Below are positions 1 through 64,000 of a stretch of DNA of 64,000 bases, in pieces. The notes below the pieces were generated by a model. It was not told the DNA's origin, made no database searches, and was given only the letters and a program-made list of their open reading frames with translations. The translations under genes were made by a program, and so were the position numbers. Origin of the DNA: Iphinoe sp. HA4291-MV1 (GTDB taxonomy: Bacteria; Cyanobacteriota; Cyanobacteriia; Cyanobacteriales; Nostocaceae); contig JAHHHH010000019.1 in NCBI GenBank assembly GCA_019359415.1, positions 30,346-94,345 on the forward strand, written 5' to 3'. How positions within the stretch are numbered: position 1 is the stretch's first letter; every line of letters begins with the position of its first letter.

Positions 1-138
1 GATCGCACGAACGGACAGGCAAGGGCTAAATTTTCTTCCTCATCTGCTCCTTGCTTGCTAAGTGGTGTAATATGTTCGATTTCAAACGGGAAGTTAAAAA
101 CAAGTTCGGGAGCGTGGTAATATTCGCATTGATGATTA
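1..138 (-). pseudogene. HNH endonuclease remnant (5' truncated, frameshifted, runs off the window)
   Basis: Reading the minus strand from about 138 towards 1 gives NHQCEYYHAPELVFNFPFEI, then EHITPLSKQGADEEENLALAC. This is the core of an HNH nuclease of the cyanobacterial CEYC...FEIEHI..LSxGG..DLENLALACRxCN type. There is no start codon: the reading frame begins right after the stop of the neighbouring gene. The second cysteine of the first pair is replaced by Tyr (CEYY). After LALAC the frame gives PFVR, but moving one base gives RSCD, the expected RxCN-like zinc site, so one base seems to have been inserted. Loss of the 5' end, a lost zinc ligand and a frameshift together mark a decaying gene. 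The rest lies outside the window. Confidence 0.7.
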
Positions 139-146
139 GAAAGTTA

Positions 147-1394
147 TTAGCTTTTTTCCTCAGCAGGTTTCTTGGCTATTTGTACCCAAACAGTTATCAG
201 TCCTAATTCACCATTAAATTTGAACTCAGGTGTGTTGAGGGTGTTGGCTAGCTGTTCTATCTTGTCAGAGTGTTTGTTTAAGTCTTTAGCAATAATTAAA
301 CGCCTATTTCGGTCAATGTGAAAATTTAAAGTAGCTTGCCACTGATCGTAATCATTGTGAGCGCGGTCTAGAATAACTCCTAGCTTTTCAAAATAATTAA
401 TAATGATATTTGCTATCCATTGGTCGTCGCGAGTCGGTGTAGACCAGTACTGAGGACGTTTGAGAGCTTTGATTTCTTCATCTTTTTGGGCTAGTCGCTC
501 CATAGCCTTTTCCAATTCTGCAATGATGTGTTGCATGTATTGGTCGTTATTGGCGGCTACTTGCTCCGACTCTTTTAGCTTTGCCATGACATCATCATAA
601 CTAGCTTTGTGAGTTTCTGCGAATTGAGCTAACGTGCTTTTGGCTTTTTCTTTACTGACAGCATCCCGAAGTTTAAAGCATTCACTAACCCCCAAAGTTC
701 TGATAAATTTAACTCTCAAAGATGCTAATTCATCATGGATTTGATTGACAATATCTATAGTATCAGTCACAAAATCAAGATTTTCATTGCGTTCCATTTC
801 CGCTATCCAATCTTTGTAACTGATATATCTAACTTCAATTTCACTCTTAATTTTATTTAAGCTAGTTATCATATGTTCATCTTTAATTCGCTTCATATTG
901 ACATTGACTGATTTTTTTAAAGGTTCAAAAATTTCTTCTAGATGTGCATTCAACAGTTCTTTTATCTTGACGATAAATGTGTCTAAAACAGCTTTAGTAA
1001 ATAGTTTTTCTTCAGTTGTCTTACCTTGAGAGACTTCTAATTCTGCTTTGAGTATGGCGACTGTATATAACAATTTCTTGTTAGCTGACTGCTGTTGTCT
1101 TAATTGGTTTTCAATTCCACGTTTTGTCTCTACTTCCTCCGTTAATTCAGCAATTTTCTTATCCTTAGGTTTAAGAAAACCTTCCATCTGATTATTGGCA
1201 TCATCTTCATACAGAGAAAAACAGCCTTCATTAGCCACTGCGATCGCACCACTGCTGATAGCTACAATCCAAGAAAGTGTTTTAGCGTTAGGATTTTCGC
1301 TTCTGACAGCCACTACAGCAGCTAAGATACTTAAACTACTTGCGAGTGCGTTAATAAGGATTCTGGGTTGTTTTAGAGAAATTTTGTGTGTCAT
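147..1394 (-). CDS. Membrane-anchored coiled-coil protein, unknown function
   Basis: 415 residues. Two hydrophobic segments lie near the N terminus (about residues 12-30 and 40-56), so the protein is probably an inner-membrane protein with a large cytoplasmic domain. Residues about 75-130 (KDKKIAELTEEVETKRGIEN onward) and 255-315 are rich in heptad-like Glu/Lys/Leu and look like coiled coils. The C-terminal 100 residues look globular (DRAHNDYDQWQATLNFHIDR). I recognise no enzyme motif. The plan (two N-terminal membrane helices plus long coiled coil) resembles the unrelated-looking protein at 35582-36919. The gene lies between an HNH remnant and a gene-free repeat region, an accessory setting. 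The start is the ATG at 1394; I see no better internal start. Confidence 0.75.
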   Translation of the reverse strand: MTHKISLKQPRILINALASSLSILAAVVAVRSENPNAKTLSWIVAISSGAIAVANEGCFSLYEDDANNQMEGFLKPKDKKIAELTEEVETKRGIENQLRQQQSANKKLLYTVAILKAELEVSQGKTTEEKLFTKAVLDTFIVKIKELLNAHLEEIFEPLKKSVNVNMKRIKDEHMITSLNKIKSEIEVRYISYKDWIAEMERNENLDFVTDTIDIVNQIHDELASLRVKFIRTLGVSECFKLRDAVSKEKAKSTLAQFAETHKASYDDVMAKLKESEQVAANNDQYMQHIIAELEKAMERLAQKDEEIKALKRPQYWSTPTRDDQWIANIIINYFEKLGVILDRAHNDYDQWQATLNFHIDRNRRLIIAKDLNKHSDKIEQLANTLNTPEFKFNGELGLITVWVQIAKKPAEEKS

Positions 1395-2918
1395 AATGAT
1401 GTGGTGACCAAAGAAAGGATAAAAGATATAAAGAATAAAATCTTTGATCCAAAATCCCCGGTACGAATAAGCAGATTTATCCGTGGAGAAAAATTAAAAC
1501 GAAGTATTCTAATTTCAGAGCAAGCAGATTTATTTATCCGTGGGAACCTCACCCCTTTGGGGTTCGGCAGTTGCTCAGAGGGAGTTTCCCCCCATGAGCG
1601 ACTGCCTCACTTTATCCTTTATACTTCACCTGTCACCTTCAGTTGACATACTTTCACACAGACATGCTACGCGATACAGTGTGAGGTTCTTTTTCCAGAA
1701 GTATACTGGGTTGAGCGTTTTATATGAGGAAGATGCTTACCCTTGGTCTATGGGTGTTAATTGCGGCGTCAACCTTGAGCGCCAATTTATCCCACTGTAT
1801 AGACAGATTTACCCTAGTATTTAGCATAGTTGACAATAAATTCATACTATACTGTTTTTTTAGGGCGGGATACAAGGTTGGATATTTTTTCTTTGTAAGT
1901 GCCTAATGGGACTCTAAAATTTTCTGGAGTAGAAAGCGCTTAAAAGTCTTTGTGGACAAGGCAAATACGTTGACAGCGGTAAAAGTTCCGTAAAACCTGG
2001 TAATGAGAAGTGTATGTGCGAAATCTTCTATGATTGAAGCGATTGTGAGCCTACTTTTTTACAAAGTCCCATTATTTTCCTCTGCAAGCGAGTAATGGAA
2101 GTTGTACCGAACTGGTTTTGAATTTGTCAATCCCAGAGGTGAATTGTACGGGTGGGTGGACTTCCTGATGCTAATAGCCCCGGACCATTAAATCCGGAGG
2201 AAATCTGTATTTATGGCGGAGGGGATCGAAGTTCATCTAGCACTTCGCATCTTCTGTTGTACTTTGGTACTTACGACAAAACGGTTGTCTGTAGTGTATA
2301 CCGAATCCTTTTTGGTGATATCTGCAATGAATTTCCTTTTGGTTTTATGTCAAACTAAATATTGTAAGAATTCTACCAGGTAAAAAGAAGTATTTTACCA
2401 ATTAGATTGGTAAAATAGTATTATGGTATCTAAAAAAAGATGAACAGTATAGTGATGTTGAAGTTGAAGAAGAATTCAGTATTCAGCAAATCCTGAGCGG
2501 AGCCGGAGACGCTCCACCTCCGCTCAGAATCAATTAGTGGGGGATTGGTGACCCGCCACTAATTGAAGACCACTAAATCTTTGATTTAGTGGGGGGCTTA
2601 AACCCGCTTATTCATCTGAGCGTCGCACAGAATTCCATTCTGTTAGCGGAGCGGGACGCAGTCCATTCTGGCTCAGGACTTGCTGAATTCTTTCTTGTTA
2701 AATTCTAAATCAACTACTGACTAAATAGCTCAGATACAATATTTTCACCAAAACCTAGCAGCATTCTCAGCTAATTTTAAGCATTTATCAAGGCTAGTTT
2801 AAGAAGAGCGCTCATTCTAGTAAATATCATTGAATAACTTAAAGGAGTTCTTCAGCAACTAAACAACACCCACACTGAAACATATTCATTACACTGCACA
2901 ATTGAAATTTTAAGAATT
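1395..2918. other. Gene-free, repeat-rich region of 1.5 kb
   Basis: No open frame here looks like a real gene: the small ones have no recognisable motif and repeat sequences run through them. Visible content: the motif agatttatccgtgg near 1471 and a variant near 1525, also present near 54626; a dispersed repeat around 1555-1605 with the cyanobacterial repeat core gtttccccccatgagcgact; a short reading-frame piece (KLYRTGFEFVNPRGELYGWV) around 2098-2158 that may be a gene remnant I cannot name; and the inverted-repeat element at 2481-2688. The stretch 2700-2918 is AT-rich and presumably holds the msrB promoter, though I cannot point to its boxes. Confidence 0.6.
2481..2688. repeat. MITE-like element with terminal inverted repeats
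   Basis: The ends attcagcaaatcctgagc (2481-2498) and gctcaggacttgctgaat (2671-2688) are inverted copies with one mismatch over 18 bases, enclosing about 170 bases. Inside are further hairpins: caattagtggg...cccgccactaattg and ccactaaatctttgatttagtgg. There is no room for a transposase, so this would be a non-autonomous element or a structured dispersed repeat. No clear target-site duplication outside the ends. Confidence 0.6.
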
Positions 2919-3329
2919 ATGGCAACTTCAAACAGCGAATCACAGATCAACAAAACTGAGAAAGAGTGGCGTGAAGAGTTGACGGCAGAACAATTTTGCG
3001 TACTACGTCAACATGCAACAGAACGTCCTCACACCAGCCCACTGAATAAGCAGTATGCTAAAGGCACTTATTTGTGTGCTGCATGTGGTCAGCCACTGTT
3101 TACATCTGGAACTAAATTTGACAGTGGTACTGGTTGGCCTAGCTTTTTTAACCCAATTGAAGGTGCAATTGGCACATCACAAGACAAGTCGTTGTTTATG
3201 ACCAGAATTGAAGTGCATTGCAGTCGCTGCGATGGACATTTGGGTCATGTGTTCGATGATGGTCCCGCACCCACTGGCAAACGCTACTGCATTAACGGTG
3301 TTGCTCTGAAGTTTGTTCCACAAGAGTGA
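2919..3329 (+). CDS. msrB: Peptide-methionine (R)-S-oxide reductase MsrB
   Basis: 136 residues, full length for the family. MsrB reduces the R-epimer of methionine sulfoxide in oxidised proteins, using thioredoxin as electron donor, in the cytoplasm. Visible markers: two zinc-binding CxxC pairs (Cys53/Cys56 in CAAC and Cys101/Cys104 in CSRC), the GTGWPSFF block at about 70-77, the GHLGHVFDDGP block at 106-115, and the catalytic Cys124 in KRYCINGVAL. The start is the ATG at 2919; the first 15 residues are a polar, poorly conserved tail. The gene stands alone: the upstream region is gene-free and a long palindrome lies 37 bases after the stop. A thioredoxin-fold gene that could be a partner is at 8943, but not in an operon with it. 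Confidence 0.95.
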   Translation: MATSNSESQINKTEKEWREELTAEQFCVLRQHATERPHTSPLNKQYAKGTYLCAACGQPLFTSGTKFDSGTGWPSFFNPIEGAIGTSQDKSLFMTRIEVHCSRCDGHLGHVFDDGPAPTGKRYCINGVALKFVPQE

Positions 3330-3366
3330 TATTGGGTGTTTGGGCCAGAAGAGTGATCGCCCGTAT

Positions 3367-3418
3367 GTACCTCAATGCAAACTCAGTTTGCACTGAGGTA
3401 CAAGCGCAGGTACTGCGC
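3367..3418. terminator. Palindrome pair downstream of msrB
   Basis: The sequence from 3367 to 3401 is a near-perfect palindrome: gtacctcaatgcaaact pairs with agtttgcactgaggtac with one mismatch. A second hairpin follows (gcgcaggtactgcgc, 3404-3418). There is no T-run, so a simple intrinsic terminator is doubtful; a dispersed structured repeat or a processing signal is equally possible. Confidence 0.4.
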
Positions 3419-3716
3419 TCTGGGCACAAGTGATGGATAAATAACAATTTCGGCGCAGAATGTTGAGGGCGATTGCAAGGGAAATCAGCGAAGGTCAGTC
3501 ACATTCTCAAGGGTTTTTAGCCGACTTTTCTTATTATAAATGTTATTAGTATTACTGTATATTATATCTAAAATATGTGAGCTTAGGCTCATCTAGCTAG
3601 GTGAAATAGTTTCACCCACTTGGATAGCCTAAGTGTGTGAGGTTAAATTTTGTAAAAAAAGGGACTCTAGTACTAGAGAGATTGATTGCACTTATTAACT
3701 CTAGTAAGAGAAACCT

Positions 3717-4253
3717 ATGAAACTTGCAAAATCATTAGCCTCTACAATTGCTGTTGCTTCTGTTGTTCTTTACGCTGGTATTGCCTCAGCTCAAACGGCT
3801 CCAACTCAACTAGTGACAACACGTGGTATGAACGGTAGCTATATTGGTGCTGGTGTTTCTGCTGGCGTGACCAATGGTGGACGACAAAATGATGCGGCTG
3901 TATTAGGTGGAAATGTTCAAGGACGAGTAGCCGTCAAGAATACGCCTGTTTCTGTTCGTGGTTCTGTTCTGTTTGGTGGTGATTCAACGGCAATTATACC
4001 GACACTAACATACGATGCGCCCATCGCTAAAAACACAAACCTTTACATCGGTGGTGGTTACTCTTTTCTTACCGATGAAGGTCAAGCAAGCCAGTTGGGA
4101 AATAAAAATGCACCTGTATTGACTCTTGGTGCGGAAACACAAGTAGCCAAAAACACCGTCATCTATGGCGATGCCAAGTGGGGTATTGATGCCTACAAAG
4201 GCAGTGATTCAGACGCCCTCAGCTTGCAAGCTGGGGTTGGTTACCGCTTCTAG
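3717..4253 (+). CDS. Small outer-membrane beta-barrel-like protein
   Basis: 178 residues. A typical signal peptide (MKLAKSLASTIAVASVVLYA...) with a likely cut after GIASA (residue 25) exports it. The mature part alternates short polar and aromatic/aliphatic stretches (GSYIGAGVSAGVTNG, NLYIGGGYSFLTDEG, NTVIYGDAKWGIDAY) and ends in GVGYRF, the terminal aromatic typical of outer-membrane barrels inserted by the BAM machinery. I take it as an 8-strand-class porin-like protein; the solute or function cannot be read from the sequence. It is transcribed alone, with about 390 bases upstream that contain no gene and probably its own promoter and leader. The start ATG at 3717 is fixed by the signal peptide. 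Confidence 0.85.
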   Translation: MKLAKSLASTIAVASVVLYAGIASAQTAPTQLVTTRGMNGSYIGAGVSAGVTNGGRQNDAAVLGGNVQGRVAVKNTPVSVRGSVLFGGDSTAIIPTLTYDAPIAKNTNLYIGGGYSFLTDEGQASQLGNKNAPVLTLGAETQVAKNTVIYGDAKWGIDAYKGSDSDALSLQAGVGYRF

Positions 4254-4304
4254 TCCTTCACAAAATCAGTAAAGAAGGATTTTGATGCCATACCAAATGC
4301 ATAA

Positions 4305-4350
4305 GAGCAGTGAAGTTTTTCCTCTGATTTTATTAGGAGCTTCACTGCTC
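4305..4350 (+). terminator. Hairpin downstream of the beta-barrel gene
   Basis: Arms gagcagtgaag (4305-4315) and cttcactgctc (4340-4350) pair perfectly over 11 bases with a T-rich 24-base loop, 50 bases after the stop. The T-run after the stem is poor, so termination is likely but not certain. Confidence 0.45.
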
Positions 4351-4413
4351 CTTAGTTATCTTTACAGCAACGAAACACAAGTATCATATTGACCAACAAA
4401 GCGCACAATATTT

Positions 4414-4896
4414 TTATGATTTGAAATATTCGTTTTCAAGTATCGACATGATGACTAATGAGGAATACTTGTCTTCTTGCTTCACCGCATCTCTGAGGAT
4501 TCCTTCTTCCTTGAAACCAACTGACTGATAAACGTGTCTAGCACGTTGGTTGTGTTCAAAGACATCTAACCAAAAACGATGAACATTATACTCTTCAAAA
4601 ACCTTCTTAATCAGGATATGCAATGCTCTGGTGCCGTATCCTAGTCCTGGTTGAGCAATAACAATTCGAGTTAACTCAATACTAAGGTTTCGTGATTTGA
4701 AGCCAGACAAAATAGCATAACCACTTGCGTCTCCTGGTTCATTTTCAATAATGAAGTAACGTTTATCAGAATTGTTTAAGTTTCTGCTGTGTTCATCTCG
4801 ACTCCAGCGAATGATAAAGTCTTTGAACTCATCCCTGGCTTCCTGAGATAAGATAAATTCAATATCTTTTAATTCAGTATATCGTAACTTTATCAT
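4414..4896 (-). CDS. GNAT-family N-acetyltransferase (RimJ/RimL-like)
   Basis: 160 residues. The protein begins MIKLRYTELKDIEFILSQE, a common GNAT opening. It has the acetyl-CoA binding region near residues 85-105 (IVIAQPGLGYGTRALHILIK, matching Q/RxxGxG/A) and the C-terminal HRFWLDVFEHNQRARHVYQSVGF...LRDAV block typical of RimJ/RimL-like acetyltransferases that modify protein N termini or small amines. The substrate cannot be told. Convergent with the barrel gene and divergent from cofH; the 190 bases upstream are AT-rich. Confidence 0.85.
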   Translation of the reverse strand: MIKLRYTELKDIEFILSQEARDEFKDFIIRWSRDEHSRNLNNSDKRYFIIENEPGDASGYAILSGFKSRNLSIELTRIVIAQPGLGYGTRALHILIKKVFEEYNVHRFWLDVFEHNQRARHVYQSVGFKEEGILRDAVKQEDKYSSLVIMSILENEYFKS

Positions 4897-5085
4897 AAAT
4901 GTTTTTTGAATGAACTGAGTCTCAAAATATGCTATTTTTAAGATAAAAAATTTTCCATAATAATAGTAATCTAATTCATAAAGCTAATTATTTTAGCTTT
5001 GCTACAAAAATAAAAAAATTCTGTATACGAATGTTAGTTAACAAAAATTGTAAAAATAATAAATGTGGTTTACTTTTCATAAACT

Positions 5086-6255
5086 GTGGTTACTGTAACT
5101 TTTGATGCAATTCTCGACCGTGCCTTGACTGGGTACGATTTGTCTCCCGAAGAGGGAGTGGTATTGTTAAAACAAACTGACCTCAGAGCAGTTGCCGCTA
5201 TTTGCGCTACAGCTGATAAACTACGTCAACAGCAAGCGGGAGACACTGTTACCTACATCATTAACCGTAATATTAACTTTACCAACATCTGTGAGCAACA
5301 CTGTAGTTTCTGTGCCTTCCGGCGAGATGAAGGGGAGGTGGGTGCTTACTGGTTAGATGGAGCGCATATTTTAGAAAAGGCGACAGATGCAGTGCAACGG
5401 GGTGCAACGGAAATCTGTATGCAAGGAGGTTTAAACCTACAAGCAAAGGTGAACGGAAAATCTTTGCCTTATTACCTCAAGCTTGTGGAGAATCTTAAGC
5501 AAGAATTTCCCCAACTGCATCTACACGCTTTTTCTCCCCAAGAAGTACAATTCATAGCAAGAGAAGATGGACTACAGTATGCTGATGTGATTGTCGCTTT
5601 GCGGAATGCTGGTGTTGATTCTATGCCAGGAACAGCAGCTGAAGTGTTAGATGATGAAGTCCGGCGCATTATTTGCCCAGAAAAAATTAACACAGCAATA
5701 TGGCTAGAAATTGTAAGTACAGCTCATAGACTAGGTTTGCACACCACAAGCACAATGCTATCAGGGCATATTGAGACGCCAGAACAACAAATTAAGCATT
5801 TGGAAAAACTGCGATCGCTCCAACAAACCACCATCCATCGGGGCTACCCTGCTCGCATAACTGAGTTTATTCTATTACCCTTTGTTGGCAAAGAAGCACC
5901 CAAATCTCTACGTCGTCGTGTAGGACACGAACAACCCATTTTGGCGCATGCACTGCTACTAACTGCTGTAGCACGAATTTTTTTGGGAAACTGGATTCCT
6001 AACCATCAGCCGAGTTGGGTAAAACTGGGTTTGGCGGGTGCAACAGAAGCTCTGTTGTGGGGTTGCAACGATATTGGTGGCACATTAATGGAAGAACATA
6101 TCACGACAATGGCAGGTGCTCAAGGTGGTACCAATATGGAAGTTGAAACCTTGCAAGCTGCTATTACTGATTTAGGGCGTCCTTACCAACAACGAGATAC
6201 TTTGTATCAAAGAGTGGGATCTGCCTGGAATGAGGCGGAAAGTATTTCTCAATAA
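5086..6255 (+). CDS. cofH: FO synthase subunit 2 (5-amino-6-(D-ribitylamino)uracil--L-tyrosine 4-hydroxyphenyl transferase) CofH
   Basis: 389 residues, a radical-SAM enzyme. CofH couples the flavin precursor 5-amino-6-ribitylaminouracil to tyrosine; CofG then makes the deazaflavin FO, which cyanobacteria use mainly as the antenna chromophore of DNA photolyases. The radical-SAM [4Fe-4S] motif is CEQHCSFC (Cys69, Cys73, Cys76), preceded by [20 protein letters not shown] at about residues 105-116 and the [15 protein letters not shown] block are characteristic of CofH rather than the related MqnC/MqnE. The start is GTG at 5086. No cofG is in this window. Transcribed alone with psb27 following after 100 bases on the same strand. 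Confidence 0.92.
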
Positions 6256-6361
6256 TTTCTCCCTGTCGGAGCGTCCCTGTGTCCTCTTATTGGATGATCC
6301 CCATGATACCAAATCCAGGATACCATAGACGTTGATTTAGGTATTATTTCACTTAATGTTT

Positions 6362-6760
6362 ATGAAGCGCTATTGGTCACGTCTGCTTGCCCTGGTTTTG
6401 GTTGTAGTCATTGGTTTGATGGGCTGTAACAGCAGTCCGGATGCTTTAACAGGAGATTATCGCCAAGATACCCTAGCTATCGTTAATAATTTGAGGACTG
6501 CTATAGAGTTACCAGAAGATTCTCCAAATAAAGCATCAGTTCAAGCAGAAGCGCGTAAGAAAATCAATGACTTTGCAGCTCGCTACCAGCGGGATGACTC
6601 TGTTTCTGGTTTGGCTTCCTTTACAACCATGCGAACCGCCCTTAACTCCCTAGCCGGACACTATAGTTCTTATCAAAATCGTCCCGTACCAAAAAAACTC
6701 AAAGATCGCTTAGAACAGCAGTTTGAGCAGGTAGAAGCGGCGTTAAGGCGTGGTGCTTAA
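6362..6760 (+). CDS. psb27: Photosystem II assembly lipoprotein Psb27
   Basis: About 132 residues. Psb27 is a lumenal lipoprotein that binds CP43 in immature photosystem II and keeps the manganese cluster from assembling too early or helps repair. The signal peptide ends in the lipobox LMGC (Cys22 from the second Met), so the protein is lipid-anchored on the lumenal side. The body is the Psb27 four-helix bundle: DYRQDTLAIVNNLRTAIELP, then FAARYQRDDSVSGLASFTTM, and RTALNSLAGHYSSYQNRPVP. Two ATGs are possible (6356 and 6362); I chose the second, because known Psb27 proteins start MKRYWSR. Confidence 0.94.
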   Translation: MKRYWSRLLALVLVVVIGLMGCNSSPDALTGDYRQDTLAIVNNLRTAIELPEDSPNKASVQAEARKKINDFAARYQRDDSVSGLASFTTMRTALNSLAGHYSSYQNRPVPKKLKDRLEQQFEQVEAALRRGA

Positions 6761-7196
6761 ACATAAGTTCTACGTAGAGTCTAGAGTTACCCTCTGGGTA
6801 TGCCTTTGGCACTGCGCTCCTTCTAAAGGAGGCATTATTCAATCGCCGGCGAAGGAGCTAGCCCCATGAAAACGGAGAAGCCAGTGCAGGTAACTGGCGT
6901 TGGAAAACACGATTTGCACCGACTGTCGGCAAAGCCGGACGCCAGTTAAGCGGGCGCGGGAAATCCTTCTGTAGGACTGGCTCCCCTCCCGCAGTTCTGA
7001 CTCACAAGTCTAGAGTTCAAAGTTGTAACTGTTGAGCTTTCACTCTAGACTCCTAACCATTTTGTCACTAAACTGAATAACAAAATTCGGCAACAGAAAT
7101 AAGGGTTTGGAAGTCTATACCATGTGGCTTCAAATTCCCTATTTCTAAATGATGGAATTTAATACACATTATCCTACATAACATGAGTTAGGGTTG
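6761..7196. repeat. Structured dispersed repeat between short direct repeats
   Basis: The 436 bases between psb27 and the next gene hold no gene. The 11-base sequence agtctagagtt occurs at 6778-6788 and again at 7007-7017, enclosing about 220 bases of GC-rich, hairpin-forming sequence (for example ggcgtt...aacgcc-like pairings around ctggcgtt, gtcggcaaagccggac). The content resembles the GCCAGT/ACTGGC-type repeats widespread in Nostocales. The flanking repeats could be a target-site duplication. 7040-7196 is AT-rich and probably holds the next promoter. Confidence 0.5.
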
Positions 7197-8726
7197 ATGG
7201 CTGTATTGTCTTTTCTACTTGTACGTATGTCCAATTGTCCTTTGAATGTTGCAACAATATTCTTTTGGCGACGACTGCTTGCTGCTGCAATTTTTAGCAG
7301 TAGTTTGCTGATTCCCTTGTTAAAGAATCAGCCAGCAGGAGCGCAACTCACTGCGTATTGCCAATTATTACCAGCAGCGGCGCAAGAAAAAGAAAACTTA
7401 CGTTTGTCAGCACTCAGAGGCGATCAACAGGCACAAAGTCGTTATCAGCAGCTGTTGCAACAACATGCACAAGTTTTGCAGGATTGCCGCAATCGTACTT
7501 GGCCTGGGTTGCAAGCAATCTGGTTACGCTTGTATCCCTGTGATGTCCGGCCAGGATCTGTTGACCAAATTATGGATCGGATTATCAACAGAGGTTATAA
7601 TGAAGTTTATTTGGAAGTTTTTTACGACGGTCAGGTACTCCTGCCAACAGGGTCTAACCCCACTGTTTGGCCTTCTGTGATTCGCACACCAGGAACAGAA
7701 AAGACTGATTTGCTCGCCACAGCAATTCAAAAAGGGCGGGAACGTGGTCTGAAGGTTTACGCTTGGATGTTCGCCACAAATTTCGGCTATACTTATGCCC
7801 AGCGTTCAAATAGAGAAGGGGCGATCGCCCGCAACGGAAAAGGTCAAACGAGCCTCTATGTCGTAGATAACGGCTCTCAAGTCTTTATCGATCCTTACAA
7901 TTTGCAAGCCAAACGGGATTACTATCAAATGTTACAGGAAGTGCTGCGCCGTCGCCCAGATGGGGTACTCTTCGACTATGTACGCTATCCACGCCAGGCA
8001 GGTAGTGATTCCATCGCCACAAAAGTCACAGATTTATGGCTGTATAGTGAAGCTACCCAACAGGCTTTATTCCGACGGGCACTGAACAACAAAGGATTGG
8101 AATTAATTAAACGCTTTTTAGGTAAAGGATATATCACAGCAGGAGATGTCAGTCAAGTCGATAAGCTCTTTCCTCAAGAAGGAGAACCCTTGTGGCAAGG
8201 TCGCACTCCACCCCAAGAGCAAAAGTCAATCATTCCCCCAGGTGAAAGGCAACCGCAACTACAATCGGAGTTGTGGCAGTTAGCAGTTGCTCACGCGATG
8301 CAAGGCATCATAGATTTTTTAGCCCTAGCTGCCTATCCAGCACAGCAACAAAGTATTCCAGTAGGAGCAGTATTTTTTCCTGATGGTAACCAAATGGTCG
8401 GTCAAGGATATGATTCCCGCTTGCAACCTTGGGATAAGTTCCCAAACACAATAGAGTGGCATCCCATGTCATATGCAAATTGCGCTAGTGCTGATTGTAT
8501 TGCAACGCAGGTGCAGCGAGTTTTGAACGTGGCAAAACCAGGTACTCAGGTAATTCCAGCTTTAGCTGGTAAGTGGGGAGAATCAATAAGCAATCGTCCT
8601 CCCTTAGAAGTACAAATGCAGGCACTCCGCCAACTTGCACCGCAACTGAGAGGAGTCAGTCATTTTGCTTATTCTTGGCAAGACCCACAGCATGATAACC
8701 AGCGTAAGTTCTGTCGCGTGAAGTGA
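7197..8726 (+). CDS. Exported family-10-like glycosyl hydrolase (GHL10/DUF187-type)
   Basis: About 509 residues. An N-terminal hydrophobic segment (RRLLAAAIFSSSLLIPLL, about residues 26-45) is a signal peptide or anchor. The main domain is a TIM-barrel of the glycosyl-hydrolase-like GHL10 family: IMDRIINRGYNEVYLEVFYD, GRERGLKVYAWMFATNFGYT, DPYNLQAKRDYYQMLQEVLR and DGVLFDYVRYPRQ are the typical strand/helix blocks; the Asp in LFDYVRYP is a likely active-site residue. The substrate is unknown; a cell-wall or exopolysaccharide sugar is a reasonable guess. A TTG at 7194 directly precedes the ATG at 7197; an inner Met (MSNCPLN) is possible too. A heptamer repeat array follows the stop. Confidence 0.85.
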   Translation: MAVLSFLLVRMSNCPLNVATIFFWRRLLAAAIFSSSLLIPLLKNQPAGAQLTAYCQLLPAAAQEKENLRLSALRGDQQAQSRYQQLLQQHAQVLQDCRNRTWPGLQAIWLRLYPCDVRPGSVDQIMDRIINRGYNEVYLEVFYDGQVLLPTGSNPTVWPSVIRTPGTEKTDLLATAIQKGRERGLKVYAWMFATNFGYTYAQRSNREGAIARNGKGQTSLYVVDNGSQVFIDPYNLQAKRDYYQMLQEVLRRRPDGVLFDYVRYPRQAGSDSIATKVTDLWLYSEATQQALFRRALNNKGLELIKRFLGKGYITAGDVSQVDKLFPQEGEPLWQGRTPPQEQKSIIPPGERQPQLQSELWQLAVAHAMQGIIDFLALAAYPAQQQSIPVGAVFFPDGNQMVGQGYDSRLQPWDKFPNTIEWHPMSYANCASADCIATQVQRVLNVAKPGTQVIPALAGKWGESISNRPPLEVQMQALRQLAPQLRGVSHFAYSWQDPQHDNQRKFCRVK

Positions 8727-8744
8727 TGAGGGATTAGGGAGCAA

Positions 8745-8783
8745 ATGGGCAATGGGCAATGGGCAATGGGTAATGGGCAATGG
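8745..8783. repeat. Short tandem heptamer repeat, unit ATGGGCA
   Basis: About five units of atgggca (one variant, atgggta) lie 20 bases after the glycosidase stop. The same unit occurs inside the aminotransferase coding region at 10011-10045 and beside the methyltransferase remnant at 54124-54150. Confidence 0.85.
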
Positions 8784-8942
8784 TATTGTTCATTCCTTTA
8801 CCAACAGGGTTTTGACCACACCCAGCACGCAGTGCAATATTTCCACAAGGAGTGGGAGTGTCAATGCGTAGCTATTGTCCTCAGATTGGGATAGAGTAGT
8901 CTGTGGGCAAGTTATCATCAACGGGTATTGCCGGAGAGTGCA

Positions 8943-9272
8943 ATGAGCAGCAGCGTTGTAACCATAACTGATGCTGAGTTTGAAACCGAAGTGTTGAGAG
9001 CCAACAAGCCTGTATTAATTTACTTTTGGGCTTCTTGGTGCGGACCTTGTCAATTGATGTCGCCACTGGTAAACTCCGCAGCTACCACCTACAGCGATCG
9101 CCTGAAAGTGGTAAAAATGGAAGTTGACCCTAACCCAGTCACTGTCAAACAGTACCAGGTCGAAGGTGTACCAGCCCTCAGACTCATTCAAGGAGACAAA
9201 CTTTTGGTCTCCGCTGAGGGAGTCATCAGCAAAGACAAATTACTCAGCCTCTTAGATTCTCATCTCAATTAG
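8943..9272 (+). CDS. Thioredoxin-family protein
   Basis: 109 residues from the ATG at 8943, which has a GGAG ribosome-binding site 7 bases upstream; a TTG at 8928 would add five residues but has no such site. Single thioredoxin fold with the redox motif WASWCGPCQLMSP, the cis-proline block EGVPALRLI and a C-terminal helix. It reduces disulfides in target proteins in the cytoplasm. The pairs VLIYFWASWCGPC and VDPNPVTVKQYQVEGVPALR fit the cyanobacterial thioredoxin-like group rather than the main m-type; the exact class is unsure. The aminotransferase gene follows in the same direction after a heptamer array. Confidence 0.88.
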   Translation: MSSSVVTITDAEFETEVLRANKPVLIYFWASWCGPCQLMSPLVNSAATTYSDRLKVVKMEVDPNPVTVKQYQVEGVPALRLIQGDKLLVSAEGVISKDKLLSLLDSHLN

Positions 9273-9349
9273 TCATTAGTCCTTAGTCCTTAGTCCTTAG
9301 TTAAAAAGCAAAGGACTGGGGGCAAATGACAAAGGACAAAGGACCAAAA
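9270..9349. repeat. Heptamer arrays (TTAGTCC and GGACAAA types)
   Basis: From about 9270 to 9300 the unit ttagtcc is repeated about four times (one unit ttagtca); from about 9326 the unit ggacaaa follows. The second array creates an ATG (9326) in frame with the aminotransferase, so the residues MTKDKGPK are probably repeat-derived and not part of the true protein. Confidence 0.75.
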
Positions 9350-10612
9350 ATGCAGTTTGCCAAACGTTTACAACCCCTGCAATCAAATGTATTTGCTGAT
9401 ATGGACAAAGCCAAGGCAAAAGCTTTGGCTGCAGGACAAAAATTAATTGATTTGTCACTGGGGTCTTCGGATCTACCAGCCGAGGCGCACGTCATTGAGG
9501 CGATCGCCCAATCTCTACACAACCCAAGTACCCATGGGTATTTGCTCTTTCACGGTACTCAAGCCTTTCGCCAAGCAGCAGCAAGCTGGTATGAGCAAAG
9601 ATTTGGTATTCCTGTCAATCCAGAAACAGAGGTACTACCCCTGATTGGTTCCCAAGAAGGCACAGCACATTTACCTCTAGCAGTCCTTAACCCAGGAGAT
9701 TTCGCCCTATTGCTTGATCCAGGTTATCCCTCTCATGCAGGGGGAGTCCACTTGGCGAATGGTCAAATTTACCCAATGCCAATATGGGCAGAAAACGGGT
9801 TTCTACCCGTGTTTACAGAAATTCCTACGCATGTATTGGCACAGTCGCGGATGATGGTCTTAAGCTATCCTCATAATCCCACCACCGCGATCGCACCTTC
9901 ATCTTTCTTTAAGGAAGCTGTTGCTTTTTGTCAACAACATAATCTCGTCCTAGTACATGATTTCCCCTACGTAGATTTGGTGTATGAAGAAACTAGGAAC
10001 ATAGGGGACAATGGGCAATGGGCAATGGGCAATGGGCAATGGGCAATGAGACAAGGAGAAAAACTTTCTTCGATCCCCTCATCTCCCCACTTGCTTGCTC
10101 CCTCGATTCTACAAGCTGACCCAGACAAAAGTGTCTCAATTGAATTTTTCACCCTCTCCAAGTCATACAACATGGGCGGCTTCCGTATTGGCTATGCTAT
10201 CGGTAATGCTCAGTTGATTCGTGCTTTGCGTCAAATAAAAGCAGCAGTTGATTTTAATCAGTACCGAGGGATTTTAAACGGTGCTATTGCTGCCCTGACT
10301 GGTCCTCAGACTGGGGTCAAAGCCTCTGTTGCTACCTTCCGCCAACGCCGAGATATTTTTGTCAGCGCTTTGCACCACATTGGTTGGTATGTTCCCACTC
10401 CCAAAGCAACAATGTATGTTTGGGCAAAGTTACCAAAACCGTGGAGTCAAGATTCTGTAGGGTTTTGTACCCAGCTTGTACAGAAAACAGGGGTAGCTGC
10501 TTCACCCGGTGCAGGCTTTGGCGAATTTGGAGAAGGATATGTCCGTTTTGCTTTAGTGTATGACACACCAGTGTTGGAAACTGCTGTAGAGAGAATTGCG
10601 GAGTTTTTGTAA
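9350..10612 (+). CDS. PLP-dependent aminotransferase (LL-diaminopimelate-aminotransferase-like) with in-frame repeat insert
   Basis: About 420 residues from the ATG at 9350. Class I/II aminotransferase with QSNVFADMDKAKAKAL at the N terminus, STHGYLLFHGTQAFRQA, the DPGYPSH substrate loop, SYPHNPTTA (Asn that binds PLP), HDFPYVDLVYEE (Asp that pairs with the PLP ring nitrogen) and the Schiff-base lysine in FFTLSKSYNMGGFRIGYAIG. It resembles the LL-diaminopimelate/alanine aminotransferase-like group; the true substrate is not certain. Odd: between VYEE and LQADPDKSVSIEFF there are about 35 extra residues (NGQWAMGNGQWAMRQG and a Ser/Pro-rich stretch) encoded by a heptamer array. The insert sits in a loop before the PLP lysine strand and leaves the frame open. 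The enzyme may still work. Confidence 0.88.
   Translation: MQFAKRLQPLQSNVFADMDKAKAKALAAGQKLIDLSLGSSDLPAEAHVIEAIAQSLHNPSTHGYLLFHGTQAFRQAAASWYEQRFGIPVNPETEVLPLIGSQEGTAHLPLAVLNPGDFALLLDPGYPSHAGGVHLANGQIYPMPIWAENGFLPVFTEIPTHVLAQSRMMVLSYPHNPTTAIAPSSFFKEAVAFCQQHNLVLVHDFPYVDLVYEETRNIGDNGQWAMGNGQWAMRQGEKLSSIPSSPHLLAPSILQADPDKSVSIEFFTLSKSYNMGGFRIGYAIGNAQLIRALRQIKAAVDFNQYRGILNGAIAALTGPQTGVKASVATFRQRRDIFVSALHHIGWYVPTPKATMYVWAKLPKPWSQDSVGFCTQLVQKTGVAASPGAGFGEFGEGYVRFALVYDTPVLETAVERIAEFL
10011..10045 (+). repeat. ATGGGCA heptamer array inside the aminotransferase gene
   Basis: Five perfect atgggca units, read in frame as NGQWAMGNGQWA; followed to about 10105 by a CT-rich stretch of the kind usually found between cyanobacterial genes. 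Confidence 0.9.
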
Positions 10613-10704
10613 CAAAATTTATCAAATTTTCATGGAAACCAAAGTCAATTTTTTTATAAGAAACATGCGTAAGTCCTAAAATTGTGCAAAACTAAAGAAC
10701 TACT

Positions 10705-11730
10705 GTGAACGGTGAATTATCTTCTTTACTAGTTCGAGATATTGGAGAGCAAGGTCTTTTAAAAATATTGCAGCGCTTTTGTCCTCCAGAAATTATTGGG
10801 GATGATGCGGCTGTGGTTTCTACTGAATCAGGACAATCTTTGGTAGTCACAACTGATGTGTTAGTAGATGGTGTCCATTTCAGTGAAATCACGACTTCTG
10901 GGGAAGACGCTGGTTGGCGCGCTGCTGCAGCTAATTTATCAGATTTAGCAGCAATGGGTGCAACTCCTTTAGGTATTACTGTCGGACTAGGACTCCCTGG
11001 CGAGGTTGCTGTCAGTTGGGTGGAGCAATTATACCAGGGAATGACACAATGCCTGCAAAGGTACAATAATACCCCGATTGTTGGCGGTGATATCGTGCGA
11101 TCGCCGACGACCACGATAGCTATCTGTGCTTTTGGTCAAGTTAACCCATTACGTACTATTCGTCGTACAAGAGCGAAAGTGGGAGATGCCATAGTTGTCA
11201 CAGGTGTTCACGGGGCTTCATCTGCTGGCTTACAATTGCTGCTGCATCCTGAGTTAGGGCAAAATCTCAGTGATAGCGATCGCACAGCATTAATTCACGC
11301 GCACCAAAGACCCCAACCCCGACTAGATGTCTTACCAATTCTGTGGGAAATTCTAGACTCTCACATCCTACTCCCTGTAGCTGGTATGGACAGCAGTGAC
11401 GGCTTGGCAGATGCAGTGGTACAAATTTGCCGCGCTAGTGGTGTTGGTGCTGTCATTGAACGCACTCAAATTCCTCTACCAACACAATTTAATCATTGGT
11501 TGACACAAGAACAAGCGCTGGAATACGCCTTATACGGTGGCGAAGACTTTGAGTTAGTACTGTGCTTGCCAACAGAGCTAGCATATGCTTTTGTGCGACA
11601 GCTTGGTGAGGGCGCGGCTATTGTGGGAAAAATGATAGATAGAGCAACAGTTATTTTGCGTGATCAAACAGAAGAATACCCCGACCAAATTCTCAATCTT
11701 GATCGGGGATTTCAACATTTTAGTCATTAG
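10705..11730 (+). CDS. thiL: Thiamine-monophosphate kinase ThiL
   Basis: 341 residues. ThiL phosphorylates thiamine monophosphate to the active cofactor thiamine diphosphate with ATP. Visible family blocks: IGDDAAVV near the N terminus (metal/ATP-binding Asp residues), VVTTDVLVDGVHF, LSDLAAMGATPLGITVGLGLP, VGGDIVRSPTTTIAICAFGQV, DSSDGLADAVVQI and YGGEDFELVLCLP. Length is normal. The start is GTG at 10705. A heptamer array of the TTAGTCA type overlaps the stop, and gap2 converges from the other side. No other thi gene is nearby. Confidence 0.93.
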   Translation: MNGELSSLLVRDIGEQGLLKILQRFCPPEIIGDDAAVVSTESGQSLVVTTDVLVDGVHFSEITTSGEDAGWRAAAANLSDLAAMGATPLGITVGLGLPGEVAVSWVEQLYQGMTQCLQRYNNTPIVGGDIVRSPTTTIAICAFGQVNPLRTIRRTRAKVGDAIVVTGVHGASSAGLQLLLHPELGQNLSDSDRTALIHAHQRPQPRLDVLPILWEILDSHILLPVAGMDSSDGLADAVVQICRASGVGAVIERTQIPLPTQFNHWLTQEQALEYALYGGEDFELVLCLPTELAYAFVRQLGEGAAIVGKMIDRATVILRDQTEEYPDQILNLDRGFQHFSH

Positions 11731-11755
11731 TCATTAGTCATTGGTCATTAGTGAA
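11722..11755. repeat. Heptamer array TTAGTCA after thiL
   Basis: About four units of ttagtca (one ttggtca) begin at the thiL stop region and fill the convergent gap towards gap2. Confidence 0.8.
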
Positions 11756-11831
11756 AGACTATTTCATGCTCGCCTGACGGCTGAGTCATGGGTCTTCTGC
11801 CCAATTAAGCTAATGACTAATAACTATCTAA

Positions 11832-12848
11832 CTACTTAGGCCATTTTTCGGCTACTAACTCTGCCAAATCAACAACTCGCTGGCTGTAACCCCACTCGTT
11901 GTCATACCAAGCCATAACTTTCACCAAGTCACCGCCCATGACAAACGTCAAGTTGGCATCGACGGTTGAAGAGGCATCAGTACCTTGATAATCGGATGAT
12001 ACTAGGGGGAGATCACTGTAGTCCAAAATGCCTTTAAGCTCACCTTGAGAAGCTTCTTTGAGAACTTGGTTCACTTCTTCAACAATAGTAGACTTTTCAA
12101 CCTGGATGACAAAGTCCACCATTGAAACGTTAGGGGTGGGTACGCGCAACGCTACACCATTCAGTTTGCCTTTGAGTTCTGGTAGAACCAGTGCTACAGC
12201 TTTTGCCGCACCTGTAGAGGTCGGTACAATATTGATGGCTGCAGCACGTGCCCGCCTGACATCCCGGTGAGAGGCGTCTAGCAAGCGTTGGTCACCAGTG
12301 TAGCTGTGAGTGGTGGTCATAGTACCTTTGATGATGCCGAATTTCTCGTGCAACACCTTAGCAATAGGAGCCAAGCAGTTTGTGGTACAGCTAGCGTTAC
12401 TGATGATATTGTGTTTTTCGTGGTCGTAATCGTGATGATTCACGCCAACCACAAAAGTGCCATCTTCGTTTTTTCCAGGGGCGGTGATCATAACCTTCTT
12501 GGCACCAGCATTGAGGTGCTTTGTCGCCCCTTCTCTGGAAGTGAAAACCCCTGTTGCTTCGATAATTAGGTCAATTTCCCAGTCTTTCCAGGGCAAGTTT
12601 TCAGGGTTGCGATCGGATACACACTTAATGGTTTTACCGTTAACAATAATTGAGTTATCATCGGCAGAAATGTCAACATCCTTTAACTTGCCTAGCATTG
12701 AGTCATACTTCAGCAGATGAGCATTGGTTTTAGGGTCGGATGTGTCATTGATAGCGACAAGGTCGATATTGCTATTTTCTCTACCTACCCAGCAACGCGC
12801 AAAGTTACGTCCGATGCGCCCGAAACCATTGATTGCAACTCTAATCAC
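11832..12848 (-). CDS. gap2: Glyceraldehyde-3-phosphate dehydrogenase, photosynthetic type (Gap2)
   Basis: 338 residues. It catalyses the NADPH/NADH-dependent reduction of 1,3-bisphosphoglycerate to glyceraldehyde 3-phosphate in the Calvin cycle. The Rossmann motif [11 protein letters not shown] is at residues 6-16; the active-site cysteine is Cys154 in [12 protein letters not shown], the catalytic His lies in THSYTGDQR, and [13 protein letters not shown] closes the protein. The [20 protein letters not shown] segment at 34-53 and [13 protein letters not shown] mark the cyanobacterial Gap2 class that accepts NADP, not the glycolytic Gap1. Transcribed away from murC; the 720 bases between the two hold both promoters. 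Confidence 0.96.
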
Positions 12849-13570
12849 AGCGTCTTGCCCTCTGTATCTTTATACTTAACTAAAGCTACTGATGACCCCG
12901 ATCATACCGCAAAGAGGAGAGTATTTATAACTATAAAGCGTTAGATTCTTAAAAAAATCTTTTCTTCCTACCCGTTTGTGTACAGATTGTGGTTATCAAT
13001 ATGAAGTTTGGCTGGTTGGTGGAATAAAGTAGGAATTGATTGGCGATTGTTTGTAAGGGCACTGGCTCTACGCACTCGTTTATTGCACCACTTTTACTTA
13101 ATCTTTAAATAAAACCACCTGTTTATGAGGATTTTGTGAAGGCACAAAAATGAACTGTTCCAGAGGACTTAATTCAAAGTTGTTTGGGTACGAGCAAGTA
13201 CCCCCAATGAACTGGGTCAAAAGTCCTCAAAGAATTGCCAATTTCTGCATTCACTCACACTCAAGTTTCATTCAATTTCAAAAAATTTTATTAACAAACT
13301 CCTTATTATAGCAAATTCTACTAGCAAAGCAGTCAAAAATATATATTGACAATTATAATTAAGAGTTTCCCGATCTAGCAAAAATTTGCAGAATAATCAT
13401 AATATCTGTTTATAAAGAGAAAAATCACTTAACTTGGGTAAAATCGATTGACATGAGAAAAACAATAATGAAAAAAACAACTTATCAGTTATAAAAATGG
13501 TACAGAGGCAGTATCGGTAAAAATCGACTTCCTGTTATGATACGCGTGTCATTTAGGATGATTCTGTGGT
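12849..13570. promoter_or_regulatory. Divergent promoter region between gap2 and murC
   Basis: About 720 bases with no credible gene, strongly AT-rich from 13260 on, between two divergently transcribed essential genes, so it must hold both promoters. I cannot point to firm -35/-10 boxes. A small perfect hairpin gggtacgagcaagtaccc lies near 13186, between copies of gaggactt (about 13155) and aagtcctc (about 13221), which together could fold into a longer stem. Confidence 0.5.
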
Positions 13571-13591
13571 GTGGTGATAGAGGAAAAATCA

Positions 13592-15055
13592 ATGAAAGAT
13601 ACAGTAGACTTTGGCGGTAGACCATTTCATTTTATTGGTATTGGCGGCATAGGTATGTCTGCTCTAGCATATGTGCTAACAAAGCGTCAGTTACCAGTGT
13701 CTGGTTCGGATCTTCGTCAAAACCACATAACTCAACGTTTAGAATCTATCGGAACTCATATTTTTGGGAAACAAGAGGCAAGTAATCTTGAATTCTTTCG
13801 TCCTCATTACCAGTCTAAAGGAGTAGTATTAAACACTCAAGAAGAATTACCTGCTTTCGATAATGCAAAACTACCCCAAGTTGTTTGTTCAACAGCAATT
13901 AACACAACTAATTTAGAGTACAAAGCAGGATTAGAATTGGGTTGTCCTATTTTCCATCGCTCTGATGTACTGGCAGCGTTAATTGCTGAATATAAGAGCA
14001 TTGCTGTAGCAGGAACCCACGGGAAAACGACAACTAGTAGCATGATTGGTTATATGCTACTCCAAGCAGGTCTTGATCCAACAATCTTAATAGGTGGAGA
14101 AGTCAATGCTTGGGAAGGCAATGCCCGAGTGGGGCAAAGTCAATATTTGGTGGCAGAAGCAGATGAATCAGATGGTTCCCTAATCAAACATAGCCCAGAA
14201 ATAGGCATCATCACAAACATAGAATTAGACCATCCCGACCACTATGACACATTAGAGGAAGTGGTCCAAATATTTCAAACATTTGCAAAAGGCTGTAAAA
14301 CTTTAGTAGGCAGCATTGATTGCGAGACTGTACGCGATCGCCTACAACCAGGGATTACCTACAGCTTAAATCCTGATACTGGCGCTGACTACAGTGTCAC
14401 CAGCGTGGACTATAGAGCCGATGGCACCACAGCTCTTGTGTGGGAAAGGGGCAAAGCTTTGGGTGTGTTGAACTTGCGCTTACTCAGTAAGCATAATCTC
14501 AGTAATGGTCTAGCAGCAGTGGCGGTTGGTCGGATATTGGGCTTAGAATTTGGAGAAATTGCCAAGGGTCTTGCGACCTTTGAAGGCGCGAGACGCCGTT
14601 TTGAATTTCGAGGTGAAGTTAATGGCATCACTTTTATTGATGACTACGCCCATCACCCCAGTGAGATTCGTGCTACTCTCGCTGCTGCACGCCTACAGAC
14701 AAGACCAGGGCAGAGAGTTGTTGCCATCTTCCAACCTCATCGCTATAGCCGTACGCTCACCTTTCTGGAGGAATTTGCTCAATCGTTTAGTCATGCTGAT
14801 TTAGTCGTCCTCACTGACATTTACAGTGCAGGCGAGCCAAACTTGGGGCAAGTCAGTGGTGAAAAATTGGCTAGTGAAGTTGCTAAAGTGCATCCGCTGG
14901 TGATGTACCAACCAACTTTAGCCTCAGTTTGCGAGTACTTACAGCAAACTCTGCACCATGGAGATTTAGCGCTGTTTCTAGGAGCTGGGAATCTTAATCA
15001 AGTGATTCCTGAAATCATGGCGACACAATGCCCACTAGTTCAGGCAACTTCCTAA
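13592..15055 (+). CDS. murC: UDP-N-acetylmuramate--L-alanine ligase MurC
   Basis: About 487 residues. MurC adds L-alanine to UDP-N-acetylmuramate with ATP, the first peptide step of peptidoglycan. Motifs in order: HFIGIGGIGMSALAYVL (UDP-binding Rossmann), the P-loop GTHGKTTTSSMIGYML, EADESDGSL, TNIELDHPDHYD, FEGARRRFEFRGE and DDYAHHPSEIRATLAAAR, and DIYSAGEP. All are intact. I chose the ATG at 13592, which has AGAGGA at a good distance upstream; a GTG at 13571 would add seven residues. murB follows after 155 bases, so the two may be transcribed together. Confidence 0.95.
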   Translation: MKDTVDFGGRPFHFIGIGGIGMSALAYVLTKRQLPVSGSDLRQNHITQRLESIGTHIFGKQEASNLEFFRPHYQSKGVVLNTQEELPAFDNAKLPQVVCSTAINTTNLEYKAGLELGCPIFHRSDVLAALIAEYKSIAVAGTHGKTTTSSMIGYMLLQAGLDPTILIGGEVNAWEGNARVGQSQYLVAEADESDGSLIKHSPEIGIITNIELDHPDHYDTLEEVVQIFQTFAKGCKTLVGSIDCETVRDRLQPGITYSLNPDTGADYSVTSVDYRADGTTALVWERGKALGVLNLRLLSKHNLSNGLAAVAVGRILGLEFGEIAKGLATFEGARRRFEFRGEVNGITFIDDYAHHPSEIRATLAAARLQTRPGQRVVAIFQPHRYSRTLTFLEEFAQSFSHADLVVLTDIYSAGEPNLGQVSGEKLASEVAKVHPLVMYQPTLASVCEYLQQTLHHGDLALFLGAGNLNQVIPEIMATQCPLVQATS

Positions 15056-15210
15056 GGGAGTTTCTGACGCAGAAAGAGGGAGTACGATTTTCATACAAAT
15101 TTGTTTCCCTCAATCGCATAGTGTCCGTAAGCGCAATAGTTACATTGCTTTTCACGCTTTGTCGTATTTTACGACATATCAACACCTAAATTCAGCTCAT
15201 TCTAGAAAAT

Positions 15211-16209
15211 ATGACTATCTCCCAGGCAGTTGCAAATGTCTGCAAGGTTTCTGGTATGACGAGTAGCAGGCAAACAACATCTAGTAATTCCATCGAAAGT
15301 AAAGAAATTTATTTACCTGGTACTGATTGCGTTATAAAATCTCAAGTTTCGCTGGCAGCGTATACTTCCTACAGAGTTGGTGGACCTGCTCAGTGGTGTG
15401 TTGCTCCTCGAAACTTAGAGGCTCTGCAAGCCAGTATTCAGTATGCAAAAATACATGAGTTACCAGTAACAATACTAGGAGCAGGTTCTAACTTGCTTGT
15501 CAGTGACTGTGGAATACCAGGTTTAGTTATTGTGACTCGCCATCTGCGCTATAGCCATTTCGACCCAGATACAGGTCAATTAACTGTAGCTGCAGGAAGA
15601 CCAATTCCAGCCTTAGCATGGGAAGTAGCAGAGCGGGGATGGCAAGGATTTGAGTGGGCTGTTGGTATCCCTGGAACTGTTGGGGGTGGTGTAGTGATGA
15701 ATGCAGGGGCACACAATAGTTGTATTGCAGATATTATTGTTAGTGCTCAAGTACTTTTACCGAATGGGACTCTGGAAACTCTCAACCGTGAACAGTTAAG
15801 CTATAGCTACCGTACCTCTATCCTCCAAAGAAGCGATCGCATCGTCACCCAAGCCACTTTTCAACTCCAATCAGGAGCAGAGCCGACACAAGTTTTAGCT
15901 GCTACCAAACAACACAAAGAACATCGACTAAATACTCAACCCTATCACTTGCCCAGTTGTGGTAGTGTATTCCGCAATCCCAAACCTTACGCCGCAGGCT
16001 GGTTAATTGAACAAACAGGTCTTAAAGGCTACCAAATTGGCAAAGCGCAAGTTGCACAACGGCATGCTAATTTTATTGTCAACTGTGGTGGTGCTAGTGC
16101 TTGGGATATTTTCAATCTCATCCGTCATGTCCAGCATCAGGTACAAGAACGCTGGTCTATTGTGTTAGAACCAGAAGTCAAAATGCTAGGAGAATTTCAA
16201 GCTGCGTGA
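15211..16209 (+). CDS. murB: UDP-N-acetylenolpyruvoylglucosamine reductase MurB
   Basis: 332 residues. MurB, an FAD/NADPH enzyme, reduces UDP-GlcNAc-enolpyruvate to UDP-N-acetylmuramate, one step before MurC. An unconserved 35-residue N-terminal tail is followed by [15 protein letters not shown], the FAD-binding [56 protein letters not shown], and [11 protein letters not shown], whose Ser is the proton donor. The C-terminal [20 protein letters not shown] and [11 protein letters not shown] complete a normal protein. The order murC-murB is common in cyanobacteria. A good terminator follows. Confidence 0.95.
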
Positions 16210-16257
16210 GAAAAACATAACTTTTTTCTCCTCCTTCTCCTACCTTATTTCCTTTAC

Positions 16258-16292
16258 AACGTCCACATAGCTTGCATTGTGGACGTTTTATG
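16258..16292 (+). terminator. Rho-independent terminator after murB
   Basis: Stem aacgtccaca / tgtggacgtt (16258-16267 with 16278-16287) with a 10-base loop, followed by tttatgttgttta. It lies 50 bases after the murB stop. Confidence 0.8.
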
Positions 16293-16388
16293 TTGTTTAT
16301 TTTTAAAATAAATAATTTTTAAATTGAGCTAGCGGTATAAAACTCTACTTAAATAATTCTGACTCCTGACTTCTGATTCCTTCTTTTA

Positions 16389-16979
16389 TTATTTAATTTT
16401 TATTGCGTAATTTCTTCTCCAATATTTGAGCTTATCCATAAGAACAGATTTAGTAATGACATTCACTCCATTCCCTCGCCAAGCAACTTCTGGATCTGTC
16501 GTAAAAACAGCACACTCTAGTTGCTCTAGCTTGATATTCCAATACTCACTAAATCTACTTTTTAAAGTTATGACTTGCTCAAATACTTTATTTCTGTGCT
16601 TATTTCTTCTTTTTCTTTCTGTCGCTCCTGTCGCTTCTGTATCAATAAATTTAGTTTCTATTATCAATATTTTACCTAAGGAGGTAAGATAAACAAAATC
16701 ACACTTTCCCAAATCTGTATAATCAGCAATTGGGGACTTTTCAAATAACAGTAATTCAGAGCATAACGGAAATATCTGTTTGATATTCAAAAATAAATAA
16801 GCTTGCAACAGGAGTTCCTTATCATAAGGAAAACCAACAACACCCTCAAAAAATCTTTTAATCTCTTCCTGAGATTGGGGTTGAATTTTTTTGCAATATG
16901 CAACAAAGTGACTAACCTCATCTGCGGTCATCCAGTTTTTGCTCCTTCCCCCTTGTTGCCACACATACTCTTGATGCAT
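16389..16979 (-). CDS. Hypothetical protein with PD-(D/E)XK nuclease-like core
   Basis: 196 residues. The stretch GKCDFVYLTSLGKILIIETK (residues 91-110) has the pattern D(94)...E(108)-x-K(110) in a strand-turn-strand setting, as in PD-(D/E)XK nucleases (metal-dependent restriction-like fold). The N-terminal half is helical; the basic ERKRRNKHRNKVFEQV stretch at about 120-136 could touch nucleic acid. No partner methylase is nearby, so a restriction system is not shown. It could equally be an orphan nuclease-fold protein of unknown use. It sits between murB and a membrane protein gene on the same minus strand. Confidence 0.7.
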   Translation of the reverse strand: MHQEYVWQQGGRSKNWMTADEVSHFVAYCKKIQPQSQEEIKRFFEGVVGFPYDKELLLQAYLFLNIKQIFPLCSELLLFEKSPIADYTDLGKCDFVYLTSLGKILIIETKFIDTEATGATERKRRNKHRNKVFEQVITLKSRFSEYWNIKLEQLECAVFTTDPEVAWRGNGVNVITKSVLMDKLKYWRRNYAIKIK

Positions 16980-17211
16980 AAAAATATACTACGTTCTCTA
17001 GGAAGATACCATCCGCAGAAGTAACTAAAAATATGATTAAATCACGAGTTAGCTACGATAAATCACTGCTATTATAAATGTAAAAATAATAGCAATAACA
17101 ATGAGTAATATACTTAAAATATTCAACTATTTTTTTATATAGTTATCCTATGGCAGAAAAATAGAAATCACCTGATCGCTGATCTCCACCCTTTGATTTT
17201 CGATCTGATTT

Positions 17212-18126
17212 TTAACTTGTTACTCGCCGTTGAAAAACAATCATCTCAGTACCAACAACAGGACTCCGTGCTACCAACCTACCTTGTGAGTCAACAATAT
17301 CCAAATGGATGAAATCTAGTGCTTTGGAACGTTGTAACATCTGAGCCAAGAGTTGGTCTTGTTGTGATTGTTTGAGATTATACCATTCATCAGTAATTGT
17401 CACAGCAATACTACTTGTACGAAAATTAGCTTTAATCGACTGTATTAAACCGGAGGCAAAGCGATCGCTAACTTCTGCCACTTGATTTTCGATAGCTGCA
17501 ATTAAGGTTTGCTCTGGCGTCAAAAGTAGCGTTGGGGTGGGAGTTGGTTCCGGTTCTGATTCTGGCGGCGGGGTTTCCTCTGCTACTGTTGGCGGTAGAA
17601 TTTCTTCGGTTGGTGACGACGGTGTGATTTCCTCCACAGGCGGCGGAGTTTCTTCAGCTGCTGGTGGAGTCGTTATCGTTGCAGGAGGTGTTTGTATCTC
17701 TGGTGGAACAGTTGCAACTTCAGTAGGCTTACCACCGAATATCGTAGAAGTTGTCCAAACGAGAATCACTGCAATTCCAGCAATTATCCCTGTTAAAGCT
17801 GTATCCGACAACTTTGTCGATAAATTTTCTGGCAACAATGAGCGGATTTTGCCTAAAGCTGCACTCCATCCTAGCTGAAGCTTTTGGAAAAAACTGGGGG
17901 TTTGCTCAGTACCAGGAAGAGGTTGTGTCTCTAATTTCTCTACAGTTGTTTCTAATACCCCAATTGTCCCTCTCAAAATTCGAATAGTTATTGCCTTCCA
18001 AATTGGCTGGACTCTCTGGTATTGTTCTTGGGGAGATTGAGATGTCGGCTCAACCGTCGGTTGCGGCTGATTCCCTTCTGGTGAGCGTGAGAATGGTGGT
18101 TGTGAATTCTGATTGTCTTGGGACAT
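17212..18126 (-). CDS. Single-pass membrane protein with Pro/Thr/Glu-rich linker
   Basis: 304 residues. The N-terminal 40 residues are Gln/Pro/Ser-rich and disordered. An amphipathic region leads to one membrane helix at about 108-128 (ALTGIIAGIAVILVWTTSTI). Next comes a long linker of Pro, Thr and Glu (PPATITTPPAAEETPPPVEE and similar, about 140-200), then a folded C-terminal domain (LLTPEQTLIAAIENQVAEVS ... VDSQGRLVARSPVVGTEMIV). I do not recognise the family by function; similar proteins occur widely in cyanobacteria. The linker suggests the C-terminal domain stands off the membrane. Divergent from the phosphoesterase gene. Confidence 0.8.
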   Translation of the reverse strand: MSQDNQNSQPPFSRSPEGNQPQPTVEPTSQSPQEQYQRVQPIWKAITIRILRGTIGVLETTVEKLETQPLPGTEQTPSFFQKLQLGWSAALGKIRSLLPENLSTKLSDTALTGIIAGIAVILVWTTSTIFGGKPTEVATVPPEIQTPPATITTPPAAEETPPPVEEITPSSPTEEILPPTVAEETPPPESEPEPTPTPTLLLTPEQTLIAAIENQVAEVSDRFASGLIQSIKANFRTSSIAVTITDEWYNLKQSQQDQLLAQMLQRSKALDFIHLDIVDSQGRLVARSPVVGTEMIVFQRRVTS

Positions 18127-18253
18127 GGAACTTTCACCGACAGCTGCGAATCAAAGACAAGAGGGTTTATTCTTGTGGATGCAGCCTCCTCAGCCCTAAT
18201 TTATCACTTCATTGCATCGGCTATACTTTACTATTTATTGAATTTGGTCATCT

Positions 18254-19168
18254 ATGAAGCTAAAACGTCGTCATTTTTTGTTTCTCAGTAGCCTCAGCGC
18301 CCTTGGTTTAGGATTTTTAGGTTGTGTCACTCGTCAAGCTGGCAAAAATGCTGGAATTGCTGTATCAAAAGCGGCTATACCTCCTAATTCAGCCAAAAAC
18401 AACTTGTTACTACGTTTTGTTTCTGTTGCAGATACAGGTACAGGAGATCAAGGACAGTACGCTGTAGCTAAGGCAATGACTAACTATCACAGCAAAAGTC
18501 TTTATGATTTGGTCGTTTTAGCTGGTGATAATATCTACACAAATGGCGAAATGGAAAAAATAGGTGCGGTGTTTGAGCGTCCCTATGCATCTTTACTTAA
18601 GCAAGGTGTGAAATTTCAGGCTGCTCTGGGAAATCATGATATCCGCACTGCTAATGGTGAACCTCAACTTAAGTATGCGGGTTTTAATATGAAGGGACGC
18701 TATTACACATTTCGCCGCGATAATGTGCAATTTTTTGCCTTAGATACGAACACCAATGCTGATTGGGAAAAGCAGCTAAAATGGTTGGAACAAGAATTAA
18801 GTGCCTCTAATGAACCTTGGAAAATTGTGTATGGTCATCATCCAGTTTATGCATCGGGTGTGTATGGCAGCAATCCAACTTTCATTAAAACTTTTACTCC
18901 ATTATTTCAAAAATATGGTGTTCAACTATATATAAATGGTCATGAACATCATTATGAACGCACTCGTTCGATTAATGGAACAACTTATTTAATATGTGGT
19001 GGTGGTGCGGGTACTCGTCCTGTAGGTCATTCCGAATGGACAGAATATTCGGCTGAAAAGTTGAGTTTTGCTGCTTATGAGGTTTATGCAGATAGAATAG
19101 AAATCAGTGGTATTGGCACCGATAACCGCGTTTTTGATAAAGGTATAGTTCCATTGAAATCAGCTTAA
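18254..19168 (+). CDS. Exported metallophosphoesterase (purple acid phosphatase-like)
   Basis: 304 residues. The N terminus has a twin-arginine pair (KLKRRHFLFLSSLSALGLG) and then a lipobox-like LGC (Cys24), so it is probably exported by Tat and perhaps lipid-anchored. The metal-ligand motifs of the calcineurin-like superfamily are all present: VADTGTGDQG (Asp60), VLAGDNIY (Asp92), LGNHDI (Asn127, His128), YGHHPVY and NGHEHHYERT. This is a phosphomonoesterase of the acid-phosphatase group acting on the periplasmic or cell-surface side; phosphate scavenging is likely but not shown. Transcription starts just 127 bases from the divergent membrane protein gene. Confidence 0.9.
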   Translation: MKLKRRHFLFLSSLSALGLGFLGCVTRQAGKNAGIAVSKAAIPPNSAKNNLLLRFVSVADTGTGDQGQYAVAKAMTNYHSKSLYDLVVLAGDNIYTNGEMEKIGAVFERPYASLLKQGVKFQAALGNHDIRTANGEPQLKYAGFNMKGRYYTFRRDNVQFFALDTNTNADWEKQLKWLEQELSASNEPWKIVYGHHPVYASGVYGSNPTFIKTFTPLFQKYGVQLYINGHEHHYERTRSINGTTYLICGGGAGTRPVGHSEWTEYSAEKLSFAAYEVYADRIEISGIGTDNRVFDKGIVPLKSA

Positions 19169-19193
19169 TCATATAAAAGTCAAGCGTCTAAAA

Positions 19194-19415
19194 ATGAATT
19201 ATTTCCGTGGAATCGGCGAGTTGATGCTTTATTTCGATAAAATTGGTCTAACTGTATTGATTGGTGTCAATGGTGTCGGAAAATCTAGTATTCTTGATTG
19301 TCTTGCTATTCTTTTGTCACAGTTTACAGGGCAGATTCAAGATGGTAATTCTATACGTTCCTTAAGTGAACAAGACATAACGAATAGATGCAAAATCAAG
19401 ACCGTCTGGGACTAA
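19194..19415 (+). pseudogene. Truncated AAA/RecF-like ATPase (N-terminal fragment)
   Basis: Only 73 residues: ELMLYFDKIGLTVLIGVNGV and then GKSSILDCLAILLSQF, which is the first strand and Walker A region (GVNGVGKSS) of the SMC/RecF-like AAA_23 ATPases. Such proteins are normally several hundred residues long with Walker B and ABC signature near the C terminus; all that is missing here. The coding sequence is cut near 19385-19415 where it runs into the convergent gene on the minus strand. A remnant left by a recombination event. Confidence 0.75.
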
Positions 19416-19847
19416 AGCAACTAAATCAACTTCGTTTTCAATTTTTCTATCGCTTCCTTTACGGTTGTCATAGGGATTGAGTTCATACTTGTGGTTGTGG
19501 TCATCAATCATCGGCTTGTACTGCTCTAAAAGTTTTTTGATGGTCGCAGGACGAGAACCAGTGAGTGCTTGCAACGCTGTTTGAGTTATCATCCATCGTT
19601 GGCTTTTCTTAGGAGCATTGATATTGTGTCGAGCGATTGCTGCAATCGCTCTCTTGGTAAGTTCTTCAGCACGTTTTGGATGAGTAAAGTACTTGCTTCT
19701 AACTTCCTTACCATCAACAACCTGACTAACATTGAGTAGTTTTTCTGTAGGTACACCGGACAAGTCATCATCAAATTGTTTGGCTTTTCCTTCTATGGTT
19801 TTGGCATACACTTTACAAGCTTGCTTGATGAAATCAAAAAGACTCAT
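19362..19847 (-). CDS. Putative DNA-binding protein, possibly telomere-resolvase-related
   Basis: 161 residues. The middle, MITQTALQALTGSRPATIKK at about residues 96-115, reads as a helix-turn-helix; it is followed by DDHNHKYELNPYDNRKGSDR. That HNxKY...NPYxNR pattern reminds me of the C-terminal DNA-binding part of protelomerase/telomere resolvases, but I hold this only as a lead: no catalytic region is present here. The N terminus (MSLFDFIKQACKVYAKTIEG) looks genuine. The C terminus overlaps the truncated ATPase by about 50 bases, so the last residues may be altered by the same recombination. Confidence 0.55.
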   Translation of the reverse strand: MSLFDFIKQACKVYAKTIEGKAKQFDDDLSGVPTEKLLNVSQVVDGKEVRSKYFTHPKRAEELTKRAIAAIARHNINAPKKSQRWMITQTALQALTGSRPATIKKLLEQYKPMIDDHNHKYELNPYDNRKGSDRKIENEVDLVALVPDGLDFASIRYVLFT

Positions 19848-19871
19848 ACTAGAGTCAATACTGCTCGGATA

Positions 19872-19918
19872 AGCAAAAATTAGAAACCGGGTTTCTTAAA
19901 GAAACCCGGTTTCTTTGC
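19872..19918. repeat. Palindromic dispersed repeat (agaaaccgggtttctt type)
   Basis: Arms agaaaccgggtttctt and aagaaacccggtttct (about 19882-19912) form an almost perfect palindrome, with gcaaa/tttgc extending the stem. This AAACCGGGTTTCT unit is a familiar intergenic repeat in filamentous cyanobacteria. It lies just upstream of the 161-residue gene's start. The remainder of the gap up to 20338 holds no gene that I can see. Confidence 0.75.
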
Positions 19919-20338
19919 GTAAGTCTTGAAGAATAGAAAATTTTATACATGACCAACTGAAAAGTTAGAATGAACTGAGAAAGTCATAAGAGCTTTCTAA
20001 AGAAAATATAAGGTTCTTAGACGGAAATCCTTAGAGAGTCATAATTTGTAGACTGATTCTTCAAGCAACAATCTATTTAAAGTTCAAGCCAAAACTTTCA
20101 CTGTTCATTGATGTTGCATTGAGGAATTTATCATCATGAAATTGAAATATCTGTTACTACCGAGTATAGCGTCTTAGTGGATTACAAATCTGCCGTTATT
20201 TAATGCTTAATGCCGCAAGTTCAATGCCACCTTTGGCGCGGCCAAGTTGAGCAATAGCTAAGTAAAAGGCAGTTGCAAGAGCGTGTCCGTCAGGACAAGC
20301 CAGAAGGGAAGAGGGAAAGAAATACAGGAGAAGAATAA

Positions 20339-21175
20339 ATGATGCAGACACTACGGAAACATTATCCCGAATATTTGATGGAAGCTGCGGGATTGGGCAT
20401 CTTTATGATTTCTGCAGCGGTGGTGAGTGCGTTGTTAGAGCATCCGACTTCACCCATTCGACAAGCAATTTCTGATCCGCTTTTACGACGGTTCATCATC
20501 GGTGTGGCAATGGGATTAAGTGCGATCGCTATCATTTACTCTCCTTGGGGTAAGCAATCCGGCGCACATATCAATCCGGTTGTTACCTTCACTTTCTTCC
20601 GTCTTAGCAAAATTAAGCCTGCTGATGCACTTTTCTACATCTTGGCTCAGTTCGGCGGTGGATTGCTGGGATTGCTGTTAGCGGTGAGGGTTTTGAGGGG
20701 TGCAGTTACAGATCCAGCAGTGAATTACGTTGTCACAATTCCCGGTGCGAGTGGAGCAGGAGTTGCATTTCTGGCTGAACTCATGATTTCCTTTGGCGTG
20801 ATGCTAATGATTCTATTTGTCTCAAACACCCCAAAGCTGGCACGCTTTACCGGGATATTTGCAGGAGTACTTATTGCGACTTATATCACCGTAGAAGCAC
20901 CACTATCAGGCATGAGTATGAATCCAGCCCGTACCTTGGCATCAGCGATTACGGCTCACAATTGGACGGCTATCTGGGTTTATTTTACTGCACCACTTCT
21001 AGGAATGCTCACAGCAGCCGAGGTATACGTGCGAACTCAAGGCAGAAATGCTGTCAAATGCGCCAAATTGCACCACAACAACAACAAACGTTGTATCTTT
21101 CGCTGCGGCTATCGTCAGCAGAAGCTTGGTGATACCACATGGATACTTAGCGATCGCCTACCCCCAAAGATTTAG
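20339..21175 (+). CDS. Aquaporin / MIP-family channel
   Basis: 278 residues, six membrane segments plus the two half-helices of the MIP fold. The pore motifs are SGAHINPVV (Asn79-Pro80-Val81, a variant of NPA) and GMSMNPART (Asn195-Pro196-Ala197-Arg198). The first NPA has Val in place of Ala, which may shift selectivity away from plain water towards small neutral solutes. The C-terminal tail (about 235-278) is cysteine/histidine-rich (CAKLHHNNNKRCIFRCGY) and cytoplasmic; it could bind metal. An AGGAG site supports the start at 20339. The next gene (VOC protein) starts 88 bases later on the same strand. Confidence 0.92.
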   Translation: MMQTLRKHYPEYLMEAAGLGIFMISAAVVSALLEHPTSPIRQAISDPLLRRFIIGVAMGLSAIAIIYSPWGKQSGAHINPVVTFTFFRLSKIKPADALFYILAQFGGGLLGLLLAVRVLRGAVTDPAVNYVVTIPGASGAGVAFLAELMISFGVMLMILFVSNTPKLARFTGIFAGVLIATYITVEAPLSGMSMNPARTLASAITAHNWTAIWVYFTAPLLGMLTAAEVYVRTQGRNAVKCAKLHHNNNKRCIFRCGYRQQKLGDTTWILSDRLPPKI

Positions 21176-21263
21176 ATGTACCGCCTGGTATAGCGTCTAA
21201 CTTTATGCATAATCACATTTTTGAACTGAAACAACCAAAAATAAAATTTGATGGAGTGTCACT

Positions 21264-22508
21264 ATGACTGCAAAATATGGCACAATAGTGCCCAGCCATA
21301 CTGCAAGTAAAAAAATAGCTAGGGTCATTCTGTCGGCGGTCGTTTTTGTCACAATTGCCCTGGCTCAGAATCCAGTTCTATCCCAGGTTTATCGACGAGA
21401 AGACAATCGTTCTCTGCAAACAGCCCAGAGCCAAACATTACCATCACAGACCGTAGTTTCCGAAGTGGAATCGGTAGGGATGACGGTTTCCGATATGGAT
21501 AAAGCTGTTGATTTTTACTCTCAGGTGTTGTCCTTCAAGAAAGTTTCGGATGTAGAAGTGTTGGGTACTGAATACGAACAATTGCAAGGACTATTTGGGG
21601 TGCGGCTGCGAGTCGTGCGGATGCAGTTGGGCAACGAGTTGATTGAGTTAACAGAATATTTGACACCAAAAGGCAAACCAATACCAGTAGATTCGCGTAG
21701 TAATGATCATTGGTTTCAACATATTGCCATTGTAGTCAGCGATATGGACAAGGCTTACCAACACTTACGCTCTTTCAAAGTACAACATGCTTCCACTGCT
21801 CCCCAGCGCCTTCCTGACTGGAATAAAGCGGCGGCGGGAATTCGCGCTTTCTATTTCAAAGATCCAGACGGACACAACCTAGAAATTATTTACTTCCCAC
21901 CCGGTAAAGGCGACTCCAAGTGGCAAAAACCAACTAATCAGTTATTTTTGGGAATTGACCATACAGCAATTGTTGTATCCAAGACCGCAACTAGTTTGAA
22001 ATTCTATCGGAATTTACTGGGCTTGAGAGTGGCGGGAGAAAGCATGAATTATGGCATAGAGCAGGAGCATCTTAATAATGTACAAGGAGCCAGATTGCAT
22101 ATTAGTGGTTTGCGATCGCCTTTGGCGGCTCCTGTTCGCGTAGCGTTCCGCAGGAAAGGAGCATCGCGTCCCTTGCGCGTGTCCGTTGGCTCACCTGGTC
22201 CGATAGGAGAAGGACTCAGCGTGCGCTCTGCGCAATCGCCTGCTGGTCCCGGCATTGAATTTTTGGAATATTTGACACCACGAGACGGGCGACCTTTACC
22301 AGGTGATGCCCATGCCAACGATTTGCTGCACTGGCAAACTACACTGGTAGTAAAGGATGCAGAAGCTGTTGCCCAAAGGTTGCGAATAAATAAATCTGTG
22401 TTTGTTTCTCCTAGTGTTGTGGCGATTCCTGGGCAGACATTGGGATTCAAAAAGGGCTTTTTGGTAAGAGATCCAGATGGTCACGTCATGCGGGTTGTGG
22501 AGAAGTGA
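21264..22508 (+). CDS. Exported double-domain VOC (glyoxalase/dioxygenase-fold) protein with in-frame repeat insert
   Basis: 414 residues. A hydrophobic N-terminal segment (VILSAVVFVTIALAQNPVLS) serves as a signal peptide. Two VOC modules follow: about residues 70-210 (VESVGMTVSDMDKAVDFYSQ ... FKDPDGHNLEIIYF) and 228-413 (LGIDHTAIVVSKTATSLKFY ... LVRDPDGHVMRVVE). The His and Glu residues in HTAIVV/HNLEII fit a divalent-metal site. The reaction is unknown. Odd: the second module contains a 40-residue insert (LAAPVRVAFRRKG ... VRSAQSP), a GC-rich repeat bounded by the 10-base copies gcgatcgcct and gcaatcgcct; the frame stays open and the conserved AGPGIEFLEYLTPRDGRPLP resumes directly after it. 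GGAG precedes the ATG. Confidence 0.85.
   Translation: MTAKYGTIVPSHTASKKIARVILSAVVFVTIALAQNPVLSQVYRREDNRSLQTAQSQTLPSQTVVSEVESVGMTVSDMDKAVDFYSQVLSFKKVSDVEVLGTEYEQLQGLFGVRLRVVRMQLGNELIELTEYLTPKGKPIPVDSRSNDHWFQHIAIVVSDMDKAYQHLRSFKVQHASTAPQRLPDWNKAAAGIRAFYFKDPDGHNLEIIYFPPGKGDSKWQKPTNQLFLGIDHTAIVVSKTATSLKFYRNLLGLRVAGESMNYGIEQEHLNNVQGARLHISGLRSPLAAPVRVAFRRKGASRPLRVSVGSPGPIGEGLSVRSAQSPAGPGIEFLEYLTPRDGRPLPGDAHANDLLHWQTTLVVKDAEAVAQRLRINKSVFVSPSVVAIPGQTLGFKKGFLVRDPDGHVMRVVEK
22112..22241 (+). repeat. 120-bp dispersed repeat inserted in frame in the VOC gene
   Basis: The copies gcgatcgcct (22112-22121) and gcaatcgcct (22232-22241) are exactly 120 bases apart, so the insertion adds 40 codons. Its content (ggctcctgttcgcgtagcg, ttccgcaggaaaggagc) is typical of the GC-rich dispersed repeats of Nostocales, otherwise found between genes, and can fold on itself. 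Confidence 0.75.
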
Positions 22509-22775
22509 ATGGTAAACGAGGAATAAGCAAAGCTCAGGCAAAGGTGTTGGGAGAGTTTTTTCATGTTTCTCCAGGGTTGTTTATTTAGCAGAACATGAAT
22601 CTAGTTTTTTGTTGGGTTGCGCTATGCTGAACTTACTCCCTTTCCCGAAACACACAAAACTTTCTCACCTTCCCCTCAGCAAACCCTTATCTATTCAAAC
22701 CTTTCTATCATCCCCACCTCAGCTAGCTAAATTTTAATCATAGTCAAGCTCCAAATGTCTCACAGGAGATTGACT

Positions 22776-23549
22776 ATGCAACTACGCACAATTGCTATTG
22801 GTTTCTTTTTAGGACTTGCAGCTCTTACAGCCGTCCACGCCACTGAAGTTTCCTCACAAAGAACTCAAAAGCTTACCCCAAGCAACATCTCTCAAGCAAG
22901 CAATTCTCGTCCGACTCGCTTCAAAGTACGTATCGAAAACATCTCCACGACCGACGAATTTATCGCCTCGGATGGCACAAAATGGACACTGGACTTTTCC
23001 CCTGGCGTTTGGCTAGTCCATAACAACAATAACCCAATTTTCACGACAGGACAGAAAGACCGAGGACAAGGGTTAGAAGCAATAGCCGAAGATGGTAACC
23101 CGACAATGTTAGCGAAGTCCCTGCAAAACCAACAAGGTATTCTATCAAGTAAAGTTTTTAACATTGCAGTTGGTGCAACAAAACCAAAAGGGATTCGTCC
23201 TGGACAAGCCTTTGAGTTTACTGTTACGGCAAAACCAGGGCAAAAACTTTCTTTCGTTACGATGTTTGGACAATCAAACGATTGGTTTTACGCTCCCGAT
23301 GGCGCTGGTATTACCTTATTTGATGCTGATGGCAAACCAATGAGCAGTGATATCACATCTCAAATTATTCTTTGTAATGGAGGAACAGAAGTAGACCAAG
23401 AACCTGGTATCGGTTCAGAACAAGGTCCGCGTCAGAAGGCACCCAACACTGGTGCTGCGGAAAATGGCGTTGTGCAGGTGGTGAATGATCAATCCTCTTA
23501 CACTCAAACAAACCAAGTGATGCGCGTCACGATTACGCCGATGAACTGA
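22776..23549 (+). CDS. Exported spondin-domain protein
   Basis: About 257 residues from the ATG at 22776, which follows an AGGAG site; an ATG at 22755 would add seven residues. A signal peptide (MQLRTIAIGFFLGLAALTAVHA) exports it. The rest is one bacterial spondin-N-type domain: RFKVRIENISTTDEF, FSPGVWLVHNNNNPIFTTGQ, GLEAIAEDGNPTMLAKSLQ, and LSFVTMFGQSNDWFYAPDG. In other bacteria such proteins are secreted and poorly characterised; a role in adhesion or carbohydrate binding is a guess. It heads a compact run with the next three genes (gaps of 44, -1 and 51 bases), so the four are probably one transcript. Confidence 0.85.
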   Translation: MQLRTIAIGFFLGLAALTAVHATEVSSQRTQKLTPSNISQASNSRPTRFKVRIENISTTDEFIASDGTKWTLDFSPGVWLVHNNNNPIFTTGQKDRGQGLEAIAEDGNPTMLAKSLQNQQGILSSKVFNIAVGATKPKGIRPGQAFEFTVTAKPGQKLSFVTMFGQSNDWFYAPDGAGITLFDADGKPMSSDITSQIILCNGGTEVDQEPGIGSEQGPRQKAPNTGAAENGVVQVVNDQSSYTQTNQVMRVTITPMN

Positions 23550-23593
23550 CAAGGAAACGCGGAGAATAACTCAAGACTTACGGGGAGTTAATT

Positions 23594-24106
23594 ATGAAAA
23601 CATTGATAGGCGGCGTAGCAGTGGCGCTGGTATTTTCGACATTAGCCGCTACTGCACAGGCTCAGGTTGTTGACAAAAAGGTACTGACGCTGGAAGGCGC
23701 AAAACAGGTTATTGCTGTGGCAGAAAAAACAGCTAGGAGTAAAAACGCGCCGGGAGGTGCCATTGCTGTAGTCGATGAAGGTGGTAATTTGTTGTTGGTG
23801 GAACGGTTAGACAACACCTTTGCCGCTAGTACTCATGTCTCTATCGGGAAAGCCCGGACAGCAGCCATATTCAAGCATCCAACCAAATTTTTTGAAGATG
23901 CGATCGCAAAAGGTCGCACTGCACTGGTTGCGATGCCAGATTTTACTCCACTTCAAGGCGGGATACCCATTGAGTATGAGGGCAAAATCATTGGGGCGAT
24001 TGGGGTTAGTGGGGCGATGAACGCTCAACAAGACGAGGAAATTGCTATTGCTGGAGCAAACGCTCTCAAGTCTCTAAAGACCAATCCTGAGAGAGGGGGG
24101 CGTTAA
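23594..24106 (+). CDS. Exported HbpS/GlcG-family protein (DUF336)
   Basis: 170 residues. Signal peptide with a cut near AQAQVV (residue 24). The mature domain is the HbpS/GlcG fold: LTLEGAKQVIAVAEKTARSK, GGAIAVVDEGGNLLLVERLD, ASTHVSIGKARTAAIFKHPT, and GGIPIEYEGKIIGAIGVSGA. Members bind heme or corrinoid-like ligands (HbpS) or are encoded with glycolate oxidase (GlcG); the ligand here is unknown. The stop codon overlaps the ATG of the gluconolactonase-like gene by one base (TAATG), a sign of coupled translation and a joint role. GGGGAG precedes the start. Confidence 0.88.
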   Translation: MKTLIGGVAVALVFSTLAATAQAQVVDKKVLTLEGAKQVIAVAEKTARSKNAPGGAIAVVDEGGNLLLVERLDNTFAASTHVSIGKARTAAIFKHPTKFFEDAIAKGRTALVAMPDFTPLQGGIPIEYEGKIIGAIGVSGAMNAQQDEEIAIAGANALKSLKTNPERGGR

Positions 24107-25734
24107 TGATGAAACGCCAAATCTCTTCTCTCATTCTTTCCACGATCGCTGTGGTGACTCTCCAAATGTTGCGAGTCACAGCACAAGTCACACAGGATGC
24201 CCCAGCCGGACGACCAGAAGCGATTATTAATTTAGCTATACCAGAAGGTGTGCAACTAGTCAAGGGTCAATGGCGTTACAGTGATACCAAAATTATCGAG
24301 ACTGACTTTAGAAGTCCGGGTGCAGACCGCAAGGCATCTGGACCACCGAACCGGACTTACGACATCACGCCCCACGCTGGTGGTGCAGATTTTGACGACT
24401 CGAAGTGGCAGGTAATTCCTGCCGATACCCTAGATGAAAGACGCTGCACTGGTAAACTCTGCTTCAACTGGTACCGTATTAATATCACCATTCCCCAAAA
24501 AGTGGGTAACTTTGACCCTACTGGCTTTGATGTCATTTTTGAAACTGTTGTCGATGATTACGCCGAAGTTTGGGTAGATGGAAAGTTACCATTGGTACTT
24601 GGGCAGACTGGTAGCGCTGCCATCAAGGGTTACAATGCTCCCAACCGGGTAGTCGTCGGACGAAATGTCAAACCAGGACAGCAGATTCGGCTTGCCATCT
24701 TTGGGGCAAATGGACCCCTTTCCAACCCACCGGGAAATTTTATCTGGATTCGTTCTGCAACTTTGGACTTCTACAAACCGAATACCATAGCTAACATCCA
24801 ACCAGATGCAGGCGGCGAAATTGTCAGACGAGATTTGGCGTTGGATACCATAGTTCCCAAAAACGCCAAAATTGAGAAACTTGCTAGTGGTTTCCAATTC
24901 ACGGAAGGTCCCGTTTGGGTGAGTGACGGCGGATACTTACTGTTTAGTGACCCCAACGCCAACACCATATACAGATGGTCACCTGATGGTCAGGTTTCAG
25001 TATTCAGAACGAAAAGCGGATACAGCGGTGTAGACATTGGTGAGTACAAACAACCTGGTTCCAACGGACTGACGCTAGACAAAGAAGGCAGACTGACCAT
25101 TAACGAACATGGTAATCGCCGCGTCACCCGTCTGGAAAAGAACGGAGTTTTGACCGTACTGACAGACCGCTATGAAGGTAAACGCCTCAACAGTCCAAAT
25201 GATTTGGTTTACAAATCTGATGGTGCGCTTTACTTTACTGATCCACCCTTCGGACTGCCCAAAGTTTTTGATGATTCCCGCAAGGAACTGCCATACAGTG
25301 GAGTTTTTCGCCTGTTCAACGGCAAAATCCAATTAGTCAGCAAAGATTTGAAAGGTCCTAATGGTCTGGCATTCTCACCTAATGAAAAGTACCTGTATGT
25401 AGGTAACTGGGATGAGAAAAATAAAGTCGTCATGCGTTACGAAGTGAACTCTGACGGTCTGTTGTCAAACGGCAAAGTCTTTTACGACATGACCAAAGCA
25501 CCGGGAGAAGATGCAATCGACGGAATCAAAGTCGATCAGCAAGGTAATGTTTATGTTTCTGGTCCTGGTGGTATCTGGATACTTTCACCCACAGGTAAGC
25601 ACTTGGGAACCATTATCGGTCCTGAGCATCCGCACAACCTCGCCTGGGGTGATGAGGATGGCAGGACACTCTACATGACAGCACAAACCGGACTTTACCG
25701 GATACGGCTGAATATTCCCGGTATTCGACCCTGA
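24106..25734 (+). CDS. Exported gluconolactonase-like protein (SMP-30 domain with N-terminal sandwich domain)
   Basis: 542 residues. A signal peptide (about 1-27) is followed by a beta-sandwich domain at about 40-225 (FDDSKWQVIPADTLDERRC, VIFETVVDDYAEVWVDGKLP) like the sugar-binding-like domains of glycosidases. Then an SMP-30/gluconolactonase propeller fills 245-540: FQFTEGPVWVSDGGYLLFSD, GSNGLTLDKEGRLTINEHGN, RLNSPNDLVYKSDGALYFTD, and GPNGLAFSPNEKYLYVGNWD. The conserved Glu of EGPVW and Asn of SPNDLV are typical metal ligands. It probably hydrolyses a sugar lactone on the outside of the inner membrane. The N-terminal addition is unusual for plain SMP-30. The GMC oxidoreductase downstream would produce a lactone substrate. 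Confidence 0.88.
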   Translation: MMKRQISSLILSTIAVVTLQMLRVTAQVTQDAPAGRPEAIINLAIPEGVQLVKGQWRYSDTKIIETDFRSPGADRKASGPPNRTYDITPHAGGADFDDSKWQVIPADTLDERRCTGKLCFNWYRINITIPQKVGNFDPTGFDVIFETVVDDYAEVWVDGKLPLVLGQTGSAAIKGYNAPNRVVVGRNVKPGQQIRLAIFGANGPLSNPPGNFIWIRSATLDFYKPNTIANIQPDAGGEIVRRDLALDTIVPKNAKIEKLASGFQFTEGPVWVSDGGYLLFSDPNANTIYRWSPDGQVSVFRTKSGYSGVDIGEYKQPGSNGLTLDKEGRLTINEHGNRRVTRLEKNGVLTVLTDRYEGKRLNSPNDLVYKSDGALYFTDPPFGLPKVFDDSRKELPYSGVFRLFNGKIQLVSKDLKGPNGLAFSPNEKYLYVGNWDEKNKVVMRYEVNSDGLLSNGKVFYDMTKAPGEDAIDGIKVDQQGNVYVSGPGGIWILSPTGKHLGTIIGPEHPHNLAWGDEDGRTLYMTAQTGLYRIRLNIPGIRP

Positions 25735-25785
25735 AGTTTCGTAAAAATTGCAACACAAATTTTAACTTTTGCAGGTGAAACAATC

Positions 25786-27330
25786 ATGAGCAATGAGCAT
25801 TATGATATCGTCATTATCGGTGCAGGAGCAGGCGGCGCAACCCTAGCAAGACATCTAGCACCCAGTGGCAAGAAAATTCTGATTTTGGAAAGAGGTCCGT
25901 GGTTACCCAGAGAAAAACGCAACTGGAATGTAAAAGAAGTTGCTGTAAAAGGCTACTACCAAACCAAGGAAGTATGGTTGGACAAGGATAACAACCCAGT
26001 TCGGTCCAACGCTCACTATAACGTCGGTGGTAATACAAAATTTTGGGGTGCAGCCTTGTTCCGGTTTCGGGAGCGCGATTTTGAAAAGGTCATACATCCA
26101 GATGGTATCTCTCCAGAATGGCCTTTGAAGTACAAAGACTTTGAGCCTTACTATACAAAAGTTGAAAAGATGTATGACTGTCATGGTCTACGAGGTGAAG
26201 ATCCCACTGCCCCACCAATCAGCAAAGACTATCCTTTCCCACCCATCAGTCACGATCCACCCATTCAAGAACTTGTCGATCAACTCAAAGCGAAGGATCT
26301 GCATCCGTTTCATTTGCCTACAGCGATTCGCATGAATGAAGATAGGCGTTTCTTAAGTGAGTGTATTCGTTGTGAAACCTGCGATGGTTTTCCTTGTCTG
26401 GTTGGCGGTAAAGCAGACGCGGAATGGAACGGTGCACGTCCAGCATTGAAATATCCAAACGTGACGCTGATAACAGAAGCAAAAGTCTTGCGCTTGCTGA
26501 CGAGTCCTTCTGGACGTGAAGTCACTGAAATTGAAACTGAAATTGATGGCAGTATCAAGATTATAAAAGGAGACATTGTTGTTGTCTCCTGTGGGGCAAT
26601 TAACTCAGCGGCGTTGCTGTTACGGAGTGCTAATGACAAACACCCTAATGGACTGGCAAACAGTTCTGACCAAGTGGGGCGCAATTATATGTATCACTTG
26701 CTAGGTGCAATGGTTGCAGTTTCCAGCAAACCCAATCCCACAGTTTTTGAGAAGACGGTTGGACTGAACGATTTTTACTGGGGCGAAGAAGATTATCCCT
26801 ATCCTATGGGCAATATCCAAAGCACTGGTCAAATTCTGCCAGAAATGCTTGAGGATATGTTTAAAGAGCCGCTACCGGGATGGACTTTTGAGCAAATGTA
26901 TGCTCACTCGACAGATTGGTGGTTTATGACAGAAGATTTACCAGATCCAAATAACAGGGTTACTTGGGAGAAAAACACTATCAAAATCAGTTACACCGAA
27001 AATAATCGCGCTTCTTTTGACCGCCTGCAAATGCGCTGGATCGAAATTCTCAGAAGTTTAGAAATGTGCGATGAGTTCTTACAAACCAACCTCTACCGCA
27101 GTTTTAAAGTGGGAATTCAAGGAGTCGCGCACCAATGCGGTACCTGTCGGTTTGGCACAGATCCGAAAACATCAGTGTTGGATTTGAATTGTCGCACTCA
27201 TGATGTGGATAACCTTTATGTGGTTGATTCCAGCTTTTATCCTTCCAGTGCTGCGTTGAACCCAACACACACTTTATTAGCTAACGCTTTGCGTGTGGGA
27301 GATCATTTGCTTGAGCGGATGAAATATTGA
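25786..27330 (+). CDS. GMC-family FAD oxidoreductase (sugar/alcohol dehydrogenase-like)
   Basis: 514 residues. The FAD-binding site is YDIVIIGAGAGGATLARHLA (GxGxxG) followed by ILERGPWLP. NVGGNTKFWGAALFRFRERD and the C-terminal SFYPSSAALNPTHTLLANAL carry the GMC pattern, with the catalytic His in GVAHQCGTCRFGTDP and the Asn/His of NPTH. It oxidises an alcohol or sugar; type unknown, but the group includes glucose/gluconate/fructose dehydrogenases and cholesterol oxidase-like proteins. No signal peptide is visible, unlike its three exported neighbours, so it may face the cytoplasm or be carried out with a partner. A cysteine-rich patch (CIRCETCDGFPC, about 197-208) might bind metal. Last gene of the run. 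Confidence 0.9.
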   Translation: MSNEHYDIVIIGAGAGGATLARHLAPSGKKILILERGPWLPREKRNWNVKEVAVKGYYQTKEVWLDKDNNPVRSNAHYNVGGNTKFWGAALFRFRERDFEKVIHPDGISPEWPLKYKDFEPYYTKVEKMYDCHGLRGEDPTAPPISKDYPFPPISHDPPIQELVDQLKAKDLHPFHLPTAIRMNEDRRFLSECIRCETCDGFPCLVGGKADAEWNGARPALKYPNVTLITEAKVLRLLTSPSGREVTEIETEIDGSIKIIKGDIVVVSCGAINSAALLLRSANDKHPNGLANSSDQVGRNYMYHLLGAMVAVSSKPNPTVFEKTVGLNDFYWGEEDYPYPMGNIQSTGQILPEMLEDMFKEPLPGWTFEQMYAHSTDWWFMTEDLPDPNNRVTWEKNTIKISYTENNRASFDRLQMRWIEILRSLEMCDEFLQTNLYRSFKVGIQGVAHQCGTCRFGTDPKTSVLDLNCRTHDVDNLYVVDSSFYPSSAALNPTHTLLANALRVGDHLLERMKY

Positions 27331-27360
27331 GAGAAAGTAGGCGATGCTGCAAAGGAGCCG

Positions 27361-27689
27361 CTACGCGATTTGCACTTCATAAAGCGATCGCTCTTTGAGG
27401 ATATCTTGCCATTCTGCATCAGTGAATGGTTGGGTGACGAGTTCTATGCCAAAGTACTGTTTTGCTGTCTCTGTCCTTGGTAGATCAGATTATGCCACTG
27501 GGCAGGCCATTTTTTTTGCAGATGTCCCAAGGAGAGAGCATAGGGCAACCAAGTATAAAAACGCAAGGTAGGTGGGTGCTGTCCCTCTTCGCATTGATTG
27601 AACAACCAAGCGTCGATCGCCATTTGTACTCCTCCTGAAGTTTGAATCATCGGGATGAAACGCCAGGTGGATGGTGCTAATTGTCTCAT
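27361..27689 (-). pseudogene. Lipoate-protein ligase family remnant with large internal deletion
   Basis: From 27689 the minus strand reads MRQLAPSTWRFIPMIQTSGG, then VQMAIDAWLFNQCEEGQHPP and TLRFYTWLPYALSLGHLQKK, the start of a cyanobacterial biotin/lipoate A/B ligase-like protein. After HNLIYQGQ the frame ends with a stop, but in a shifted frame TAKQYFGIELVTQPFTDAEW followed by QDILKERSLYEVQIA (ending near 27361) matches the C-terminal end of the same family. The central part with the RRxxGGGAVLH substrate site is missing, about 140 residues. The gene is therefore dead. Short dispersed repeats flank it on both sides (27340-27365 and 27710-27770). Confidence 0.75.
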
Positions 27690-27809
27690 AGGTTTTGAAC
27701 TCTTGAAAGTCAAGCGATGCTCCTCCGGAGCCACCTAAAGGGTGATTGCGCAAAGCGCACTAATCGCCAACAAAAAGTTTTGGGGTTGTCACAATGACAC
27801 AAGCATCAA

Positions 27810-28412
27810 TCAACTGTTTTGAACCATCCAAACTAAAATTCCCAAAATTTGTTCTACAGGCGGGAGGGGATAATCCATCAAGTCGATAGTGACAGTATTA
27901 TCTTCCAATTTCAGGAATCGCCATTGTGTACCACTGCTAATAGAACCATATATTACAGAAACTGGACGATTTTTGGCTGCGTTAAATCTTTGTGCTGCAA
28001 CCATTTCTGCAATACATTGTCCAAACCCAGTTCTTAAATCAGCTTTTTTTGCTTCCACAATTATAATTGCAGGTGCTTCAATTTCTAACACTTCAGGCGA
28101 TCGACTCAAAAGGAAATCACACATCCCATTAAGTCCAACTGCTTCATCAACTGTAAAATCTTCTCCGGAGAACAAACTAATCTGCCGATTTAATATCCGT
28201 CTAACTTCCAATAATACTGGGTAAATAATTCCTTCTGAACGCGCTTTTTCACTTGCGGAAGAAGCAAGTGGTAGACTTTCTTCAAGATATGCCATTAGTG
28301 TAGCAGATGCTTTGCTAGGTTCAGTGGGAGGAAGAAATCGCCCACCTTCCTGTGTTTTTAATCCGAAAGCTTCTTTCACTTTACTAATATTTGTAAACTG
28401 ACTGTAAGGCAT
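27810..28412 (-). CDS. Hypothetical PD-(D/E)XK-like protein
   Basis: 200 residues. GLNGMCDFLLSRSPEVLEIE followed by APAIIIVEAKKADLRTGFGQ (about residues 92-131) has Asp...Glu-x-Lys (D98, E118 and K120 by rough count) then a helix with GQCIAEMVAAQ, as in restriction-endonuclease-fold proteins; the Gln in GQ fits the family pattern. Common in filamentous cyanobacteria as a stand-alone gene and often near repeats; no function known. The N-terminal half is charged and helical. It differs in sequence from the 196-residue PD-(D/E)XK-like protein at 16389-16979. Confidence 0.75.
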   Translation of the reverse strand: MPYSQFTNISKVKEAFGLKTQEGGRFLPPTEPSKASATLMAYLEESLPLASSASEKARSEGIIYPVLLEVRRILNRQISLFSGEDFTVDEAVGLNGMCDFLLSRSPEVLEIEAPAIIIVEAKKADLRTGFGQCIAEMVAAQRFNAAKNRPVSVIYGSISSGTQWRFLKLEDNTVTIDLMDYPLPPVEQILGILVWMVQNS

Positions 28413-28591
28413 AAATGTTAATTTGTCTATCTAGATTTAGTTTAGCGACTTGAGGCGATTGCCTTCTCCTGACGGAGACGCTCCGCGAATGGCAGTGCGC
28501 TCTCTTGCATCGCCTACACCGGGCAATTCAACTGTTTTAAGATTCACACATTCGCTCGTTATTTCAAACTTTAGAATGCGTGAATTGCTTG

Positions 28592-30931
28592 TCACTCAGA
28601 TCGTTGCAACTGTGCAACTCTTGGATCAATAATTTTTTGCCCCAAACTGTCAAATTTAATCGCCAAAGAAACTTTATTCCCCGAACCAAAAATGTGAGTA
28701 ATTTCTCCAATACCGAAGATTTTGTGCAGAACTTTCTCGCCGACTTCCCAACTTTGAGCACTCTCTTTCTTTCGTTGATTTGCACGCCCAGATGAACTAC
28801 TACCAGCACCTTTTGTATAAGCAATGCTTCTATGTCGAGTCATTAATAATTCTTCGGGTAATTCGTCGAGAAATTGCGATCGCATGGCAGGTTCGCGTGA
28901 ACCATAAAGACGGCGTTCGCGGGCATGGGTGATGTACAATCGTTCTTGGGCGCGAGTAATCCCCACGTAACACAGGCGGCGTTCTTCTTCTAAAGCGGCT
29001 GGATCGTTCATGGAACGATAGTTGGGAAATAGCCCTTGTTCCATCCCCACCAGAAACACAACAGGAAACTCCAGCCCCTTGGAGGCGTGTAAAGTTAATA
29101 GTGAAACTGCTGTTTCTCCTTCTTTTAAGTTATCCAAATCGGAACTGAGAGCAGTACTGGAAAGAAAGGCTTGCAAAGTGACATCCTCGTTCTCTTCTTC
29201 AAATTGCAGCACCGCGTTGAATAATTCTTGGACGTTTTGCAACCTGTCTTCTGCTTCATCTGTACTCTGCATTTCCAAGTCTTTGATATATCCAGAGTCT
29301 TCCAGCACCCCTTGTACAAGTTCAGAAACTGGAACCGTCTGCATTTGTTCTTGCAAATTACGTATCATCTGTGCAAAACTATTCACAGCTTTGGCAGAAC
29401 GTCCAGCTAATGTATTCACTGATGTCTCGTCAATCAGGATTTCCCACAGAGTTGTGCCTAATTGTTGAGCGGCGTTTACCAGTGCATCAATGGTGGCTTT
29501 ACCAATACCGCGTCGGGGAGTATTGATGACTCGCAATAAACTGAGTGTATCAGCTGGGTTAGCGATCGCTCGCAAGTAAGCCAGGACATCTTTAATTTCT
29601 TTGCGATCGTAAAACTTTATCCCTCCCACAACTGTGTAGGGGATTCCCAAGCGCACCAATAATTCTTCAAACGGTCGAGATTGGGCGTTGGTACGATAAA
29701 GTATGGCGAAACTTCCCCAATTCAACTCTGGATGCTGGTTTTCTAAAGAGCGAATTTGGTTAATAACAAAATCTGCTTCTGCAATTTCATCATCAGCTTT
29801 ATGACAAAAAATCTCCTCACCTGCACCCCTTGTTGCTTTGAGGATTTTATCAATGCGTTGGGTGTTGTTTTCAATCAGTTCGTTTGCTGCTTGCAGAATG
29901 TTTTCGCAAGAGCGATAATTCTCCTCCAACTTCACCATCGTGCGGGTATCTTCGTCAAGTAAGCCATCGCCAAAATCTTGCTGAAAGTCCAACAAGATGG
30001 TAAAATCTGCCATTCTAAATGAATAGATCGATTGATCTGCATCACCAACCACGAAAACCGAGCGATTTGTCCAATCCCAATCACTCTTTTCAGTTTCGCC
30101 ATTCGTTGTCAAAAGGCGGATGAGTTCGTATTGAGTGCGGTTGGTATCCTGATATTCATCTACTAAGATATGGCGAAACTTGTTATGCCAATAACCTAAG
30201 ACTTGCTCGTTCTGCTGAAACAATCTTACAGGAACGAGGATGAGATCATCAAAGTCAAGGGCGTTGTTCTGTGCAAGTCGGCTTTGATAGTGATTGTAAA
30301 CCTCTGCAATCACTCGTCCGCGATAATTGGGTTGTTCTCTCTCAAATTCTCTGGGTGATAAGCCTTGGTTTTTGGCGTTACTAATTGCGTAGCGCACAGA
30401 ACGGGGTTCAAATTTTTTGTTGTCCAGGTTAAGCTGTTTGGTGACGATTTCTTTAACAAGGCTTTGGGCGTCCGACTCATCAAAAATGGAAAAATTCCGC
30501 GTCCACTGGCGTCCTTTTTCGTCTTGGTATTTGTCGATATCAAAGCGGAGAACGCGAGACAGAAGACTGTGGAAAGTTCCACACCACATATCTTTAATGT
30601 AATTTTTCCAGACTTTCGACTTGAGCTTAGTTTGGTCATATTCTGGCAACAAATCAAACCGCTCATTGTATTCTGTTATTGCTAGGCGATCGGCAAATAA
30701 CTTTTGAATACGTTCTTTCATTTCCCGTGCGGCTTTGTTGGTGAAGGTTACCGCCAGGATATTTTCTGGATCAACGCGGTGTTGCAAAATAAGATTAGCA
30801 ATGCGATAAGTCAACGCTCGTGTTTTACCGGAACCCGCACCAGCAACAACGAGCAAAGGACCGCAGTAATGTTCAACAGCACGGCGTTGACTGGGGTTAA
30901 GATGACTGAGGAAGTCTGTGGTTGTTGTCAT
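28592..30931 (-). CDS. pcrA: UvrD/PcrA-family superfamily 1 DNA helicase
   Basis: 779 residues, the normal length. PcrA is a 3'-5' helicase for nucleotide excision repair, rolling-circle replication and removal of recombinase filaments. Motifs in order: LNPSQRRAVEHYCGPLLVVA then GAGSGKTRALTYRIANLI (Q-motif, Walker A), AVTFTNKAAREMKERI (Ia), HILVDEYQDTNRTQYELIRL (Walker B/DExx), VFVVGDADQSIYSFR (III), LEENYRSCENILQAANELI (IV), LLTLHASKGLEFPVVFLVGM (V) and CYVGITRAQERLYITHA (VI). The C-terminal tail VGEKVLHKIFGIGEITHIFG is the usual Tudor-like interaction domain. An exact 124-bp copy of bases 30463-30586 lies at 36925-37048. Confidence 0.95.
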   Translation of the reverse strand: MTTTTDFLSHLNPSQRRAVEHYCGPLLVVAGAGSGKTRALTYRIANLILQHRVDPENILAVTFTNKAAREMKERIQKLFADRLAITEYNERFDLLPEYDQTKLKSKVWKNYIKDMWCGTFHSLLSRVLRFDIDKYQDEKGRQWTRNFSIFDESDAQSLVKEIVTKQLNLDNKKFEPRSVRYAISNAKNQGLSPREFEREQPNYRGRVIAEVYNHYQSRLAQNNALDFDDLILVPVRLFQQNEQVLGYWHNKFRHILVDEYQDTNRTQYELIRLLTTNGETEKSDWDWTNRSVFVVGDADQSIYSFRMADFTILLDFQQDFGDGLLDEDTRTMVKLEENYRSCENILQAANELIENNTQRIDKILKATRGAGEEIFCHKADDEIAEADFVINQIRSLENQHPELNWGSFAILYRTNAQSRPFEELLVRLGIPYTVVGGIKFYDRKEIKDVLAYLRAIANPADTLSLLRVINTPRRGIGKATIDALVNAAQQLGTTLWEILIDETSVNTLAGRSAKAVNSFAQMIRNLQEQMQTVPVSELVQGVLEDSGYIKDLEMQSTDEAEDRLQNVQELFNAVLQFEEENEDVTLQAFLSSTALSSDLDNLKEGETAVSLLTLHASKGLEFPVVFLVGMEQGLFPNYRSMNDPAALEEERRLCYVGITRAQERLYITHARERRLYGSREPAMRSQFLDELPEELLMTRHRSIAYTKGAGSSSSGRANQRKKESAQSWEVGEKVLHKIFGIGEITHIFGSGNKVSLAIKFDSLGQKIIDPRVAQLQRSE

Positions 30932-31069
30932 GGGTGTGAGGAGTTCTTAGGACGCTAGTATCGCGCAACTTCTCCCCAAGGGAGTCGCTACAGGTTACTT
31001 GGTATTTTAGCAGCGTCTTCGCTCAGTTTTTTGCATCTGCTGTTCTGAAATCTAGTAACGACCTCATCA

Positions 31070-31600
31070 CTATTTACAAATCTTTAAGCCATAAACAAAA
31101 GGCTCTTTGAAGTTGTAAGCTAATTTTTTCCTGATTATTTCATTGATTCTGTAGCAATTCATTAACCATTTAATAGTATGCAAGTAAAACACAAATTTAT
31201 ATTTTTTGTAAGGCTTGGGAAAATTTAGTATATTTTTAAATGTATCAAATTCTAGTTCTTCCATAATTTTAATAACAATTGGGTTAGCACTTATTGTGTA
31301 TACATTCTTTTCCCTTTCAATTGCATCTTTAAATGATGCCAAAAACATGAGTTTTCCGAGACCTTTACCTCTAAACTTTTCCAGCACAAATAAGGCAGCT
31401 ATTTTAGTCCAATATTGATCAAAGTCATAATTCAAGCAAACTCCAGCAATCTTACCATCTTCATCTTCAGCAACCATGATATTTTTGGCTGCCATCCATT
31501 CTCTGAAGGAATAACCAATAATATTAGGTGTTAGTTTTATTTCTTTAATAACTAATTTCGCTTCTTCTTCTTTCAGCAGTCTTTTAACAATCTTAAACAT
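31070..31600 (-). CDS. GNAT-family acetyltransferase
   Basis: 176 residues. The acetyl-CoA region is at about 70-85 (LFVLEKFRGKGLGKLMFLAS, with RGKGLG). The flanking AEDEDGKIAGVCLNYDFDQY strand and the TISANPIVIKIMEELEFDTF helix fit the GNAT fold. Substrate unknown. The coding sequence is AT-rich (many AAA/ATT codons), in contrast to the adjoining pcrA, which suggests a different history. It lies immediately downstream of the membrane AAA ATPase gene, 52 bases apart and on the same strand, so it could be in one transcript with it. Confidence 0.8.
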   Translation of the reverse strand: MFKIVKRLLKEEEAKLVIKEIKLTPNIIGYSFREWMAAKNIMVAEDEDGKIAGVCLNYDFDQYWTKIAALFVLEKFRGKGLGKLMFLASFKDAIEREKNVYTISANPIVIKIMEELEFDTFKNILNFPKPYKKYKFVFYLHTIKWLMNCYRINEIIRKKLAYNFKEPFVYGLKICK

Positions 31601-31652
31601 AATATTATTTGATGTTCAATGTACATTATAAATTCATTGATTTTCTACGAAA

Positions 31653-33812
31653 TCATTTTAAAAGAAAATATACGAAAACAAGCAGAGTTACTACAATTGT
31701 TATAGAAAGATTGATATTTGAGTACAAAAGCCTTTGACAGAATCTTATACTATTATATTTTTCTTCAAAATTTGTGTAATCGCAATTGAGACGAGATAAA
31801 CAACGAGAAGTCTTTCTGAAGGCAATTTCATAATGAGAAAAACCGAAAAATATAATGAAAATTGAACTACAACCGAAGCAATAGTACGCAATGACTAAGT
31901 GCTTTGCACTTTCTGATAAAGTCTTCTGCCCAATTAAATATTCAAAAATATTTATGATGATGAAACCAGAAACAAGAGTAGTATAACGTCCAATGATTAC
32001 CAAAAAATGAGAAGAAAATTCGATAAAATTATTTTGAATAAAATTTTCAAGATTTTTGATTTTTGTTTTTCTTAACAAAGAATCACTTTGTTTCTCTAAT
32101 TTATGAATAAACTGACTGATTTTATTTTTATTAATTGAGCTTTTAATTATATCTTTGACTGCTGTATAAATGCTAACAGAAGCTAAAGGAACACCTATAA
32201 TCACAAAATTTATTAAAGAATAAGGTAAATAAGATAAATAGGTTCTATAACAATCTTTTTCATAATTTTTAATATCCTTTCCATAATAACTTGCTAGCTC
32301 AATTGGACCAGTGTGTAAATTGTGGTATAGCACACGTATAACAAGTATAAATGCTAGAAAAGTTATTAATATGCGTAACCATTGGAGAGATTTTTTATGA
32401 AGAATCTGGATAGCTTCTCTTTTGAAAACAACACCAATCATATATAGTCCTCCTGTAACTGAAATAACACTACGAAAAAATTCAATCGTTCCCCCGTTAA
32501 TATCACTATTGAATTTTTCCTGCCAAGCATTACAGGGAAACAAAGAGTAGGAACAAAAAAGTGATATGGCGTTAATAGTTAATAATACACAAGTTGCAGT
32601 TATGAGTCGGTTATATCTAAACCAATGAGCCAGTTTTGAGTCTTTTGCTTCCTCTAGCAAGACTCCTTCTTTTGTGCGCTTATAGGAAACCAGTACATCA
32701 GGTACTTCTTCCCATTCTTGGTGCAAAATACTTAGCGAAAATAATTCATCGTCAACCCAATCCTCATTAAAAACCTTATTATAGATAGGGTTATAAACTT
32801 TCAAACAACCTTTCTGTCTGACAACCAATCCAGACAGTCGCAATTCCATTTGTTTCTTGGATCTATCGTCAACATCAATCTCACCATTTTGCAAGATTTG
32901 CTGATAGAGTTTCAGTAACTTCTCAGCACGTTGCTGATTACTGAGAAGGCGATTTCTAATGGTCCTCAGATGCTCAGGCTCATCCTGTGCTGTCCAGTTG
33001 TTGATGATATAGTTTTGAACTAAATCCTCAATCTTTAGCTGTCTGCTTTCTGCTTTTTCAACAACTAGCTTGCACAGCTTTTGAGTGAGAAATGGTTGTC
33101 CTCCTGTCCATTGTAATATCTCTTTCAGAACGTTTTCCGGATTGTCCACTTTCTGCTCCAATCCCTTAGTTAAAGATAACTTTGCCTCTTCTAATTTAAA
33201 TCCTGTTAATTCAATGGGTTGACCAATATTAAAGACTAATCGCTCTTTGTCTTGAATTAAATCTGACGGCGACATCACTCCTAGTATGCAAAACGTGAGA
33301 CGTTCATAGTCAATATTATCTGGGCGTTTTTCATAGCAACGCCGAATAAACTGCAAAAACTCATCTTTAAATTCAAGGTTTAAAATGCTCTCGAATTCAT
33401 CAACAAAAATGACTATATTTTGCAAAATTCTTTTTAATAGCACGTCCTGGATAAACCGATTCAAGCACTCCACTGGTTGTAACAACTTGTGTTGTAGCCA
33501 CCAAGAACTGAAATTATTAATGTCTAAGAGATTGAAATTACTTGACAAAGTATAGGCTATATCAGCATAGAATTTTTTTTGATAGCTATCCTTTATTGGT
33601 AGGTAAATTGAGACACAGCGTACTCCTTCTTTTTCTAGTCTTTTCATCATTTGAACTTTCAAACTAGACTTGCCCATCTGTCGAGAGTTCAACACATAAC
33701 AATACTCTCCCTTTTTCAACTCTTGATAGAGATCCTCGTCTGCTTGTCGCTTAACATATGTGGGGTGTTTATAGTCTAAACTACCCCCAACTTGGTAGTT
33801 ATTAGCTGACAT
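31653..33812 (-). CDS. AAA_35 NTPase with C-terminal membrane domain
   Basis: 719 residues. The first 340 residues are the AAA_35 (AAA-like) module of cyanobacterial STAND-type proteins: YQVGGSLDYKHPTYVKRQAD, then YVLNSRQMGKSSLKVQMMKR (P-loop), and NIVIFVDEFESIL (Walker B), followed by LTGFKLEEAKLSLTKGLEQK and EILQWTGGQPFLTQKLCKLV. The usual C-terminal sensor (WD40 or CHAT) is absent; instead at least six hydrophobic segments follow from about residue 405 to the end, with a polar loop of about 70 residues between them. So this is a membrane-bound NTPase. Such domain layouts occur in signalling or defence-type proteins, but the function here is unknown. AT-rich codon use. Confidence 0.85.
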   Translation of the reverse strand: MSANNYQVGGSLDYKHPTYVKRQADEDLYQELKKGEYCYVLNSRQMGKSSLKVQMMKRLEKEGVRCVSIYLPIKDSYQKKFYADIAYTLSSNFNLLDINNFSSWWLQHKLLQPVECLNRFIQDVLLKRILQNIVIFVDEFESILNLEFKDEFLQFIRRCYEKRPDNIDYERLTFCILGVMSPSDLIQDKERLVFNIGQPIELTGFKLEEAKLSLTKGLEQKVDNPENVLKEILQWTGGQPFLTQKLCKLVVEKAESRQLKIEDLVQNYIINNWTAQDEPEHLRTIRNRLLSNQQRAEKLLKLYQQILQNGEIDVDDRSKKQMELRLSGLVVRQKGCLKVYNPIYNKVFNEDWVDDELFSLSILHQEWEEVPDVLVSYKRTKEGVLLEEAKDSKLAHWFRYNRLITATCVLLTINAISLFCSYSLFPCNAWQEKFNSDINGGTIEFFRSVISVTGGLYMIGVVFKREAIQILHKKSLQWLRILITFLAFILVIRVLYHNLHTGPIELASYYGKDIKNYEKDCYRTYLSYLPYSLINFVIIGVPLASVSIYTAVKDIIKSSINKNKISQFIHKLEKQSDSLLRKTKIKNLENFIQNNFIEFSSHFLVIIGRYTTLVSGFIIINIFEYLIGQKTLSESAKHLVIAYYCFGCSSIFIIFFGFSHYEIAFRKTSRCLSRLNCDYTNFEEKYNSIRFCQRLLYSNINLSITIVVTLLVFVYFLLK

Positions 33813-33945
33813 AAATAATATGTCGGGATTCAGGAGTCAGAATTCATAACAGAACTGCAATCTACTATATTGTTTATGTTGTTTACATAATAAAAAAAAT
33901 GCTTATTTTTTTTCATAAAAAGTTATTATAGAGAACGAAGAGTTT

Positions 33946-35337
33946 TTAATTTGCTAGTCGTTGCGAAAAATACTGCCGATACAACTCGCAGCGCGGCTTT
34001 GCTTGATTACCTCGGCGTTTAATCAACCCCATGCTGTGTAACTTGTGTCCTAGTATCTCGTCCAATTGCACTAGTTCATTTGTAGTAACAACCTGTTTGA
34101 AAGCTACCGCCAGTTCAGGATTTTTTTTGAGAGTCTGTAAGTGTCGTCGCAAATGCTTATTATAAATTCCGCTATCTGTGGGAGCATCTTGTAACAACTG
34201 TTCTAAACACCGCGAGTTCTCACTCTTGCTTAAAAGGAGTTCAGAAGGTTGAGCAAGGTGATAAAGCGCCAACCGCACTAAATAAGGGTGTCCTCCTACC
34301 AACGCCGTGAGTTGCTGGATTTGGACATCTTTTAAATCGAGTTGATGACGCTGCACCAACTGTTTTACCTGTTCTAGAGTAAACTCCTTTAATTCTATCG
34401 GTAACCCAACATTAAACGGCGATAGATTGATATCATGTGATCCATAAATTTCAGTAGAATGTGACACTACTAGCCGTAGCTTTTTCCAGATATCCCGATG
34501 ATTCGCCTCCTCGTACCAGCTTCGCAACATGGCAAAAAAGCGTTCAGAAATTTTAGGGAATTGGAAAACTCGATCCACTTCATCTAATGCCAAAACTAAA
34601 GGACTAGCTATTTGGTGCAATAAATACTCTTGGAAGTATGTTTTGCAAGCAAGCGAACTACCAATAACGACTGTCTTATTCCAATAGTTATCCAGCTGAT
34701 CTTCGAGTTCAAGCCGTAGAGTTACATAGCCACAGAAACAACGCAAAAATTTATCCAGGTTGCTAAACTTATCTTCATCTAAGTCCTGTAAGTTTAAACG
34801 TACAGTGCGATAACCCTGATTGCTTGCATAATTAAGAATCCTGTCCAGCAATGAAGTTTTGCCCATTTGATTGGGTGCTTTGATACGGATGAGTGCTCTA
34901 GGCTCCAAAATCGTTTTGTAACAGCGAGATTCAACAGAGTCGCGTTCTATATAAAAACGAGAACCTAACGCTACAGGACCTTCTGGAGATTCTATCTTTA
35001 CCTCTAACACGAAGGAACCTTTAGATGCAAAATGGTTTCTTGTAGAAGAGGCTCGCTTCTCCCATTCTCTTCTGAGTGCTTCTCGAAAATCGGTCTTTTT
35101 GACCTGTTCTCCTAATGCGTGTGAAAGCTTTTTCCATAATTGATTACCAATCTCTTTTGTAATATAGTGACTAGAAAATCCGCTCTCAGTGGCAATTTCA
35201 TTATATTTCTTCCCCTCCCAAGCTCCCTGTAAAACTTGTGTCTCAACATCAGTTAAGTGTTTATTTGTAGATTCAAATACTAATTCATATGCCAATTTTT
35301 TGGCTTCCTCCCAGGAAAATTCTGCTTCTGAGTTCAT
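33946..35337 (-). CDS. HTH-AAA_35 NTPase (STAND-like)
   Basis: 463 residues. Residues 1-75 form an N-terminal helical/HTH-like domain (ATESGFSSHYITKEIGNQLW) of the kind found on vWA-MoxR-associated proteins of cyanobacteria. An AAA_35 domain follows from about 128: SRFYIERDSVESRCYKTIL, IRIKAPNQMGKTSLLDRILN (Walker A), PLVLALDEVDRVFQFPKISE (Walker B), GLPIELKEFTLEQVKQLVQR and LTALVGGHPYLVRLALYHLA. The C terminus (about 400-463) is winged-helix-like (DEILGHKLHSMGLIKRRGNQ). It contains no output domain such as a peptidase or nuclease, so it may act with the adjacent membrane AAA_35 protein, 133 bases downstream on the same strand. Function unknown. Confidence 0.85.
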   Translation of the reverse strand: MNSEAEFSWEEAKKLAYELVFESTNKHLTDVETQVLQGAWEGKKYNEIATESGFSSHYITKEIGNQLWKKLSHALGEQVKKTDFREALRREWEKRASSTRNHFASKGSFVLEVKIESPEGPVALGSRFYIERDSVESRCYKTILEPRALIRIKAPNQMGKTSLLDRILNYASNQGYRTVRLNLQDLDEDKFSNLDKFLRCFCGYVTLRLELEDQLDNYWNKTVVIGSSLACKTYFQEYLLHQIASPLVLALDEVDRVFQFPKISERFFAMLRSWYEEANHRDIWKKLRLVVSHSTEIYGSHDINLSPFNVGLPIELKEFTLEQVKQLVQRHQLDLKDVQIQQLTALVGGHPYLVRLALYHLAQPSELLLSKSENSRCLEQLLQDAPTDSGIYNKHLRRHLQTLKKNPELAVAFKQVVTTNELVQLDEILGHKLHSMGLIKRRGNQAKPRCELYRQYFSQRLAN

Positions 35338-35581
35338 AGTCTAGGCAGACACCAAAAATCCTCCAATTTTATCTTAACTTTTTACCAGAGGAAACCTGAG
35401 TTTTACAGAGTTCTTTGTAATAAATATTCATTTGCTCCTGAATTTTTCTGATTTGTTAAGCAGAATAAATTCTATTTTTTATTAGCTATATCCAGATTTT
35501 TACCCATAGTCTCTTTAAAAAAGAAACAATACAATCGTCTGTAAAAGTACTAGAGACGTTTATTAATTTACTTTTTCAAAA

Positions 35582-36919
35582 ATGAATCAACAAGTTACCA
35601 AACACGATAAACCGCTACTCACAGGTCTTTTCATTTTAAATCTTGGCAGTGGTTCAACAACAATACTGGGAGCCTTGCAAATATTACCTTCATATTTAGC
35701 CTTTCCAATTGGTGGAGTTGTTCAATTTTTACTTTTTCTGCTCCTCTCTGGCTCAGCTGGTAAACACGCGCCTTTTCGTAAGTGGATTGCAGTGTTAGTC
35801 TTTTCTACATTAAGTATCTACACTAGCTTTTTTACCTACTATAAGGAGCTAGCGGGAGATGTACAGGAAAAATTAGCTACAGACAAAGCAGAGAAAGCGC
35901 ATCATCAATTAGTTGCGGAAGTATTCACTCCCCTTGAAGCAGAACTTACTTCGCTAAAGCAACAATTAGAGACTAAGAATGAACAAGCAAAAGAAGAGGC
36001 TAATTCTGGTTTAGTGACGGGAGTGAGAGGCTTTGGTCCAAAAGCCAGAGAATATAGAGAAGAAGCTCAAAACTTAAGAATCAAGTCCTCTCAACTTGAA
36101 CCTGTAGTCAACAAACTCCGTCCATTGTTTATCTATGAAGTCAAGGGAGTGAAGCCAGATAAGATTCTTGAAAACGACCGTAAAGCTTTGGCTACTGTTC
36201 CACCAGAGTTTCGTAAAAACTACTCAGAATTAAAACGTTCTGATTATATAGATGTAACGAATGATGTCTTACTCCTCGCACCCTTTTATAAGATCCAAAA
36301 GGGCGAACTGCCTGCTAAGTTGTCTTTAATTATTGCCATCACAGTAGATGGAATAATTATTATGCTCGGTACAGCAATTGAGCGACGGCGCAGCAATTTC
36401 TCCTTGTTAGAGGCTATGTCCAATTCTATTGCTGGGAGCATAACCACATGGAACAGTGCAGTAGTTACGGTAAATGAAGCATTGAATAAACCTGGCATTG
36501 CTTTCAACAACCCAAGGAGAGATGAAACATTAGGACTTGACGATCCTGTGAGAATAGTCACTCTGAGATTAAAGGGTAAAGCCTCAGCTTTCTTAGAAGA
36601 GTTTTACAAAGCAATTAACCCGGAAACATTTGTGATTGACTACTCTCGGCTTCAGGGAAACCCAAATTGGGCATTTGAAAGTTCCTACCGAGCATTGCTT
36701 GATCGGCTCACTAACCCCAGATTAGCTTGGGTGGAAATAAAAAATGGTCAGTGGTGCGTGTCAAAAAACCGTTATCACCCATTGATTACTTGGCTGCAAC
36801 AAGAAATCTTACGCCTTCTTGAAGAAGAAGAGAATGAAGAAGAGAATAACCAATCTTCCAATAGCTCAAATGATCCAAGAAGCATCAAGATATTCCTTCC
36901 TTCTGGAACAAACCCTTAA
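35582..36919 (+). CDS. Multi-pass membrane coiled-coil protein, unknown
   Basis: 445 residues. Three or four hydrophobic segments lie in the first 85 residues (LLTGLFILNLGSGSTTILGA, PIGGVVQFLLFLLLSGSAG, WIAVLVFSTLSIYTSF). A long coiled coil follows (about 90-165, EKLATDKAEKAHHQLVAEVF), then another membrane segment at 244-262 (LSLIIAITVDGIIIMLGTAI) and a C-terminal soluble domain; the last 40 residues are acidic (LLEEEENEEENNQSSN). No enzyme motif. It is divergently transcribed from the two AAA_35 NTPases, which, with its layout, suggests membership of the same accessory module. The stop is followed within 6 bases by the exact pcrA copy. Confidence 0.8.
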   Translation: MNQQVTKHDKPLLTGLFILNLGSGSTTILGALQILPSYLAFPIGGVVQFLLFLLLSGSAGKHAPFRKWIAVLVFSTLSIYTSFFTYYKELAGDVQEKLATDKAEKAHHQLVAEVFTPLEAELTSLKQQLETKNEQAKEEANSGLVTGVRGFGPKAREYREEAQNLRIKSSQLEPVVNKLRPLFIYEVKGVKPDKILENDRKALATVPPEFRKNYSELKRSDYIDVTNDVLLLAPFYKIQKGELPAKLSLIIAITVDGIIIMLGTAIERRRSNFSLLEAMSNSIAGSITTWNSAVVTVNEALNKPGIAFNNPRRDETLGLDDPVRIVTLRLKGKASAFLEEFYKAINPETFVIDYSRLQGNPNWAFESSYRALLDRLTNPRLAWVEIKNGQWCVSKNRYHPLITWLQQEILRLLEEEENEEENNQSSNSSNDPRSIKIFLPSGTNP

Positions 36920-36924
36920 AAGAT

Positions 36925-37048
36925 TTTGGGCGTCCGACTCATCAAAAATGGAAAAATTCCGCGTCCACTGGCGTCCTTTTTCGTCTTGGTATTTGTCGAT
37001 ATCAAAGCGGAGAACGCGAGACAGAAGACTGTGGAAAGTTCCACACCA
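36925..37048 (+). repeat. Exact 124-bp copy of an internal pcrA segment
   Basis: Bases 36925-37048 are identical, over all 124 positions I compared, to bases 30463-30586 in the middle of pcrA, in the same orientation on the plus strand. The copy starts 6 bases after the stop of the membrane coiled-coil gene and ends before the histidine kinase gene. A transcript reading on from that gene would carry 124 bases complementary to the pcrA mRNA. Confidence 0.92.
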
Positions 37049-37128
37049 GAATCATGGCGACTACCATCATGGCTCAAAAGAAGAAACCTTTTTATTCTAC
37101 AAATTGCAATCGGCTCATTCCACCAAAA

Positions 37129-38853
37129 CTAATCTTTAGCGATAAGTGGAAGGCGAACAGTGAAAATTGATCCGACTCCGGGTTCACTTTTGACAAAAAT
37201 TTCACCACCCATCATGTGGCAAAAGTGACGACTAATTGCTAACCCTAGTCCGGTTCCACCATATTTTTTTGTCGTCGAAGCATCCCCTTGGGTAAAGGGT
37301 TGAAAGAGCTGCTGCTGTTGCTGATAGGACATACCAATACCTGTGTCTTCAACAGTAAATGTGATCATTCCAGGAGCAGGACTCTCTCGAAGGTCTTGTA
37401 TTTCCTTCTTGAGCATGAGTGTTACCTTGCCGTTGGTGGTAAACTTGGCAGCGTTGCTCACAAGATTGTACAGTACCTGTCGTAGCTTAGTTTGGTCCGT
37501 GTACATAATGCCAAGCTCCCCATCAAAATTCACTTCTAAAATATTGCCATTTTTCTCCACCAGAGGCTTGACTGTGAGAACAACGTTATTGATGAGTGTG
37601 GCGAGTTCAAATGTCTCTGGGTAGAAAGTCATTTTCCCCGCTTCAATTTTTGATAAGTCGAGAATATCATTGATTAATGCCAGCAAATGTCTACCTGCAC
37701 CGTTGATAGATTCAAGGTCATCAATAAAATCTTCTGACATGCCAAAATCAACAGCATCATCGTGCAGGAGTTGGCTCAAGCCAATAATGGCATTTAACGG
37801 TGTGCGTAACTCGTGGCTAATATTTGCCAGAAACTGATTTTTTGCCTTGTTAGCAGCTTCTGCTAATTCTTTCGCTTGCTGTAATTCTTTAGTCCGCTCA
37901 GAAACCCGCTCAATCAAACGATTGAGAGATTTGGCTAGTGATCCAATTTCATCTTCTGTACTGACAGGAGCTCGCAAATTAAAGTTAGATTTTTTCGCAA
38001 CCTGTTCGGCTACTTGAGTGACAAGAATGACTGGTTCAGCGATCGCCCGAGAAGTACGCCATGCTACAATTGCTGCGATCGCCACTGACAGTAGCATACT
38101 CGCTATAACGATTAATCTCTCAACTCCTTTTGCTACCTCCACATGTTTTGTTCTTTCCTGCTCTTGCTGTTGAGCAATTTGCAAGCTGTCAGTTAACCGT
38201 TTACGTATCTCATCTAGCCGCGTAGCTGTTTTACCACTCATAATTGCCAGCAACTGGTTTCGTACGACAGAAATCTGCTGTTGCTGTTGTGGCTGCTGGT
38301 CCAGCTGCTGTAGGATTGTCTCAATTTCACTAACGTAGGATTCTAGGTTAGTAGAGTAGTCTTTTAATATCGTTCGTAAAGTGTCTTCTGTAATTGCTAA
38401 GTTTCCAGGCTTGGCGTCAATAAATCCCGTAATCTCTTTTTTAATCTTCTGAGCTTCGTTTACACTACTTAAGAATTCGGCTCGTCTGCTAGCAAGGCGT
38501 TCCGGATCTTCCACTACAGCAACCAAGTTCGAACTATGTAATTGTGCCTCTACTAAAGTACCCTTGTAGTTACCAAGCAGTTGTGTTTGAAACCGGGCAT
38601 GTCCTAATTTCTTAGTTTCTATCCCTAAATAAAAATTGGATATGACCAATCCAGTCAATGAGCCTAAAAAACCTATTCCGATTGCTAAAAAGTACCCATA
38701 GCCAATTTTCTGATGAATCCGCCAAGAACTAGCTTTGAATTTCCCTGAAGAGGGAAATTCTATGGTTGGGAGTTCGTCAGTAGAGATCTGATCGGCTGAC
38801 ACTTGTGTTATTTCCAAATTGCTGTCAACAGCGGTTGGCTTTTGAGTTTGCAT
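37129..38853 (-). CDS. Membrane sensor histidine kinase
   Basis: 574 residues. Two membrane helices (about 51-75 and 246-266) enclose an extracytoplasmic helical sensor of about 170 residues (four-helix-bundle type, with a Gln-rich stretch [12 protein letters not shown]). Then HAMP (about 266-320), HisKA with the phospho-acceptor His347 in [20 protein letters not shown], and HATPase with N box [11 protein letters not shown]1 DTGIGMS and G2 GGTGLGLAI. All catalytic boxes are intact. No receiver domain is fused and no response regulator is adjacent, so the partner is unknown. The gene ends 80 bases from the pcrA copy; the 870 bases upstream are gene-free. Confidence 0.92.
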
Positions 38854-39720
38854 TCCTCAAATCTCCTTGCCCTCCCGCGAAAATTACTGTATTTTTTTCA
38901 AATCTAGGATTTTGTTTAATTTATCATTAACTCTTACTACATTATCATCTTTTTTTTTTACAGAAGTAAAGCGTTTCCAACTCAATGATGAACTTTATAG
39001 TGTGAAATAAAGGCTAAGTTTTAAAGGATAAATTATTAAGTCTTGATAAAGAAACCCTATTTTAGCTTACAGTGAGTTGCCAACAAGGTGTCTACATCTT
39101 TCATCTGTTTTAAAAGCTCATGCTCGTTTGTTCTTTTGTGCTTATTTTCAGCCTCTAACAAGTCTTCTTGCCTTATGGGAAGCTATACTTCCTGCTTAGG
39201 AGTGTACTCATACTTTATTTTCGCGTTTTCTTAAGTGACTAGCATAGTTGGCACGATTCCTATTATGTTTGAGCAGTTTTCATATCAAGATGGAATAATA
39301 TTGATTTGCTACAAACAAAAATTCCTTGAATCAGGTAGTTAGCAGCATCTTGGAGTCAAACTGTATAGTCTGTTTGTACTATAGGTAAGGTAAAATATTA
39401 TCACATATTTCTGCCACTGAAAGAGCAAATTCTAAAAACTTTTATATATATAAGCTGTTGCGTATTTAATTTGTATATGGGACGCGGGCTGTCCGGTCCG
39501 CACTACAATGATTTTACGTTTTCGTCTTATACAATCTAGCTGCACATCAGCTTAATCTAATTTATTATGTGCTGAACAAGGAGAAAAATCCCACTGACTC
39601 CTTACCACTTACCACCTATTGACAAATCATTTATGAAAAACCCCCTTAAAGGGGGTTTAGGGAAATCAGCAGAGCTAGAAGTCAAACGAATTTATGGTCC
39701 TAACTCCTTCCTCATTGTAT
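38854..39720. other. Gene-free 870-bp stretch between histidine kinase and metK
   Basis: No credible gene. It must hold the histidine kinase promoter at its left end (AT-rich). At 39636-39658 the sequence aaacccccttaaagggggttt makes a short stem, possibly the metK terminator. I see no recognisable RNA gene. Confidence 0.45.
39636..39658 (-). terminator. Putative metK terminator
   Basis: A perfect stem cccccttaaaggggg with flanking AAA/TTT lies 63 bases beyond the metK stop. Read on the minus strand it is followed by TTTTTCATAAATG, fitting an intrinsic terminator. Confidence 0.55.
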
Positions 39721-40983
39721 TTATACAATCGCTGCCGACAGTAAATTGTTAGCTGCTTGCTGCAACAATTCTGCTTTATCGGTGCGCTCCCAAGGTAAGT
39801 CTAAATCGTTCCGCCCAAAATGACCGTAAGCTGCGACGTCCTGATAAAAACGTCCGCTTCGTTCACTAGGAAGGTTACGTAAATTGAAGGCATGAATAAT
39901 ACCTGCTGGACGCAGTTCAAAATGCTTTTTGACCAATTCCAGCAAGATTTGGTCATCGACTTTGCCCGTATCAAAGGTATCTAACATCACGCTCACTGGT
40001 CGTGCGACACCAATGGCATAACTGAGTTGGACTTCACATTTGTCTGCCAATCCCGCAGCAACGATATTTTTTGCCACGTATCGACAAGCGTAAGCCGCAG
40101 AGCGGTCAACCTTGGTGGGGTCTTTGCCAGAAAAGGCTCCACCACCATGTCGCGAGTAGCCACCGTAGGTATCAACAATGATTTTACGTCCGGTCAGACC
40201 AGAATCTCCTTGAGGACCACCGATGACAAATTTACCTGTCGGGTTGACCAAAAAGCGAGTTTCTTTATCCGGCTTAACATCAATGTCCCCAAACACGGGT
40301 TCGGCTACTGCTGTCCACAAGTCTTCTTTAATCTTGGCTTGCACTGCTGCTTCATCGGTGATGTCACCAATGGTAGCTGTATGCTGGGTGGAAACCAGAA
40401 TAGTATCAATCCCTACAGGTCGTCCATCCTCATATGCTACAGTGACTTGTGTTTTCCCATCAGGACGCAGGTATGGCAAATCACCTGTTTTACGGACTGC
40501 AGCTAGTCGGCGAGCAATGCGATGAGCAAGACAAATGGGTAAGGGCATCAGTTCTGGTGTTTCGTTACAAGCGAAGCCAAACATGATGCCTTGGTCGCCT
40601 GCACCAATTGAGTCGAATAGTTCATCACTATTCTGCTCACGGGTTTCTTGAGCAGTGTTAACACCTTGAGCAATATCAGGCGATTGTTCGTCTAATGCGA
40701 CAATCACTGAGCAGCTATTTCCACAAAACCCGTTATCAGCACTGGTGTAACCTATCTCAGCAATTTTTTTACGAGTGAGATTCACATAATTCACATTTGC
40801 CTTGGTAGTAATTTCACCAGTAATTAATACCAATCCGGTATTAACCACAACTTCAGCAGCCACACGACTACTGGGGTCTTGTGAAAGTAAGGTGTCTAGA
40901 ATGGTATCAGAAATCTGATCGCAGATTTTATCTGGATGCCCCTCAGTCACTGACTCGGAGGTAAATAAATAACGACGAGACAA
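39721..40983 (-). CDS. metK: S-adenosylmethionine synthase MetK
   Basis: About 420 residues, making SAM from methionine and ATP. Motifs: [75 protein letters not shown] (ATP/Met site), [20 protein letters not shown] (P-loop), and [20 protein letters not shown]. The frame is open 14 codons further upstream (TTG at 41025), but I chose the TTG at 40983: a strong GGAGGA site lies 7 bases before it and known cyanobacterial MetK proteins start at SRRYLFTSE. The cysteine in GFCGNSCS looks unusual for this family. prk lies upstream, on the same strand, 400 bases away. Confidence 0.94.
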
Positions 40984-41302
40984 GTGTAGTTCCTCCACAG
41001 AAGGTTTTTCCAACTGACTAAACAAAAGCGTTTAGTTCAGCCACACTAATGTGCAATCATAACAAGATTTTCACAATCACAATTCGTAGTTATGTTACTT
41101 TTATAAAAAATTACTACCTAAGACTGATTATTTTAAAGATAGATAAAAGTTACCCTACTGGATTATCGTTGTTTCCAAAAGGCATACTGTAACCTGTGAA
41201 ACCTAACCTGCCTTTGATTCAAAAGAATAGGGAGGGACACCCGCTCACAAGTGTAGGTTTTTCATACAAGGGTGAGTCATACCATTTTGAATTTTGAATT
41301 GT

Positions 41303-41357
41303 CTTGTCCTCCTTGTCCTCCTTGTCCTCTGTCAGGGGGATACCCGTGAGTACCCCC
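41303..41357. repeat. 9-bp tandem repeat (cttgtcctc) and hairpin downstream of prk
   Basis: Three units of cttgtcctc at 41303-41329, followed by an imperfect stem between ggggg (41336) and ccccc (41353). The location is directly downstream of prk, so the hairpin may serve as its terminator. The remaining bases of the metK upstream gap (40984-41300) show no gene or riboswitch that I can support. Confidence 0.5.
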
Positions 41358-41388
41358 AACAACTTGGACACAAACACACCTACTTTTA

Positions 41389-42393
41389 CTAAACTTTGGC
41401 AGCTAGTTTTGCTTCTCTAGATGTCAACCGCTCATAGGCAGCACGCATTTTTAAACCTGTCAGTACTTGGAATAAACCAGTACCATTGTTAGAACCTGGA
41501 TACTCACGGTGCTGGAGTAACAAGTGAGTCATCTCACCTTTGTACTTGGTAGATGTTTTGCTGAGATGGGTTTCGATGTAAATCAATTCTTCCAAGTTGT
41601 CAAATTGACCATCTACCTCTAACACAGATACGTAACGACCGTAGTACACATCTGAGCCATAGTACAGTTGCATGCCAGGGTAAGAACAGGTCAGTTTGCG
41701 TCCGCAGGGAGTCCATTGAATTGTTGACCCTTCATCAAAGAGGTAGACCGGATCAAAGCCTTCTTTCCCTTCCCGCTGGAGCATACGTACCCGCAAAACT
41801 TTGCGCTCTTTGTCGTCTTTTATTAAGTTTGTGGGCAATACCTGGAGAACCACATCAGCAAACTCTCTTTGCGGTTCAATGTAGTTTGTAAAATCAGGTT
41901 TACGGGAATTGATTTGAGCTAAAACATCTTCATAGCGGTGACCCCGTTCTGCCATATCTCGCTGGATTTTCCAGGCAATTTTGACCTCATCGCTGATGTC
42001 GAAATAGATACTGAAGTCGATCAGTTCGCGCACTCGTTCATCATATAAGGGATGTAACCCCTCAACCACGAGAATGTGATTTGGCTCTACTCGCTCTGGT
42101 GGGTCGATGTTGCCGGTCTCATGGTTGTAAATCGGCTTATCAATTGCTTGACCTTCTTTGAGCGCTTTGATTTGCTCATACATGAGGTCAAAATTGTTTG
42201 CTCTCGGGTCAAGTGCAGTTATTCCCGTTTCTTTACGCTGCTTGCGGTCTAGAGAGTGATAGTCATCTAAGCAAATGACTGTCATTAACTCTTCACCAAA
42301 TAAATCTATTAGGCGACGCAAAAAAGTAGATTTCCCGCACCCGGAGTCTCCAGCGACTCCAATCAATACCACGCGTTCCAGCTTACTAGTCAT
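41389..42393 (-). CDS. prk: Phosphoribulokinase
   Basis: 334 residues. PRK phosphorylates ribulose 5-phosphate to ribulose 1,5-bisphosphate, the acceptor for Rubisco. The P-loop GVAGDSGCGKSTFLRRLIDL contains the regulatory Cys19, and Cys41 lies in TVICLDDYHSLD; the two form the light/dark thioredoxin-controlled disulfide (and the CP12 complex with GAPDH). Further blocks: ALDPRANNFDLMYEQIKALK, YNHETGNIDPPERVEPNHIL, VVEGLHPLYDERVRELIDFS, and the C-terminal TSTKYKGEMTHLLLQHREYP. Length and motifs are normal. gap2, its partner in the CP12 complex, is at 11832 and not linked. The 1,150 bases upstream are free of genes. Confidence 0.97.
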   Translation of the reverse strand: MTSKLERVVLIGVAGDSGCGKSTFLRRLIDLFGEELMTVICLDDYHSLDRKQRKETGITALDPRANNFDLMYEQIKALKEGQAIDKPIYNHETGNIDPPERVEPNHILVVEGLHPLYDERVRELIDFSIYFDISDEVKIAWKIQRDMAERGHRYEDVLAQINSRKPDFTNYIEPQREFADVVLQVLPTNLIKDDKERKVLRVRMLQREGKEGFDPVYLFDEGSTIQWTPCGRKLTCSYPGMQLYYGSDVYYGRYVSVLEVDGQFDNLEELIYIETHLSKTSTKYKGEMTHLLLQHREYPGSNNGTGLFQVLTGLKMRAAYERLTSREAKLAAKV

Positions 42394-44852
<2,459 letters not shown>

Positions 44853-44900
44853 TTTAGTCATTAGGCTTTCGACAAAAGGCTATAGACTTAAGTAAGAAAG

Positions 44901-44945
44901 ATAATCAGTAGGTAGGGCATATGTCCTACCTACTGATTATTATTC
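44901..44945 (+). terminator. Terminator between petH and hom
   Basis: A perfect 16-bp stem, ataatcagtaggtagg with cctacctactgattat (44901-44916 with 44925-44940) and an 8-base loop, 48 bases after the petH stop. The T-run after it is weak (tattcg). Confidence 0.8.
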
Positions 44946-44966
44946 GTTAAATTTGGTGTAAGGCTT

Positions 44967-46259
44967 GTGGGTGTAAAGCTGGGAATTTTGGGATTAGGCA
45001 CTGTCGGAACGGGTACGGTGCAATTGTTACAAGATAGCCGTTTTCGTCACCCGTTGTTGCAAGAAGTAGAAATCTATCGCGTGGGAGTGCGATCGCTCGA
45101 CAAACCCCGCGCAGTCGCATTGCCAAAAAGCGTTCTCACAACAGATTTAGAGGCAATTGTCACTGACCCAGAGATAGATATTGTGGTCGAGGTAATAGGG
45201 GGACTGGAACCAGCGCGATCGCTTATCCTCAAAGCAATTCAAAATGGCAAGCACGTGGTAACTGCTAACAAAGCAGTAATTTCCCGTTTTGGTAATAAAA
45301 TCTTCAGCGCTGCTAATCAAGCTGGGGTATACGTCATGCTGGAAGCCGCCGTGGGTGGTGGTATTCCAGTGATTCAACCCTTGAAGCAATCTTTAAGAGT
45401 CAACCGCATTCACACCGTCACTGGTATCGTTAATGGCACGACTAACTACATTCTCTGGCGAATGCAAACCGAAGGCAGTCACTTCAGCGATGTCCTCGCT
45501 GATGCCCAGCGATTAGGTTATGCTGAAGCTGACCCAACTGCTGATGTCGATGGCTTGGACGCCGCAGATAAAATCGCCATCCTCGCATCATTAGCCTTTG
45601 GTGGACTCATTAAGCTGGAAAATGTCTACTGTGAGGGGATTCGGCAAGTCAGCAAGACAGATATTGCCTACGCTGAGAAATTGGGATTTATCATCAAACT
45701 GCTTGCCATTGCTAAAAGAACCACCCCATCCCCCTCATCTCCCATCTCAGTCAGAGTCCATCCTACCTTAGTCCCTAAAGCACACCCTCTCGCCAGCATC
45801 AACGACGTGAATAATGCCATTCTTATTGAAGGCGAACCCATAGGACAGGTGATGTTTTTTGGTCCTGGTGCTGGTGCTGGGGCAACTGCCAGTGCTGTAT
45901 CATCGGATATCTTGAACCTAGTAGCAGCAATCAAAACCAGTACAACAACACTAAATCCGCTACTCCCTTGTAGAAATCAAGAGTACTGCCAAATTGTGCC
46001 AATGGCAGAACTCATCACCCGATTTTACGCTCGTTTTCTCACCAAAGACCAACCTGGAGTGATTGGCAAATTGGGAACTTGCTTTGGCAATCATCGAGTG
46101 AGCTTAGAATCAATCGTCCAAACAGGTTTTCAGGGAGAACTAGCAGAAATTGTTGTTGTCACTCACGATGTTCGAGAAGGCGATTTTCGGCAAGCATTAA
46201 CAGAAATTCAGACTCTTGCAGCAGTAGACAGTATTCCTAGCTTGCTGCAAGTGCTTTGA
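44967..46259 (+). CDS. hom: Homoserine dehydrogenase with C-terminal ACT domain
   Basis: 430 residues. The enzyme makes homoserine from aspartate semialdehyde with NAD(P)H, the step leading to Thr and Met (and so to SAM, cf. metK and mtnP in this window). N-terminal Rossmann motif KLGILGLGTVGTGTVQLL; NADP region IVVEVIGGLEPARSLILKAI, then VTANKAVIS; catalytic core VMLEAAVGGGIPVIQPLKQS, TVTGIVNGTTNYILWRM and AEADPTADVDGLDAADKIAI; an ACT domain at about 349-428 (TRFYARFLTKDQPGVIGKLG) for feedback control. The start is GTG at 44967. No homoserine kinase or threonine synthase follows; the next gene is an SLH protein. Confidence 0.94.
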   Translation: MGVKLGILGLGTVGTGTVQLLQDSRFRHPLLQEVEIYRVGVRSLDKPRAVALPKSVLTTDLEAIVTDPEIDIVVEVIGGLEPARSLILKAIQNGKHVVTANKAVISRFGNKIFSAANQAGVYVMLEAAVGGGIPVIQPLKQSLRVNRIHTVTGIVNGTTNYILWRMQTEGSHFSDVLADAQRLGYAEADPTADVDGLDAADKIAILASLAFGGLIKLENVYCEGIRQVSKTDIAYAEKLGFIIKLLAIAKRTTPSPSSPISVRVHPTLVPKAHPLASINDVNNAILIEGEPIGQVMFFGPGAGAGATASAVSSDILNLVAAIKTSTTTLNPLLPCRNQEYCQIVPMAELITRFYARFLTKDQPGVIGKLGTCFGNHRVSLESIVQTGFQGELAEIVVVTHDVREGDFRQALTEIQTLAAVDSIPSLLQVL

Positions 46260-46372
46260 GGATAATGGTTATAAGGGAGTAATTTAACGAATCCGTAACC
46301 TGAAAACTGTAATCTATTACCTAATAGCCTTAATCCTGTCTCTTATCCCTTATTCGTTAAAAGATCACAGAT

Positions 46373-47380
46373 ATGCATCCTTCAGATCCGGAGTCATCTC
46401 CAAACAATACCCTTGGCTTTGATGAATTTATCGGTATTCTTGTTGCTTTTGTAACTATCGGGATCATTCTATTTTGGGCATTCTCCCGTAAGAATGCTAA
46501 TTGGAATATAACTGGGTTAATGTCCCCCTCCCAGACTTCCTCCGCTTCCCCTATTATTCCTGTAACTCCTGAACAAGTAGTTCCATTTATTCTTCCTGGT
46601 GTCAAACCAACAGTCATTCCATCCCCAACCGACGAAAAAACTCTAAAAGGTGAGTTACCTCCAGTTTCTAACCTAGATCCAAACCAGCAGTTACAAGCAG
46701 AAGAACCATCATCTTCTTCTCCCATCACAACGAAAGAACAATCTCGTGTCGTCACTCCTAGTGAAAAATTGCCAACAATTCCCCCACCGCTTGCTTTTAC
46801 AGATGTACCTGCTGAGTTTTGGGGACGGCGTTTCATTGATGTTCTTTCTTCCCGTGGAATCATCAAAGGCTTTCCTGATTACTCTTTTAGACCTAACCAA
46901 CCTGTAAACCGTGCTGAATTTGCTGCCATTTTGCAACAAGCCTTTGATAAAAGAAATGGTGGGACTTCAACAAATTTCAAAGATATATCAGCAGAATTCT
47001 GGGCAATTCCAGCAATTAACCAATCCATCACAACTGGATTTTTAAAAGGATATCCAGACAAAACCTTCAAACCAGAGCAAAAAATTCCGCGAGTACAAGT
47101 TTTAGTTGCTCTTGTTAGTGGGTTGAATCTCAAAGTACCCCCTTCCCCTGCAAAAGTTTTAAGCATCTATAAAGATGCTAAAGATATTCCTAAATACGCC
47201 ATTGATAAGGTAGCAGCAGCTACAGAAAACCGTCTTGTGGTAAACAACCCGAACCCACAAGTTCTTGCTCCAAATCAAGAAGCAACCCGTGCTGAGGTTA
47301 CTGCTATGGTTCATCAAGCTTTGGTGCGAATGGGAAAGTTGCAACCCATTGAATCTCAGAGCATTGTAACAGCACCTTGA
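46373..47380 (+). CDS. SLH-domain membrane protein
   Basis: 335 residues. One N-terminal membrane helix at about 19-38 (FIGILVAFVTIGIILFWAF), a Pro/Ser-rich linker to about 140, then three S-layer homology repeats (FTDVPAEFWGRRFIDVLSSR then GIIKGFPDYSFRPNQPVNRA; FKDISAEFWAIPAINQSITT then GFLKGYPDKTFKPEQKIPRV; a third, weaker, with IYKDAKDIPKYAIDKVAAAT). SLH modules bind pyruvylated cell-wall polymers, so this protein is probably anchored in the inner membrane with its SLH part touching peptidoglycan. It is not one of the cyanobacterial SLH-porins, since the barrel is missing. Downstream terminator is clear. Confidence 0.88.
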   Translation: MHPSDPESSPNNTLGFDEFIGILVAFVTIGIILFWAFSRKNANWNITGLMSPSQTSSASPIIPVTPEQVVPFILPGVKPTVIPSPTDEKTLKGELPPVSNLDPNQQLQAEEPSSSSPITTKEQSRVVTPSEKLPTIPPPLAFTDVPAEFWGRRFIDVLSSRGIIKGFPDYSFRPNQPVNRAEFAAILQQAFDKRNGGTSTNFKDISAEFWAIPAINQSITTGFLKGYPDKTFKPEQKIPRVQVLVALVSGLNLKVPPSPAKVLSIYKDAKDIPKYAIDKVAAATENRLVVNNPNPQVLAPNQEATRAEVTAMVHQALVRMGKLQPIESQSIVTAP

Positions 47381-47438
47381 TAGATTTTATAGTGTAAGTG
47401 CTGACCAAAATTAACCGGCTACACAGACTCATAAACTA

Positions 47439-47466
47439 AAAGCCTGCTTATGCAGGCTTTGTTTTG
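47439..47466 (+). terminator. Rho-independent terminator after the SLH gene
   Basis: Stem aaagcctgc / gcaggcttt with loop ttat (47439-47460), followed by gttttg. 58 bases after the stop. Confidence 0.88.
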
Positions 47467-47575
47467 CTAACCTCAGACTTCTATCTGAGGACGTTAAATT
47501 TGGGAGGCAATACTCCAGTAGTAATAGATAGCGTATCAGCCAGAATGGCGATCGCACTGCATGAGTAGCAGCTAT

Positions 47576-48025
47576 TTAGCTTTCTGGAGCTTGTTTGCCA
47601 ACAACTTGTGATTTGAGCGCTGTAATCTCATTGGTTAACTCTTGCCGAGTTGAGGCTTGGAGTAGATAGCGGTAGACAAACCATGCAGAGTAACCAATAC
47701 CAATTAATTCAAAGGTAGGTGCTACCAAAGGAATGTCATTCAAAGCATCCAATATCGCCAAGACTACCTTCACAGCGACAATTGCTGCCACAATTAAACC
47801 AATGCTAATCAAGGGCTGTTTGTATCTATTAAAGAAGCTTGCTAGATATTCAGGCAGTGTCGCTAAAAAGCCAGAAACTTGTTCTCCATATTTTAGCCAT
47901 TGCTCTTGAGACTGCGCGCTTGGCTGGAGTTTGGCTATGGTTCCTGTTTGGTTGTTGATATTTGGCATTGTTGCATCTGGAGACTTAGTTTCCACAATTT
48001 CCGGTTCTTGCATTTTCGTTTCCAT
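47576..48025 (-). CDS. CAAD-domain thylakoid membrane protein (CURT1-like)
   Basis: 149 residues from the ATG at 48025 (a GTG three codons upstream is possible). The N-terminal 45 residues are polar. The CAAD domain follows: EQWLKYGEQVSGFLATLPEY, then the membrane helices (QPLISIGLIVAAIVAVKVVL and LVAPTFELIGIGYSAWFVYR) and YLLQASTRQELTNEITALKS. CAAD is found alone or attached to aminoacyl-tRNA synthetases in cyanobacteria and as CURT1 in plants, where it curves thylakoid membranes. This stand-alone copy most likely shapes or marks the thylakoid membrane. Convergent with the SLH gene; the region upstream is gene-free. Confidence 0.9.
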   Translation of the reverse strand: METKMQEPEIVETKSPDATMPNINNQTGTIAKLQPSAQSQEQWLKYGEQVSGFLATLPEYLASFFNRYKQPLISIGLIVAAIVAVKVVLAILDALNDIPLVAPTFELIGIGYSAWFVYRYLLQASTRQELTNEITALKSQVVGKQAPES

Positions 48026-48822
48026 AATTTTCACAAGGTAGTTACTTTAATCCGGACAGTTACAACCAAAAGGCTGTTGATTAGGCAATGCACCAGTGCA
48101 TCAGCACAACTGATTTTGGGATACAACGAGGTTCTAGTTGCCTATAACCATAATTGCCCGTTAACCACGACTTCATCAACTACAAGGTAGAGAACCACTA
48201 ACGAGGGTAGTAGTCACAACCTTTAGTAGAATGACTTGAAAAAACATTCTAGGTTCATTGTTTCGATGAACTAGAATCCTGAATGTAGGGTGACTGATAC
48301 TGTGTGAGTTTGCTAATGATGATACTCGTTTAAGTACAAATCATGGAGAAATCAGTCCACCTTTTATTTATACAAGTCTAAATGCCGATTTTACCCGATA
48401 TTTAAGCTATCTTAAGCTGTTATCTTTGAGTTAAGACATTCATATTGATATTTATACCGAATAAAAGTTATCAATTATACTGGGCAGATACCATAAATAG
48501 CTGGTAGTAACTTAAAAACTTTTATTGCTTATTTATAAAAATTATTATAATTAGATAGAAATACAGCATTATATGTAACGAATTCTTCACTCATAAATAA
48601 TTTCTGTACTAGGTGGAAAGCAAAGTCTACACCGAAACAAATATTATTTCTAGGGAAGCTGGTTTGGGGATCATCACCATAGTTAGCCTACTTCTTAGGC
48701 TGTTCTACGTAGTGAGAAGTAATAAGTAAAACTAATCAATTAACCAGAAAATTCATGTGCCATGTGCAAGGAATTTACCAATCCCCATACCCTACTTCCA
48801 ATAATCAATGCTATGGAAAGCT
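48026..48822. other. Gene-free 800-bp stretch
   Basis: Strongly AT-rich from 48400 onward and without credible frames; probably holds the CAAD-gene promoter near 48050-48200. No RNA gene, repeat or hairpin that I would defend. Confidence 0.4.
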
Positions 48823-49278
48823 CTATTTCCAATCAGGAATTTCTGCATCTTCACCACCAATGCCGATACCTGTATTAAATATTTCAGCATTGGTAATGTT
48901 GAGATCATTCATTGATGCTCCATACACATTTGAGTCATAAATCGTAGCACGAGTGAAATTCACCTTATTAAGATTGGCTTTCTTGAAATTAACATTCGTC
49001 GCGAAAGCTGATGTTAAGTTAGCACCTGCTAAGTTAGCACCTGTAAGATCAGCACCTTCAAGATTCACTTTTGTCAAGTTTGCTCCTTGGAGATTCGCAT
49101 TTCTCAAGTCAGCACCAATTAAATGAGCACCACTGAGGTTTGCTTTCGATAGATCACACCCACTACATTCCCCAGTAGCAATTAGCTTTTTTACGTGCTG
49201 TGGATTTGCCGCATTCACTGAAGTAGCTAAAAATAGGGGAGTAACTAAGGTTAGAGTTGCTAAAAGCTTGAATTTCAT
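48823..49278 (-). CDS. Exported pentapeptide-repeat protein
   Basis: 151 residues from the ATG at 49278, which follows GGGGG at good spacing; an ATG at 49302 would add eight residues. Signal peptide MKFKLLATLTLVTPLFLATS with a cut after NAA. A short region with ECSGCDLSKANL leads into about 15 pentapeptide repeats of the A(D/N)LxX type (GADLRNANLQGANLTKVNLE, GADLTGANLAGANLTSAFAT), forming a right-handed square helix. The start HVKKLIATGECSGCDLSKAN is common in exported cyanobacterial pentapeptide proteins. Its role is unknown; the mature protein should be periplasmic or lumenal. Confidence 0.88.
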   Translation of the reverse strand: MKFKLLATLTLVTPLFLATSVNAANPQHVKKLIATGECSGCDLSKANLSGAHLIGADLRNANLQGANLTKVNLEGADLTGANLAGANLTSAFATNVNFKKANLNKVNFTRATIYDSNVYGASMNDLNITNAEIFNTGIGIGGEDAEIPDWK

Positions 49279-49302
49279 AATATTTCCCCCTTTCTGATAC
49301 AA

Positions 49303-49834
49303 GTAGCTTCCGTTTTCTCCTCACAGTTCTATTATTACCTTTAGCACTGTTTGGTGGTAATAGATTGACAACATAAGTTAACTGTGGTGTTTGCCAGCTT
49401 TTTTTGTGATGGTAGACAAGTTCTTATAGTTTTTAAGAACTGGTAACTGATGCACCTTATTTAACCAATACTCGACCATTACTGAGACCAATAATAACAC
49501 CTAGTTATTGGTAGAAAATTCCACCCTTAGGCGTTAATCGATATCTGCTGTAAGACGTAAATTGCAGAAAAGTAGTTTCTAAAAGCTTTCTTACTTTCTG
49601 GGTATTTGCGAAAAAAAAACTCTCTGACAGTACTTTCTCAAAAACAGTATTAAATTTTACTAAAAAATCAGAGAAATTGCAAATACAGCAGTTTTCCATT
49701 AAATGGATTACAGCTGGAGATTTTCTTGTAGGATAGGTGTTTCGCCCGTAGTAAATTCAAGGCGGATAAGATACCCACCTTGCCCTAGCTGTATTTAATA
49801 CAGCTAACAACTGCTCTAGTTTCGATGATATTGT
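49303..49834. other. Gene-free 530-bp stretch
   Basis: AT-rich, no credible frame; no clear terminator or RNA gene. It must hold the pentapeptide-gene promoter near 49310-49400. Confidence 0.4.
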
Positions 49835-50707
49835 CTACATATACTTTTTCAACAACAACTCCAACTTCTCCTTAGTCACTGCGGGAGCCTTATCTAGGTT
49901 TGTCAAAATCGCATACTTTAGTGCTGAATGTGCATCACTAGACGGTGGGTTTTCGCTCAAATGCCGTACTGTTTCTTGAATCACTTTCTGAGCGTTGACT
50001 GCATTTCGCTGCAAATTACTAACGATCATGTCCACCGTCACACAATCGTGATCTGGATGCCAACAATCATAATCTGTTACCAGAGCAAGAGTAGCATAGG
50101 CAATCTCTGCTTCCCGTGCTAACTTCGCCTCTGGCAAATTGGTCATCCCAATCACCGTTGCACCCCAACTGCGGTAAAGATTTGATTCCGCCTTTGTCGA
50201 AAATGCTGGTCCCTCCATACATACATAGGTACCACCACGATGCACAGTGATATCCGATAAGTGTAGAGAAGCGATCGCATCTGTGACAACTCCGGCCAAA
50301 TTTTTACAAATCGGGTCGCCAAAAGCAATATGAGCAACAATTCCCTCACCGAAAAACGTTGAAACCCGATTTTTCGTTCTATCAATAAATTGATCGGGAA
50401 CCACCATATCCAGTGGTTTCACTTCTTCCTTTAAAGAACCTACAGCGGAAGCAGAGATAAGATACTCCACACCCAGTTGCTTCATTGCATAAATATTGGC
50501 GCGAAATGGCAACTCGGAAGGCAACAGCGTGTGATTGCGACCATGACGCGCTAAAAAAGCAACTCGTGTACCCTCTAAAGTTCCTAGTATAAAAGCATCA
50601 GATGGTGAACCAAAGGGAGTTGGGACTTGCACCTCTTCGATATTTTTGAGGGCATCCATTTTGTATAAACCACTGCCACCAATAATTCCAATACGAGTTT
50701 CTGTCAT
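49835..50707 (-). CDS. mtnP: S-methyl-5'-thioadenosine phosphorylase
   Basis: 290 residues. The enzyme splits methylthioadenosine (a by-product of polyamine and SAM chemistry) into adenine and methylthioribose 1-phosphate, the first step of methionine salvage. Phosphate and substrate motifs: [80 protein letters not shown], and [20 protein letters not shown]. The MTA-specific Ser/Thr and Asn-Leu-Pro-Glu pattern is seen rather than the guanosine-type one. Monocistronic as far as I can see; metK lies on the same strand 9 kb away. Confidence 0.94.
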
Positions 50708-50805
50708 TATCTTTCAATTTCATGAGAAGTGGGGAATCAAGTTAAGAGTGAAAAGTGAGGGGTCATAATTCATAACTCCTCATTCTGAGCTATAGCTCTT
50801 AACTT

Positions 50806-52254
50806 TTAGAAGTATTCTACCCGTGCATCTAACCCACGTGAGCGTAACCACTTAGACAAATCTTCTGCTTGTGAGCGTTCTCTAAATTGTCCAGCATTTA
50901 CATAGGGACCTAATCTAGATTCAGCGCGGAAAGCTTCTGGAATATATTGACGTACTTGATTTAAAGTGTCGTTCTTAGAAATCGGGATGACTACAACATA
51001 GCGATTGTCCTGCTTAGGCTTCCATCCCGTAGAATTGTTCCCGTTGTTGCTCAACCCCAATGCTTGCCAGGTTTGAAAATTGACAGACCCTGTCGTTTCT
51101 AGCCCATAGTATCGTTGAAATTGAACGACAGCGTCTCTCGTTGCAGGACCATAATAACCAGTGAGATCACCTCTAAAAAATCCTAAATTCTGCAAACGCT
51201 GTTGCACGACTGTAACTCGTTGACTTCTCTCACCTTGACAAATATCTCCGGTGGCTGTTGAACAACCAGAGCTTTGTTCATAGCTTTGTCCATAGCTTTG
51301 TCCAGAGCTTTGTCCGTAGCTTTGTCCAGAGCTTTGTCCATAGCTTTGTCCAGAGCTTTGTCCATAGCTTCGCTCTCCTATAGCTGTCGTTATAGCCCCC
51401 AAGGTTTGTGAGTCAGCAACACCACTGGGTACTATTCTATAATCTTGCTGAAAACGTGCTACAGCTTCCTGGGTTGTTGGACCAAAATAGCCAGTTGGAT
51501 TCACTCTAAAGTAGCCCAATTGCTGCAAATCCTGTTGCAATTCTCTCACCTGGCTACCCGAATCACCCAAATTCAAAGCATTGGGTAACCTATCTCCACC
51601 GACGCCAACTGAAGAATTATTTCTGCTAAGAACAATACGTATTGCTTCTTTTGTTCTCGCACCGACAACACCATCAGCACGTATTCCACGTGATTGCTGG
51701 AATCTGATGACTGCTCGCTGAGTTTCTGGACCAAAGTTACCTGTTATCGGACCATTAAAGTAACTTAAACGCCGCAAATCCTGTTGTAATTTGGTGACTG
51801 CTTGACCCGTGCTACCTGATCGCAGATCATTGCTAACACTTCCACTCGGTCTTCTACTTTGACATTGAGATTGCAGCAATTGTTGAGTTCTTGTACCCAC
51901 AACTCCAACAGATGGTAGTCCATTTGCTCGCTGGAACCTAATGACAGCATCCTGAGTTAAGGAAGCAAACTTGCCTGTCACCGGACCATTATAATAGCCC
52001 AACTTGCTCAAACATCTTTGGATCTGTGAGACTTGAGATCCAGTACTTCCCACTTGAAGCGCTAGCGCACGCTCCGCCATATTCAAGAGTGCTAAAGTCA
52101 GTGCTACAGATAAAAGACGTATTGCAGCAGTGCTAGACAGTTTTCTCCAATTCAACTCAGCAAAGAGATGAAAATTAAATGGGACAGAAACATTTTCATT
52201 TCTTATTGATGTCTCGTTTGCCGAAGCGAAAGAAGAATAACCAATTCTTTTCAT
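50806..52254 (-). CDS. Four-domain peptidoglycan-binding protein with SPOR-like C terminus
   Basis: 482 residues. A hydrophobic segment at about 41-60 (AAIRLLSVALTLALLNMAER) anchors or exports it. Four PG_binding_1 domains: about 70-133 (GSQVSQIQRCLSKLGYYNGP), 149-213, 229-293 and 337-400, each with the motif LQQxLxxLGYFxGxxTGxFGPxTxxAVxxFQ. Between the third and fourth lies a low-complexity linker made of SYGQSSGQ units. The end (NRYVVVIPISKNDTLNQVRQ ... SRLGPYVNAGQFRERSQAED, LSKWLRSRGLDARVEYF) is SPOR-like. It should bind cell-wall glycan in the periplasm. The linker is coded by a 12-bp minisatellite. Confidence 0.9.
   Translation of the reverse strand: MKRIGYSSFASANETSIRNENVSVPFNFHLFAELNWRKLSSTAAIRLLSVALTLALLNMAERALALQVGSTGSQVSQIQRCLSKLGYYNGPVTGKFASLTQDAVIRFQRANGLPSVGVVGTRTQQLLQSQCQSRRPSGSVSNDLRSGSTGQAVTKLQQDLRRLSYFNGPITGNFGPETQRAVIRFQQSRGIRADGVVGARTKEAIRIVLSRNNSSVGVGGDRLPNALNLGDSGSQVRELQQDLQQLGYFRVNPTGYFGPTTQEAVARFQQDYRIVPSGVADSQTLGAITTAIGERSYGQSSGQSYGQSSGQSYGQSSGQSYGQSYEQSSGCSTATGDICQGERSQRVTVVQQRLQNLGFFRGDLTGYYGPATRDAVVQFQRYYGLETTGSVNFQTWQALGLSNNGNNSTGWKPKQDNRYVVVIPISKNDTLNQVRQYIPEAFRAESRLGPYVNAGQFRERSQAEDLSKWLRSRGLDARVEYF
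51268..51372 (-). repeat. 12-bp minisatellite coding for a Gln/Ser/Gly/Tyr linker
   Basis: About eight units alternating agctttgtccag and agctttgtccat (plus strand) with a few substitutions. In the gene they code alternating QSYG and QSSG; because the unit is a multiple of three, gain or loss of units keeps the frame. Confidence 0.9.
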
Positions 52255-52522
52255 AGTTTTTTCAAGTTGTTAGTTTAGATAATTCCCCTGTTATGGATTG
52301 GACCTTTCACAGAGCGTTAGTCAGTTGTTTGTATAATATGCAATTATTGACACGCTTTTGTAACAGCAGTTCCTTACAATATCTTTGCGATAATTAAAAT
52401 TTCTTTATTTAAGTAATTTTGCGGTAGTTGTACAAAAAATTTGCTGCTTGATACTATACATACGGGACGCCACATGCTTCTCCTTGCCCAGACGCTCTTG
52501 CAACAACAGGGAAACCCCAACA

Positions 52523-52628
52523 CCAGTGCTGCGGGAGGAAAACCCTCCCGCAGCACTGGACCCCCTTTATCTCATGTCCGGCTAATTAGTTATGATTCCC
52601 GCGATAAGTATTCAACCGGACATGAGAT
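52523..52628. terminator. Nested hairpins between two convergent/neighbour genes
   Basis: A perfect 16-bp GC-rich hairpin, ccagtgctgcgggagg with cctcccgcagcactgg (52523-52538 with 52544-52559), is followed by a second perfect 13-bp inverted repeat, atctcatgtccgg (52569-52581) with ccggacatgagat (52616-52628). Both lie just beyond the stop of the FAD oxidoreductase (52653), so they may act as its terminator; the second arm pair is also suited to protein binding. The rest of the 52255-52522 gap shows no gene. Confidence 0.6.
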
Positions 52629-52652
52629 TACCCCATTTTCTTCAAGATAGAT

Positions 52653-54077
52653 CTAAGTTGTGACTGGCTTGATGTTTTGATTGACGCGGAACAGGTTGGT
52701 TGGATCGTACTTATTCTTGATCACAACCAGACGCTCGTAATTGTCGCGGTAGGTGGCCTGGACGCGCTCTTGACCCTCCTCCATCATAAAATTCACGTAC
52801 GCACCGCCACAGGTATAGGGATGCAATGCACTCCAATATTCCTTTGCCCAGGTAGTAATGCGATCGCACTTTGCAGGATCGGGATCGATACCAGCCATAA
52901 TCATTGACCACTTCGCATCGCGGAAGCTGAAAGCCGTATCTTTATTGCCGACTCTGTTGACTGCGCCGTCTATCGGATATAAGTGCATAGTTGAAAGGAA
53001 CGTTGGTAGTTGCGAACCATATTTCACGTGCAGTGCGATCGCCTCATCGCTCAACTGGTTCACAAAATCGCCCTTCCAGTACCACTGTAACCCTGGCGGT
53101 AGTAGCGGATCAAACATACTCTGCAAAGCAGGATAGGGAATTGGACCAATATGTTCAAAAGCTGGAGTAGCAAAGTCACGAACAGGCTGGAATGCTGCTT
53201 CTACTCTTTCTAGTGGACCGCAATAACACCAAATAATCCCACACATGGTTTTAGTATGTAGGTGTTCTGGGAATGGTGGTCCAGGCGGTACATTTAAAAA
53301 GGCAAAGAAGCCATACATATCTTCTGGTGCATTGATGATGAACTCTCGATACCACCGCATGACTTCAGCTGCTTGATCCAAAGGCCATAGTGTCGGACCA
53401 GCATAGACCGTGCTGACAGGATGTGCTCTGAACACAAAAGAGGTGACAACACCAAAGTTACCCCCGCCGCCACGAATTGCCCAAAACAGATCCTCATTCT
53501 CTTGTGCACTGGCGGTAACAAAACGACCGTCTGCCAGTACTACGTCTGCTTCTAGTAGATTGTCAATGGTTAAGCCATACTTGCGAGTTAGATAGCCATG
53601 TCCGCCACCCAAGGTCAACCCAGCAATGCCAGTAGTAGAGATGACCCCACTAGGTACAGCCAGACCGAATGCATGGGTTGCATGATCTACATCTCCCCAG
53701 GTGCAGCCGCCTTCGACTCGCACAGTACGCGCTACAGGGTCAACGCGAATGCCCTTCATGTGCGAGAGGTCGATGACCAAGCCGTCATCGCAAATCCCCA
53801 AACCTGCACCATTGTGACCGCCGCCTCGAACTGCAAGGAGTAAGTTGTTTTCGCGGGCAAAATTGACAGCGGCGATGATATCCGCCACGTTTGCACAACA
53901 TGCTATCAGTCCTGGGTGTCGGTCAATCATGCCATTGTAGACCTTACGGGCATTATCATAGCCTGCATCAGTGGGACACAACAACTCACCGCGCAGGTTT
54001 GCCTTGAATGCTTCTACTGCTGCTTCCTCAAGAACGGTTTCTTCACCTGTGATGGTGGCAACATGCAAGTTAACCAT
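52653..54077 (-). CDS. FAD-linked oxidoreductase (berberine-bridge-enzyme-like)
   Basis: 474 residues from the ATG at 54077, which has GAGG 8 bases upstream. The frame stays open upstream to 54527 through unrelated DNA, but that extension is a methyltransferase remnant plus a heptamer repeat. The FAD-binding PCMH domain covers about 45-215: HPGLIACCANVADIIAAVNF, LLLAVRGGGHNGAGLGICDD (with the His typical of bicovalent FAD linkage) and GVISTTGIAGLTLGGGHGYL. The BBE C-terminal domain ends with YVNFM (...GGAYVNFMMEEGQERVQATY) then KYDPTNLFRVNQNI. Members oxidise alcohols, sugars or alkaloid-like metabolites with O2; the substrate is unknown. No signal peptide. GC content is higher than its neighbours, which hints at transfer. 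Confidence 0.9.
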   Translation of the reverse strand: MVNLHVATITGEETVLEEAAVEAFKANLRGELLCPTDAGYDNARKVYNGMIDRHPGLIACCANVADIIAAVNFARENNLLLAVRGGGHNGAGLGICDDGLVIDLSHMKGIRVDPVARTVRVEGGCTWGDVDHATHAFGLAVPSGVISTTGIAGLTLGGGHGYLTRKYGLTIDNLLEADVVLADGRFVTASAQENEDLFWAIRGGGGNFGVVTSFVFRAHPVSTVYAGPTLWPLDQAAEVMRWYREFIINAPEDMYGFFAFLNVPPGPPFPEHLHTKTMCGIIWCYCGPLERVEAAFQPVRDFATPAFEHIGPIPYPALQSMFDPLLPPGLQWYWKGDFVNQLSDEAIALHVKYGSQLPTFLSTMHLYPIDGAVNRVGNKDTAFSFRDAKWSMIMAGIDPDPAKCDRITTWAKEYWSALHPYTCGGAYVNFMMEEGQERVQATYRDNYERLVVIKNKYDPTNLFRVNQNIKPVTT

Positions 54078-54123
54078 AATTTTCCTCTTAAGATATATTT
54101 TGATGCACAGTTGTTTAAGTAGT

Positions 54124-54150
54124 TGGACATGGGCAATGGGCAATGGGCGT
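54124..54150. repeat. Heptamer repeat at a gene break
   Basis: Units of atgggca/atgggcg (about 54126-54148), on the boundary where the methyltransferase fragment stops. Confidence 0.7.
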
Positions 54151-54302
54151 GGGATAGAGATACGCCCGGTACCGCACATCAACTCAAGTACGGAACCATC
54201 AATCTTTTCACACTCTTGAAGGAAAAACGACAGATCGTCTGTGAAACGTAAGTAAGAATCATAAAGATGCGCAATTTGCTCGTAATCAAGTGCAGAACTC
54301 AT
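54150..54302 (-). pseudogene. SAM-dependent methyltransferase remnant (N-terminal piece)
   Basis: From 54302 the minus strand reads MSSALDYEQIAHLYDSYLRF, then TDDLSFFLQECEKIDGSVLE and LMCGTGRISIP. LELMCGTGR is the SAM-binding motif I of class I methyltransferases, with its usual helix before it. The fragment ends where heptamer-type repeat DNA begins (RPLPIAHVQ is repeat-coded); the other 150-200 residues expected are missing. The open frame then runs on into the FAD oxidoreductase, so an automatic annotation may show a false fusion protein. Confidence 0.75.
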
Positions 54303-54561
54303 AAAACAATCATTAAAATGATGTATCTTTGACCTTATTTTGTATGGTTGTTGTTTGTGGTTTTGTTTATTTGAACTTAAATTCAAGTTAACCTTTCTCT
54401 TTTGAAAGAGCAGTACGAAAAAGTCACAAAAAATCAGGACATTTCTCTTAAAATTAAATTCCTTTGTCAGATTTGGTAAGAAATGGTCATTTATGTATGG
54501 GGTTTCTCCCTTGCTCCCCCTGCACAAGGTGCCTCTTCCACGACTTGTTGGAAATTAAGGA

Positions 54562-54783
54562 ATGCCAATGGAGGGAGGCAGAGCCTCTGTACCTGCATTC
54601 CCAGCCAGAGACTGGGAACGAGAGATTTATCCGTGGTATGACATTGCAGGTTTGGAAGGAACAGAACTGTATTTCTTCTTGATTCCATGGATATTTTTCA
54701 TGGTAGTTTTTCTTAGCATTTTCTTGTTCCTCGGTGTAGCAGTGCTATTTGTTCAGCACTTAAGACATCGGGATGACTCATAA
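54562..54783 (+). CDS. Small membrane protein with repeat-derived N terminus (uncertain)
   Basis: 73 residues. The first 25 or so (MPMEGGRASVPAFPARDWER) are coded by a dispersed repeat (ggcagagcctctgtacctgc, attcccagccagagactggg) that is widespread in this kind of genome. The remainder, GLEGTELYFFLIPWIFFMVV, then FLSIFLFLGVAVLFVQHLRH, is a strong hydrophobic helix hairpin followed by a short basic tail. The real start could be missing, lost when the repeat entered, making this a remnant. I do not recognise the family. Confidence 0.4.
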   Translation: MPMEGGRASVPAFPARDWEREIYPWYDIAGLEGTELYFFLIPWIFFMVVFLSIFLFLGVAVLFVQHLRHRDDS

Positions 54784-54784
54784 T

Positions 54785-55228
54785 TCACGACTCGCCAGAA
54801 ATTTGGCAAAATACAGTCCTTTTGCGTGGTCCATCTAACTCAAAAAATAAGACAGATTGATAGGTTCCTAAAGCTAATTTTCCATCCACAATCGGAATGA
54901 CTTCACTCGTACTTAGAGTCATTGCCATTAGGTGAGAATGGGCATTCATTGGTTCATCTGGAGGGATATTTTTTCTTAAATGTAGGTCATTATGTAAGTA
55001 ACGGTCTGATTCAGGAGCCAACTTTTGTAAATAAACTTTGACATCTTCTAACAATCTTTCTTCGTATTCATTAATAGCTAATGCCGTGGTTGTATGGCGA
55101 GAGAAAATTAAAGCTTGACCATTTATAATTGATGTCGATACTATCAAGTCTTGAATTTTTGATGTAATATTATGAATATTAATTCCTGGTTTTGTTTCGA
55201 TTATTATTAAATGATTAACAATTGGCAT
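54785..55228 (-). CDS. YjbQ-family protein (secondary thiamine-phosphate synthase-like, UPF0047)
   Basis: 147 residues, full length. The family fold is shown by IIIETKPGINIHNITSKIQD, ALIFSRHTTTALAINEYEER, DRYLHNDLHLRKN (metal-binding His residues), NAHSHLMAMTLSTSEVIPIV and LGTYQSVLFFELDGPRKRTV. Members have weak thiamine-phosphate synthase activity in vitro, but the true role is unclear. A thiL gene is in this window (10705) but far away. The neighbours on the same strand are an aminotransferase and, further down, the FAD oxidoreductase; no operon is evident (70 bases between this gene's start and the aminotransferase stop). Confidence 0.9.
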   Translation of the reverse strand: MPIVNHLIIIETKPGINIHNITSKIQDLIVSTSIINGQALIFSRHTTTALAINEYEERLLEDVKVYLQKLAPESDRYLHNDLHLRKNIPPDEPMNAHSHLMAMTLSTSEVIPIVDGKLALGTYQSVLFFELDGPRKRTVFCQISGES

Positions 55229-55298
55229 ATTGTCAATTTTGTGTTTTTTATTTTACAAGTGATGGGACAAAAGTTTAAAGGCGAAGTGTCACACTGCG

Positions 55299-56474
55299 TT
55301 AATGCACCTTACCAATTATCGCTTGCAAACCCCTCACCAAGCGCTCGATTCCTTCTTGTGCTGTCTCTTTTTGTAGCGCACCGTAGGCGACGCGGAGATA
55401 GCATCCATTATCCATACCAAAGGTTGTACCAGGAATCACTGCGACTTGATGTTCGCGGATGAGTCGTTCAACCAGCTTAAAGCTATCCAATTGAGTATGA
55501 ACTTTCAGGAAAAAATAGAACGCACCATCAGCAGGAGCAATAGTACATAACTCTTGTAAGCTATTGAGGGAATCAAGTACGACGAGTCTTACTTGTGCGA
55601 TCGCCTGAATATGATTCTTCAAATAGTCCTCTTTTGCTTGCAACGCCCCTAATGCTGCATACTGGGAAATCACAGGCGGACAAATGAGAATGGTATCTTG
55701 AACTTTTTTGACGGCGACAAGCAGGTGTTTGGGAATCACCATGTAGCCAATACGCCAGCTTGCAAAACCATAAGCCTTGGAAAGACTATAAAGGGAAATG
55801 GTATGATTGCTACTTAGCGCAAATGCACCGGGTGAAATATGTTTCGCTCCATTGTAAGTGAAGTATTCATAAGCTTCATCGCTGATGTGGTAGATACCGC
55901 GATCGCGACAAATTTGATTCACGAACCACAACGCTTCTTCTGAATACACAGCCCCAGTAGGATTATTAGGGGAAATCGTTACCACTGCTCGTGTTTTTGA
56001 AGTGATCGCTTGAGCGATCGCCTCTGGACGTAGCTGGTAATTTTCATCACATTTCACTAGTACCGGATGACAACCCGCCATCGTAATCGCCATTTCATGA
56101 TTGAAATAGTAAGGGGTGTTGAGAATAACTTCATCTCCTACCGAAGTGATGGCAAGAACAGCGTTCATAAACGCCATATTGCTACCTGCAGTAACAACAA
56201 TGCAGTTTTCTTCATTGATTTCAATACTGTTAAAGGTTTGTAACTTTGCCGCTAGTGCAGTTTGTAGTGGGGGAATTCCCTCAACAGCTTTGTATAAATG
56301 ATTAGTTGATTCGGCAAGGAACTTAGGCAAAAGTTCTATGGCTTCGGGTGGTGGACTATAAGAAACAACACCTTGTCCCAGAGAGATTGTACCAGGACAG
56401 CTTTTAATCAGTTCTCCAACAACAGGAATAATAGGGGACTGTACCGCCTGCATCCGAGAGATAAAAGATCCCAT
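55299..56474 (-). CDS. Class I PLP-dependent aminotransferase
   Basis: 391 residues. Typical aspartate-aminotransferase-type fold: CPGTISLGQGVVSYSPPPEA, HLYKAVEGIPPLQTALAAKL, VTAGSNMAFMNAVLAITSVG, VILNTPYYFNHEMAITMAGC, ISPNNPTGAVYSEEALWFVN (Asn that binds PLP), YHISDEAYEYFTYNGAKHIS (Asp/Tyr) and the Schiff-base Lys in ISLYSLSKAYGFASWRIGYM; PGTTFGMDNGCYLRVAYGAL near the end holds the substrate-binding Arg. The amino acid used is unknown. Two HIP1-like gcgatcgc sites lie in the gene. The upstream region holds a heptamer repeat. Confidence 0.92.
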   Translation of the reverse strand: MGSFISRMQAVQSPIIPVVGELIKSCPGTISLGQGVVSYSPPPEAIELLPKFLAESTNHLYKAVEGIPPLQTALAAKLQTFNSIEINEENCIVVTAGSNMAFMNAVLAITSVGDEVILNTPYYFNHEMAITMAGCHPVLVKCDENYQLRPEAIAQAITSKTRAVVTISPNNPTGAVYSEEALWFVNQICRDRGIYHISDEAYEYFTYNGAKHISPGAFALSSNHTISLYSLSKAYGFASWRIGYMVIPKHLLVAVKKVQDTILICPPVISQYAALGALQAKEDYLKNHIQAIAQVRLVVLDSLNSLQELCTIAPADGAFYFFLKVHTQLDSFKLVERLIREHQVAVIPGTTFGMDNGCYLRVAYGALQKETAQEGIERLVRGLQAIIGKVH

Positions 56475-56518
56475 ATAGAGCGATCGCCTCTGTTTCTCGT
56501 GTCTAAAATATAGTTTAA

Positions 56519-56552
56519 AACAGTTAACAGTTAGCAGTTATCAGTTCACAGG
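56519..56552. repeat. Heptamer array AACAGTT at the edge of a kinase remnant
   Basis: About four units (aacagtt, aacagtt, agcagtt, atcagtt). The kinase remnant starts right at its right end. Confidence 0.8.
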
Positions 56553-56959
56553 TTTGTGATGGGGATGCTTTTACTGTAGCAATTGGTCATCCTGGTTATA
56601 TGCCCAGCGAACAAGCACAGGGCGAACCGAAATTGAGTAGTGATATTTATGCAGTCGGAATTATTTGTATTTATGCTTTAACAGGTAGAAATCCCGATCC
56701 AAGACTTGGTAGGGGATTGCCAACACACCCCGATACAGGTGAAATTATTTGGCGAAATCAAGCACAGATTAGCCCTAAGTTAGCTAATTTTTTAGACAAA
56801 ATGGTTCGTTATGACTACCGTCAGCGTTACCAGTCAGCAGATGAAGCCTTGCAAGCTTTAAAAACGCTATTACCTAATACTTCAACTAGAAAACAAATAC
56901 TACCTACGAAAATTCACTGGCGGTGCACTCATATGAAATGTATACGTAACTCACTCTAG
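56553..56959 (+). pseudogene. Ser/Thr protein kinase remnant (C-lobe piece)
   Basis: The reading frame gives VCDGDAFTVAIGHPGYMPSE then QAQGEPKLSSDIYAVGIICI, YALTGRNPDPRLGRGLPTHP and LDKMVRYDYRQRYQSADEAL. This is the activation segment and C-lobe of a cyanobacterial Hanks-type kinase (GTPGYMPSEQ...SDIYAVG...ALTG), but the N-lobe with the ATP site and the HRD catalytic loop is missing. Its 5' end is cut exactly at the heptamer array. The end lies in normal sequence; about 20 residues at the C terminus (KQILPTKIHWRCTHMK) are unlike the family. Confidence 0.75.
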
Positions 56960-57054
56960 GGCGATTATGCAATCACTCTTTAAGATAGCAGATTACGTGT
57001 GAACGCACCCCCATGTTTAGAAAATTCTCACGCTTTTTGACGTGTTCTTCCAGA

Positions 57055-57606
57055 CTAGCTTTTAATCATTTCCCGCACTTTTTGCTGAAGCGCTGGATCT
57101 TGTCTGACTGCTGCTTCAATTTGATTGAAACGTTCTGGCGGTAGCCCTTCCTTTTGTAGGACTTGCTGCATCTTTGTATTAGCTTCTTGCTGAATTGATC
57201 TCAGATTTGTGAAAGCCTTATCAAATTGCTGCTTTTCCTTTGAGGTAACTGCCTGTTTTGGCTTCTCTGAAGGATTTCGCTGTGATTTATATACTTCCAA
57301 AAATCGTTGTTGACTCAGACCAGACTGACTTATGATTTGCGTGATCTGCTGATTTGCCCCCTGCTCAATCACTATCAACTGTTTTAGGGAGCTTGCAAAT
57401 TTCTGAAGTTCCTCTGGACTAACTTTGGTCTGGGACGTCTGGGGTATTGCTGGAGCTTGAGGTTGAGAGGATGGAGATGGAGATAGAGATGGAGATAGAG
57501 ATGGAGATGGAGATGCAGGCTTTGTTGGTGCTTGTGCATGAGCCGACAGGCTGCTGACAAGCAAAAAGAAGAAAACATAGCTACCTGTCAGAATTTGCTT
57601 AAACAC
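57055..57606 (-). CDS. Exported DUF4168 protein
   Basis: 183 residues from the GTG at 57606, which has a full AAGGAGG 8 bases upstream; an ATG-started frame from 57726 would add 40 residues but puts the signal peptide inside the protein. The N terminus (LTGSYVFFFLLVSSLSAHA) is a signal peptide. A linker of Pro/Ser/Leu units (SPSLSPSLSPSPSS, coded by gagatggagata-type repeats) leads to the DUF4168 domain (about 90-180): VSPEELQKFASSLKQLIVIE, SKEKQQFDKAFTNLRSIQQE and GLPPERFNQIEAAVRQDPAL. The function of DUF4168 is unknown; it is often stress- or envelope-linked in cyanobacteria. Confidence 0.88.
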   Translation of the reverse strand: MFKQILTGSYVFFFLLVSSLSAHAQAPTKPASPSPSLSPSLSPSPSSQPQAPAIPQTSQTKVSPEELQKFASSLKQLIVIEQGANQQITQIISQSGLSQQRFLEVYKSQRNPSEKPKQAVTSKEKQQFDKAFTNLRSIQQEANTKMQQVLQKEGLPPERFNQIEAAVRQDPALQQKVREMIKS

Positions 57607-57726
57607 GTTGAGTTCCTCCTTAAGGGTTTCCAGCTTGGTATCAGAAGAATTTGTTGCATTTCCTGAATCGGGCATCGGGTTCCATCGATTTGTCAGGCAT
57701 ATCTTAAGGTAGCACTTAGACAGCAA

Positions 57727-58107
57727 GCAAGAGTTACTGTTTATCGCTAACGACTCTAAGTATGCTCTATCGTGGTACAGTTTAACACGTAATGAACTAC
57801 TAACCCTGTGGCTGAAGGGCTGTTTTCTACACCCAGCCCTGGTAGATTTCCTTTTGCTCAGAGAAGCACTGTTTTGGCAGCAGCAATATCTCTACTCTGC
57901 TTGTATCCAGAAAGACTGCTGATTCTCTTTTCAGTTTTGACGGCTTTTTAAGACAAATTGTGCCAATTAAATGTGTAATTTTGACTACAAAATATCGAGA
58001 AATTTGGAGGAAAAGAGTTGAAAAAAAAGTTCAAATTTTTTAATTTTTAATTTTTAATTTTTCTTTGTCATTTTTTCGTGCGATATTGCTTGCTCTTCTG
58101 GTACTTT
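57727..58107. other. Gene-free 380-bp stretch
   Basis: No credible frame; holds the promoter of the DUF4168 gene, AT-rich with runs such as ttttaatttttaattttt near 58040. No RNA gene seen. Confidence 0.4.
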
Positions 58108-58458
58108 TTATTGCAATATGGCATTACAGTATTCGATGAGAGTTGTCAGGCGATCGCCTATGGCATCAAGTCTACTTTTGGCAGTGGAAGCTTGCCGCGC
58201 TCCTTGGAAAAATATCATATCTATTTCCAATAGCCGCAGCTGCTTACTCATTTCCGTCTGATATGACTGTAACCGACCCTCATCGTTGCTATCTGTGTCC
58301 AGACCAACCAAAGGCACAATCTGTTGCTGAAAAAATTGCTGCAAGGATCTCACACTCTGCTGTAGTTCGGATGCATCTACTTTGGTAGTCATGACATCCG
58401 AATGCAATTGTTTCAGTAATATCTTCAATACGTGATATTTATCGCGAATTAGAGACAT
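58108..58458 (-). CDS. Small helical protein, possibly PatD-like (heterocyst frequency control)
   Basis: 116 residues, all-helical and polar apart from heptad-like leucines: KYHVLKILLKQLHSDVMTTK, ELQQSVRSLQQFFQQQIVPL, EMSKQLRLLEIDMIFFQGAR, SRLDAIGDRLTTLIEYCNAI. No signal or membrane segment. The length and the pattern remind me of PatD, a small protein that limits heterocyst number in Anabaena, but that match is from memory only, so I give no symbol. If right, it supports a heterocyst-forming host. It sits alone, facing away from the Rel genes. Confidence 0.7.
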   Translation of the reverse strand: MSLIRDKYHVLKILLKQLHSDVMTTKVDASELQQSVRSLQQFFQQQIVPLVGLDTDSNDEGRLQSYQTEMSKQLRLLEIDMIFFQGARQASTAKSRLDAIGDRLTTLIEYCNAILQ

Positions 58459-58775
58459 CGAAGTTCTTCTTGAGATACTATTAAAGTCAAGGTAATGTCA
58501 AGAAATTTTTCTGATAGCTTAAACTTTCTTAAATTTTATTTCCGAATCTCTCGCCTCATATGAATTTTGAGGCTGAATTTGTCGTAAATTGATTTTCCTA
58601 ACTATGATGCTAGACACTCGTACTGGATAATTTGCACTTCTTATCATCGGGGATCAACTCCTCACACCAAGCGCGAGAGTGCAAGTGTCAGTAACAGTTT
58701 TTTCTGACGGCAATACCTCCGTCAACACTATCCACTTTCTCACTTTACTATCAACCACCTAGGCACGTCTATTCT
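58459..58775. promoter_or_regulatory. Divergent region between the PatD-like gene and rel copy 1
   Basis: About 317 bases with no gene. It must carry the promoter of the first Rel gene and of the PatD-like gene. I cannot support particular boxes. Confidence 0.4.
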
Positions 58776-61049
58776 ATGAGCAGCACTGTAATGACTTCCA
58801 GAATTGATATTACCCTTCCAGAATGGCTACAGATTTGTCTAAATGGGTCATCTACACAAAACGCCGCAGCAGAAGATAACCGAAGGCAAAGCGATATGGC
58901 TTTAATTCGTCGAGCATTTGAATTTGCTTATCAGTTGCATCAGGGTCAGTACCGTAAGTCAGGAGAACCATACATTTGTCATCCTGTAGCTGTAGCTGGA
59001 ATGCTACGTGACTTAGGAGGCAGTGCTGATATGATAGCAGCTGGATTTCTCCATGACGTAGTGGAAGATACAGATGTCACGATTGAAGAGATAGAGCAGC
59101 GTTTTAGTAAAGAAGTGCGGCTCTTGGTAGAAGGTGTGACAAAGCTTTCTAAAATTAATTTCAAAAGTAAGACTGAAAGCCAAGCAGAGAACTTTCGCAG
59201 AATGTTTCTGGCAATGGCGCAAGATATTAGAGTGATTGTGGTAAAATTAACAGACCGCCTGCACAATATGCGGACTCTGGAACACCTTGCAGATGAAAAA
59301 CGCCGCCGGATTGCTTTGGAAACACGAGAAATTTTTGCCCCCTTAGCAAATCGCTTGGGGATCTGGCGCATAAAATGGGAACTGGAAGATTTAGCTTTTA
59401 AGTACTTAGAACCAGAACCTTACCGGCAAATTCAGGAATATGTAGCCGAAAAACGGGTAGCGCAGGAAGAGAGATGGACGAAAGTTACCGAAATGTTGCA
59501 GCCTCGGTTTGTGGAAGCAGGAATTAAATGTCTTGACATCAGTGGGCGTTCAAAACACCTGTACAACATTTACTTAAAGATGCACAGGCAAAACAAAGAG
59601 TTTCACGAAATTTACGATTTAGCAGCGCTAGGGATTGTTGTCAATAGCAATGAGGAATGTTACCGTGCTTTGGCGATTGTCCACGATGCTTTCCGCCCAA
59701 TTCCTGGTAGATTCAAGGATTACATAGGCTTGCCTAAACCTAACCGTTACCAATCATTGCATACAGCGGTCATTGGTCCGTGGGGTCGTCCTTTAGAGGT
59801 GCAAATCCGGACACTCGAGATGCATCACGTCGCTGAATATGGAATCGCAGCTCAATGGAAGTATAAAGAAACAGGAGGCTCCAACACTATCCATTGGACG
59901 GCATCAGATGACAAGTTTACCTGGTTGCGTCAGCTTTTGGAATGGCAGAATGACCTCAAGGATGCTCAAGAATATCTGGAAAGCATCAAGGATAACTTGT
60001 TTGAAGATGATGTTTATGTTTTCACACCTAAGGGAGATTTAGTTGCTTTAAATCCAGGTTCTACAACTATAGATTTTGCTTATCGCATTCATACAGAAGT
60101 TGGGAACCACTGTGCAGGAGCAAAGGTGAATGGACGGAGAGTACCACTTTCAACGCGACTGCAAAATGGTGATATTGTAGAGATTCTGACGCAAAAGAAC
60201 AGTTATCCTAGTTTGGATTGGTTAAACTTTGTCAGAACTTCAGCTGCTAAGAATCGGATAAAACAGTGGTACAAGCGATCGCGCCGAGAAGAAAATATAG
60301 CCCGTGGTTGGGAATTGTTAGAGAAAGAACTGGGTAAACCTGGTGTTGAAAACTTGATTCAGGCGGAACCGATGCAGATTGTCGCACAGCGATGTCATTA
60401 TCAGTCTGTGGAAGATTTACTCGCGGCTTTGGGTTACGGTGAAGTAACGCTGAATGTAGTGCTAAACCGTTGGCGAGAAGTCGTCAAAGCCCAACAACCT
60501 ATTGCAACTGCACCCCAAGTTCCTATAGAAGAGCCAACATCTGCACAAAAAGCATTGTGGGAAGTAGCTTCAACAAACTCTATTACCAGTGAATCCCCAA
60601 TAGTTGGCATCGAAGGATTAGTGTACTATGTAGCTAGGTGCTGTACCCCCATTCCTGGAGAATCGATTATTGGTGTCGTGACCAGAGGTAAGGGAATTGC
60701 AATACATCGCCAAGGATGTCAGAATCTGGAGAACGTGGAGTGCGATCGCTTAGTGCCAGTCCATTGGAACCCAGCAAGTAAACTCCAAAGTTGTCCTCGA
60801 ACCTACCCTGTGAATATTCAGATTGAAGTCATGGATAGAGTAGGAGTGCTAAAGGATATTCTCTCACGTTTGAGTGACCAAGGAATCAACGTGTGTCATG
60901 CTCAGGTCAAAACTGCTCATGGTCAACCAGCATTAATTGATCTAGGTATAGAGATCTGCGATCAATCGCAACTAGAACAACTGTTCACTCAAATCAAGCA
61001 ACTAAGCGACATTCTCAATATCCGTCGCATTAGTTCACCAGAAGAGTAG
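58776..61049 (+). CDS. RelA/SpoT-family (p)ppGpp enzyme, copy 1 (hydrolase intact, synthetase residues altered)
   Basis: 757 residues with the full Rel layout: HD hydrolase, synthetase, TGS, helical, and ACT. The hydrolase site is complete: H69, H93-D94, E97-D98 (FLHDVVEDT) and D160/N164 (KLTDRLHNMRTL). Synthetase: YDLAALG at 280-286, RFKD at 312-315, NRYQSLHT, EVQIRT (catalytic Glu341) and AAQWKYKE. In families I know, the residue after YDxxAx is Arg (here Gly286) and AAHW has His (here Gln360); both are changed. TGS starts near VYVFTPKGDLVAL and the ACT domain is at about 675-750 (VNIQIEVMDRVGVLKDILSR). Copy 2 follows 275 bases later. Could be the main (p)ppGpp hydrolase, with synthesis weak. 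Confidence 0.92.
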   Translation: MSSTVMTSRIDITLPEWLQICLNGSSTQNAAAEDNRRQSDMALIRRAFEFAYQLHQGQYRKSGEPYICHPVAVAGMLRDLGGSADMIAAGFLHDVVEDTDVTIEEIEQRFSKEVRLLVEGVTKLSKINFKSKTESQAENFRRMFLAMAQDIRVIVVKLTDRLHNMRTLEHLADEKRRRIALETREIFAPLANRLGIWRIKWELEDLAFKYLEPEPYRQIQEYVAEKRVAQEERWTKVTEMLQPRFVEAGIKCLDISGRSKHLYNIYLKMHRQNKEFHEIYDLAALGIVVNSNEECYRALAIVHDAFRPIPGRFKDYIGLPKPNRYQSLHTAVIGPWGRPLEVQIRTLEMHHVAEYGIAAQWKYKETGGSNTIHWTASDDKFTWLRQLLEWQNDLKDAQEYLESIKDNLFEDDVYVFTPKGDLVALNPGSTTIDFAYRIHTEVGNHCAGAKVNGRRVPLSTRLQNGDIVEILTQKNSYPSLDWLNFVRTSAAKNRIKQWYKRSRREENIARGWELLEKELGKPGVENLIQAEPMQIVAQRCHYQSVEDLLAALGYGEVTLNVVLNRWREVVKAQQPIATAPQVPIEEPTSAQKALWEVASTNSITSESPIVGIEGLVYYVARCCTPIPGESIIGVVTRGKGIAIHRQGCQNLENVECDRLVPVHWNPASKLQSCPRTYPVNIQIEVMDRVGVLKDILSRLSDQGINVCHAQVKTAHGQPALIDLGIEICDQSQLEQLFTQIKQLSDILNIRRISSPEE

Positions 61050-61324
61050 TTATAGTAGTTTTCTACAACCACCAGAACGATTTGCTCCCTCACCTCCTTG
61101 CGAAGCAAAGAAAAGCGCTGTCGCATTCCTTTGGAAAAACGAAAAATGTTTGCTCCCTTATCCCTTTGTTTAGGAATTTAGTACATTAAGTAGTAACTGG
61201 AAGATTTAGCGCGTATATTCTCTGAAAAAAGAGATTTAATCTCGTTGCCTACTAACTCAACACCTGGAGTTTTGCATATAAAATACATAAAAAAATGGAA
61301 ATTGTAATTATACAAGGATAGTTT

Positions 61325-63688
61325 ATGACGTTAATAGCCGGTCAAGTCAATAGTACTTTCGACATAGATTCTTTCCTGAGAGGGAAGATTACAACTGGTC
61401 ATCTCATTAATCATATGCCTGAGGAGTTGTTGAATTTTTTAAAACATTTAGCTGCTGAAGATTTTTTTTCAACAGAAATTGGGCATATCGTAGAACTTGT
61501 CACTAAGGAACTGTACGAGTTGACCTCAGACTTGAATATAGCTGTCGCTGGTTTTATCTACACTTACTCTCTATTAAAAAATACTGATATTTGCGAACAA
61601 AATATAGAAAATATTGTCAATTATAATCCAGATATCTCTAACCAGTTGAAAAGCTTAAGAGTATTGTCTAAGTGTATTTCAAAATTTAAAGTAGCGTCTT
61701 CCTCTCATAAAAGCTTTTTTGAAGGAGAAAATTTTAGAAGACTACTATTTGTTGTTACCAGAGATATCAGAGCACTATTTATTGAACTCGTTTATAGACG
61801 AGTTATATTAGAAAATATAAATTGTATTGTATCCTTGAGAAAATTTTTGAAGGATAACTTTGTTATTGAAACTTTCAAAATTTTTGTTCCTATTGCTAAC
61901 AGACTTGGTCTTTGGAGTGTCAAGTGGAAATTAGAAGATTTTTCCTTCAGAGAATTGGAAAGCGAAATTTATTTTCGGATTGTTGCTCTGCTCTCTGAGA
62001 CTCGCTCAGAAAGAGAGAAGTATATGAACTATTGCATTGAGGAGATACGCAATAATCTTTTGGAGAATGGTTTTTTGGGTGGAAAGTTTGAAGTGTTTGG
62101 GAGAACAAAAAACATATATAGTATATATGCAAAAATGAAGCAACTCTACTGCTATACTAGAGGGACAGTTCCTAGTAAGTTTCCATCTGGTGAGTTTAAC
62201 AAGTTTCTATATAGTAACTTTAATACTTGCTTTGAATCTGTGTACGACTTGTTTGGTATTAGAGTCTTGTGCAACTCAATACCAGACTGTTACGCTGCAC
62301 TAGGAGTCATACATAGTTTATTTCATCCAGCACAGACTCCAAGAAGGAATAGTAGTCACTTCATTGATTATATAGCTGTACCCAAATCAAATGGTTATCG
62401 CTCTCTTCACACTGTTGTTATTGGACCAATGCAGAAGAGGTTAGAAGTTCAGATAAGAACTTCTGAAATGGATGCACAAGCAGAGTATGGTATCGCTGCA
62501 CACTGGAAATATAAAGAGTTTGGTCATTCACAATCTACTAACGAGGAAGAGTATATATTTGCTGATATTAAAAAGGTCATAAAAGAGCAAGGTCTCTCTG
62601 CTGTTCATAGTTTCCTTGAAGGTTTGGATAGCGATATATTTGGCTCAGGAATTTATGTATTTACACCAGAAGGAGATGTTATATCTTTAACAAAAAAATC
62701 TACCTCGGTTGACTTTGCTTACCGAATTCATACAGAGATTGGGAACCACTGTGCAGGAGCGCGGGTGAATGGGCGTATAGTGACTTTGGACACACCGCTG
62801 AAAAATGGGGACATTGTAGAGATTATCACCCAGAAGAATTCTCACCCCAGTTTGGACTGGCTGAACTTTGTGGTTTCGACACGTGCTCGAAACAGAATTC
62901 GTCAATGGTACAAGCGATCGCACCGGGAAGAAAACATTGCTCGTGGTCGAGAATTGTTGGAAAAAGAATTAGGGAGAGCAGGTGTTGAAAACTTGATTAA
63001 GTCACAACCAATGCAGATAGTTGCACAGCGGTGTAACTATCATTCTATGGAAGATTTGCTCGCAGGTTTGGGTTATGGCGAAGTAACGCTGAATTTAGTG
63101 CTTAACCGTTGGCGAGAAATCGTAAAGGCGCAACAACCTATCACAGATGCACCTCCAATTCTCACGAAAGAGTTGACTTCAACAACCAAAGCACTGCGAG
63201 ATGCACCTCCAGCTACCTCACGCACCACCGATTCACCAATAGTCGGGGTAGAAGGGTTAGTGCATTATTTCGCTAAATGTTGTACTCCTATTCCTGGAGA
63301 ACCAATTATAGGTATCGTAACACGAGGTAGGGGCATTTCGATTCATCACCAAAGATGTCACAATATAGAGAATGTAGAGTGCGATCGCCTAATACCAGTC
63401 CATTGGAACAGTACAAGCGAACTCCACACTCCTGGTGCGACTTATTCTGTGAATATTCAGATTGATGCTTTCGATCGCGTTGGACTTCTCAAGGATATTC
63501 TCTCACGCTTAAGTGATCAGGGGATCAACGTACGTCGTGCTCATCTAAGAACAGCTAATGGTCAACCAGCATTGATTGACTTGGAGATTGAGATACGCGA
63601 TCAACCACAACTGGAACAGATATTTACTCAAATCAAAAAACTGAGCGACATTCTCAACATTCGTCGTGTCGGTCAGGTTGAGGAATAA
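61325..63688 (+). CDS. RelA/SpoT-family paralogue, copy 2 (hydrolase lost, synthetase core kept)
   Basis: 787 residues. The N-terminal 200 residues align with the HD domain of copy 1 (IAVAGFIYTYSLLKNTDI for MIAAGFLHDVVEDTDV; ELVYRRVILENI for KLTDRLHNMRTL), but every catalytic His, Asp, Glu and Asn is gone. The synthetase keeps the usual residues: FGRTKNIYSIYAKM, YDLFGIR (Asp308, Arg313), NGYRSLHT, LEVQIRT (Glu374), AAHWKYKE. Instead of RFKD it has HFID at 345-348, between the RFKD of two-way Rel and the EFDD of E. coli RelA. An insert of about 27 residues (YCYTRGTVPSKFPSGEFNKF) precedes the YDLFG strand. From the TGS on, it is about as similar to copy 1 as a recent duplicate. The first 1.3 kb is AT-rich, the remainder is not. 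Confidence 0.9.
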   Translation: MTLIAGQVNSTFDIDSFLRGKITTGHLINHMPEELLNFLKHLAAEDFFSTEIGHIVELVTKELYELTSDLNIAVAGFIYTYSLLKNTDICEQNIENIVNYNPDISNQLKSLRVLSKCISKFKVASSSHKSFFEGENFRRLLFVVTRDIRALFIELVYRRVILENINCIVSLRKFLKDNFVIETFKIFVPIANRLGLWSVKWKLEDFSFRELESEIYFRIVALLSETRSEREKYMNYCIEEIRNNLLENGFLGGKFEVFGRTKNIYSIYAKMKQLYCYTRGTVPSKFPSGEFNKFLYSNFNTCFESVYDLFGIRVLCNSIPDCYAALGVIHSLFHPAQTPRRNSSHFIDYIAVPKSNGYRSLHTVVIGPMQKRLEVQIRTSEMDAQAEYGIAAHWKYKEFGHSQSTNEEEYIFADIKKVIKEQGLSAVHSFLEGLDSDIFGSGIYVFTPEGDVISLTKKSTSVDFAYRIHTEIGNHCAGARVNGRIVTLDTPLKNGDIVEIITQKNSHPSLDWLNFVVSTRARNRIRQWYKRSHREENIARGRELLEKELGRAGVENLIKSQPMQIVAQRCNYHSMEDLLAGLGYGEVTLNLVLNRWREIVKAQQPITDAPPILTKELTSTTKALRDAPPATSRTTDSPIVGVEGLVHYFAKCCTPIPGEPIIGIVTRGRGISIHHQRCHNIENVECDRLIPVHWNSTSELHTPGATYSVNIQIDAFDRVGLLKDILSRLSDQGINVRRAHLRTANGQPALIDLEIEIRDQPQLEQIFTQIKKLSDILNIRRVGQVEE

Positions 63689-64000
63689 TGAGAAGGAGTC
63701 AGAAGACAGCAATTCCTGATTCAGAATATCCCCACGAATGAATGATGTTGTTGGCGAATTAAAAGAGGGTGTTACCAGTCTGGTGATGATCCGTTTGTGG
63801 GTTTACACTTTCATACAAAGGCGATTGCCCAAAGAGCAGACGCCAGAGGCGTATCGTCAAGTTTGTGAGACCGAAGTTTCTCTCATCTTCATGTAAACAT
63901 TTCCCTTAGGGAGATCCAAAAAATAAAATGTCCCGCCGTGTATTAAGTTAACGGGTTGGTGTAGAGGATCTGGGTTTGACGGCGGGACATTTTATTACGC
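63689..64000. repeat. Repeat-rich end of the window with an 18-bp perfect inverted repeat
   Basis: A dispersed repeat (aggcgattgcccaaagagca, about 63820-63840) lies here, and aataaaatgtcccgccgt (63922-63939) pairs perfectly with acggcgggacattttatt (63979-63996), with a 39-base loop between. The stem could be a terminator or the start of a mobile element continuing beyond the window. No gene is seen. Confidence 0.6.

What the first reader, a model, noticed from the sequence alone, without database searches (positions are those of the whole stretch)
58776..63688. Tandem Rel genes that appear to have split hydrolase and synthetase functions
Copy 1 keeps all HD residues of the (p)ppGpp hydrolase (H69, HD93-94, ED97-98, D160, N164). 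Copy 2 has lost all of them while keeping the synthetase core (Asp308, Arg313, Tyr358, Glu374, His393). E. coli RelA/SpoT shows such a split, but in cyanobacteria one bifunctional Rel is the rule as far as I know. A tandem pair in which the second copy becomes RelA-like would be an independent origin of this split.
Basis: partly seen in the sequence, partly recalled or inferred. Interest (0 to 1): 0.9.

Follow-up and report, generated by a model that had tools for sequence, protein, structure and literature searches.

The report
Split alarmone enzymes in a cyanobacterium
Two neighbouring genes in a filamentous cyanobacterium look like one stress-signal enzyme divided in two, one protein kept for destroying the signal (p)ppGpp and the other for making it; this arrangement was known from proteobacteria and is unexpected in cyanobacteria, where one two-way enzyme is the rule.

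Summary
In detail: two intact long Rel/RelA/SpoT homologs lie in tandem. Copy 2 has lost seven of the eight hydrolase residues named and keeps the synthetase core. Two related genomes carry orthologs of copy 2 beside a third gene, B: hydrolase residues intact, synthetase damaged (including G257E and H360Y, matching E. coli RelA G251E/H354Y), no zinc finger. The gap between copies 1 and 2 holds a relic of B, so the ancestral order was A-B-C. Copy 2 is under purifying selection, strongest in its synthetase. It is not a simple duplicate of copy 1: its front half is a deep lineage of unresolved origin, its back half appears converted from the host's own Rel. No other synthetase domain was found in the genome. 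Best reading: a RelA/SpoT-like division of labour in Nostocaceae, apparently independent of the proteobacterial one. The type is rare (5 of 218 family genomes, two of these with a divergent lone form). No enzyme activity was tested.

The parts
58776..61049 (+). copy 1 (A): Rel with intact (p)ppGpp hydrolase domain; synthetase carries P259S, R286G, I288V, H360Q
58893..59375 (+). copy 1 hydrolase (HD) domain, codons 40-200, all catalytic residues kept
59496..59891 (+). copy 1 synthetase domain, codons 241-372, with R286G and H360Q at positions invariant in 111 reference Rel sequences
61108..61211 (+). relic of a third rel gene (B-type), part from the HD/synthetase linker
   Evidence: 76% over 104 bp to B of L034, E = 6e-17; 75% over 101 bp to copy 1, 3e-15
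61226..61293 (+). relic of gene B, part from its TGS region; matches both B genes, no significant match to copy 1
   Evidence: 84% over 69 bp to B of L034, E = 7e-16; 83% to B of L035, E = 9e-15
61325..63688 (+). copy 2 (C): HD-dead, synthetase-intact long RSH
61421..61903 (+). copy 2 pseudo-hydrolase region, about codons 33-193; helical fold predicted, catalytic residues gone
62087..62518 (+). copy 2 synthetase domain, codons 255-398; RXKD motif replaced by HXID, insertions before the YDL motif and before HXID
62912..63688 (+). copy 2 C-terminal stretch from about codon 530, apparently converted from a Brasilonema-type Rel (79-91% nt identity per 30 codons to B. angustatum Rel)

Best explanation
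The locus is a divided stringent-response switch. Copy 2 acts as a RelA-like, ribosome-sensing (p)ppGpp synthetase without hydrolase activity. Copy 1 acts mainly or only as the (p)ppGpp hydrolase, its own synthetase crippled by loss of R286 and H360. The pair is what remains of an A-B-C gene trio. Gene C is an old long-RSH lineage whose front half diverged and whose ribosome-binding back half was overwritten from the resident Rel by gene conversion; once C supplied synthesis, the HD-bearing copies (A, B) lost synthetase residues. Shown by sequence: lesions, conservation, selection, relic, mosaic similarity, rarity. Inferred: all activities, ribosome activation of copy 2, conversion as the cause of the mosaic, and the order of events.
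For: Copy 2 loses seven of eight named HD residues and keeps the synthetase core and the TGS His and zinc-finger Cys/His positions (roles of these positions recalled). G257, R258, P259, K260, D281, R286, R312, K314 and H360 are invariant in 111 reference Rel synthetase domains (109 genomes at most); copy 1 breaks P259, R286, H360; A of G041 breaks R258, P259, R312, H360; A of L035 breaks P259, R312; both B genes break G257, P259, K314, H360. R286 and H360 are also kept by the 13 of 13 non-cyanobacterial RSHs printed. Copy 1 keeps all HD residues; violations of invariant columns are HD 1/88 and SYN 4/73. Selection: C_L034/C_L035 dN/dS 0.039 in the synthetase, 0.091 in the HD region, with synthetase dN 0.037 against HD dN 0.103; in the A genes of the same two genomes HD dN 0.080 is below synthetase dN 0.122. 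Only copies 1 and 2 carry a RelA_SpoT domain in the genome. Relic of B. E. coli RelA G251E and H354Y, the changes found in B, are reported to abolish and to reduce synthesis (PMC4154780, passages).
Against: No activity or expression data. In L035 gene A keeps R286 and H360, so that genome may still have a bifunctional Rel. In the three genomes with the divergent lone C2 form, A keeps the listed catalytic residues, yet A of G372 breaks 6 of 73 and 4 of 62 invariant synthetase columns, and one reference from a genome without C (A_G027) breaks 3 of the columns invariant in the others, as many as copy 1: the count alone is not specific, the positions are. P259 and G257 vary in some non-cyanobacterial RSHs, so P259S is weak evidence. 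Copy 1 has Q, not Y, at the H354 position, and H354Y only reduces activity in E. coli. R286G and H360Q could each be a single-base error in a draft assembly, though H360Q recurs in A of G041. Copy 2 has HXID, not RelA's EXDD. Support for copy 2's C-terminal half lying with Brasilonema Rel is modest in the trees (55, 89.5/84).
Confidence: 0.62

Rival explanations
1. E. coli-like partial split: copy 2 is a dedicated synthetase, but copy 1 remains bifunctional with weak synthesis, as SpoT does.
For: Copy 1 keeps K260, D281, K321, N323, Y325, H329, E341 and Q343, and its synthetase still evolves under purifying selection (dN/dS 0.08-0.11 against five relatives). H354Y in E. coli RelA reduces rather than abolishes synthesis (PMC4154780 passages).
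Against: Two positions invariant in the 111 reference Rels are lost together; the relatives' B genes are far more damaged (14 and 15 of 62 invariant columns).
Confidence: 0.22
2. Copy 2 has changed product or substrate: the rebuilt G-nucleotide loop (HXID with inserted residues) makes another pyrophosphorylated nucleotide or prefers another acceptor.
For: RXKD is replaced by HXID in C1 and EXAD in C2, with insertions. RXKD/EXDD is reported to set GTP/GDP preference (PMC3153485 passages).
Against: Catalytic core and H393 are kept; E. coli RelA also departs from RXKD (EXDD) and makes (p)ppGpp.
Confidence: 0.08
3. Copy 2 is a decaying or inactive copy, perhaps only a binding partner of copy 1.
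For: Rare and patchy: 5 of 218 family genomes. Its HD region has dN/dS 0.157 against L034, above the 0.04-0.12 of the HD in A pairs.
Against: Open frame of 787 aa; orthologs at 73-74% in two other genomes; synthetase dN/dS 0.04-0.10.
Confidence: 0.08

Closest known systems
RelA[hS]/SpoT[Hs] of Moraxellaceae (e.g. Acinetobacter)
   Same: One long RSH with pseudo-HD and active synthetase, one with active HD and pseudo-synthetase; described as complete subfunctionalisation (PMC9974481 and PMC3153485, passages).
   Different: Cyanobacterial; the two genes are adjacent; copy 2 is a mosaic with a back half like the resident lineage's Rel; different lesions (HXID, R286G, H360Q); a third gene B, or its relic.
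E. coli RelA (5iqr, 5kps)
   Same: Best solved relative of copy 2 by sequence (E 4e-118) and by predicted fold (5kpv, E 7e-34); dead HD, RXKD lost.
   Different: EXDD in RelA, HXID here; below the RelA equivalog cut-off (453.9 of 728 bits); grouping with RelA neither required nor rejected.
Bifunctional cyanobacterial Rel (e.g. Anabaena all1549)
   Same: Copy 1 is its ortholog by tree, 84-87% identical to the Brasilonema/Scytonema-group Rels aligned.
   Different: Copy 1 has lost R286 and H360, and its synthetase and C-terminal half are more diverged than in its sisters.
RshB of Bacteroidetes
   Same: Second long RSH with an HD domain more diverged than its synthetase (PMC3153485 passages).
   Different: Reported as nested in Bacteroidetes Rel; the fetched Bacteroides sequence with a degenerate HD (L196; that it is RshB is my guess) keeps R at the first RXKD position.

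Membership tests
Long RSH (Rel/RelA/SpoT), copy 2 | HD-SYNTH-TGS-helical-ACT architecture and TIGR00691 cut-off | tested here: met
   574.8 bits, cut-off 499.2; HD_4 35.0 bits, cut-off 27.2; RelA_SpoT, TGS, RelA_AH_RIS, ACT_4
RelA[hS], copy 2 | hydrolase catalytic residues lost, synthetase core kept | tested here: met
RelA[hS], copy 2 | EXDD in place of RXKD | tested here: not met
   HXID in the three C1 proteins; EXAD in the three divergent C2 proteins
RelA[hS], copy 2 | NCBIfam RelA equivalog cut-off (NF008124, 728 bits) | tested here: not met
   453.9 bits, though above its SpoT-model score of 418.5
RelA[hS], copy 2 | common descent with beta/gammaproteobacterial RelA | tested here: inconclusive
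   AU p = 0.281 and 0.329 for C+RelA; 0.256 and 0.345 for C+cyanobacterial Rel; an earlier sparser tree grouped C with E. coli RelA at 99.6/100
RelA[hS], copy 2 | ribosome-activated (p)ppGpp synthesis, no hydrolysis | not testable with these tools
   needs biochemistry
SpoT[Hs] (hydrolase-only long RSH), copy 1 | hydrolase residues intact | tested here: met
SpoT[Hs] (hydrolase-only long RSH), copy 1 | synthetase residues lost | tested here: inconclusive
   R286 and H360 lost, other core residues kept; activity unknown
SpoT, copy 1 | NCBIfam SpoT equivalog cut-off (NF008303, 947 bits) | tested here: not met
   651.0 bits
Recent tandem duplicate of copy 1, copy 2 | front half groups with the host-lineage Rel | tested here: not met
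   AU p = 0.025, delta lnL 26; the looser grouping inside the family's Rel has AU p = 0.072

The most novel reading that the evidence does not exclude
A further, independently evolved complete split of long-RSH function, in cyanobacteria, built not by duplicate-and-decay but by capturing an old or foreign HD-dead synthetase front end, giving it the resident Rel's ribosome-binding back end by gene conversion, and then losing synthesis in the resident Rel and its duplicate. The catalytic lesions fall in reciprocal positions, and living intermediates (A-B-C, B-C plus separate A, A-relic-C) survive.
Probability: 0.45. Interest if true: 0.85.

Novelty: new variant of a known kind. Interest (0 to 1): 0.74.

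Why it matters
[quoted passage not shown] Here is a cyanobacterial lineage in which making and destroying the alarmone appear to sit in two proteins, with intermediates preserved. That allows a comparison with the proteobacterial RelA/SpoT split: which residues go first, whether losing HD repeatedly goes with losing RXKD, and how gene conversion can keep one domain alike while another diverges. If confirmed, synthesis could be knocked out without touching the hydrolase in such a cyanobacterium, which is hard where one enzyme does both.

Tried and rejected
A small early tree nested C among other families' Rel; wider sampling did not keep that. A middle-sized tree grouped C with E. coli RelA at 99.6/100; with two RelA and more phyla this became one of several unrejected placements. 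I use neither as proof of origin.

P259S looked diagnostic (P in 111 of 111 reference Rels; E. coli P253S is linked to lower ppGpp, PMC4154780 passages), but other RSHs carry E, Q, A, M, V or T there, so it is weak evidence.

A second long RSH in G447 proved to be on a GC-rich contig whose gene content looks proteobacterial (judged by eye): contamination. The other 15 of 16 multi-match genomes without C carry, besides one long Rel, extra short frames of 139-406 aa.

A search for C on plasmids and phages gave RSHs below 60% identity (66 of 66 records, 64 of 64, 31 of 32); one phage record in the 60-80% band was not among the listed rows and was not followed. Promoter and terminator scans gave no more than shuffles. 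The paper search for H344Y found nothing; RelMtb H344Y is recalled only and not used.

Rows dropped or limited: the 111 references include two sequences that repeat genomes (L161, L162), so 109 genomes at most. The 80 extra domains were picked by hand from the rows listed, themselves a cut list. Trees used a subset of the Rel sequences held. C2 of G372 was left out of alignment A6 used for the fold. Genome draws overlap. The empty search for gene B's back end (0 of 388) contained no genome known to hold B, so it shows little.

Full report
What is there. Two intact long RSH genes lie in tandem on the + strand: copy 1 at 58776-61049 (757 aa) and copy 2 at 61325-63688 (787 aa). The window lies in a 7.36 Mb, 140-contig genome; its contig ends 315 bases after copy 2's last sense codon. 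Searches of that genome with copy 1, with copy 2 and with Pfam PF04607 find only these two RSHs; the genome is 95% complete.

Residues. Copy 1 keeps every hydrolase residue; copy 2 loses H69, H93, D94, E97, D98, D160 (and R60), keeping only the N164 column. Copy 2 keeps the synthetase core but has HXID where bifunctional Rel has RXKD and E. coli RelA has EXDD, plus inserted residues before the YDL motif and before HXID. Copy 1 has G at R286 and Q at H360. By the alignment to 5iqr these are E. coli RelA R280 and H354 (numbers counted by me from that alignment). They pair with copy 2's R313 and H393. Which residues are catalytic is recalled from the Rel literature, except where a paper is cited.

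Is copy 1 unusual? In 111 reference synthetase domains (31 full Rels plus 80 fetched domains; 109 genomes at most) R286, H360 and P259 are invariant. Copy 1 breaks 3 of 62 invariant columns; leaving one out among the references gives 0 breaks for 102, 1 for 7, 2 for 1 and 3 for 1. The one with 3 (A_G027, another family, no C) shows that the number alone is not specific; the positions lost are. By domain, against 31 full references, copy 1 breaks 1 of 88 invariant HD columns and 4 of 73 synthetase columns. Its synthetase and C-terminal half differ more from HT-58-2 Rel (21/136, 68/352) than those of seven relatives (10-15/136, 37-40/351-352), while its HD does not (17/196 against 11-19).

Relatives. 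A scan of genome contigs gave ten loci, two of them orthologs of copy 2 at 73-74% (L034, L035); the other eight are canonical Rel, 54-56% identical to copy 2 over most of its length. In L035 (a Nostocales MAG, the same contig as in G014) the order is A-B-C; in L034 (a cyanobacterial MAG, the same contig as in G041/G527) it is B-C with A elsewhere. B has intact HD residues, no zinc-finger region, and damaged synthetase: G257E, P259S, K314S or Q, H360Y. E. coli RelA G251E is reported to abolish and H354Y to reduce synthesis, and P253S was found in a strain with lowered ppGpp (PMC4154780, passages read; the original 2001 paper is not held). A of G041 has R258H, P259S, R312K and H360Q; A of L035 has P259S and R312K and keeps R286 and H360. 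P259 is not conserved outside cyanobacteria.

Relic. The 275 bp between copies 1 and 2 contain two pieces of a lost B-type gene: 61108-61211 (76% to B of L034, E 6e-17; 75% to copy 1) and 61226-61293 (84% and 83% to the two B genes, no significant match to copy 1). The window's ancestor therefore had A-B-C.

Mosaic and conversion. Trees of separate parts disagree. Copy 2's HD and synthetase parts group with the other C proteins (98 and 100), but its C-terminal part falls among Brasilonema/Scytonema Rel (modest support: 55; 89.5/84). Nucleotide identity per 30 codons from copy 1 codon 500 onward is 79-91% to B. angustatum Rel, against 66-82% to copy 1 and 56-78% to C of L034. B's HD groups with its own genome's A (100 and 83) while its synthetase groups with the other B (100). 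The simplest reading is that HD in B, and the C-terminal half in C, were copied from A by gene conversion while the dispensable parts diverged.

Selection. NG86 dN/dS between C of L034 and L035: synthetase 0.039, HD region 0.091, C-terminal 0.124. Copy 2 against L034: 0.068, 0.157, 0.165. In C of L034/L035 the synthetase dN (0.037) is far below the HD dN (0.103); in A of the same genomes HD (0.080) is below synthetase (0.122); among A pairs from genomes without C the two are similar or HD is lower, within 0.019-0.072 for HD and 0.017-0.115 for synthetase. dS is near or above 1 in several comparisons, so ratios are rough.

Distribution. With a profile of the C front end, E <= 1e-45: 5 of 218 genomes of the family: own, G014, G527, and two with a divergent lone form (C2: G420, G421). 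2 of 388 of an order draw: own, and a C2 gene in G372 of another family, whose C-terminal part runs on in another frame. With a profile that includes C2, E <= 1e-68: 1 of 386 of a phylum draw, the own genome. On the loci held at that point the first profile gives C proteins 683-746 bits, G372 185, and canonical or B proteins 133 or less. PF04607 in 210 family genomes: 188 have one match, 21 have two or three, one has none (counted by hand). Of the 16 multi-match genomes without C, 15 carry extra short frames of 139-406 aa and one a contaminant.

Origin of the front half. With 50 RSHs from several phyla (190 columns) the best tree has C as its own lineage. C with all cyanobacterial Rel: AU p 0.26 and 0.35. 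C with proteobacterial RelA: 0.28 and 0.33. C inside the family's Rel: 0.072 (KH 0.039). C with Brasilonema/Scytonema Rel: 0.025. So a recent duplication of copy 1 is rejected and the deeper origin is open.

Fold. An AlphaFold model of copy 2 (mean pLDDT 75.8, pTM 0.58, 40-row alignment) keeps helices through the pseudo-hydrolase and the mixed synthetase fold. The nearest solved structures are E. coli RelA on the ribosome (5kpv, 5iqr), B. subtilis Rel (6yxa) and SpoT (7qpr).

Mechanism. Inferred: under amino-acid starvation copy 2, with its TGS and zinc-finger residues kept, binds ribosomes with uncharged tRNA and makes (p)ppGpp; it cannot hydrolyse. Copy 1 removes it. In the relatives B may be a hydrolase freed from ribosome control, since it lacks the zinc-finger region. 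Shown: sequence lesions, constraint, gene order, relic, mosaic similarity, no other synthetase domain found in the assembly. Not shown: any activity or expression.

Literature. Atkinson et al. list Nostocales as Rel[HS] plus small hydrolases and describe RelA/SpoT and Moraxellaceae subfunctionalisation (PMC3153485, passages). A 2014 review reports bifunctional homologs in each of 83 cyanobacterial genomes, two annotated copies in three of them, and one essential gene in Anabaena (PMC4284465, passages). PMC9974481 (passages) and PMC13273366 (passages) give the proteobacterial and cyanobacterial views. In the listings of paper searches I saw no report of such a split in cyanobacteria; some listings were capped (20 of 600, 20 of 615) and only open-licence papers are held.

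Noticed in passing
window 58108-58458 (- strand): Heterocyst frequency control protein PatD (NF037954, E 1e-44) lies divergently upstream of copy 1; a similar ORF by eye lies upstream of gene A in L035 (1199-1585).
   Followed up: partly
L064:10076-13063 and L058:2122-5212: The divergent lone C2 genes of two different families sit head to head with a Trypco1 (EACC1-like) gene plus trypsin/NB-ARC/TPR genes (Pfam tested for L064 only; L058 by eye), the kind of conflict-system genes described in PMC7159879 (passages).
   Followed up: partly
L035:9100-9932: A PrlF-YhaV toxin-antitoxin pair directly follows gene C.
   Followed up: no
L058:5568-8470: The C2 gene of G372 breaks frame near the zinc finger; the ACT part lies in a separate frame (8168-8470): a broken gene or an assembly error.
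   Followed up: no
G447 contig C46 (L081:2953-5139): A proteobacterial-looking spoT on a GC-rich contig inside a cyanobacterial genome bin: likely contamination.
   Followed up: yes
15 Nostocaceae-family genomes: Extra short RelA_SpoT-domain genes (frames of 139-406 aa) occur in 15 of 16 multi-match genomes without C.
   Followed up: no
window 56600-56959: A 119-aa ORF matching only the end of a protein kinase domain (below the Pfam cut-off): probably a gene fragment.
   Followed up: no
phages collection: One phage record has a 60-80% identical match to the copy-2-type synthetase query; it was not among the listed rows.
   Followed up: no
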